From assembly GCA_018824305.1 (NCBI GenBank), contig JAHJGM010000028.1, positions 1 through 37,720 on the forward strand: DNA of 37,720 nt, written 5' to 3'. The notes beneath the pieces were generated by a model that saw nothing but the letters and a program-made list of their open reading frames with translations, did no database searches and was not told the DNA's origin. The stretch's first letter is position 1, and every line of letters starts with the position of its first letter. The position numbers were made by a program, and so were the translations under genes. The stretch comes from a bacterium. GTDB taxonomy: Bacteria; Campylobacterota; Campylobacteria; Campylobacterales; Sulfurimonadaceae. Of this stretch, positions 1 to 37,720 are shown in pieces.

Positions 1-145
1 ATTATATACTTTTTAAGCTGTAAGTAAAGCTATTGGTTTAGTTGTGTTTTTCTTTGTCGAATAGTGTGTTTTTGGGCTTTGGAGCGTAATTTTTTTGTAA
101 TAAATGCTTAGTAAAATCACATTCTCGTGATAGAGAGATAATTTA

Positions 146-1768
146 ATGGGGAATATAAAACAAATGACTATCAAACAGAAGATAAGGGTTGGATTAGGTA
201 TCATATTTTTAGGGATAACCATAAACACTTTTGTCGTGTATTTTAATAATATCAAAGTATATGAGTTGAGTCAGCTGACGGCCGAGGAATCGGTTCCATT
301 TGCTCTCTCTGCTTCAGATGCTATCTATCAAACAGCTCAGTTCGAGCAGTACATCATGAAAGCGTGTCTGACCAAAAACCCGGGACTCATCAAAGAGGCA
401 GAGGTCGCTTACAACGCGTTTATGAAAGATATCAGCAGATTTGAGGAAAAGTACAAAAAAGAGGATGACAACAAAAGTCTGGCGATGGTCATGCCCATAA
501 AGAAAAATATGGAGATCTTTCTGCAAAGCGGCAAAGATATGATAGACAACTACGGTATCAGCGAAGAGGATGCGGCGTGGAGTCTGGATGTATTTGACAA
601 GCAGTCTATAGAGCTGATCCGTGATGTGAACAAGCTCAAAGATATGCAGGCGGATGAAGCCATACACAACTCGATGCTGACCATGGAAAAGGTAAACTTT
701 ACAAAGATATTCTCGGTCGCGATCGGAGTTTTTAATATTTTTGTGGGAATCGTGGTCGGTGTGATCCTGCTCAGATCCATCTTGGCATCGATCAAAAAGT
801 TTGGAGATGTGGTCGAAGTGGTCGCTAACAACCGTGATTTCAGTCGTGATATCGCACTGTCTGGCAAAGACGAGCTTTCAGATATGGGACATAAGATCAA
901 CTCGCTCGTATCGATGCTGCGTAACTCTTTTGACGAGATCCGTACGGCTTCGAGTCAAAACCTGACAGTGGCTTCCGAGCTTTCATCTACGACTTCAAAA
1001 ATCGGCAAGTCGGTTCAAGAGGAATCGGATATCGTACATCAGACAACGAGCGAATCAAACTCCACAAAAGAGATCATCCAAAGATCGGCGCAAGAAGCTC
1101 AAGTGGTAAAAGAGCGCTCGATAGAAGCAAGAGGTGCATTGCAAGAAGCTCAAAAATCACTCAGAGAGACAAATGAACAGCTTTCGATCACTGTTGAGAT
1201 AGAAGTGGAGATAAACACGAAACTCAATGCGCTCTCGATCGAAGCATCTCAGGTAAAAAATGTCCTTAGCGTGATCTCGGATATCGCAGATCAGACGAAC
1301 CTGCTAGCTCTTAATGCTGCCATAGAAGCGGCGCGTGCGGGTGAACACGGACGCGGATTTGCCGTTGTTGCGGATGAGGTACGTAAACTTGCAGAACGCA
1401 CACAAAAAAGCCTAGTCGAGACAAATGCGACGGTCAATGTCATCGTACAGTCTATCAACGAGATAACAGAACAGATGAACGAAAATAAAAACCGTATCGA
1501 TGCATTGATGGAGTCATCACACGAGCTAGACAGCAATACGGAGTTGGCAGTCGGCATCCTCTCTAACACCGTCGTAGATATAGAAAGACTGGCAAAAGAT
1601 TCAAATAAAAATGTCATCTCCATCGAAAATATCATCTCGAAGATGGAACACATCAATGCTCTTTCGACTTCAAATGCAAAAAGTGTCGAAGAGATCAATC
1701 AAAAAGCCGAGAACCTCTCGGATATGGCAAAGCGCCTAAGTAGCCAGATCTCCATCTACCACACATGA
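146..1768 (+). CDS. Methyl-accepting chemotaxis protein
   Basis: Transmembrane chemoreceptor that passes a ligand signal to CheA/CheW. Residues about 13-33 form a first membrane helix, 34-185 a helical periplasmic sensor, 188-210 a second helix, then a HAMP linker and a long cytoplasmic coiled coil. The signalling tip is clear: [19 protein letters not shown] followed by [19 protein letters not shown]. No C-terminal CheR-binding pentapeptide is visible. Ligand is unknown. The start at 146 has a GAGAG site eight bases upstream; an in-frame ATG at 164 giving [12 protein letters not shown], preceded by GGGGA, looks like the usual start of such receptors and is a real alternative. The 3' end overlaps the convergent cysteine-rich gene by 33 bases. 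Confidence 0.95.
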
Positions 1769-2179
1769 TCTCATAGCATCTCTCCAACTCGGATCAAAAC
1801 TCTTTGTCACATACTTTTTGGTATGGGGCACCAGACACTTGGAGCAGTCTTGGTGGATGGCATCGCCGTAAACTCCTTCGCCGCCGTTCTTTGAGTCAAT
1901 GGAGCAAAAACTGTATTTTGTCTTCTCTCCTACTTTTTCAACACCTTCGTCTTTAAATCGAAAATGGGGACAGGCACAGAAGTAGCAGTTGAGATAAACA
2001 GTGTCATGGCATTTCTCATTTTTTTCATACAGAGGACAAAACTCTTTTTCGTTTTCTACCATCTTTTCATACTCAAAATACTCGATGATCTGCTCTTTTG
2101 TAAAGTTCTTGGCAGTGAGTTTGTCGATGATCTTTTTATGTTTGAGGGCATGGTTGTCGTACCAGTCGATATAACTCAT
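1736..2179 (-). CDS. Cysteine-rich small protein, last gene of the uptake operon
   Basis: A 147-residue soluble protein with nine cysteines (about C48, C57, C65, C68, C70, C92, C112, C115, C139), including CYFCAC and CSKC, which suggests binding of zinc or another metal or cluster. It resembles the cysteine-rich small domain family (PF04071, as I recall it), whose function is not settled. Its ATG overlaps the stop of the permease gene (2176-2179), so it is translationally coupled to the ABC transporter and probably serves the same substrate. The 3' end runs 33 bases into the convergent chemoreceptor gene. Family assignment is from recognition only. Confidence 0.8.
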
Positions 2180-3141
2180 TTTTTGCTCCTAGAGATGATG
2201 AGGTAGATAAAAAACGGTCCGCCGATAAGAGCCGTGATGATGCCGATAGGGAGTTCGCTTTGTGTACTTACCGCTCTTGTGAGAGTATCGCAAAAAAGTA
2301 AAAAGCCGCCCCCGAAAACCGCTGTTTTGAGGATACGGCGATTGACGCTTTGCGGGTATATCTTTGCTACGATATGAGGCACGACCAGTCCGACAAATCC
2401 TACGGGTCCGCTGATGCTGACTAGTATGCCCACACAAAAAGAGGAGAATGCCAAAAGGATGAGCGTGACTCTTTTTGTATCGACGCCTCTGAGCTTTGCA
2501 CCCTCATCACTGATGCTAAGAAGCTGCAGCTCGAACCTGTACATGTAGATGATAAGGATCAGGAGAAAAGCCACGACAGAGATAAAGATCGGATACTCCC
2601 ACCCGATGATGCTGAGCGAGCCCATCGTAAAGCGCAGGAGCATGTCGTTTTGGACGGCACTTCCAAGATAGAAGATGACCATAAGCAGCGAAGTGTAAAA
2701 GAGCGAAAGTGCGATGCCCAAAAGAAGCAGGCTCTCCTGATGGGAGTTTTTCAAAAATCTTGCCAGATATATGAGTAAAACGAGTGTCAGCAAAGAGCCT
2801 AGAAATCCGAAAAAACTGATGCCGAAAATCCCGAATATGAGAGTCGAGATCCCCAGTTTGATCGCTATGCCCGCACCAAGAACCGCTCCACTTGATATAC
2901 CCAGGGTATAGGGAGTCATTAAAGCGTTTCTAAAAAGTGTCTGAAACAACAATCCGCTGACTGCCAAGATCGCTCCGGCAAAAAATGCGAACAGAACACG
3001 GGGAAGACGGATATCGAAAAATATACTGTTTGCGAGATTTGAAGCGTCAAAAATATCGCTCAGATGTAGATCCACAGCACCAATAAAGGGAGAGACGAGT
3101 ATGACGATGATCAAAAATATCCATATAATGAACTTATTCAT
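2176..3141 (-). CDS. FecCD/BtuC-family ABC transporter permease
   Basis: Inner-membrane permease of 321 residues, highly hydrophobic with about nine to ten helices, as in BtuC and FecCD proteins for cobalamin, haem or ferric chelates. Family landmarks are visible: the region around RLPRVLFAFFAGAILAVSG near residues 45-63 and GFVGLVVPHI near 250, both typical of the family. It overlaps the ATPase gene by eight bases and the cysteine-rich gene by four, so the operon is tightly coupled. The sequence does not tell cobalamin from iron chelate. Confidence 0.93.
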   Translation of the reverse strand: MNKFIIWIFLIIVILVSPFIGAVDLHLSDIFDASNLANSIFFDIRLPRVLFAFFAGAILAVSGLLFQTLFRNALMTPYTLGISSGAVLGAGIAIKLGISTLIFGIFGISFFGFLGSLLTLVLLIYLARFLKNSHQESLLLLGIALSLFYTSLLMVIFYLGSAVQNDMLLRFTMGSLSIIGWEYPIFISVVAFLLILIIYMYRFELQLLSISDEGAKLRGVDTKRVTLILLAFSSFCVGILVSISGPVGFVGLVVPHIVAKIYPQSVNRRILKTAVFGGGFLLFCDTLTRAVSTQSELPIGIITALIGGPFFIYLIISRSKK

Positions 3142-3859
3142 AGACTACCGCCAGTGAGTTAAACTCTACGCCAAAGAGTCCTTTGAGCACTTCGTTGTCA
3201 AAAAGTTCTCTGCCAAACTTTTTTACAGACCTCTTTTGTATGAAGATGTTTTTGTTGTCCATGTAGCAGGCAAGGTGCAGATCGTGGGTGATGAGGATTA
3301 TCTGGCGGGAGTTTTTGAGCTCTTTGACGATCGAAGCGACTCTTTTTGTGTTTTGCGGGTCAAGGTTTGCCGTGGGTTCATCGAAGATGATGATCTTGCT
3401 CTCTTGGGTGAGGGCAGAGGCGATAAGGCACAGCTGCTGCTCACCTGAACTGAGAGAGCCGACGGTGTGCTCTTTTAAGTGAGCGAGGCCTACGAACTCT
3501 ATATTTTTCAGGGTTTTTTCTTTGTCCTCTTGCGTGTAGTCGAAAAGGTCCCTTTTGTATGCGAAACGTGAGAGGAGGACAAATTCGTAAACGCTTACAT
3601 GTGAGTCGTATATTTCGAGTTTTGCAGGGATGTAGGAGATGAGTTTTGCACGCTCGATGTGTCTGAGTGAGTTGATGTTTTTTGAGTCTATACTTATCTC
3701 TCCGCCAAAATCGATAAGTCCGCAGAGCGCTTTTGCAAAAGTGCTTTTGCCAGAACCGTTCGAGCCGATGATGCTCAGGTGTGTATCGATATCTAGGTCA
3801 ATATCTTGAAGGATTACTTCATTTTGATACTTACATGTAAGTTTTTTTATCTCAATCAT
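3134..3859 (-). CDS. ABC transporter ATP-binding protein (FepC/BtuD type)
   Basis: Energises the FecCD-type permease. All ATPase motifs are present: Walker A GSNGSGKST (about residues 32-40), signature LSSGEQQ, Walker B IIIFDEPTANLD and the switch histidine in ILITHD. At 241 residues it is of usual length. Codons 8-11 (LTCK) are written by an exact copy of the dispersed palindrome TTACATGTAA at 3831-3840. It overlaps the binding-protein gene by eight bases and the permease gene by eight. Confidence 0.95.
   Translation of the reverse strand: MIEIKKLTCKYQNEVILQDIDLDIDTHLSIIGSNGSGKSTFAKALCGLIDFGGEISIDSKNINSLRHIERAKLISYIPAKLEIYDSHVSVYEFVLLSRFAYKRDLFDYTQEDKEKTLKNIEFVGLAHLKEHTVGSLSSGEQQLCLIASALTQESKIIIFDEPTANLDPQNTKRVASIVKELKNSRQIILITHDLHLACYMDNKNIFIQKRSVKKFGRELFDNEVLKGLFGVEFNSLAVVYE
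3831..3840. repeat. Exact copy of dispersed palindrome, inside ABC ATPase
   Basis: The full twelve-base form CTTACATGTAAG spans 3830-3841 and encodes LTCK near the N-terminus of the ATPase on the minus strand. Confidence 0.9.
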
Positions 3860-4670
3860 TCATCTCCCTGCAAAGCCTTTTGATGGTAAGCGCTACCCGC
3901 TGGGACGGGATATGAAGGTAACTTTCATCCACGATAGATATCTTTTTGTTTTTTGAGGCATCGGTGGGAATTGAGTACCAGTTGGCAAGCGCTTTATCTA
4001 CATCCACATCAGGTTCGGTCGCTTTTGAGTGAAGTATGATGATCTGCTGCGGGTTGAGTGCTATGACGTTCTCGTAGCTAAGCACTGGCTGGCTGAGCAG
4101 TTCTGAGGAGTAGGCATTTGTGTTAGAGCATGCTTTTATGATATCTTCAAAAAATATACCGTGACCTGCGATGTAGATCCCGCTTCTTAAATCCTCTTTG
4201 AGTCCGTAGACGATCATCACGGAGTGGGGCGACTCGGCTTTTTTTGCATCTTTGAGAGCATCCTCTATCTCTTTTACGAGGGTGTCCGCATTCGTTTGAG
4301 CCGATATATTTTTTGAAATCGTCACAATTGAGTTTTTGATATCATCAAGTGTCTGAAGTCTTACCATCACTGTTTTTATGCCGAATTTTTGCAGTTTCTC
4401 CAAAGTGGCAAGATTAAAATCCTGTCCGATAACCAAAGTCGGTTGATAGGAGATGATCTTTTCGATGTTGGGATTGCTGTAACCGCCTATGAGAGGAAGT
4501 TTTTTTGCCTCTTTGGGATAGAGAGAATACTCGCTTGTAGCGACCATTGCTTCGCCTTCTCCTAGCGCAAAGACTATCTCCGTGATGGAGGGGCTCAGAG
4601 AGACGATCCTCTCGTTGCCCCAAAGAGCGAGCATAAAAATAAAGATGATAAAAACAGTTTTTATACCCAA
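3852..4670 (-). CDS. Periplasmic substrate-binding protein (BtuF/FepB type)
   Basis: Captures the chelate in the periplasm for the permease. The N-terminus is a hydrophobic signal segment (about residues 1-17), then RIVSLSPSITEIVFALG, a hallmark of the BtuF-like PF01497 family, and IEKIISYQPTLVIG. The start codon is TTG at 4670, preceded by an AGGA site about seven bases upstream; no better ATG is in frame. It lies nine bases after the receptor stop. No lipobox is evident, so it is probably soluble. Substrate unresolved: cobalamin, siderophore or haem are possible. Confidence 0.9.
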   Translation of the reverse strand: MGIKTVFIIFIFMLALWGNERIVSLSPSITEIVFALGEGEAMVATSEYSLYPKEAKKLPLIGGYSNPNIEKIISYQPTLVIGQDFNLATLEKLQKFGIKTVMVRLQTLDDIKNSIVTISKNISAQTNADTLVKEIEDALKDAKKAESPHSVMIVYGLKEDLRSGIYIAGHGIFFEDIIKACSNTNAYSSELLSQPVLSYENVIALNPQQIIILHSKATEPDVDVDKALANWYSIPTDASKNKKISIVDESYLHIPSQRVALTIKRLCREMND

Positions 4671-4679
4671 ACTCTTTCC

Positions 4680-6602
4680 TTAATATTTTAGTTTTAGCCC
4701 TGCTGTTGCAGTGGTCGTGAAGTTGACAGGATAGATGGCGTCATCATTGATCCAAATACCGTTTTTCTGATTGAACAGATTGTTTATTTTAACAAAAAGT
4801 TCCCAAGTTTTCTTTGCATAAGTAGCTGCGATGTCGGTACTCATGTAGGCATCTTGTTTTTGGTTCAGGTCATTGTTGAAATCTTCTGCCGCATAAGCTT
4901 CGCTTCTATAGGTCTGTGTAACTGTAAATGTCGTAGTTCCATTTGGCAGGTAGCTCAGCGTCGCTTTTACATTATGGTCGCTTACTCCCGGAAGTTTATT
5001 GCCCGAATAATCGAAACTTCCTATCTTCTCGCGGTCTATAATGGCTTGGACGTAGTTGTAGTTCAGTGCGACGCTTAGTGCATCATCGATCACGAACTTG
5101 TCATACAGGTCGATTCCGTATTTGTGCGATTTGTCGATGTTCGTGTTTTTCGCTCCCACATAGCTTACTCCTGCGTAGTAGTAGATCTCATCTTCCAGAT
5201 TTACATAATATGCCGAGATCTTGAACTTGTTCGTTTTGTCTATATTGTTATAGCCGAGTTCATAGCTGTTTGCTTTTGAGGGTTTTACATAGCCTCCGTA
5301 AGCTCCGGTAGAAAAGCTGAAAAGTCTGTCAAGACTCGCCGATTCAAAAGAGCGGGAGAAGTTTGCAAAGAGCGACTGTGAGGCATCTAGCAGGTAGTTC
5401 GCTCCAAGCTCTGCACCGTACATGTAGTCGTTCACGTTATCGGCGTTGTTGACATTGAAGTTGATTTTTTCATATCTGTATCCGGCTTTTAGCGTCAATT
5501 TGTCAAGGTAAAACTGACTCATGACAAACGCCGCCTGATTCTGTTTTGTCAGGTCGATCGTGGAAGATCTCTTTGCCGCACTGCCATCAAACCCGTCTAA
5601 GCCCAGAACGACCGAATACAGGTCATTAGCGTAATCCAAAGATATCTTTGCCGATTTGTAATCATAGTCATAAACCGATGAGTACGTGATGTAATCGGAT
5701 TGTTTTTTCTCAGTCGAGGTATCTAGATTGAGTGAGAGATTGTCATTGATAAAGTAGGTAGTCCCAAGAGAGAGGGCATCGCTTTTATATGTCTGGTGAG
5801 TAGCGCCCCAGTTCGTATCGCCTTTTTGATAAGGATTGCTGTCGTACTCATCTTTGTTCAAATAGCTTGCATAGATCACATCCGTATTTGTCGTAGTAGC
5901 GTTTAATCTGAGCTCCAACTCACTAACAGGGAGATATGAAAGGCTGAAATTAAAAGTAGAGAACTTGTTTTTGTCTTTATTGCCGTTGCTGTCTATATCT
6001 CTGATGCCGTCGTTTTTTTGCACTTCGCCGTTTAGAGAAAGGGAGAGTTTCTCGTCACTGCTTCCCACATAAAAAGCGGCATCCGCACTCCCGTAAGTAC
6101 CGCCGTAAAAGCTTATCTCTTTAGTATTGTCTTTTCGTGTCGTGATATTGATGACACCTGCATTGGCCCCGTCGCCTCCGCTTACGATCCCGCTTGATTT
6201 GATGATCTCTATTTTATCTATCGATGAGGGCGAGATTGAAGCCAAGAGCTGGGGAACCATATCGACATTGTTCATCTTGCGTCCGTTGAGGGTCACGACG
6301 ATGTTTTGGTATCCGCTGCCCACACCGTATCCGCGCATATCTATTTTTTGTACAAAAGGGTTTCCGTAAGCACTCGTCGCAAATACCGAACTGCTTTTAT
6401 TTAAAAACTCATAGATGTTTTGCACATGAGCTTTTTCTATCTCATCGGCCGTGTAGACCTCTACGGCGTCGGTTGATTTGAGTTCATCTGTTTTTATGGC
6501 TGTAGAATCAACGCTCAGCGGCTCTAGTACGATGGTGCTTTGTGCATATAGTGTACTTATAAGTGATGCTAGGATCAACGATATTTTTATATTTTTTTTC
6601 AT
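4680..6602 (-). CDS. TonB-dependent outer membrane receptor
   Basis: Outer membrane gated barrel of about 640 residues. It has a signal peptide (MKKNIKISLILASLISTLYA), a plug domain with the conserved stretch VTLNGRKMNN and IEIIKSSGIVSGGDGANAGVINI, and a barrel ending in GLKLKY with a C-terminal aromatic. I chose the ATG at 6602 because it starts a clean signal peptide and follows AAGGAAAATA; a frame open back to an ATG at 6656 would add 18 residues and spoil it. It heads the operon with the binding protein, ATPase and permease. The substrate is probably a metal chelate or cobalamin, by context only. I found no cobalamin riboswitch box upstream. Confidence 0.93.
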   Translation of the reverse strand: MKKNIKISLILASLISTLYAQSTIVLEPLSVDSTAIKTDELKSTDAVEVYTADEIEKAHVQNIYEFLNKSSSVFATSAYGNPFVQKIDMRGYGVGSGYQNIVVTLNGRKMNNVDMVPQLLASISPSSIDKIEIIKSSGIVSGGDGANAGVINITTRKDNTKEISFYGGTYGSADAAFYVGSSDEKLSLSLNGEVQKNDGIRDIDSNGNKDKNKFSTFNFSLSYLPVSELELRLNATTTNTDVIYASYLNKDEYDSNPYQKGDTNWGATHQTYKSDALSLGTTYFINDNLSLNLDTSTEKKQSDYITYSSVYDYDYKSAKISLDYANDLYSVVLGLDGFDGSAAKRSSTIDLTKQNQAAFVMSQFYLDKLTLKAGYRYEKINFNVNNADNVNDYMYGAELGANYLLDASQSLFANFSRSFESASLDRLFSFSTGAYGGYVKPSKANSYELGYNNIDKTNKFKISAYYVNLEDEIYYYAGVSYVGAKNTNIDKSHKYGIDLYDKFVIDDALSVALNYNYVQAIIDREKIGSFDYSGNKLPGVSDHNVKATLSYLPNGTTTFTVTQTYRSEAYAAEDFNNDLNQKQDAYMSTDIAATYAKKTWELFVKINNLFNQKNGIWINDDAIYPVNFTTTATAGLKLKY

Positions 6603-6634
6603 TATTTTCCTTGAATATTTCATATTTTTTTTGG

Positions 6635-6644
6635 TTACATGTAA
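6635..6644. repeat. Exact copy of dispersed palindrome TTACATGTAA
   Basis: Intergenic copy between the small hypothetical gene and the TonB receptor start, about 33 bases upstream of the receptor ATG. It would lie in the operon mRNA or its promoter region. Flanks are G and A, so only the ten-base core is symmetrical. Confidence 0.9.
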
Positions 6645-6652
6645 AAAAATGA

Positions 6653-6973
6653 TCAAGGAGGTGAGATCGAGGTGTTTAAAGTCACAAAGATCAGAGGTTT
6701 TGATTTTTGAAGTGCATGAAGTCTTAAAGTCTTTTTGGTGCGTCTTTTGTAAAAACAGTTACACTGGCAAGGCTTAGAAGAGAGCTCTAGTGTACCGAGG
6801 GTGGCGGCGAGTTCCTCATCCTCTTCTAAAGCCTCAAGTTCGTCACTGCAAAAGTTACTCATATGAAAAGTCTGCACACGGGAGCACTGGGCATTTAGCG
6901 TTACTTGATTGACAGTAGCGGTAATGGCGCGCAGGGTAAAATAGTTTTTACCGAAGCCTTTTGGCAGTTTCAT
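6653..6973 (-). CDS. Hypothetical small cysteine-containing protein
   Basis: An open frame of 106 codons fills the otherwise empty stretch between the receptor and the divergent NFACT gene. It has four cysteines, two in CQCNC, an acidic segment (LEALEEDEELAATL) and a basic segment (KRRTKKTLRL). An AGAG site sits about six bases upstream of the ATG. It would be transcribed in line with the uptake operon, 50 bases ahead of the receptor start. I do not recognise a family, and it may be an open frame without function. Confidence 0.45.
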   Translation of the reverse strand: MKLPKGFGKNYFTLRAITATVNQVTLNAQCSRVQTFHMSNFCSDELEALEEDEELAATLGTLELSSKPCQCNCFYKRRTKKTLRLHALQKSKPLIFVTLNTSISPP

Positions 6974-7027
6974 GATGCTCTTTTATATTAGTTTGGATAA
7001 TTTTCGAGATTGTACATAAAAGTAGGC

Positions 7028-7033
7028 TAAAAT
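7028..7033 (+). promoter_or_regulatory. Possible -10 box for the NFACT gene
   Basis: TAAAAT lies six bases before the ATG at 7040. A start of transcription about seven bases downstream would fall on the ATG itself, giving a leaderless mRNA. No Shine-Dalgarno sequence is visible before this ATG, which is consistent but not proof. Confidence 0.35.
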
Positions 7034-7039
7034 ATACTT

Positions 7040-8368
7040 ATGAAACTATCGCATCTAAAACAACTCATCGGCTATTTTAAAAAATTTGAAAAAATCAGCG
7101 CCATATACAGGACCTCCGACACCATCATAAAAGTGGTCTTTGACAGGGACGATGAGGTCTATTTTGATATGCAGCGCTCCAACTCCGCTATCTTTACATG
7201 TGAGAACTATACACGTTCAAAAGTCTACAACGCACCTTTTGACGTCGTGCTTTCAAAACGCTTTAATCGCTGCGAGCTAGAGGGTGTAACTCTTGTCGAG
7301 GGTGATAAGATACTCCGTTTTACGACAGTGCAAAAAGGCGCGTACAAAGAGATAAAGACATATCTGCAGTTTGAATTTACCGGAAAATATACAAACGTCA
7401 TCATCCTTGATGAAGATGAAACAGTCCTGGAAGCGCTTCGCCACATCGATCTTTTCTCCTCTTTTCGCGAGGTCAGAGTAGGACAAAAACTTCTGCCTCC
7501 TCCTGTAGCTCCTTTTGTCGCTAAAGAGTACCCGATAGAAAACATCGAGAAGTTCTTGCGTGATGTGTACAATGAGAGAAGCAAAGAGAGACTCGAATCA
7601 CTCAAAAAACAGAAAGTCTCGTTTTTGGAGAAAAAACTTTCGCGTCTTCAAAAGCTTTATGCCAATCTTGACGATGAAACGCTTTTAGGGCGTGAGATCG
7701 AGAAAAACGAACATCTTGGCAATCTTATCCTTGCAAATCTGCATCTCATAAAACCCTATGAAAGACATCTGCATGTAAGGGATTATGAGGGAAATGAGAT
7801 AGAGATAAGACTGGAGAGTTTTTTTTCGGCACCCGCAGATATCGCGAAGTACTTTTTCAAACTCTCCAAAAAAGCGAAGCAAAAGGCAAAAAATCTTCAT
7901 ATCGAGCGCTCTTCGCTCCAAGAGAAGATGGAGTTTTTGAGACATTTTATACAAACGGTACAAAATGCCCGCGATATCTCAAAAATCGAGCTCTTGTTCC
8001 CTGCGAAAAAACAGGATAAAAAGGTAAAACAAAACGAATCAATCGAGCAGTTTTTCATCGACGGCTATAAGGTGATGATAGGAAAAAGCGAAAAGGGCAA
8101 TATCGAACTTCTGCAAAAAGCAAAGGCAAAAGATACGTGGATCCATCTCAAAGAGAGACCATCCGCTCATGTCATCATCGTCAGTGACAAACAATCTCTG
8201 CCCCAACACATCATCTATGAAGCCGCAAAACTGTGCGTGGATTTTTCATTATTTGAAAAAGGACGCTACTTGGTCGATTATACTCCAAGACGTGAAGTGA
8301 AGATACAAGAGGGTGCGAACGTGCTTTACAACAAATACAACACGATAGAGGTTGATAACACTCTTTAG
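7040..8368 (+). CDS. NFACT-family protein (RqcH/Rqc2-like)
   Basis: A 442-residue cytoplasmic protein with an N-terminal NFACT-N type region (residues 1-150), a charged coiled-coil middle (about 170-300) and a C-terminal NFACT-R/DUF814 domain around KDTWIHLKERPSAHVIIVSD. In better-studied members (RqcH) this architecture binds 60S/50S subunits with stalled nascent chains and recruits alanyl-tRNA for tailing; shorter bacterial members like this one are less understood and were once labelled fibronectin-binding. RqcH proteins are usually about 550-580 residues, so this is a shortened form lacking part of the middle. No SD precedes the ATG. It is divergent from the uptake operon. Confidence 0.85.
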   Translation: MKLSHLKQLIGYFKKFEKISAIYRTSDTIIKVVFDRDDEVYFDMQRSNSAIFTCENYTRSKVYNAPFDVVLSKRFNRCELEGVTLVEGDKILRFTTVQKGAYKEIKTYLQFEFTGKYTNVIILDEDETVLEALRHIDLFSSFREVRVGQKLLPPPVAPFVAKEYPIENIEKFLRDVYNERSKERLESLKKQKVSFLEKKLSRLQKLYANLDDETLLGREIEKNEHLGNLILANLHLIKPYERHLHVRDYEGNEIEIRLESFFSAPADIAKYFFKLSKKAKQKAKNLHIERSSLQEKMEFLRHFIQTVQNARDISKIELLFPAKKQDKKVKQNESIEQFFIDGYKVMIGKSEKGNIELLQKAKAKDTWIHLKERPSAHVIIVSDKQSLPQHIIYEAAKLCVDFSLFEKGRYLVDYTPRREVKIQEGANVLYNKYNTIEVDNTL

Positions 8369-8377
8369 GAGCGTAAA

Positions 8378-8689
8378 ATGGGGATTGGTCCGGTCGGAAA
8401 TGCTATCTATGTAAATCAACAGACGGCAAGCGTGTCGAGTGAACACACAGCGAGGAATAATCGTATAGAGATGCAAAACTTTGCAGCGGGAGTTGCCATT
8501 AGCAAAGAGGAAAAAGAGGTCAAAGAGGTAAGACCTGCCGAAGAGAACCATAAGGTCGATGCCGATCGCGAGCATCAAAGACAAGAGCATGATGAGGAGC
8601 AAAAAAGGTCTCCTAAGCGAGAAAATATCGATAAAAAAGATGATGAAAACGAAGATGGCGAGATACACCACTTAGATATTAAAGTCTGA
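8378..8689 (+). CDS. Hypothetical charged protein
   Basis: A 103-residue protein that follows NFACT by nine bases, with TTAGGAG just upstream of its ATG as an SD. The N-terminal half (MGIGPVGNAIYVNQQTASV) is uncharged and polar; the rest is extremely rich in E, K, D, H and R and is probably disordered or helical. No signal peptide or membrane segment. I do not recognise a family with certainty. The good ribosome site and tight spacing make it a real gene in the NFACT operon. Confidence 0.7.
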   Translation: MGIGPVGNAIYVNQQTASVSSEHTARNNRIEMQNFAAGVAISKEEKEVKEVRPAEENHKVDADREHQRQEHDEEQKRSPKRENIDKKDDENEDGEIHHLDIKV

Positions 8690-8694
8690 TAGGA

Positions 8695-8700
8695 TATAAT
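8695..8700 (+). promoter_or_regulatory. Possible -10 box for cdsA-dxr
   Basis: TATAAT in the 40-base gap between the charged hypothetical gene and cdsA, about 30 bases before the cdsA ATG. Campylobacterota housekeeping promoters typically show a strong -10 and little -35, which fits. Confidence 0.5.
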
Positions 8701-8729
8701 AACTCATCAACTTCTAGATTGGATTTTTC

Positions 8730-9494
8730 ATGCAGATAATGGATAAATTTGGCTCTAATAAAGAGAGAGTAGTTACCGGGCTTAGTCTTTTAGCAGCTGT
8801 TTTAGTGATAGGGTTTATAGACAGCTTTTTACTTACATGGCTTGTTTTGGGAATAGTGTATCTTCTTGCTTTTAAAGAAGCGAACGAACTTTTTGGAGTC
8901 GATAACAACTCACTCTTCTTTTACGGTGCGCTTATTTGGCTGGTAGCACTTTTTTATCCTTACGGCGATGACCTTTTCGTTATTGCGGGTGTTATATTTT
9001 TCGGTGCTGTAGCTTACACTCAAAACATCCCGTGGAAAAACTTTTTGCCATTTTTGTATCCTACTGCCGGAATGCTGTTCTTCTGGACGCTTTACCAAGA
9101 ATACGGGATGATAGCGCTTTTATGGCTGATTGTAACAGTAGCGATGACAGACGTGGGTGCCTACTATGTGGGTAAAAGTATCGGAAAGACCCCGTTTTGT
9201 ACCACGAGTCCAAACAAGACGATGGAGGGCGTTGTCGGCGGTGTTTTAATCGCGACACTAGTGAGCTTTTTCATCGGTGTCACATTTGTGGGTATCTCAA
9301 AAGCGATTATCATCTCATTTTTGGTCGCATTGACATCGATCTTCGGTGATCTGTTTGAGAGTTATTTAAAACGTCAGGCGGGAGTCAAAGACAGCGGGAA
9401 GATACTTCCGGGTCACGGCGGCGTGCTTGACAGGATAGACGGCTACCTTTTTGGCGCTATCGTCATGCTTGTACTGCTGCGCGGTTTGGTATAA
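8730..9494 (+). CDS. cdsA: Phosphatidate cytidylyltransferase
   Basis: Makes CDP-diacylglycerol from phosphatidate and CTP, the branch point to phosphatidylethanolamine and phosphatidylglycerol, in the inner membrane. About seven to eight hydrophobic helices are visible. The family signature lies at the C-terminus: SYLKRQAGVKDSGKILPGHG followed by GVLDRIDG, with the catalytic acidic residues. Length 254 is usual. An ATG at 8739 (MDKFGSN) is an alternative start. dxr follows after three bases, a pairing common in bacteria. Confidence 0.95.
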   Translation: MQIMDKFGSNKERVVTGLSLLAAVLVIGFIDSFLLTWLVLGIVYLLAFKEANELFGVDNNSLFFYGALIWLVALFYPYGDDLFVIAGVIFFGAVAYTQNIPWKNFLPFLYPTAGMLFFWTLYQEYGMIALLWLIVTVAMTDVGAYYVGKSIGKTPFCTTSPNKTMEGVVGGVLIATLVSFFIGVTFVGISKAIIISFLVALTSIFGDLFESYLKRQAGVKDSGKILPGHGGVLDRIDGYLFGAIVMLVLLRGLV

Positions 9495-9497
9495 ACA

Positions 9498-10562
9498 TTG
9501 ATAATACTCGGATCAACCGGCTCCATCGGAGTCAACACGCTGGCGATCGCCAAGCGTTTTAATCTACATGTAGATGTTTTAGTCGCAGGAAAGAACATCG
9601 CCCTACTCAACGAACAGATAAATATCCATCATCCAAGAGCAGTAGTCGTCTCCGATCACGAAGATTGCAGGAATGTGCAGCACGACAATGTCTTATGCGG
9701 CGAAGAAGCGATACTTGAAGCCATAGAAAGTTCCCAGAGCCATTTAGTCGTCAATGCCCTTGTAGGTTTTTTGGGACTTCGTCCGACACTAAAGGCCATA
9801 GAATGCGGCAAGCGCGTAGCTTTGGCAAATAAAGAGAGCCTTGTTGCTGCGGGTGCCTTCATCGACACTTCGAAAATACAGCCCATCGACAGCGAACATT
9901 TTGGACTTTGGTATCTTTTACAGGAGAGACCGATCTCAAGTATGACCATCACGGCAAGCGGCGGAGCATTTCGTGATTGGGATCTGCGAGATCTTCCAAA
10001 TGCGACGTTAGAAGACACTCAAAAACATCCAAACTGGTCGATGGGGCAAAAGATCACCATAGACAGCGCGACGATGGTCAATAAGATGTTCGAGCTTCTA
10101 GAAGCCAGATGGCTTTTTGGAGAGGGCAAGTACGATGCTATCATCGAGACAAAATCGCTTATCCATGCTCTTGTGAACTTCAAAGACGGCTCGACGACCG
10201 CGCACATCGCAAATGCATCGATGCAGCTTCCTATCTCCTATGCGATCATGAACAGGGTCGATGAGCAGATACTCGAACCCGTCGATCTAGTCAAGGCAGG
10301 TTCTTTAGAGTTTAGAGCCATAGACCCAAAACGTTATCCTATCTGGCAGATAAAAGATGAACTTTTAAAGAATCCCAAAAGAGGCGTTGTCATCAATGCT
10401 GCAAATGAGGCTGCGATAGAGAGGTTTATTGCCAAAGAGATAGGTTTTATGGAGATATCAAAAAATATCCTTCAAGCCTATGAATATTTCACCGATGAAC
10501 CAAAAAGCGTAGAGGATGTATTTTTACTGGATAAAGAAGTAAGAAGATTTTGTAGGTCTTAA
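9498..10562 (+). CDS. dxr: 1-deoxy-D-xylulose 5-phosphate reductoisomerase
   Basis: Second step of the MEP isoprenoid pathway: NADPH-dependent conversion of DXP to MEP. The N-terminal NADPH site reads ILGSTGSIG; further motifs are LANKESLVAAG, the DSEHFGLW catalytic region with its acidic metal ligand, TASGGAF and the NAANEAAIERF stretch. Length 354 is slightly below the usual 390-400. The start is TTG at 9498, three bases after the cdsA stop; starting here gives the short N-terminus seen in Campylobacter. A 14-base palindrome, ATCTACATGTAGAT, lies within it at 9562-9575. Confidence 0.96.
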   Translation: MIILGSTGSIGVNTLAIAKRFNLHVDVLVAGKNIALLNEQINIHHPRAVVVSDHEDCRNVQHDNVLCGEEAILEAIESSQSHLVVNALVGFLGLRPTLKAIECGKRVALANKESLVAAGAFIDTSKIQPIDSEHFGLWYLLQERPISSMTITASGGAFRDWDLRDLPNATLEDTQKHPNWSMGQKITIDSATMVNKMFELLEARWLFGEGKYDAIIETKSLIHALVNFKDGSTTAHIANASMQLPISYAIMNRVDEQILEPVDLVKAGSLEFRAIDPKRYPIWQIKDELLKNPKRGVVINAANEAAIERFIAKEIGFMEISKNILQAYEYFTDEPKSVEDVFLLDKEVRRFCRS

Positions 10563-10563
10563 G

Positions 10564-11568
10564 ATGCCGAATAAAAGAGATTTTTTTAACTATGTTGTTG
10601 ACAAGATATCTTCATATAATAAGTTTGTAGTCATCCTGATCTCTACGCTTATCTCAACACTTCTCTCCATTCCATTGGTCTATATATTTGTACTTTTGTT
10701 TTCCGATACGTACACGCTTATTTACTTCTATCTCTCCGTTATTTTACCTTTATTGCTGACGCCTTTGATGGTATATTTTATTTTAATGCTCGTAAAAAAT
10801 CTGAAGTTTGTTAAAGAGCATTTAGAAAGCGAGATCCATAAAAACAAGAAAAAAGATATTATGCTTTTTGAACAGGCGCGTTTTGCTTTGATGGGGGAGA
10901 TGATGGCAAATATCTCTCATCAGTGGAAACAGCCCTTAAACACTATATCTTTAGCAGTCGTAGCGGCACGGACGTCAAATTATCAAGAGGATGAACTGGA
11001 CAGATATTTTGATATCATGGAAGACAGTACGAACTATCTTGCAACGACGGTGGATGATTTTCTCTCCTTTTTTGACAAAAGAACCTCTTTGGAACTTCGA
11101 GAACTTGACGAGTTGATAAGAGAGATAAAAAGTATCATCACAACGCATATTGATAATAAGAAAATAACACTTGATATAAAGATGGATGAAAGCATAAAAG
11201 GGGTCATGATAGTGTCTTCGATCACACAAGTCATCTTAAACCTTTTAAATAATGCAAGAGATGCTTTTGAAAATCTGCAACTAGAGAACAAAAAGATAAC
11301 CCTAAATCTCAAATCAAATGAGAAAGGCTTATATATAGAGTGTTTAGACAATGCAAACGGGATACAAGAGAAGATAAAACATAAGATCTTCGATCCATAC
11401 TTTACGACCAAACATAAGAAAAAAGGCACGGGCATAGGACTGTTTATGTCAAAAGAGATTATTCAAAAAGTGTTTGACGGCGATATATTTTTAAAATCAT
11501 CAAACAAGGAAGGGACAGATTTTCATATTTTTGTGCCTTATTCCAGTAATTGTATAAAAAGGTCTTAG
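10564..11568 (+). CDS. Sensor histidine kinase, orphan
   Basis: Membrane-anchored two-component kinase of 334 residues. Two helices (about 21-46 and 52-78) with almost no periplasmic loop, then the DHp helix with phospho-acceptor H119 in ANISHQWKQPLNT, and a HATPase domain with N box LNLLNNARDAF, G1 near DNANGIQ and G2 GTGIGLFMSKEII. The short linker means it senses membrane or cytoplasmic cues rather than a periplasmic ligand. No response regulator is adjacent. It starts two bases after dxr and ends two bases before the hydrolase, so it is carried in the cdsA-dxr-tsaD operon. Confidence 0.93.
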   Translation: MPNKRDFFNYVVDKISSYNKFVVILISTLISTLLSIPLVYIFVLLFSDTYTLIYFYLSVILPLLLTPLMVYFILMLVKNLKFVKEHLESEIHKNKKKDIMLFEQARFALMGEMMANISHQWKQPLNTISLAVVAARTSNYQEDELDRYFDIMEDSTNYLATTVDDFLSFFDKRTSLELRELDELIREIKSIITTHIDNKKITLDIKMDESIKGVMIVSSITQVILNLLNNARDAFENLQLENKKITLNLKSNEKGLYIECLDNANGIQEKIKHKIFDPYFTTKHKKKGTGIGLFMSKEIIQKVFDGDIFLKSSNKEGTDFHIFVPYSSNCIKRS

Positions 11569-11569
11569 T

Positions 11570-12109
11570 ATGATGAAAATTCTTATACTTCACGGCTGGG
11601 GAGGAAGTGATATCCCCCATTGGCAAAGTTACCTCGCAGGCGAACTTGCAAAAGATTACGGAACGGTCAGTTTTCCTCTTTTAACAGATAGGGATATGCC
11701 CAAAAAAGATGTATGGGTGCAGCAGGTCAAAGAGATACTTTCAGATTTTCAACCTGATATTGTAGTCTGTCACTCTTTGGCAAATATCCTTTGGTTTCAT
11801 CTGTGTCATGAGGCCGAGATCAAAAGTGTGCAAAAGCTTTTTTTGGTGGCACCTCCGAGTCTTACATGTAAGATACAGGAGTTAAGTACGTTTTTTCCCG
11901 TAGATGTTCCAAAAAATATCCATGCAAAAAACGTGACGCTTATCACTTCGACCAATGATCCTTATATGAAAGAGGATGAAGCGACCGCTTTGGCAAAGAG
12001 CCTCAATGTAACGCATATTGTTTTAAAAGAAGCGGGGCATATCAATGCCGATAGCGGTTTTGGCGAATGGGAAAGTATTGTAAAATTGGTAAAAGGTTTT
12101 AAGAAATGA
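11570..12109 (+). CDS. RBBP9/YdeN-family serine hydrolase
   Basis: A small alpha/beta hydrolase of 179 residues. The N-terminal strand leads to [12 protein letters not shown], characteristic of the RBBP9/YdeN family. The nucleophile is S69 in VVCHSLA, the acid is probably the aspartate in TSTNDPY and the base is the histidine in [14 protein letters not shown]. Substrate unknown. Translation may begin at 11570 or 11573 (MMK). The stop overlaps the tsaD start as ATGA (12106-12109). The residues LTCK are encoded by an exact palindrome copy at 11862-11871. Confidence 0.88.
11862..11871. repeat. Exact copy of dispersed palindrome, inside hydrolase gene
   Basis: The twelve-base form CTTACATGTAAG at 11861-11872 is read in frame as LTCK between the family's conserved acid and nucleophile regions. 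Confidence 0.9.
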
Positions 12110-13083
12110 TATTAAGTATAGAAAGTTCATGTGACGACAGCGCGATAGCGATTACTGAGACAGCTACATGTAAGCTTGTCTTTCACAAAAAGATATCTCA
12201 AGAGCTGGAACATTCCATTTACGGAGGTGTTGTTCCCGAACTTGCGTCTCGTCTTCATGCCGAAGCACTCCCGCGCATACTGGAGCTTTGCAGACCGTAT
12301 TTTAATGAACTTAAAGCAGTCGCCGTTACCACGACACCGGGACTAGCGGTGACACTCATCGAGGGAGTCACGATGGCAAAGGCGATCAGCATCGCTCTAA
12401 ACATCCCTATCATCTCAGTGAACCACTTAAAAGGACATATCTACTCTCTTTTTATTGAGAAAGAGACCGATTTTCCTCTTACCGTTTTACTTGTATCTGG
12501 TGGTCATACGCAAGTCATCGAAGCAAAGAGTTTTGAGGATATGAAAGTGGTCGCGACAACAACGGATGACAGTTTTGGCGAGAGTTTTGACAAAGTGGCA
12601 AAGATGATGGATCTTGGTTATCCCGGCGGGCCAGAGATAGAGAAGCTGGCAAAGAACGGAGATAGAAAAAGATACCCTTTTACTGTTCCGCTTCATCAGT
12701 CACCGCTTATCGCTTTTAGCTATTCAGGATTAAAAAACGCTGTCAGACTTGCTGTATTAGACGCACAAAAAGAGGATTATAAAGATATCGCGGCTTCGTT
12801 TGAACATATAGCCACAGCCCATCTTATCCAGAAACTAAAAAAATATTTTAAAGCAAATCCTCCAAAAAAGTTTGCTATAGTCGGAGGTGCAAGTGCAAAC
12901 CTCTATCTGCGTTCTCAGATAGAAAAGCTTATAGCCCCTTATGGTGCTCCGCTTTTGCTCTCAGAGCTGAAATACTGTTCGGATAATGCGGCGATGATAG
13001 GACGAGTGGCGGTAGATATGTATGAGAGGGGATTATTCACCTCACACAATGAGTTACATGTAAGCTCAAGAAGTGAACTTTAG
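12106..13083 (+). CDS. tsaD: tRNA N6-adenosine threonylcarbamoyltransferase
   Basis: Transfers threonylcarbamoyl from TC-AMP to A37 of ANN-decoding tRNAs, with TsaB and TsaE. The N-terminus [16 protein letters not shown] is diagnostic. Metal ligands H107 and H111 sit in NHLKGH, and [32 protein letters not shown] and the late [10 protein letters not shown] stretch with the third ligand region are all present. Length 325 is slightly short of 335-340. The last codons (ELHVSS) carry an exact palindrome copy at 13054-13063. ATGA overlap with the hydrolase gene. Confidence 0.97.
13054..13063. repeat. Exact copy of dispersed palindrome, 3' end of tsaD
   Basis: TTACATGTAA read in frame as LHV, eight codons before the tsaD stop, in a part of the protein that is variable in the family. 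Confidence 0.9.
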
Positions 13084-13201
13084 TCTTAAGAATAGCTTAT
13101 GCACTTATACTCATTCGCTAATTAAGACAAAAATTATCCGATTTAAGTAAACTTTTGACATCAATCACTAGAATATTGAAGAGAAGTAGGTTTTCTTTTG
13201 A

Positions 13202-13207
13202 TAAAAT
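13202..13207 (+). promoter_or_regulatory. Possible -10 box for thiol peroxidase
   Basis: TAAAAT within GATAAAATAAG. Transcription from about 13214 would give a leader of roughly 97 bases, matching the structured stretch described next. Confidence 0.45.
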
Positions 13208-13213
13208 AAGCCA

Positions 13214-13300
13214 TAAGTGGCGTGGGCTTCCTGCCGAAGGAAACCTAGTGTTAACGTAGCTAACGGAATGAGTTTCGATAGCGTAAAATCAATCAAAATA
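13214..13300 (+). promoter_or_regulatory. Candidate structured leader of tpx
   Basis: This stretch is less AT-rich than the intergenic DNA around it. It holds a hairpin TTCCT-GCCGA-AGGAA inside GGC...ACC (about 13228-13248) and a second possible stem, GTTA with TAAC, around 13250-13264, followed by AAGGAG before the tpx ATG. It matches no riboswitch consensus that I can recall (not c-di-GMP, fluoride, TPP or cobalamin) and lacks the SRP RNA core. It could be a leader element or only a stable 5' end. Confidence 0.35.
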
Positions 13301-13310
13301 AGGAGCCAAA

Positions 13311-13814
13311 ATGGCAACGACAATGTTAAAAGGTAACACAGTTAATTTAGCTGGTAATGAAGTAAAAGTCGGTGATAAAGCACCTGAAATTACAGTAGTA
13401 AACTCTGCAGGTCTTGCAGATAAAGTTGTTGGCGGTGCTCAAGGCAAAAAACAACTGATCGTTGTTGTTCCTTCACTAGATACTGCGGTATGTGCTACTG
13501 AAACTCGTAACTTCAATGCAAAAGCTGCTGGTCTTAGCGATGTTGATGTAACTATCGTATCTATGGACTTACCATTTGCTGCTGGACGTTTTTGTTCAAC
13601 TGAAGGTATTGAAAACCTAGTTGTTGCATCAGACTTCAGAAACAAAGCATTCGCTAACGCTTACGGTGTTCTTATAGCTGATGGTGCATTAGCCGGTGTT
13701 ACTTGTCGTGCTATATTTGCAGTTGATGCTAATGGTATCGTGACTTACAAAGAGATCGTTCCTGAGATCACTGAAGAGCCAAACTACGATGCAGCTCTTG
13801 CAGCAGTAAAATAA
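13311..13814 (+). CDS. tpx: Thiol peroxidase (atypical 2-Cys peroxiredoxin)
   Basis: Reduces peroxides using thioredoxin. The peroxidatic cysteine is C61 in PSLDTAVCATETRNFN and the resolving cysteine C95 in GRFCSTEGIENL, the same numbering as E. coli Tpx. Length 167 is standard. AAGGAG precedes the ATG. Codon choice is noticeably different from the genes around it, favouring GCT, GTT and GTA, as expected for a strongly expressed gene. Monocistronic: own promoter, leader and terminator. Confidence 0.97.
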   Translation: MATTMLKGNTVNLAGNEVKVGDKAPEITVVNSAGLADKVVGGAQGKKQLIVVVPSLDTAVCATETRNFNAKAAGLSDVDVTIVSMDLPFAAGRFCSTEGIENLVVASDFRNKAFANAYGVLIADGALAGVTCRAIFAVDANGIVTYKEIVPEITEEPNYDAALAAVK

Positions 13815-13849
13815 TTCATTTTCCTCCCCAAAAACCAACTCCTCCTTGT

Positions 13850-13879
13850 GCTTAGAGCCTTGGCTCTAAGCTTTTTTTT
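13850..13879 (+). terminator. Rho-independent terminator of tpx
   Basis: GCTTAGAGCC and GGCTCTAAGC form a nine- to ten-pair stem with a very small loop, followed by eight T. A textbook intrinsic terminator 35 bases after the tpx stop. Confidence 0.93.
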
Positions 13880-13928
13880 AATAATACTTCGATACACTTG
13901 AACACATAAATTTAATTAAGGCTCCGTT

Positions 13929-14672
13929 ATGAAAAAAATGATATCTATTCTAGCTTTTGGTGCAGTTGTCGCATCTACATCTTACGCGGATATAGCAAGA
14001 GTTGAGATGGGTGCGGGTGCATGGATGCAGACACCAAGCGGGAGTGCATCATATAATGGAACTCCTACGGGTAATGACACATTGGATAAGACTCAAAAAA
14101 CATCAGCGTATGTATGGGCTCTTGTGAAACACCCTGTTCCAGTGATCCCAAACCTTCGTTTAGAGTACTCTTCGGTAGAAGCAACGGGTAATCCTACTGC
14201 GTCATGGGGAAGCTATACATTCAGTAGTGCTGCATCAAGTAAACTAGAAATAAGTCAATACGATATCGTTCCTTATTACAATATCTTAGATAATACATTT
14301 TGGATAACATTGGATGTAGGACTTGACGTCAAAGTCATCAATGCAAAATATACTGCGACTGAAGCATCGGTCGGAACATATGAGAACAAAGCGAATTTTG
14401 CTATTCCGATGGGTTATGTAAGAGGAAGAGTCGAGATCCCCGATACAAACATCGGTATAGAAGCAGATGCAAAATATATCTCATACGAGAGTTCGGTATT
14501 TTCTGATGTAAGAGCAAAGGTCGATTATACATTTGATATTTTTCCAATCGTTCAACCGGCAATAGAAGTCGGTTACAGACAAGAAGTCATCAAGATCAAT
14601 GTAAGTTCGGCTGATGTTCAAACAGACATAACATTCTCCGGAGTCTACGCAGGTGTTATGCTTAGATTTTAA
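13929..14672 (+). CDS. TIGR04219-like outer membrane beta-barrel protein
   Basis: A 247-residue outer membrane protein with signal peptide MKKMISILAFGAVVASTSYA. The mature protein begins IARVEMGAGAWMQTPSG and shows alternating beta strands, ending in AGVMLRF with a C-terminal phenylalanine, the barrel-assembly signature. I recall this N-terminal pattern from the TIGR04219 family, of unknown function. A deacetylase follows after eight bases, so both may serve the cell envelope. Confidence 0.82.
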   Translation: MKKMISILAFGAVVASTSYADIARVEMGAGAWMQTPSGSASYNGTPTGNDTLDKTQKTSAYVWALVKHPVPVIPNLRLEYSSVEATGNPTASWGSYTFSSAASSKLEISQYDIVPYYNILDNTFWITLDVGLDVKVINAKYTATEASVGTYENKANFAIPMGYVRGRVEIPDTNIGIEADAKYISYESSVFSDVRAKVDYTFDIFPIVQPAIEVGYRQEVIKINVSSADVQTDITFSGVYAGVMLRF

Positions 14673-14680
14673 TATTCACG

Positions 14681-15361
14681 TTGAAGATTAAACTGCAAAA
14701 CTTTTTATTTTTTTTGAGTGCCGTGTTTTTATGCACGACGCTCAATGCTGATGTCATTACCTTTTTTGACTCACACGACGAAAAAAAAGTCGCTTTGACT
14801 TTTGATGCCTGTGAGACGAAAACCCCTTCTCATTTTGATCCTGTTATCTTGGATTATCTTATTCAAAATAAAGTTCCAGCAACTTTTTTTGTCAGTGCAA
14901 AATTTGCGATCAGAAATCCTGAACGTCTTTCGGAGGTGTCTTCATATCCCTTTATCGAGATAGAAAACCATTCTTACCATCATTATACACACATGGAATC
15001 ATTATCAAAAGAGAGAGTGATCGATGAGATACAATCAACGCAGGATATCATAGAAAAAATCACTAAAATAAAAACAAAATATTTTCGTTTTCCCGCTGGA
15101 AATTATGATAAAAAGACTCTTGATACCGTTGAGGGGATGGGATATAAAGTAGTGCATTGGAGTTTTGCCAGCGGTGACCCCGATAAGAGTATATCAGCAG
15201 AATCTATTATCAAATGGGTATCATCTGCCACAAAGCCGGGTTCCATACTGATCTTTCATATCAACGGCCGCGGATACACGACACCAAAGACACTGCCTGT
15301 CATCGTAGAAAAACTAAAAGAACGGGGATTTCGGTTTGTAAGACTGGATGATGTATTGTAA
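14681..15361 (+). CDS. Secreted polysaccharide deacetylase
   Basis: NodB-homology deacetylase of 226 residues, likely acting on an N-acetylated glycan in the periplasm. A signal segment (about residues 1-23) precedes ALTFDACE, where the usual TFDD is TFDA followed by CE; the second motif is NHSYHHYTH with metal-binding histidines; FRFPAGNYD and ILIFHINGRG supply later motifs. The start is TTG at 14681. The second aspartate of the canonical motif is replaced by alanine-cysteine, as in a known subset. Ends 35 bases before convergent murB. Confidence 0.88.
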   Translation: MKIKLQNFLFFLSAVFLCTTLNADVITFFDSHDEKKVALTFDACETKTPSHFDPVILDYLIQNKVPATFFVSAKFAIRNPERLSEVSSYPFIEIENHSYHHYTHMESLSKERVIDEIQSTQDIIEKITKIKTKYFRFPAGNYDKKTLDTVEGMGYKVVHWSFASGDPDKSISAESIIKWVSSATKPGSILIFHINGRGYTTPKTLPVIVEKLKERGFRFVRLDDVL

Positions 15362-15396
15362 TTAGAGGTTTTCATCCCTTATACCCAGAGGGCACT

Positions 15397-15406
15397 TTAC
15401 ATGTAA
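15397..15406. repeat. Exact copy of dispersed palindrome at murB stop
   Basis: The motif supplies the last codons of murB (TAC ATG TAA read on the minus strand), ending in Y-M-stop. A motif copy thus also fixes a translation end. Confidence 0.9.
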
Positions 15407-16185
15407 GCTTTATCGACGATGATGATCTCGCGTTCTAGTTCTATGCCAAACTCATTTTTTACTTTCTCTTCGACTAGGTGTATCAACTCTATGGCATCTT
15501 CAAACCTGCCGTTACCGTGGTTGACTAAAAAGTTCGCATGTACAGTGCTAAACTCCATATCTCCGATGCGTTTGCCTTTTAAGCCTGCTGCTTCGATGAG
15601 GCGTCCTGCGTAATCTCCCTCAGGATTTTTAAAACAGCTCCCCGCACTTGATTCTTTAGGCTGGTTTGAACGCATATTTTTAAAAAGTTCCATTTTTTCA
15701 TCACAAAAACCGGTGATGATCTCAAATCTTCCTTCGAAGATAACATCTTTTATATCGGTATGTCTATACCCGTGATCGATCTTGTTCTTTTTGATCTCAC
15801 CCTCTTTTGTCATGATGGAATCAAGATGATTAAAGATCTCAAACTCTTTGAGACCTGCATTCATTTTGAGCATTCCGCCTAATGTCCCGGGAAGACGGGA
15901 GACGAACTCAAAGTTTGCTATGTCGTTCTTTTTACAAAATGAGACTATCTTTCCGCTAGGCGTCGCTGCACCTATCTTTAAAAGGGCGTCTTCTATTGTT
16001 ATATAGTCATATTTTTTACTCAGCATCATAAGAGGGGGAGGGTTTGTTCCGATAAGCACATTATTTGAGGCACCCAAAAGATAATGCCCTTTGGGATAGT
16101 CAAAATCATCTATCATAACAACATCGATCTCTTGACCGATCTTTATGGAGCTGAACTGTTTGAAGTTGATCTTCTTTATCATCAT
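15397..16185 (-). CDS. murB: UDP-N-acetylenolpyruvoylglucosamine reductase
   Basis: Second step of UDP-MurNAc synthesis; FAD- and NADPH-dependent reduction of the enolpyruvyl group. FAD motifs are GASNNVLI (about 38-45) and RLPGTLGGMLKMNAG (97-111). The proton-donating serine is S183 in SAGSCFKNP and a late glutamate lies in the ELEREIIIVD end. Length 262 resembles Campylobacter MurB rather than the 340-residue E. coli type. Its ATG directly abuts the fliQ stop. The stop codon lies in a palindrome copy. Confidence 0.94.
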   Translation of the reverse strand: MMIKKINFKQFSSIKIGQEIDVVMIDDFDYPKGHYLLGASNNVLIGTNPPPLMMLSKKYDYITIEDALLKIGAATPSGKIVSFCKKNDIANFEFVSRLPGTLGGMLKMNAGLKEFEIFNHLDSIMTKEGEIKKNKIDHGYRHTDIKDVIFEGRFEIITGFCDEKMELFKNMRSNQPKESSAGSCFKNPEGDYAGRLIEAAGLKGKRIGDMEFSTVHANFLVNHGNGRFEDAIELIHLVEEKVKNEFGIELEREIIIVDKAYM

Positions 16186-16452
16186 CTAGTGAACAAATGT
16201 AGGTATCATATTGAAAACCTCTATGGAAAAATCGCTTATCGTGTTCATCATCCAAGGCATAGTAAGGATGATGACGATGACGACGCCGATGATCTTTGGA
16301 ATAAAACTCAGTGTCATCTCATTGATCTGTGTGGTTGCTTGAAAGATACTGACTCCAAGACCAAGCAACATCCCGACTAAAAGACCGGGCAAAGAAAGCA
16401 TAAGAGCAATTTTAAAGGTTTGGACACCAAGAGCAATGAGTTGTGAATCCAT
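16186..16452 (-). CDS. fliQ: Flagellar export apparatus protein FliQ
   Basis: An 88-residue membrane protein of the flagellar type III secretion core, with two helices (about 16-40 and 52-74). LSLPGLLVGMLLGLGVSIFQ then TQINEMTLSFIPKI are hallmark FliQ sequences. Positioned between mqnD (one-base overlap) and murB, so a flagellar gene is embedded in a housekeeping operon, as is common in Campylobacterota, where flagellar genes are scattered. Confidence 0.96.
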   Translation of the reverse strand: MDSQLIALGVQTFKIALMLSLPGLLVGMLLGLGVSIFQATTQINEMTLSFIPKIIGVVIVIILTMPWMMNTISDFSIEVFNMIPTFVH

Positions 16453-17327
16453 TAAGAGTTTCTCAAACTTTCATATTGTGTAGGGATCAAATAATCCTCT
16501 ATTTTTACAGGTACATCATAAAACCCGTGTTTAAAACCAAGCTCATAAAGCTTGTTGATCGCTTTAAATTGTAACTTGCTGAGGCTTATAGAATCATCAT
16601 TTGCATAGAGTTCCAGATACCTATCTAGAGTCGGTGCATCAACACGGACTAAGTCGCGCTCTATGAGCATTTTTGAGAGTCTGTCTTTATGCTCTCTTGC
16701 TACATAAACAGCCTTGGTCAATGTCTTTTCATACTCTATTGCCTTATTTAAAGGCAAAGAACGGCGTATAGCCATACCGCCAAGGGGAAGCGGCAGCCCT
16801 TCACCTGCCAGCTCTTGCCATACATCCCAGATCTCACGCTCGACCTCAAGCTCATTTGCATAGGTGAGGATGCTTTCATGTATCAGTACCCCGGCATCGA
16901 CTTTGCCGCTTTTGACCGCATCTTCTATCTCTAAGAAGTTCATATATGTTATGCGAGCATCGGGATAAGCTATGCGAAACAGCATGGCATTAGTGGTGTA
17001 TTTTCCGCTAAGGGCGACTTTGAAGTTACGCTTTAGTTTCGTACCTTTTAGTTTTATAAGTTTAGGTCCGTATCCTTCACCAAAACTTACTGCCGTACGC
17101 AGTGGGGCATATTCCTCTCTTACATGTGGGTAAAGTGCAAAACTGATCGCCGCAATGTCGTATGTACCCTTTAAAGTCTCTTCGTTTAATGTTTCTATAT
17201 CAAGTGCAATATTGTCAAAACTCACATCTTTCATATCGACCCAGCCAAACTTAATTGCATAGTACATAAAGATGTCGTCCGCGTCTGGCGAGTGGGCAAT
17301 TAGCATTTTTTTCAAAGTTAAATCCAT
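16452..17327 (-). CDS. mqnD: 1,4-dihydroxy-6-naphthoate synthase (futalosine pathway)
   Basis: Fourth step of the futalosine route to menaquinone, turning cyclic dehypoxanthine futalosine into dihydroxynaphthoate. The protein has the periplasmic-binding-protein-like fold typical of MqnD: AHSPDADDIFMYYAI near the start, ALYPHV, VDAGVLIHESILTY and GLPLPLGGMAIRR. Length 291. Translation may instead begin at the methionine at residue 8. It is first in the mqnD-fliQ-murB operon, divergent from recA. mqnA is encoded 8 kb away. Confidence 0.88.
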   Translation of the reverse strand: MDLTLKKMLIAHSPDADDIFMYYAIKFGWVDMKDVSFDNIALDIETLNEETLKGTYDIAAISFALYPHVREEYAPLRTAVSFGEGYGPKLIKLKGTKLKRNFKVALSGKYTTNAMLFRIAYPDARITYMNFLEIEDAVKSGKVDAGVLIHESILTYANELEVEREIWDVWQELAGEGLPLPLGGMAIRRSLPLNKAIEYEKTLTKAVYVAREHKDRLSKMLIERDLVRVDAPTLDRYLELYANDDSISLSKLQFKAINKLYELGFKHGFYDVPVKIEDYLIPTQYESLRNS

Positions 17328-17425
17328 TCAGTAATAAATCAATTTAATTTTAACCAAATAACGCTAAAATTGCACATTATTTTATAGGTAATGCAAACAT
17401 ATAAAATAAAATATGACAAAATGCA

Positions 17426-17461
17426 ATATTTTTAAAAATATATTTCATAATGAAATATGAT
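17426..17461. promoter_or_regulatory. Palindromes and -10 box upstream of recA
   Basis: A 16-base palindrome ATATTTTTAAAAATAT (17426-17441) runs into a 19-base inverted repeat, ATATTTCAT-A-ATGAAATAT (17440-17458), whose right end overlaps TATGAT (17456-17461), a likely -10. Some of this symmetry follows from AT-richness, but the second repeat contains C and G at matching places. Confidence 0.45.
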
Positions 17462-17507
17462 TAGTCTAATAAATTTCCGGGCAAGTCCCGACTAAGTGAG
17501 CAAGAAC

Positions 17508-18551
17508 ATGGATGCAAACAAACAAAAATCATTAGACTTAGCATTAAAACAGTTAGATAAAACCTTTGGAAAAGGTACTTTGATGAGACTCGGCGACAAA
17601 GAGTTTGAGCCGATCAAAGCGATCAGTACGGGTTCATTGGGGCTTGACTTGGCTCTTGGCATTGGTGGAGTTCCACAAGGTCGTGTAGTTGAAGTATATG
17701 GTCCTGAGAGTTCAGGAAAAACGACATTAGCTTTGCAGATAACGGCAGAGTGCCAAAAAAATGGCGGAGTCTGTGCATTTATAGACGCAGAACATGCTTT
17801 AGATGTTGTTTATGCTAAAAATCTCGGTGTAGATATAGACAACCTGCTTGTATCACAGCCCGATTACGGTGAGCAAGCGCTGGATATCGTTGAAACGATC
17901 GCGCGCAGCGGGGCAGTCGATCTGATCGTTATCGATTCTGTTGCAGCACTCACTCCGAAGTCTGAGATAGAGGGCGAGATGTCGGATCAAAATGTCGGTG
18001 TACAAGCTCGTTTGATGTCTAAAGCACTTCGTAAACTGACGGGTATTTTACATAAGATGAACTGTACGGTCATCTTTATCAACCAGATCCGTATGAAGAT
18101 AGGTATGATGGGCTATGGCTCGCCTGAGACTACTACGGGTGGGAATGCACTAAAATTTTATGCATCTGTGCGTATCGATGTGAGACGTATCGCTTCACTC
18201 AAACAGGGTGAGAGTCAAATAGGAAACCGTGTAAAAGCAAAAGTCATAAAAAATAAAGTCGCTCCTCCATTTCGCCAAGCAGAATTTGATATTATGTTCG
18301 GAGAAGGGATCTCAAAAGAGGGCGAATTAGTCGATTATGGTGTAAAATTAGATATAATTGACAAAAGTGGAGCGTGGTTCTCTTATGAAGATGTGAAACT
18401 TGGGCAAGGACGTGAGAACGTCAAACAAAAATTTAAAGATGAGCCTGAATTAGCTCGCGAAATAGAAGAAAAAATAAAAGGTGCTATGGGTATGAGTACA
18501 CTTATGACCATGGACGTATCAGACATAGATGAAGGAGATTTGGATATATGA
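17508..18551 (+). CDS. recA: RecA recombinase
   Basis: ATP-dependent strand exchange protein. From the ATG at 17508 it reads [20 protein letters not shown], close to Campylobacter RecA; a GTG twelve bases upstream is in frame but has no family support. Walker A is GPESSGKTT (residues 65-73), Walker [11 protein letters not shown], and [10 protein letters not shown] and the L2 region [10 protein letters not shown] are intact. About 347 residues. The region upstream has no LexA-type box that I can recognise, as expected for a lineage that generally lacks LexA. It overlaps eno by four bases. Confidence 0.98.
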
Positions 18552-19816
18552 TTTTTATAGATAATGTTAGTGCAATCGAGGTAATGGATTCACGCGGTAA
18601 TCCAACCGTAAAAGCAACAGTCGAGTTAAGCGATGGAACAACTGCAAGTGCTATCGTTCCATCAGGTGCAAGTACAGGTAAAAGAGAAGCATTGGAGCTA
18701 CGTGACGGTGGTGAGCGTTATATGGGCAAAGGTGTTTTAAAAGCTGTTGAAAACGTAAATACGCATATAGCTGATGGACTAATTGGTATGAGTCCGTTTA
18801 ATCAAGCAGTTGTTGATGCGACTATGAAAGAGCTTGACGGTACAGAAAACTATGGACATCTTGGTGCTAATGCAGTTCTGGGTGTCTCTATGGCTATCGC
18901 ACGTGCAGCAGCACAAAGTCTGAAAATGCCTCTTTATCGTTACCTTGGCGGTGCAAATGCTATGGTTATGCCTACACCGATGTTAAATATTATAAACGGT
19001 GGAAGCCATGCCGATAACTCTGTTGATTTTCAAGAGTATATGATCATGCCGATCGGCTTTGAAGATTTCGCAGATGCTCTAAAAGCTTCCGCTGAAGTTT
19101 ATCATAACTTAAAATCGATATTAAAATTTAAAAATCATAACACGGCACTAGGTGATGAGGGTGGTTTTGCACCGGATCTGAGTTCAAACGAAGAACCTAT
19201 CCAAGTTATAATGGAAGCTATCAAAAAAGCCGGTTATGTTGCAGGTAAAGATATAGCTATCGCCCTTGACGTTGCAGCTTCTGAGCTAGTAGTAGAAGGC
19301 GGTTACCGTTTAGAATCTGAGAACAGAACTGTGACATCCGAAGAGCTGGTAGCGTATTATGAAGATCTCTGTTCAAAATATCCTATCGTTTCTATCGAAG
19401 ATGGTTTAAGTGAAGATGACTGGGCTGGATGGAAAATACTCACAGAAAAACTTGGAGATAAGATTCAACTTGTCGGTGACGATCTTTTTGTTACAAATGC
19501 AGCCATTTTAAATGAAGGTATCACTAAAGGGATAGCAAACTCTATTTTGATCAAACCAAATCAAATAGGCTCAGTAAGTGAAACGATGCTGACAGTCCGT
19601 TTAGCACAAAGAAACGGTTATAAATGTGTTATGAGTCACCGTTCAGGAGAGAGTGAAGATGCGTTTATCGCTGACTTTGCAGTTGCTCTTAACTGCGGTG
19701 AGATCAAAACAGGTTCTACTGCACGTGGTGAAAGAACTGCAAAATACAACCGTTTACTAGAGATAGAAAATGAGATCGTATACGGTGAATATTTAGGTTC
19801 ACAACTTTTTAACTAA
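18548..19816 (+). CDS. eno: Enolase
   Basis: Interconverts 2-phosphoglycerate and phosphoenolpyruvate. Motifs: [33 protein letters not shown], the metal ligand region [19 protein letters not shown], catalytic lysine in [10 protein letters not shown], and SHRSGESED. Length 422. The ATG overlaps the recA stop (ATGA), a recA-eno linkage typical of Campylobacterota. A hairpin follows at 19817-19843. Confidence 0.98.
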
Positions 19817-19843
19817 GTTTGATAGGATTAGCTCCTGTCAAAC
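19817..19843 (+). other. Stem-loop after eno without a T tract
   Basis: GTTTGATAGGA pairs with TCCTGTCAAAC over eleven positions (one T-G) with a five-base loop. It starts at the base after the eno stop. No T run follows, so it is more likely a 3' stabiliser or processing site than a terminator; the next gene begins 25 bases later. Directly after it lies CTTGCATGTAAG, a one-mismatch palindrome copy. Confidence 0.6.
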
Positions 19844-19867
19844 ACTTGCATGTAAGGTGACGCTATT

Positions 19868-20146
19868 ATGAATCATGATGAATTGTATGATGAGATAGAT
19901 AGTTCACAATCGATTACGGAAAAATATCTCGGTCTTTCACTAGGTAAATTTTTAGCCGCACTTTTTATCGTATTATTTCTCGGTGTCTATATCGGAAGTC
20001 TTTTATATGGCACAAATTCACTTCAAGTTTTTATGAAACTAGATGATTATCATGATTATCTTAAAGATGAAATCTACACTTTAAAAAAGAAAAATGCACA
20101 AAAGCAAAGAGAGTATTTTGAATTAAAAGAGATTAGTGCACAATAA
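19868..20146 (+). CDS. Septum formation initiator-like protein (FtsB/DivIC type)
   Basis: A 92-residue bitopic membrane protein: a short cytoplasmic N-terminus, one helix (about residues 28-50) and a C-terminal coiled coil (60-92) in the periplasm, the architecture of FtsB/DivIC divisome proteins. Sequence similarity is weak, so the call rests on architecture and on the position between eno and the AMIN gene; eno next to ftsB is a widespread arrangement. The residues SSQSITEKY precede the helix. Confidence 0.7.
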   Translation: MNHDELYDEIDSSQSITEKYLGLSLGKFLAALFIVLFLGVYIGSLLYGTNSLQVFMKLDDYHDYLKDEIYTLKKKNAQKQREYFELKEISAQ

Positions 20147-20151
20147 TTTGA

Positions 20152-20157
20152 TATAAT
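20152..20157 (+). promoter_or_regulatory. -10 box for the AMIN-domain gene
   Basis: TATAAT inside TTTGATATAATAC, 31 bases before the GTG start at 20189, just after the stop of the FtsB-like gene. Confidence 0.55.
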
Positions 20158-20188
20158 ACAAAAACATCAAATAAAGAAAAGGGTTGGA

Positions 20189-20899
20189 GTGTTTAAAAGT
20201 ATTATTTTGCTTATGTCATTAATATTATGGTTAGATGCAAGGGAGAACCCATTTTTTCCTTCAGATGACTCACAAAACTTGTTTATTTCAACAAATCAGG
20301 TTCAACAGCACGAACAACTGAGCCGAGCGGCTTTGACTCTTCCCTCAAGCGCAAGAATTCTCAGAGAAGTATCGGTTGAATATGTTAATCTTGATGGTTC
20401 AGTTGAAAGAAAATCTATCTCTTTAGACAATGCTGTTGATTGGCATTTACCTATTTTTGTCTCACAGTCATATACGAATGATGCTCCAATGCAACAAAAA
20501 ACTATGGCGGTAAAACCGACAGAGAAAATGAGTGATACAGCTGTTAAAAATACAGTTGCACCTGTAAAAAAATCGCCTCCTGTGAAAAATGACGATACTT
20601 TTCATCCCATCGCAAATTATGATTTTATAGCTTTCTTATCAAAATACAATACTATGAAGATAGTCACAGAAGATAATAGCATACGAGATTTTATGCTGGT
20701 AGACCCATATAGGATCATTATTGACTTTAAAGAAGACTATGATTTCAAATCACTACAGCAAGATATAAAAGATTCTGTATTTACAAAGATACGTGTCGGA
20801 AATCATGACGGCTATTATAGAGTCGTCATAGAGCTTGACGGACAATACAAATACGATTTGAAAAAAGACAAAGACGGCTATATATTACATTGCTACTAA
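20189..20899 (+). CDS. AMIN-domain periplasmic protein
   Basis: A 236-residue exported protein. A signal segment (about 1-17) is followed by a linker rich in K, P, T and V (about 95-135), then a C-terminal AMIN domain: MKIVTEDNSIRDFMLVDPYR, IIIDFKEDYDF, and FTKIRVGNHDGYYRVVIELD. AMIN domains bind peptidoglycan and localise envelope proteins such as AmiC and PilQ. No enzymatic domain is attached. The GTG start follows GGGTTGGA. It adjoins the divisome-like gene, so a cell-wall role is likely. Confidence 0.85.
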   Translation: MFKSIILLMSLILWLDARENPFFPSDDSQNLFISTNQVQQHEQLSRAALTLPSSARILREVSVEYVNLDGSVERKSISLDNAVDWHLPIFVSQSYTNDAPMQQKTMAVKPTEKMSDTAVKNTVAPVKKSPPVKNDDTFHPIANYDFIAFLSKYNTMKIVTEDNSIRDFMLVDPYRIIIDFKEDYDFKSLQQDIKDSVFTKIRVGNHDGYYRVVIELDGQYKYDLKKDKDGYILHCY

Positions 20900-20907
20900 A
20901 TATCTGT

Positions 20908-20913
20908 TATAAT
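20908..20913 (+). promoter_or_regulatory. -10 box for malic enzyme
   Basis: TATAAT starts nine bases after the AMIN gene stop and 32 bases before the malic enzyme ATG. Confidence 0.55.
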
Positions 20914-20939
20914 GAGTAAATTCAGATTTGGATGTACTC

Positions 20940-22202
20940 ATGGCAAATATAAAAATCACCGATCAAGAAGCTCTTGATTACCACCAATTTCCTTTTCCGG
21001 GCAAGATCTCGGTCGAGCCTACAAAACCAATGCTTACTCAAAAAGATCTAGGACTCGCATACACTCCCGGTGTTGCAGTTCCGTGTCTTGAGATAGAAAA
21101 AAATCCTGACAATGCCTATAAATATACTGCAAAATCAAACCTTGTCGCTGTCATTTCAAACGGCACGGCTGTGCTTGGATTAGGTGATATCGGTGCTCTA
21201 GCATCAAAACCCGTGATGGAAGGCAAAGGTGTTTTATTTAAAAAATTCAGCGGTCTAGATTCTTTTGATATTGAAGTAGACTGTAAAGATATAGATCGAT
21301 TCTGTGACGTGGTCGAGGCTATTTCACCTACATTTGGCGGGATCAATCTAGAAGACATAAAAGCTCCCGAGTGTTTTGAGATCGAAAGACGCTTGGTCGA
21401 GAAACTGGATATCCCCGTGATGCATGACGATCAACACGGTACTGCCGTCATTAGTGCCGCCGGGATTATTAACGCTTGTAAAATAACATCTAGAGATATA
21501 AAAGAGATAAAGATCGTCGTCGTCGGAGCAGGAGCAGCTGCGATCAGCTGCGCGAGGCTTTACAGACACCTTGGCGTAAAAACGATCTATATGATAGACT
21601 CAAAAGGAGTAGTGCACTCTAAAAGAGATGATATAAACGAATACAAAAAAGAGTTTATGGCAGCAAATGAGATGAGTCAAGATGAAGTATTCACGGGGGC
21701 TGATGTAGTTATCGGTCTTTCACGTCCGGGTACTTTTACGACAGATCATATTAAAAAGATGGCAAAAGACCCGATAGTGTTCACTCTTGCAAATCCGGTA
21801 CCGGAAATATTTCCCGATGATGTAAAAGCAGCAAGGGAAGATGCCATTATCGCAACAGGAAGAAGCGATCTGCCAAATCAGGTGAATAATGTTCTAGGAT
21901 TCCCGTTTATCTTTAGAGGTGCGATGGATGTAAGAGCCAAAAAGATAAACATGGAGATGAAACTTGCTGCTTCATATGCGTTGGCAGAGCTTACATGTAA
22001 AGAGGTACCTGAGTATCTTAATGCAATATATGGCACGAAACTAGCATTTGGACGGGATTATATAATCCCTAAACCGTTTGACAAAAGATTGATAGTGGAA
22101 GTAAGTTCTGCAGTGGCCGTTGCTGCAATCAAAAGCGGTTCATCGGTGCTTAAAGATTTTGATGTGCATCTGTATAAAAGTGAACTTGCAAAAAGAGTTT
22201 AA
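20940..22202 (+). CDS. NAD(P)-dependent malic enzyme
   Basis: Oxidative decarboxylation of malate to pyruvate. About 420 residues. I start at the ATG at 20940 (MANIKITDQEALDYH); an in-frame TTG at 20928 would add four residues. LAYTPGVAVPC carries the family tyrosine, VLGLGDIGALASKPVMEGK the catalytic lysine, DDQHGTA the metal region and VVVGAGAAAISCARL the dinucleotide site. It is the short bacterial malic enzyme without a phosphotransacetylase domain. The residues LTCK near 350 are encoded by an exact palindrome copy. The stop overlaps the convergent EAL gene by four bases. Confidence 0.95.
   Translation: MANIKITDQEALDYHQFPFPGKISVEPTKPMLTQKDLGLAYTPGVAVPCLEIEKNPDNAYKYTAKSNLVAVISNGTAVLGLGDIGALASKPVMEGKGVLFKKFSGLDSFDIEVDCKDIDRFCDVVEAISPTFGGINLEDIKAPECFEIERRLVEKLDIPVMHDDQHGTAVISAAGIINACKITSRDIKEIKIVVVGAGAAAISCARLYRHLGVKTIYMIDSKGVVHSKRDDINEYKKEFMAANEMSQDEVFTGADVVIGLSRPGTFTTDHIKKMAKDPIVFTLANPVPEIFPDDVKAAREDAIIATGRSDLPNQVNNVLGFPFIFRGAMDVRAKKINMEMKLAASYALAELTCKEVPEYLNAIYGTKLAFGRDYIIPKPFDKRLIVEVSSAVAVAAIKSGSSVLKDFDVHLYKSELAKRV
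21991..22000. repeat. Exact copy of dispersed palindrome, inside malic enzyme
   Basis: TTACATGTAA with C before and A after, read in frame as LTCK within ELTCKEVPEY. Confidence 0.9.
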
Positions 22203-24289
22203 AGAGCAAAGTTGTCATCTTCCAACAAGGCAGGTGAAGGCTTTCCTATGAAATAGCCTTGAGCATACGTAATCCCGATCTCTTCAACCGTATCGAACAA
22301 TCCTCTGTTTTCTACAAATTCGGCAATGGTATCTACGCCGATCGCAAATGCAAATCGATGTATCGCCTTTAATATCTGTAGTTTTTTATCATCTTTTAAG
22401 ACCTCTTTTATGATAGAACCGTCGACCTTTAAGATGTCGATATCAAGATATGAAAAGTAGGAAAAGTTTGAATAGCCTGAGCCAAAATCATCTATAAGGA
22501 CTTTTGATCCATATTTTTTTACATCGGCGATAAACTTTTCTATTTTTGCTATATCGTAGAGACTCTCAGTCTCTAACAGCTCGATATCCAGATTGAAGTT
22601 TGATGATTTGTTAAGTTCGAGCTGCGTGAAAAATACTCTCATAAACTCTTCATTTGAGATATCTTGCATAGATATGTTCATGGAAAATCTATACGGTTTG
22701 TCTTTTGCAACAGCGATAACCTTGTTGATCATGATCCTTGTAATGTCTTGATACACGGATGTCTTTTTGATAATGTCTAAAAAGTCCAAAGGCATGATAA
22801 CGCTGCCGTCCGTGTTGAGAACCCTGACAAGGGCTTCGTACTTCTCTATTTTTTTTGTTTTGATATTAAGTATAGGCTGAAAGAACGGGACGACTCTATC
22901 ATCATGAACGGCTTCTTTGACAAGGTTGATGATCTCGATATTTTTCTTTATTTTCTCAAGAAGATTCATCTTTGAATCAAATACGATGTAACTCACTTCC
23001 GGAAAACTTTTTATATACTTGAGTGCCATATCGGCATTTTCAAGAAGAGGATGCTGATCATTGACGGCGATTGAGACTGTAAGATTTATACTAATACCGG
23101 AGATGAGAAAACGGTGTAAAGCGATACTTCGAGATAAAGAATCAGCTAAATTTTTGACCTCTTGGATAGACATATTCTCAAGCAGGATCGCAAATTCATC
23201 TCCGCCTATTCTGAAATATTTTGCATTTGAATATTTTAACGAATCAAAACGTATGAACTTGGAGACTTCCTGCAACACTTGGTTTCCGATAGTATTTCCA
23301 TAGAGATCGTTCACCTCTTTAAACTTATCGATGTTGATAAGAAGCAGTGTGTAATCATTATCGGGAGTCAAAACTACCTTTTCAAAAGCATTTCTGTTAT
23401 AGAGATCTGTCAGCTTATCGTGTGTGAGAGAATAATCAAGATCATAGCGAGCAGCTTTAAGAAGTTTGTTCTCATGGGAGATCTTAACAAACAAGTATAT
23501 AATGATAATGATCAGTAAAAGTAAAACTATGATAAGTGTCGTTGCAAAATAGTTGAGTGCCTGCATATCTTTTTGAAGACTTTTTGCAAACTCTTTATCG
23601 ATCATATTCGTTTTGCTGTCGATCTTGTCATCTAAAATGTTATCGACTAGTTGTATAAACTGATTGAAGTTTTTCAAAAGATATGTAGCATGGAGATTAA
23701 AGGTAGTTATGTACTCTTTTTGTTCTTCTGTCAGATTTTTATCTGCATGTAAAACTTTTAAATTCATATTTATATAGCTCTCGTCTTGTATTCTTCTTGC
23801 ATTTGAGAACAGGGTCATAAGCGAGTTTATCTGTTCGTGGATCGCATTATTGGTAGCAAAATAGTTTTGACTTTTTGAAGCTTGTCTGGAGAGAAAGATA
23901 AATGAGTTTTTGATCCCGGCATTGATAATGAGATATTTTCTAATAGCATCTATTTTTGCATCAAGGACAGGCTTGAGCTCCTCTATACTTTTTTTGACTT
24001 GCGAGTAGTTTTTATTTTTTAATATCTCTTCATCACGAAGTTTCATGTAGCTTTTTTCTAAAAGCTCTATATGTTCTGTTGTCTCATCTTGATTGTAGTA
24101 GGCAAAGATAGAACTCTGCAAGATATTGTATTTGAGGTCGGAGTTATATCTGTTAAGCTCATTGAGAGATAAAGTAAAACTTCTTTGCTCTGAGGAGAAT
24201 TTTTGTTCATATTTATAGTATGCGATCAAGGCATAGAGTACAAAAAGACCGATGAGTGAAATTGAAAAGATATTTTTAAATAGATTCAT
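22199..24289 (-). CDS. Membrane GGDEF-EAL c-di-GMP protein
   Basis: A 696-residue inner-membrane protein with helices at about 7-26 and 249-269 framing a helical periplasmic sensor. The cytoplasmic part has a GGDEF domain with intact RIGGDEF (360-366) and an EAL domain with EALVR (485-489), MNIS (asparagine 538), IELLETE near 570, DDFG (600-603), K621, and QGYFIGKP (677-684); the usual AEGVE is AEFVE. Both diguanylate cyclase and phosphodiesterase sites look complete, so net activity cannot be told. The start overlaps the peroxidase stop as ATGA. No PAS domain is visible. Confidence 0.94.
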   Translation of the reverse strand: MNLFKNIFSISLIGLFVLYALIAYYKYEQKFSSEQRSFTLSLNELNRYNSDLKYNILQSSIFAYYNQDETTEHIELLEKSYMKLRDEEILKNKNYSQVKKSIEELKPVLDAKIDAIRKYLIINAGIKNSFIFLSRQASKSQNYFATNNAIHEQINSLMTLFSNARRIQDESYINMNLKVLHADKNLTEEQKEYITTFNLHATYLLKNFNQFIQLVDNILDDKIDSKTNMIDKEFAKSLQKDMQALNYFATTLIIVLLLLIIIIIYLFVKISHENKLLKAARYDLDYSLTHDKLTDLYNRNAFEKVVLTPDNDYTLLLINIDKFKEVNDLYGNTIGNQVLQEVSKFIRFDSLKYSNAKYFRIGGDEFAILLENMSIQEVKNLADSLSRSIALHRFLISGISINLTVSIAVNDQHPLLENADMALKYIKSFPEVSYIVFDSKMNLLEKIKKNIEIINLVKEAVHDDRVVPFFQPILNIKTKKIEKYEALVRVLNTDGSVIMPLDFLDIIKKTSVYQDITRIMINKVIAVAKDKPYRFSMNISMQDISNEEFMRVFFTQLELNKSSNFNLDIELLETESLYDIAKIEKFIADVKKYGSKVLIDDFGSGYSNFSYFSYLDIDILKVDGSIIKEVLKDDKKLQILKAIHRFAFAIGVDTIAEFVENRGLFDTVEEIGITYAQGYFIGKPSPALLEDDNFAL

Positions 24290-25218
24290 TGTTCCTGACT
24301 CAATATATCTGGCAGTTGACCATCTAAAGTTTTGAGAAAAAGGACAATGCTATCGATCTCTTTGTCGGAGAGTTTTGTCCCTAATTGATAGCGTGCCATC
24401 TGTTGTACTACATCTTTGAGAGTCTTTGCCGAGCCGTCGTGAAGATATGGCGCGGTTTGTGCGATGTTTCTCAGGGTCGGGACTTTAAAAACATTTTTAT
24501 AGACAGGGTCGTTGGTAATAGAGTAAAGATCAGGATAGGTATGTGCATTTTTATACTCTTCAAACAGACCGAATTTTTGCATCGCATTGCCTCCGATGTT
24601 GACACCGTTGTGGCAGGTGATGCATCCTATCTGTTTAAAGAGATTATACCCTGCTATCTCATCCTTTGTCAGAACATCCTCACCGTTTAAGTATTTGTCA
24701 AAGCGGGAGTTGGGTGTAGTAAGCGCCTTTTCAAACTCGACTATCGCGTCGATGACCTGAGAAAATTTTATGGAGTTACTCTTGTACACATTGTGAAATA
24801 GTTTTCTATACTCATCCGAAGCGTTTAGCCTTTTTTCTACTTTTGAGGTATTCATATCCATTTCAACAGGATTGTGTATAGGACCGCTGGCTTGCTCATA
24901 AAGAGTTCTTGCCCTGCCGTTCCAAAACTGTTTGAAGTTGTAGCATGCGTTTAAAACAGTGGGAGACTGGATATTTCCTATTCTGTTTTGTACGCCGATT
25001 GAGACGACATTTTTATCTGCACCGCCGGTTTGAAAAATATCATGACAGCTTAAACATGAGGTCGTCTTGTCGCTTGAGAGAGTCGTGTCTACAAATAAGC
25101 GGTATCCGAGCAGGGCTTTTTGTCGATCATATTCGATTTTACACGGAATCGGGGAGATAGGTTCTGTTGCATGAACGATATTTGATAATGTTAAAAAGAT
25201 AAATAAAATGTATTTCAT
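24286..25218 (-). CDS. Di-haem cytochrome c peroxidase family protein
   Basis: Periplasmic enzyme of the CcpA/MauG superfamily, 310 residues. Signal peptide MKYILFIFLTLSNIVHA, then haem 1 at C55-L-S-C-H59 and haem 2 at C199-I-T-C-H203. Further landmarks: LGYRLFVDTTLSSDKTTSC, NRIGNIQSPTVLN, FWNGRA, VPTLRNIAQTAPYLHDGS, with a methionine-bearing segment QQMARYQLG near the C-terminus. It would reduce hydrogen peroxide with electrons from the cytochrome pool, or do a MauG-like oxidation. Overlaps the GGDEF-EAL gene, which implies coupled production. Confidence 0.93.
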   Translation of the reverse strand: MKYILFIFLTLSNIVHATEPISPIPCKIEYDRQKALLGYRLFVDTTLSSDKTTSCLSCHDIFQTGGADKNVVSIGVQNRIGNIQSPTVLNACYNFKQFWNGRARTLYEQASGPIHNPVEMDMNTSKVEKRLNASDEYRKLFHNVYKSNSIKFSQVIDAIVEFEKALTTPNSRFDKYLNGEDVLTKDEIAGYNLFKQIGCITCHNGVNIGGNAMQKFGLFEEYKNAHTYPDLYSITNDPVYKNVFKVPTLRNIAQTAPYLHDGSAKTLKDVVQQMARYQLGTKLSDKEIDSIVLFLKTLDGQLPDILSQEQ

Positions 25219-25233
25219 AATATAGGGATTATA

Positions 25234-25884
25234 TCAAAATTGTTCAGATAACGCATAGAATTTTTTTAATCCCAAGGCTGCTTTTTTATCGAGACCGTAA
25301 GATATTTTCTCTAGATAGCATAAAATATCATTTTCCGATATCGCCGTTCTTTTGGAGGCTTTTTGCAGTATATATCTCGGTATTTTCACCCTTGTTTTTG
25401 AGAAGTGTTTTTCTATCTTTTTGATGTGGTGATGATGTTTGTGGTATGAAAGAAGTGCAAACACAAAGGGAAGATGATACTTGTCATTCCAAGTCTTTGC
25501 GAGGTCGATATACGGACCTCCGCTTAAATGGTATCTGAGTGCTTTGTCTCCTATGAGCACTTCACCTTTTATTCCTAAGATACTAGCAAGCAGGTTCGAA
25601 GTCGCTGATTCGACATCTTTTTTGTCATCGTCTTGGGGGATGACAAGAACACTCCAAACCTCTTTTCTTGCGATGATGCCGAGTTTTGCATATCTTTGTT
25701 TTTTTGCTTTTATGCTTGATATAAATGCCGCATCCACGGTTCGTCGCTCAAACAGCTTATTTATTTTTGCTGGAACACTGCTTTTATATTCCATAGTCAT
25801 GCTTTCTCTGCTTGATCGGCTGAATCGTTTCATAAAAACATGAAAAGGTAAAAGATTCAGGTACTCTATTTTTCCAAAAACCAA
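25234..25884 (-). CDS. mqnA: Chorismate dehydratase MqnA (futalosine pathway)
   Basis: First step of futalosine menaquinone synthesis. The N-terminal GKIEYLNLLPFHVF and the stretch KINKLFERRTVDAAFISSIKAKK are typical of MqnA. At 216 residues it is shorter than the usual 230-280. It starts with TTG at 25884, with AGGA ten bases upstream. It reads away from moaD and is followed 15 bases later by the peroxidase. The C-terminal half has unusual histidine and lysine runs (HKHHHH). Confidence 0.82.
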   Translation of the reverse strand: MVFGKIEYLNLLPFHVFMKRFSRSSRESMTMEYKSSVPAKINKLFERRTVDAAFISSIKAKKQRYAKLGIIARKEVWSVLVIPQDDDKKDVESATSNLLASILGIKGEVLIGDKALRYHLSGGPYIDLAKTWNDKYHLPFVFALLSYHKHHHHIKKIEKHFSKTRVKIPRYILQKASKRTAISENDILCYLEKISYGLDKKAALGLKKFYALSEQF

Positions 25885-25920
25885 ATTTAAAATTTCCTAT
25901 TGCTTTATTTATGTAAACGA

Positions 25921-25946
25921 ATTATAGCTACATTTTTTGCTATAAT
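25921..25946. promoter_or_regulatory. Divergent -10 boxes in one inverted repeat
   Basis: ATTATAGC (25921-25928) and GCTATAAT (25939-25946) are perfect inverted arms ten bases apart. The left arm read on the minus strand and the right arm read on the plus strand each give TATAAT, so they serve as -10 boxes for mqnA and moaD respectively. Polymerases cannot bind both at once. Confidence 0.55.
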
Positions 25947-26008
25947 CCCCTTAATAATACTAAAGAAGTCAAGCTGCTTTTTTTGGTACAAACAACAAAG
26001 GAATTGAT

Positions 26009-26230
26009 GTGGTACGTGTCGAGTTTTTAGGTCCCATACAAAAAGAATCTCTTGAGTTAGAAGCGAAGAGTTTAAGGGATATCGCCGATATTTTAAGTCA
26101 GGATGATGAACTGAAAGAGTGGTTGCGAACAAGTGCTGTCGCGGTAAATGACACACTGGTCTCATCACTGGATATCAAATTAAATGACGGGGATAAGATT
26201 TCACTTTTACCTCCGGTTTGCGGCGGATGA
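26009..26230 (+). CDS. moaD: Molybdopterin synthase small subunit
   Basis: Ubiquitin-like sulfur carrier; the C-terminal glycine thiocarboxylate gives its sulfur to precursor Z with MoaE. 73 residues, ending in LPPVCGG, the diglycine tail. Starts at GTG with AAGGA six bases upstream. Leader of about 60 bases from the box at 25941. No molybdenum cofactor riboswitch is visible. Confidence 0.93.
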   Translation: MVRVEFLGPIQKESLELEAKSLRDIADILSQDDELKEWLRTSAVAVNDTLVSSLDIKLNDGDKISLLPPVCGG

Positions 26231-26679
26231 GTATGTTGGAACTCTATAGCGGTCCACTTGATGTACCTGAGATATTAAAAAGATGGTATGAGAACGAAGA
26301 AAACAGTAATTACGGTGCATATATCCCTTTTGTAGGGACTGTAAGAGCTGAGGACTCCATTGAAGCGCTGAGCTTTGATATCTATGAGCCAATCCTAGAT
26401 AGTTGGTTTAAAGCATGGGAAGAAAAAGCCGGGCAAAAAGGTGCAAAAGTCGTGATGGCACACTCTATCGGTGATGTCCCCGTTCATACATCATCTTACA
26501 TTGCAGCAGTGTTTTCTCCAAAAAGACGTGTGGCCCTTGAGCTTATCGATGAGTTTGTAGAGGACTTCAAAGCAAGTGCGCCTATTTGGAAATACGATAT
26601 CATCAAAGGTGAGAGAATCTATGCAAAAGACAGGTCTACATGTATCAAAGGCAGCGGACTGTTGGGAGAAGTGAAATGA
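26227..26679 (+). CDS. moaE: Molybdopterin synthase catalytic subunit
   Basis: Converts cyclic pyranopterin monophosphate to molybdopterin with MoaD. Start ATG at 26227 overlaps the MoaD stop (ATGA); a TTG nine bases earlier is less likely. Landmarks are YGAYIPFVGTVR, a histidine-containing AHSIGDVPVH, FSPKRRVALELIDEFVEDFKASAPIWK and KIKGS-like catalytic lysine region (IKGSGLLGEVK). About 150 residues. Overlaps moeA by four bases. Confidence 0.95.
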   Translation: MSMLELYSGPLDVPEILKRWYENEENSNYGAYIPFVGTVRAEDSIEALSFDIYEPILDSWFKAWEEKAGQKGAKVVMAHSIGDVPVHTSSYIAAVFSPKRRVALELIDEFVEDFKASAPIWKYDIIKGERIYAKDRSTCIKGSGLLGEVK

Positions 26680-27887
26680 GTTTTATCTCTTATGAAGCAT
26701 CGCAAAATATGCTGCATCTCTTACATGTAGGGGTTTTGCGTTTTGAAAACATCTTTCTTTGTGATGCACTCGGACGTGTTTTAGCAGAGGATGTCGTTGC
26801 AGATGCACACTCTCCGGAGTTTCCTACAGCTTCGATGGATGGTTATGCGATCATCGGTCAAGACCAAGAGTTAGGTCGCATCAAGATCCTCGGTGATAAT
26901 CCTGCGGGAAGCGATGAGAGAAGAATCGTTACAAGCGGTTACTGTATCAAGACTTTTACAGGTTCAAAGATGCCTGGGGGCGCAGATACACTTATCCAGA
27001 TAGAAAACGTCACGGTAGAGGGTGATGAGATCATCATAGACGAATATGTTCAGATCGGTTCAAGTGTCCGTCCCGTGGGTGAGAGTTACAGATCAGGCGA
27101 TGTGCTTATCAAAAAAGGCTCGAAGATCTCTTTTACCGAGATAGGCGTGATGGCCGGACTCAACAGAGTCATGGTAAAAGTTGCTATCAAACCTCGTGTC
27201 GCCGTTATATCCACAGGCAGTGAGATACTTGATCTTGGCGAAGCTGCCACGACATCTTCACAGATCAGAAGTTCAAACAACTACACCATCGAAGCGATGG
27301 CGAAGATGGCTGGTGCTGAGGTCATTCAGCTCGGTGTGGTAAAAGATGACAGAGTATCCATCATGGAGAGCTTTGAAAATGCTCTGAGCTGTGCAGATAT
27401 CGTCATCTCAACAGGCGGTGTGAGTGTGGGAGATTATGACTTTGTAAAAGACATAGTCCCTCGTCTTGGTGCAGAGATAGTCTATAAAGGCGTGAACATC
27501 AAGCCGGGTCAGCACATCATGCTGGCACAACGCGATAACAAGTTCATAGCTGCACTTCCTGGTTTTGCATACTCATCAACGGTCACGGCACTACTCTACG
27601 CCATCCCGCTGATCTACCGCTTTTTAGGCATCGAAGCCGAACTTCCGGTCGTTGAAGCAAAACTAAGCGAGCCGTTTCGTAAAAAATCAAGAAAAACGGA
27701 GTTTACTGCGTGTAATCTGACGAACGAAGACGGGACACTAAGCGTGAATTTTAAAGATAAAAAAGCAGGGACTTCCGCCATCCTTACAAACCTGCTAGGC
27801 AAATCTGCGCTGATGATAACAGGCGAAGATGATACAGACCTAGAAGCAGGAATGCTCGTACATGTAATACTTTTAGACAGACTGTAA
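26676..27887 (+). CDS. moeA: Molybdopterin molybdotransferase
   Basis: Inserts molybdate into adenylylated molybdopterin. About 403 residues from the ATG at 26676, which overlaps the MoaE stop; an in-frame ATG 36 bases earlier lies in moaE and is unlikely. Motifs: FPTASMDGYAI, PGGADTLIQIENV, ISTGSEILDLGE, STGGVSVGDYDFVKD, and PGFAYSSTVTALLY, where the common PGNPVS is PGFAYS. Residues LHV near position 18 and VHV near the end carry near-copies of the palindrome. Confidence 0.96.
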   Translation: MSFISYEASQNMLHLLHVGVLRFENIFLCDALGRVLAEDVVADAHSPEFPTASMDGYAIIGQDQELGRIKILGDNPAGSDERRIVTSGYCIKTFTGSKMPGGADTLIQIENVTVEGDEIIIDEYVQIGSSVRPVGESYRSGDVLIKKGSKISFTEIGVMAGLNRVMVKVAIKPRVAVISTGSEILDLGEAATTSSQIRSSNNYTIEAMAKMAGAEVIQLGVVKDDRVSIMESFENALSCADIVISTGGVSVGDYDFVKDIVPRLGAEIVYKGVNIKPGQHIMLAQRDNKFIAALPGFAYSSTVTALLYAIPLIYRFLGIEAELPVVEAKLSEPFRKKSRKTEFTACNLTNEDGTLSVNFKDKKAGTSAILTNLLGKSALMITGEDDTDLEAGMLVHVILLDRL

Positions 27888-28131
27888 AGTTCTGTCTTTC
27901 CTTACATGTAAGGTATCCCCCTCGTTCCCAATCTTCAGATGTGGAATGCATACTCCAACAAAAGCAATTAGTAAAGCCTTTCCCTTCATACTTTTTTGCG
28001 GAGAAAAAAGTACATAGAACTTCATTCATCAAAATTTATAAACTTTTTAGTTACTATTTAAAACAGTGTTTTTTTATGAATTTTAAATCTTTACATGTAG
28101 AACAAAGAAAGCAAATGAAAGAGGTGGTGTA
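27888..28131. other. Repeat-rich intergenic stretch
   Basis: No convincing gene. Contents in order: the 14-base palindrome at 27900; an imperfect REP-like hairpin at about 27923-27948 with CGTTCCC and GGAATG arms; a perfect stem TACTTTTTT/AAAAAAGTA at 27989-28012 with loop GCGGAG; a near-copy of the palindrome at 28091-28100; and GAGGTGGT as the ribosome site for the next gene. Open frames on both strands exist here but carry no recognisable domain. Confidence 0.6.
27902..27911. repeat. Exact copy of dispersed palindrome after moeA
   Basis: Here the symmetry extends to fourteen bases, CCTTACATGTAAGG (27900-27913), the longest in the window. It begins 13 bases after the moeA stop. Confidence 0.92.
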
Positions 28132-28941
28132 ATGAAAAAGATAATAATTCTAGCTGTTTTTATTAGCAGTTTATTTGGTATGGATAATTCTAAAGTTGGT
28201 TTTTCAGAACTTGCAAAACACTACATCAGTATTGCAAAAGAAGCAGACAAAGTGGCGATAGGTAACCAGCGAATAGGGCATACTATTTATGGTCCTTATG
28301 AACTTGAACACAATGCGACTTTGCGAAAAGAGTTTGAAACAGCCAAAGCAAAAGAGGGGGATTTTTGTAAAGAGTTTTTTAATGATCTTTTGGCATTAAA
28401 AAACATCGAAGTTATTCCGCCTGTTGTTCGTAATGTGGATTACAATAATACCACGCTCACAAAAGAGATGGGAGCCTGCCATAAAATGGGGATGGATATT
28501 GAATTCCTTAATACAATTCCAGCCCAAACAGAACCTCATTATCCTACCAAGTTTTCCCTTTGGAAAACACACATTTTAAATCCTAAAAAAGAGAATCTTC
28601 TTTTTATGCAATCGTATGCTGCTAAAACAAATTACTATCCAATGATATATGTGCTAGACAAAGGTCTTTGCAAACAAGCTATATCAAAACAAAATTTCAA
28701 TTTTAAATATGATAAGCAGTTAGTTTATGAAGCGCAAGTTATTGGTTCTTTTAATAATTGGGAGTTTCAACTTATACGTTATAAAGGAAATGAATATTTT
28801 ATAGAAATAGCTGATCATGGAAATGCGGGTAATTATAAGTACCGTCATATACGAATATGGTTATATGGTGACAATACAGAGTGGAGAGTTGAAAAACCAG
28901 AATGTGCTAAAGATTTTTATAAATATATAGGAGAAAAATAA
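28132..28941 (+). CDS. Unrecognised exported protein
   Basis: 269 residues with a short signal peptide (about 1-16, MKKIIILAVFISSLFG). The mature part is mixed alpha/beta with four cysteines (near CKEFF, GACHK, GLCKQ, PECAK), so two disulfides are possible. It ends EWRVEKPECAKDFYKYIGEK. I recognise no family. Strong ribosome site GAGGTGG. Its base composition is poorer in G and C than the genes on either side and it sits between palindrome copies, which suggests later acquisition. It has a signal peptide, so the periplasm is the likely location. Confidence 0.8.
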   Translation: MKKIIILAVFISSLFGMDNSKVGFSELAKHYISIAKEADKVAIGNQRIGHTIYGPYELEHNATLRKEFETAKAKEGDFCKEFFNDLLALKNIEVIPPVVRNVDYNNTTLTKEMGACHKMGMDIEFLNTIPAQTEPHYPTKFSLWKTHILNPKKENLLFMQSYAAKTNYYPMIYVLDKGLCKQAISKQNFNFKYDKQLVYEAQVIGSFNNWEFQLIRYKGNEYFIEIADHGNAGNYKYRHIRIWLYGDNTEWRVEKPECAKDFYKYIGEK

Positions 28942-29030
28942 TGTCATTACAACCACACAGCAAGTACGCAAGCCGTACCGATTATTTTTCCTCGTTAAAG
29001 CACAACAGAGAGTCGAAAACTTGCATGTAA
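28941..29030 (+). CDS. Possible 29-residue peptide, coupled to previous gene
   Basis: The ATG overlaps the previous stop (TAATG), and an AGGAGA site lies six bases upstream, which is better than most genes here. The frame runs 29 codons, basic and serine-rich (SLQPHSKYASRTDYFSSLK), and ends TGC ATG TAA inside a near-copy of the palindrome. It could be a real small protein, a remnant of a longer gene, or chance. Confidence 0.35.
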   Translation: MSLQPHSKYASRTDYFSSLKHNRESKTCM

Positions 29031-29047
29031 AAATCTTTACATGTAAG
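29016..29047 (-). terminator. Hairpin from two palindrome copies, ending the MFS gene
   Basis: CTTGCATGTAAA (29020-29031) and TTTACATGTAAG (29036-29047) pair over twelve positions with one G-T and a four-base loop. Read on the minus strand the stem is followed by TTTT (29019-29016), eight bases after the MFS stop, so it may be an intrinsic terminator with a short T tract. Confidence 0.55.
29037..29046. repeat. Exact copy of dispersed palindrome before the MFS stop
   Basis: Intergenic copy that forms one arm of the hairpin, next to the TTGCATGTAA variant at 29021-29030. Confidence 0.9.
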
Positions 29048-29054
29048 AAGAAGA

Positions 29055-30374
29055 TTATTTAAGAATCTTACCCTCTATTTCCTCTTTAGAAAGATGTTCA
29101 CTCACATACTTCACGATAACAAGATGTTCCGTCTCATTGATGTACCACTCTGCGATATGCTCATGCTCAAGCGCATGTAATTTGTCCATATCTACATGTT
29201 CTTGCGGGACATAAAGATGAGAGTGTTTTGTAGGGTTTTGAAGTTTCAGCGTCCATAAAAGCCAAAGAAGCGCGATGCCCGCCGCACTTAATCCTAACAC
29301 CTCACGGTTTGAAAAGTCTAAGAAAACACCCGCTGTCGTACCGCCGACAAAGGTCATAAAATACGCAAATGAGTTGGCGATGCCAAGTGCCGCACCTTTT
29401 TGATGTACTTTGGCAAACTTGGATATCATCGATTGCACAAGCGGTTCCATCATGTTAAACGCGATAAAGAAGCTTACTACCCCTACGACAAATAATACAC
29501 TTGAAGATGTCAGACCCATGAGTAAAAACGATGCGATAAAAAGCACGATAGAGATCAGAAATATCTGCTTTGGTTTGTTGTGTTTTTCGCCAAATACTGC
29601 AGCAGGTCCCATCGCGACAAGTCCCAGTATCATGGCAGGAACGTAGGCCATCCAAAGATCGGCTTTTTCCCAGCTAAACGCATCGCTTGTCAGGATGATA
29701 GGGATAATGACAAATGCCATGGTCATGAGACCTTTTTGCATCCCGTTGATGATGATCATGCTTAAAAGGTTAGGGTCTTTTAGGATATCGGCAGTTTTTG
29801 TTTTGTTGTGGTAGATATGCTTTATCTTTGGAGGGGTAGGGACTTTGGTAAAAAGAAGGATCATTGCAAGAACTGCAAGAACTGCTGTTATCCAAAAAAG
29901 AGTTTCAACGCCGAAATGTGCGCCGATAACAGGACCAAGACCCATAGCAAGAGCAAAACTAAGAGCGATCGTTCCGCCCATCATAGCCATCGCTTTACCG
30001 CGTACTTCCTCTTCGACAAGGTCGCTTATCATCGCCGTGATGACCGAACCTATGGCTCCTGCACCCTGCAAGAAACGTCCAAGCATCAGCGTGTAGATAT
30101 CCGTACTTACAGCCGAGATGACAGAACCGATCAAGAAGATGATAAGACCCACAAGAATGGTGGGTTTGCGTCCTATCTTATCGCTCATGGAACCAAACGG
30201 GACTTGAAAGATGGCTTGGGTTAGAGCATAACCACCCACGATGATACCGACAAGCAGAGGTGTAGCACCGTTAAGTGTCATTGCATAGACTGAGAGAACC
30301 GGAAGAACTAAAAAAAGACCTAGAAAACGAAGTGATAATATTCCTGAGAGAGGAAGTACCTTTTTGAGCATCAA
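29055..30374 (-). CDS. Major facilitator superfamily transporter
   Basis: 439 residues with twelve predicted helices. The loop 2-3 motif is GSMSDKIGRKPTILVG, and DLVEEEVRGKAMAMMGG follows later, as in drug:proton antiporter families (DHA1). A cytoplasmic C-terminal tail of about 60 charged residues (from about 378) follows the last helix. Substrate unknown; multidrug or small-metabolite efflux is a reasonable guess. It is divergent from rdgB across an inverted repeat. Confidence 0.92.
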   Translation of the reverse strand: MMLKKVLPLSGILSLRFLGLFLVLPVLSVYAMTLNGATPLLVGIIVGGYALTQAIFQVPFGSMSDKIGRKPTILVGLIIFLIGSVISAVSTDIYTLMLGRFLQGAGAIGSVITAMISDLVEEEVRGKAMAMMGGTIALSFALAMGLGPVIGAHFGVETLFWITAVLAVLAMILLFTKVPTPPKIKHIYHNKTKTADILKDPNLLSMIIINGMQKGLMTMAFVIIPIILTSDAFSWEKADLWMAYVPAMILGLVAMGPAAVFGEKHNKPKQIFLISIVLFIASFLLMGLTSSSVLFVVGVVSFFIAFNMMEPLVQSMISKFAKVHQKGAALGIANSFAYFMTFVGGTTAGVFLDFSNREVLGLSAAGIALLWLLWTLKLQNPTKHSHLYVPQEHVDMDKLHALEHEHIAEWYINETEHLVIVKYVSEHLSKEEIEGKILK

Positions 30375-30390
30375 AAACCTTTGTTAAATA

Positions 30391-30437
30391 TATAAACTAT
30401 TAAGAAGTTTCAAATTATAATCCACAAATAGTTTATA
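30391..30437. promoter_or_regulatory. Inverted repeat and -10 between MFS gene and rdgB
   Basis: TATAAACTATT (30391-30401) and AATAGTTTATA (30427-30437) are perfect 11-base inverted arms 25 bases apart. TATAAT at 30416-30421 between them is a likely -10 for rdgB. The arrangement suits a regulator binding two half-sites around the promoter. Confidence 0.5.
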
Positions 30438-30487
30438 AAGTGTAAACGATTTAAAAGTTCAAAACTTTAAAGATAAAAATAAGGAAG

Positions 30488-31093
30488 ATGATGAAACTCG
30501 TACTTGCAACGTCAAATAAAGGTAAAGTAAGAGAGATAAAACATATCTACAGTGATATGGATGTGGTTGCTTACAGTGACATCATAGAACCCTTTGAGAT
30601 AGAGGAAAACGCGCTTACATTTAAAGAAAACGCTCTTATCAAGGCAAGGGCGGTTTTTGAAGCTCTGCATGACAAAGATGTCATAGTCATAGCAGACGAC
30701 AGCGGGATCAGTGTGGATGCGCTTGGTGGCGAACCGGGAATCTACAGTGCGAGATATGCAGGCGCGGATGCTAGTGATAAAGACAACCTTTACAAACTGG
30801 TAGATGCGTTAAAAGAGAAGGGTCTGACAACTTCTAAGGCTCACTATACCGCAGCGATCGCCATTGTCACAAAAGATGTAGAGTTCACTGTTCACGGATG
30901 GATGTATGGAGACGTGATAACAGCGCCAAGAGGTGAGAACGGTTTTGGATATGACCCTATTTTTATCCCACAGGGTTATGAGAAGACATTGGGTGAGTTG
31001 GATGAGGAGACGAAAAAGGGTTTATCGCATAGGTCACAAGCTTTGAAACATACAAAATCCGTTTTGAAAACCATTTCAAAGCATACCATCTAG
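30488..31093 (+). CDS. rdgB: dITP/XTP pyrophosphatase (RdgB/HAM1)
   Basis: Removes non-canonical purine nucleoside triphosphates. 201 residues: LVLATSNKGKVREI at the N-terminus, the DDSGISVDALGGEPGIYSARYAG core, and the GENGFGYDPIFIPQG active-site block. AAGGA precedes the start; the initiator could be 30488 or 30491. Monocistronic by position. Confidence 0.97.
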   Translation: MMKLVLATSNKGKVREIKHIYSDMDVVAYSDIIEPFEIEENALTFKENALIKARAVFEALHDKDVIVIADDSGISVDALGGEPGIYSARYAGADASDKDNLYKLVDALKEKGLTTSKAHYTAAIAIVTKDVEFTVHGWMYGDVITAPRGENGFGYDPIFIPQGYEKTLGELDEETKKGLSHRSQALKHTKSVLKTISKHTI

Positions 31094-31166
31094 CATCCTT
31101 GCTTATTTGGTGGTTATAGAACCTTTTGACTTAAGCGATATAACGATACTTCAAGACGTTGCATAA

Positions 31167-31186
31167 AAGTTGTGAATTTACAACTT
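31167..31186. other. Hairpin between rdgB and uppP
   Basis: AAGTTGT pairs with ACAACTT across a six-base loop. The rest of the 183-base intergenic stretch holds nothing I can name. It lacks a T tract on either strand, so its role as a terminator is doubtful. Confidence 0.3.
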
Positions 31187-31276
31187 AGCTCTATACAAGT
31201 TTGCATGGCATCTCCTTCTAAACTGTAAGGGTAATCTCAATACAGTCGCAAAGGCAAAACAGCAAAAAATGTTCCA

Positions 31277-32056
31277 CTAGTTAAAAAATGTTAGCAGTAT
31301 GATCCCAAAGATGATGCGGTATATCCCAAAAGAGACAAATGTGAAACTATCCAAAAACTTTAAAAACAGTTTGACGGTGAGATAAGCGACTATAAATGCG
31401 ACGACAAATCCGACGGCTAAAACCATTAGATTTGCATCATTGAACTCTTTGTAGTGTTTTAACAGATCATAAGCACTGACCGCACTCATAACAGGAAGAG
31501 CAAGAAGAAAACTAAACTCGGCACTGGCTTTTCTGCCCAGACCCACAAGCAATGCACCGATGATGGTAGAACCCGCGCGGCTTGTTCCGGGGATGAGGGC
31601 AAAAACTTGAGCCAGTCCGATATAAACAGCTTGTTTCATAGTCACGTCTTCTACGTTTTGTATCATACGGTGTTCATGACTTTCATCTTTAATAAAAAAT
31701 TTCTCGACTATCAAAAATACGATACCGCCTAAGATGAACATCACAGCTACTACATGTAAGCTGAAAAGCTCTTTGATCTGATGGGAAAAGAGAAAACCGA
31801 CGATACCGATAGGCAAAAAAGCGATGAAAATTTTTATCCATAGAGAGATGTGTTTTGGAGAGAACTTGTCTTTATAGTTAAACACGACTGCGAGTATTGC
31901 AGCAAACTGGATGATGACCTCATATGCCTTTGTCACGCTTGTCTGATCGATGCCGAGCAGGTCGCTTACGACTATGAGATGTCCGGTAGAGGAAACCGGT
32001 AAAAATTCTGTAAAACCCTCGACTATGCCTAAAATTACGGAGTCAAAAATCGTCAT
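31277..32056 (-). CDS. uppP: Undecaprenyl-diphosphatase
   Basis: Recycles the lipid carrier for peptidoglycan; BacA/UppP family. 259 residues, about eight helices. [15 protein letters not shown] (about 13-27) and [29 protein letters not shown] are the two family motifs with catalytic glutamates, serine and arginine. LHV in SLHVVAV is encoded at a near-copy of the palindrome (31750-31759). Confidence 0.97.
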
Positions 32057-32067
32057 TGAGATAAGCC

Positions 32068-32085
32068 TTTACTTTTAAAAGTAAA
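32068..32085. promoter_or_regulatory. 18-base palindrome between uppP and luxS
   Basis: TTTACTTTTAAAAGTAAA is a perfect palindrome lying 12 bases upstream of the uppP ATG and 67 upstream of luxS. It could be an operator or a hairpin in the uppP leader. Confidence 0.45.
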
Positions 32086-32151
32086 ATTCTACCACCAAAG
32101 TTATTAAGTATTGATTGGTTAAACTTTTAAAAATAATTATGAGGAAATAGT

Positions 32152-32667
32152 ATGCCATTATTAGACAGCTTTAAAGTCGATCACACTAAGATGACCGCAC
32201 CGGCAGTGCGTTTTGCAAAATCTATGAAGAGTAAAAGCGGGGATGATGTAACGGTTTTTGACCTTCGTTTTACACGCCCGAATGCTGAAGACAATATCCC
32301 TTCTCGCGGTATCCATACATTAGAACACCTGTTCGCAGGATTTATGAGAGACCATTTGAACAGCGCTGATGTAGAGATCATAGACATCTCTCCTATGGGA
32401 TGCAGAACAGGTTTTTATATGAGTCTTTTTGGAACTCCTGATGAAAAAACGGTAGCGTCTGCTTGGACAAAAAGTATGCAAGATGTACTTAATGTAAAAA
32501 ATCAAGAAGAGATACCAGAACTCAATGTTTACCAATGCGGCACATACAAGATGCATTCACTTGAAGAAGCACATGCTATATCTAAGCAGGTTTTAGACAG
32601 AGGTATCGGTGTTATGAGTAATGAAGAACTGGCACTTGACGAATCATTGGTCAAAGTAGCAAAATAA
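32152..32667 (+). CDS. luxS: S-ribosylhomocysteine lyase
   Basis: Cleaves S-ribosylhomocysteine to homocysteine and the AI-2 precursor DPD. 171 residues. Metal ligands H55 and H59 in HTLEH, with E58, and C129 in YQCGTYKM; the catalytic cysteine is C84 in [23 protein letters not shown] gives the ribosome site. Whether AI-2 acts as a signal here cannot be told. Confidence 0.98.
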
Positions 32668-32709
32668 TTTCAGCAAAGCTAAAAATTAGGTCTTCAGCAG
32701 ACAGCTCGC

Positions 32710-32727
32710 GCGGCTAGCCGCTTTTAG
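32710..32727 (+). terminator. Possible luxS terminator
   Basis: GCGGCTAGCCGC (a 12-base palindrome, 32710-32721) is followed by TTTTAG. As an RNA hairpin the stem has only four pairs with a CTAG loop, so it is weak. A second hairpin, CAGCTTA/TAAGCTG (32733-32756), follows and may stabilise the 3' end. Confidence 0.35.
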
Positions 32728-32774
32728 ATTTTCAGCTTATTCAAATACGTAAGCTGGAAACCTCAAAAAATCTC

Positions 32775-32784
32775 TTACATGTAA
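32775..32784. repeat. Exact copy of dispersed palindrome before the aminotransferase
   Basis: The twelve-base form CTTACATGTAAG at 32774-32785, in the intergenic stretch between luxS and the next promoter. Confidence 0.9.
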
Positions 32785-32816
32785 GCAATTAAATTTAAGA
32801 TTTATACTTCTTTAGT

Positions 32817-32822
32817 TATAAT
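32817..32822 (+). promoter_or_regulatory. -10 box of the aminotransferase-hisZ-purA operon
   Basis: TATAAT within AGTTATAATACG, 37 bases before the ATG at 32859. Confidence 0.6.
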
Positions 32823-32858
32823 ACGCAGTTTTTTAAATTATGAAACATAGGACACTAA

Positions 32859-33961
32859 ATGTTACTTTTTACGCCAGGGCCTACTCCGGTTCCTCAAAGT
32901 GTTAGAAACGCGATGAGTGATGAGACTCTACACCACAGAACACCAGAATTTGAAGCGATTTTTGAAAGAACTCGCACGCTTTTATTTGAACTTTTCGGTA
33001 TGGATGAGGTCATTATGCTTTCATCTAGCGGTACGGGAGCAATGGAAGCTGCAGTTACAAATCTTTGTAAAGACACTTTGTTAAATATTGATTCTGGGAA
33101 GTTTGGTGAGCGTTTTGGCAAAATCGCAGTAGCAAACGGTCTTAAAAATGTGAGCATCAAAAATGAATGGGACACTCCTGCGTCTGTAGAGGATGTAGTG
33201 GCTGCTATAAAAGCAAATCCAAGCATAGACGCTATCGCGATTCAGATAAGTGAATCAGCGGGTGGACTTCGTCACAGTGTCGAAGAGATCGCAGCGGCTG
33301 TCAAAGCTATAAACAAAGATATCATCGTGATTGCTGACGGTATCACTGCCGTAGGCGTTGAGCCGATAGACGCAACAAACATAGACTGTCTTTTAGCCGG
33401 TAGCCAAAAAGCGCTTATGCTTCCTCCGGGACTTGCGATTTTGGGACTTAGCAAACTTGCACTTGATAAAATAGGCAGCGGTAAAGGTTACTATTTTAAC
33501 CTTGCGACCGAGATCAAAAATCAAAGAAAAAACACGACTGCATGGACTGCTGCGACGACTTTGATCATAGGACTGGAATCGGTTCTTCAGAGAATCAAAG
33601 ACGAGGGCGGATTAGAGAAGCTTTACTCTGATACGGCTCGCCGTGCGGATGCAAATATCAAAGCACTTGAAGCCTTGGGCTTACATGTATATCCGAGCGT
33701 TCCTGCAAAATCTATGACGACTATCGATGATGAAAATGCAAACGAGATAAGAAAGATCTTGCAAAAAGAGTTTGACATTAATGTAGCGGGCGGACAAGAT
33801 CACCTAAGCGGAAAGATATTTAGAATAAACCAGATGGGTCTTATCTCTCCTTATGAAGCAGCTTGGGTTGTTAACAGCGTCGAACTGGCACTTGATAAAC
33901 TTGGGCGTAGAAAATATGACGGGACTGCAAACCGTATATTTAATGAGGTGTTTTTTCAGTT

Positions 33962-33965
<4 letters not shown>
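32859..33965 (+). CDS. Class V aminotransferase (serine-/alanine-glyoxylate type)
   Basis: PLP enzyme of 368 residues. N-terminus TPGPTPVPQSVRNAM, HHRTPEFEAIF and SSSGTGAMEAAV are typical of the alanine-glyoxylate/serine-pyruvate aminotransferase family; the cofactor lysine is in LAGSQKALMLPPGLA. The exact substrate pair is unresolved. LHV is encoded at a near-copy of the palindrome (33681-33690). Overlaps hisZ by four bases. Confidence 0.9.
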
Positions 33966-36063
<2,098 letters not shown>

Positions 36064-36126
36064 AAAAGATTAGTTCAGATTGTGAGACAAAAAATTTCAT
36101 AATCCGGATTTATATTAGGATAGATT

Positions 36127-36549
36127 ATGAAAACGCGCTACACGCCACTTCTTAAAATCAAAAAAAACGATTTAGACAGGTGTGAACGTGAACTTCAACA
36201 AGCTAATTTTAGCTTGAAAAATGCCGAGACCTCTTTGAGTGAGGCTTACGGTGCACTTCAAAATATACAGCTCCCAAAAAACGGCAAGATTCAAGATATG
36301 TTGTCTGCTAGAACATATATAGATTTACAAAGATCGATTGTTGACGATAAAAAGAACTGGGTGTCATTTGCGCAGACACAAGTAGAACTTGCCATAGCCA
36401 AACTAAAGCGTTCAAATATAGAGTATGAAAAATTTAAATATTTGGAATTGGAAGAGATCAAAAAATCTTTAAAACAGAAAAGTATGCAAGAATCAAAAGA
36501 TCTAGATGAGATCGCAACCATGACATATAACAGGAGAGAAAATATATGA
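36127..36549 (+). CDS. fliJ: Flagellar export chaperone-like protein FliJ
   Basis: A 140-residue protein, almost entirely coiled coil, with the FliJ-like N-terminus MKTRYTPLLKIKKNDLDRCE. FliJ is the stalk that links the export ATPase FliI to FlhA. Low sequence conservation means the call rests on coiled coil, length and the adjacent motE-like gene. Overlaps that gene by four bases. Confidence 0.82.
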   Translation: MKTRYTPLLKIKKNDLDRCERELQQANFSLKNAETSLSEAYGALQNIQLPKNGKIQDMLSARTYIDLQRSIVDDKKNWVSFAQTQVELAIAKLKRSNIEYEKFKYLELEEIKKSLKQKSMQESKDLDEIATMTYNRRENI

Positions 36550-37067
36550 GATATCTGTTTTTAGCTTTACTAATTACAATGAACCTTTTTGCATTGGAAA
36601 AAAATGATAAACTTTTTGAATGTACCAAAATCTTTGAAGATAGAAAAAGTGAGCTTTTGCTTGAGTTAGAGCGTATAGATGAACAAAAACAAGCTCTTGA
36701 CGCACTCAAAGTTGCAACAGAAGATCTTTTAAAGAAAAAAGAGCATGATCTCAACGTCAAAGAGGTCGAGATCAATGCAAAATACGATGATGTCAATAAA
36801 AAAGAGATAAACACCAAAGCTATGTTGGAAGAGAATAAAAAGACTTTAGAAGAGATAAAAAATATCAAGATGGACAATATAGCTCAAACCTATGCAAAGA
36901 TGAAACCTGATGCTGCTGCAAGTGTCTTGTCTGACATGGATGAGAGTACTTCAGTAAAAATATTAACAAGCCTGAAACCAAATGTCGTCGGTAAGATCTT
37001 GACTAAAATGGATCCGAAGAAAGCATCAGAACTGACTGTGTTGCTAACGAAGGTCAAGGGGGAATAG
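36546..37067 (+). CDS. MotE-like motility protein
   Basis: 173 residues: a signal or membrane segment at 1-16, a long coiled coil (about 25-110), and a C-terminal MgtE-N-like helical repeat, MKPDAAASVLSDMDESTSVK followed by LKPNVVGKILTKMDPKKASE. In Campylobacter and Helicobacter the MotE type protein is a periplasmic chaperone for the stator protein MotB or flagellar assembly. Next to fliJ, as in related genomes. Confidence 0.83.
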   Translation: MRYLFLALLITMNLFALEKNDKLFECTKIFEDRKSELLLELERIDEQKQALDALKVATEDLLKKKEHDLNVKEVEINAKYDDVNKKEINTKAMLEENKKTLEEIKNIKMDNIAQTYAKMKPDAAASVLSDMDESTSVKILTSLKPNVVGKILTKMDPKKASELTVLLTKVKGE

Positions 37068-37676
37068 ATGAGGGGAAAAGTCTTACATTTTGATGAACAA
37101 TCGGGCAAAGGTATTATCGTCTCGCAAAGCGGTGAACGTTTTTCTTTTACAAATGAAGATGTTAAGAGCAAGATGTCTATTTATAAGGGAATGGAAGCAG
37201 ATTTTATTGCTGAAAATGCAAATGCAAAAGAGATATATCTAAGCGAAGCTCTATACAATGTTTCAGATGAGGATGTACCTTATTATGAGGAGCAAAGTAG
37301 CGGCTTTAGAGAGCTTTTTTCTGCAAAAGGGTGTTATACAAGAACCCAGTATTGGAAGATCACTTTGGCGACGGTTATTATCTGGGCACTCTTTTTTATT
37401 TTAATCATTTTTACAGGCAATGGTGATCAGTACTCCGTTGATATGACTGCCATGACTCTGTTTATACCTATTTTTATATTCCTTCTGCTTCCGCTTTTTT
37501 ATATAAATATCGTTACTTCAATAAAGCGTTTTCACGACATAAACAAGTCGGGATGGTTCTACCTTTTTTCATTTATTCCTTATGTCGGAGGGCTGATTTT
37601 ACTTGTTATGAACGGTTTTATGCCGAGTGTAAAAGAGGGGAATATCTATTGCAGAAGAAAAAAGGCGGATAACTAA
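37068..37676 (+). CDS. OB-fold/DUF805 membrane protein
   Basis: 202 residues: the N-terminal 65 (MRGKVLHFDEQSGKGIIVSQ) resemble a cold-shock-like OB fold, then a linker and three to four helices (about 100-190) typical of DUF805, with FHDINKSGWFYLFSFIPYVGG. Such fusions are known in bacteria, of unknown function. Its ATG directly follows the motE stop (TAG ATG), so it is co-transcribed with the flagellar genes. The stop lies 44 bases before the window end. Confidence 0.82.
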   Translation: MRGKVLHFDEQSGKGIIVSQSGERFSFTNEDVKSKMSIYKGMEADFIAENANAKEIYLSEALYNVSDEDVPYYEEQSSGFRELFSAKGCYTRTQYWKITLATVIIWALFFILIIFTGNGDQYSVDMTAMTLFIPIFIFLLLPLFYINIVTSIKRFHDINKSGWFYLFSFIPYVGGLILLVMNGFMPSVKEGNIYCRRKKADN

Positions 37677-37720
37677 TTATTTCTTTACCTTTTTTATTGT
37701 AAAATAATAAAATTTTAAAT

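What the first reader, a model, noticed from the sequence alone, without database searches (positions are those of the whole stretch)
27888..29054. Motif-dense accessory island between moeA and the MFS gene
Seen: four motif copies or near-copies (27902, 28091, 29021, 29037) within about 1.15 kb, two hairpin repeats, one exported protein with no recognised family and AT-rich composition, and a 29-codon frame. This is the highest density in the window. Inference: an acquired segment bordered by the repeats, or a place where repeat copies accumulate.
Basis: partly seen in the sequence, partly recalled or inferred. Interest (0 to 1): 0.6.

Follow-up and report, generated by a model that had tools for sequence, protein, structure and literature searches.

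The report
Orphan antidote gene for secreted lysozyme
A small piece of DNA found in only one of the compared Sulfurimonas-like genomes carries what is most likely a leftover 'antidote' gene, whose relatives sit directly in front of genes for secreted wall-cutting (lysozyme) weapons; the eye-catching repeats around it are a word scattered hundreds of times over the whole genome, not the ends of a mobile element.

Summary
The features are real. The 1.16-kb segment (27899-29055) is a strain-specific insertion between moeA and an MFS gene. Four congeners have near-empty junctions; two others carry different genes there.

The "exported protein of no family" is distantly homologous to proteins encoded directly upstream of secreted phage-lysozyme effectors in other Campylobacterota (BLASTP 1e-21 and 1e-12). 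Its 5' leader recurs in the same genome on a contig that is a tandem array of [exported protein]-[RTX-lysozyme] pairs. It ends in GGAGAAAAATAATG, the ribosome site plus overlapping start that precedes effectors. The 29-codon frame is therefore most likely the truncated start of a lost effector; this rests on position, since its sequence match is not significant. The closest congener has a parallel array with 24- and 43-codon effector stubs.

Best reading: an orphan immunity (lysozyme-inhibitor-like) cassette left after its effector was deleted. Inhibition itself is untested. Interest moderate; the palindrome deserves separate study.

The parts
27899..29055 (+). strain-specific insertion between moeA and the MFS gene
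   Evidence: blastn homology to G006/G003 stops at 27898/27900 and resumes at 29056/29083; near-empty junctions in G001, G002, G005, G007
27901..27912 (.). CTTACATGTAAG copy 3 nt inside the left edge; one of about 380 genome-wide
27990..28012 (+). hairpin ACTTTTTTGCGGAGAAAAAAGTA, tail of a dispersed repeat also on contigs C25 and C30 and in the G003 insert
28062..28131 (+). cassette leader: ACAGTGTTTTTTTATGAA tract, TTACATGTAG (28091), A-rich stretch, GAGGTGG ribosome-binding site; shared with contigs C18 (two copies) and C25 and with the G006 array
28132..28941 (+). orphan immunity-like exported protein, 269 aa, relative of proteins encoded directly upstream of secreted phage-lysozyme effectors
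   Evidence: BLASTP E=1e-21 to L053:418-1401 and 1e-12 to L055:2427-3296; profile A2
28930..28943 (+). GGAG...TAATG: ribosome-binding site plus start codon overlapping the stop, translational coupling as at intact immunity-effector junctions
   Evidence: C18 junctions; other genera; 4 of 392 long ORFs in a control sample have it
28941..29030 (+). 29-codon frame, probable truncated start of the lost effector gene
   Evidence: position; sequence match to effector starts not significant
29020..29047 (.). two palindrome copies forming a 12-bp-stem hairpin between convergent genes, at the point where the effector frame ends; possible transcription terminator

Best explanation
The island is a decayed effector-immunity cassette acquired at a variable intergenic junction. 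Its surviving gene encodes an exported immunity protein that most likely acts in the periplasm by binding and blocking a lysozyme-like (T4-lysozyme-type) peptidoglycan hydrolase. The cognate effector, a secreted lysozyme probably with an RTX or VWA tail and probably exported by a type I system, was encoded directly downstream with an overlapping start codon and has been deleted after about 26 codons. The cell keeps protection against that effector when neighbours deliver it, or the gene is simply decaying. Shown: strain-specific insertion; homology to proteins encoded upstream of lysozyme effectors; a leader shared with an effector array in the same genome; preserved coupling signal. Inferred: inhibition of lysozyme, periplasmic site, effector loss rather than never present, delivery by type I secretion.
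For: Leader homology led to contig C18, which holds tandem exported-protein/RTX-lysozyme pairs. Searching those effectors in the phylum gave loci whose upstream genes are clear relatives of the orphan. Effectors: Phage_lysozyme PF00959 up to 5e-11, RTX PF00353, VWA. One upstream protein in the set has a sub-threshold match to the lysozyme inhibitor domain LprI (E 0.003). The orphan's end GGAGAAAAATAATG matches intact pairs; the signature is at 4 of 392 control gene ends. Parallels: the G006 array with the same leader and stubs of 24 and 43 codons, the latter scoring 12.6 bits to the effector-start profile with 0 of 2000 shuffles; immunity-like genes followed by broken effector starts in G245 and G374; an effector cut by transposase genes with its upstream gene intact in G365. 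A complete TolC-HlyB-HlyD operon is in this genome. A low-confidence two-sequence model places the lysozyme inhibitor PliI among its top structural neighbours (Z 6.0, 100-103 of 122-123 residues). Literature: immunity genes usually lie upstream of antibacterial T4SS effectors (PMC6536674), and a T4SS immunity protein with a PliI-like topology inhibits a peptidoglycan glycohydrolase effector (PMC10933484).
Against: The 29-codon stub is not significantly similar to effector starts (1.1 bits; 210 of 2000 shuffles equal or better), and a phylum-wide search gave only chance-level hits. PliI Z 6.0 is middling, from a model of mean pLDDT 55. No member of the family has been assayed. Adjacency to effectors was the route of discovery for several profile members, so the profile hits are not an independent count. 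The orphan could have a general envelope role.
Confidence: 0.72

Rival explanations
1. A mobile element or transposable segment whose ends are the CTTACATGTAAG palindromes moved into the moeA-MFS junction.
For: Motif copies lie 3 and 9 nt inside the two edges of the insertion.
Against: 380 copies genome-wide, mostly in coding sequence. Empty sites have no motif; inserts in G003 and G006 at the same site are not bordered by it. No recombinase or transposase ORF in the segment.
Confidence: 0.06
2. A free-standing exported protein (general lysozyme inhibitor or envelope protein) that never had its own effector; the 29-codon frame is chance.
For: The stub's sequence is not significantly effector-like; no effector in the island.
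Against: The best relatives are encoded directly upstream of lysozyme effectors. The GGAG-TAATG coupling signal is intact. Same leader as the effector array.
Confidence: 0.17
3. DNA taken up by transformation because it carries many copies of an uptake-like palindrome; the density reflects selection at uptake, whatever the cargo.
For: The motif is highly iterated in this genus and in three other genera of the family; highest local density in the sample; the island is foreign.
Against: The other inserts at the same site have no or one copy. The density is within genome-wide expectation for one or two windows. No uptake data.
Confidence: 0.1

Closest known systems
Orphan immunity genes of T6SS effector systems (Vibrio cholerae arrays, PMC5361080; Serratia Rhs, PMC10539506)
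   Same: Immunity gene retained after the effector is lost or displaced; lineage-specific; arrays of unrelated immunity genes
   Different: Here the effectors are RTX/VWA lysozymes not seen in a T6SS cluster, the immunity gene precedes the effector, and a shared leader carries the palindrome
X-Tfe/X-Tfi pairs of antibacterial T4SS (XAC2609/XAC2610; PMC6536674, PMC10933484)
   Same: Immunity gene upstream of a peptidoglycan-glycosidase effector; immunity inhibits a glycosidase; PliI-like fold weakly suggested here
   Different: Those effectors carry an XVIPCD recruitment domain, not looked for here; X-Tfis have periplasmic lipoprotein forms, the orphan has no evident lipobox; no direct sequence comparison was made
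LprI / PliI lysozyme inhibitors
   Same: Exported small proteins against lysozyme; weak LprI match in one upstream protein of the set (E 0.003); PliI among top structural neighbours
   Different: The orphan itself has no Pfam match; structural match is middling

Membership tests
Orphan immunity gene of a secreted lysozyme effector family | homology to a protein encoded next to an effector | tested here: met
   BLASTP 1e-21 and 1e-12 to proteins directly upstream of lysozyme effectors
Orphan immunity gene of a secreted lysozyme effector family | no intact cognate effector adjacent | tested here: met
   29-codon frame then the MFS gene
Orphan immunity gene of a secreted lysozyme effector family | remnant of an effector recognisable by sequence | tested here: inconclusive
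   1.1 bits, 210/2000 shuffles; position fits
Orphan immunity gene of a secreted lysozyme effector family | neutralises the effector | not testable with these tools
   needs biochemistry
LprI (PF07007) | Pfam domain above cut-off | tested here: not met
   no hit for the orphan even at E 10
PliI-type lysozyme inhibitor fold | PliI beta fold | tested here: inconclusive
   Z 6.0, rmsd 3.9-4.0, 100-103 residues, model pLDDT 55
Type I secreted RTX protein (the inferred partner) | RTX repeats plus a type I secretion operon in the genome | tested here: met
   for the C18 effectors and the TolC-HlyB-HlyD operon; the window's own effector is lost, so its export route is inferred
Mobile element bounded by the palindrome | one copy at the empty site, two at the filled site | tested here: not met
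   no motif in the four near-empty intergenic junctions

The most novel reading that the evidence does not exclude
Campylobacterota carry an undescribed polymorphic system of secreted RTX/VWA lysozymes with unannotated periplasmic inhibitors. In this lineage its cassettes move and recombine through a shared leader that begins with a highly iterated, uptake-sequence-like palindrome, leaving trails of orphan immunity genes with 24-43-codon effector stubs.
Probability: 0.25. Interest if true: 0.75.

Novelty: new variant of a known kind. Interest (0 to 1): 0.5.

Why it matters
It gives a testable function to an otherwise family-less exported protein and exposes a set of lysozyme effector-immunity pairs in Campylobacterota that Pfam does not recognise on the immunity side. 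The searches made of the open literature did not turn up a description. It also shows that local clusters of a highly iterated palindrome should not be read as element borders without an empty-site test.

Tried and rejected
Palindromes as element ends (empty-site test failed). Phage or plasmid origin (no hit to the orphan or the segment). Direct relatives in the GTDB species genomes by conserved peptides (none). Solved relatives by sequence (none significant). Single-sequence fold (pLDDT 40.6, useless). Foldseek gave no match below E 0.5. Stub search across 397 genomes: chance-level hits only; the best (G235), on inspection, is not preceded by an immunity-like gene. Stubs against Pfam: nothing. 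The palindrome in the literature: no paper describing it as a bacterial repeat. The first pairwise stub match (1 of 2000 shuffles against C18 effector 2) was dropped as support because it was the best of three post hoc comparisons and failed the profile test.

Full report
WHAT WAS CLAIMED.

OBSERVATION. All elements are present at the stated places. The window is contig C33 of a 2.41-Mb, 71-contig genome, in the same family as a genome whose contigs match those of Sulfurimonas sp. CG01_land. moeA carries MoeA_N and MoCF_biosynth, the right-hand gene is MFS_1, and the 269-aa ORF has no Pfam hit.

THE MOTIF. TTACATGTAA occurs 380 times in this genome against 6 for the reversed control. It occurs 48 to 756 times in the other seven genus members, 354 to 1061 times in three other genera of the family (G009, G011, G012), and 0 to 6 times in every other genome examined. 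In 235 kb it is the commonest 10-mer together with its overlap TACATGTAAG, 38 observed against 0.26 expected from an order-3 Markov model; 26 of the 38 copies are in coding DNA, though the roughly 6% of non-coding DNA holds the other 12. Some copies are conserved in G006 at about 80% DNA identity. This is a highly iterated palindrome comparable in style to HIP1 or to uptake sequences (comparison from general knowledge and PMC1939737; not a membership claim). Four near-copies in 1150 bp is the sample's maximum, but about two such windows are expected in the genome.

THE SITE. In G001, G002, G007 and G005 the moeA-MFS junction is only about 16 to 100 bp and holds no motif between the genes. In the closest relative G006 it holds a small membrane-protein-like gene, and in G003 a 1.5-kb AT-rich insert including a macro-domain protein. 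Homology to G006 and G003 breaks at 27898/27900 and resumes at 29056/29083. The orphan is in none of 40 relatives. The palindromes at 27902 and 29037 do sit at the edges, but the proposed empty site with one copy does not exist in the four near-empty junctions.

THE LEADER LEADS TO THE FUNCTION. DNA upstream of the orphan (27989-28148) recurs in the same genome on C25 and twice on C18. C18 is a 7.5-kb contig made of tandem pairs: an exported protein, then, at an overlapping TAATG preceded by GGAG, a protein with a lysozyme-like front and RTX repeats. Sulfurimonas sp. CG01_land has two such pairs, and G365 has one in which transposase genes interrupt the effector while the upstream gene is intact, with an ABC transporter of type I kind nearby (transporter type judged by eye).

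THE ORPHAN IS A MEMBER OF A FAMILY FOUND IN FRONT OF LYSOZYME EFFECTORS. Profile search with the C18 effectors in 397 Campylobacterota genomes gave further lysozyme effectors. Reading their upstream neighbours revealed relatives of the orphan: BLASTP E=1e-21 to the Campylobacter sp. protein (L053/L044) and 1e-12 to the G414 protein. Two proteins from G367/G374 align over the conserved block, but the one compared pairwise was not significant. Their partners carry Phage_lysozyme (up to 5e-11), RTX and VWA domains. One upstream protein in the set has a sub-threshold LprI (lysozyme inhibitor) match. This route is not circular for the orphan itself: it was reached from a shared DNA leader, and the homology was tested afterwards. 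The later profile search is partly circular because its rows came from effector neighbours; its new strong hits, in genus g71, are immunity-like genes without an intact effector behind them (two with broken starts, one itself interrupted), like the window.

THE STUB. The orphan ends in GGAGAAAAATAATG, so a start codon overlaps its stop, as in C18; among 392 long ORFs of a control sample only 4 show this. The 29-codon frame ends at the palindrome pair. Its sequence does not match a profile of effector starts (1.1 bits, 210 of 2000 shuffles, 292 of 5498 random frames), so the claim that it is the effector's start rests on position and on parallels. The best parallel is G006 near 2.013 Mb: the only other genus member with the leader pattern, where one exported gene is followed by a 24-codon frame MATRIGVFFDGTGNNK... 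(resembling the start of DUF2235/Tle1 lipases, from memory; no Pfam hit) and the next by a 43-codon frame that scores 12.6 bits to the lysozyme-effector start profile with no shuffle of 2000 as good. The start of that array is 81% identical to the start of C18.

STRUCTURE. A two-sequence AlphaFold model (pLDDT 55, pTM 0.61) has no Foldseek match below E 0.5, but in the second look PliI, a periplasmic inhibitor of i-type lysozyme, is tied among the best (Z 6.0, 100-103 residues of about 122). This is middling and could be chance; it is noted because it agrees with the genomic context.

MECHANISM. Most likely: an exported inhibitor that blocks a lysozyme-type effector delivered by competitors, kept after the cognate effector was deleted. 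Orphan immunity genes are known from T6SS (PMC5361080, PMC10539506), and upstream immunity to peptidoglycan glycosidases from T4SS (PMC6536674, PMC10933484). The present genome has a TolC-HlyB-HlyD operon (HlyB over its curated cut-off, the other two judged from sequence and position), compatible with type I export of the RTX effectors, but delivery is untested. The hairpin of two palindromes between the convergent genes (z -3.9) may now serve as a terminator; this is inference.

VERDICT. 'Acquired segment' is right; 'bordered by the repeats' as a mechanism is not supported. The island is best read as an orphan immunity cassette.

Noticed in passing
whole genome; window 3831, 6635, 11862, 13054, 15397, 21991, 27902, 29037, 32775: Highly iterated palindrome CTTACATGTAAG (380 exact TTACATGTAA in this genome, up to 1061 in another genus of the family, near absent elsewhere), mostly coding but several-fold enriched in non-coding DNA, sometimes in hairpin pairs 14-19 nt apart; HIP1- or uptake-sequence-like and not found described in the literature searched.
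   Followed up: partly
L128 (G006:C1:2004001-2018000), around 2013014: Array of immunity-like exported genes with truncated effector starts of 24 codons (MATRIGVFFDGTGNNK..., DUF2235/Tle1-like from memory) and 43 codons (lysozyme-like).
   Followed up: partly
L038 (G000:C18): Tandem exported-protein/RTX-lysozyme pairs; the second effector's 3' end is fused in frame to a cassette leader, suggesting recombination at the leader.
   Followed up: partly
L037:508-941 and L039:1606-2038 (contigs C25, C30); window 27990-28012: A dispersed intergenic repeat of about 430 bp (81% identical between C25 and C30) ending in the hairpin ACTTTTTTGCGGAGAAAAAAGTA; only its tail is in the window, and the hairpin is also in the G003 insert at the same junction.
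   Followed up: partly
L035 (G003:C1:2064523-2066055): A different AT-rich insert at the same moeA-MFS junction with a macro-domain protein and two further small genes; possibly a defence or toxin-antitoxin-like module.
   Followed up: no
L067:3800-5352 (G365): RTX-lysozyme effector interrupted after about 94 codons by IS3-like transposase genes (judged by eye) while the upstream immunity-like gene is intact.
   Followed up: no
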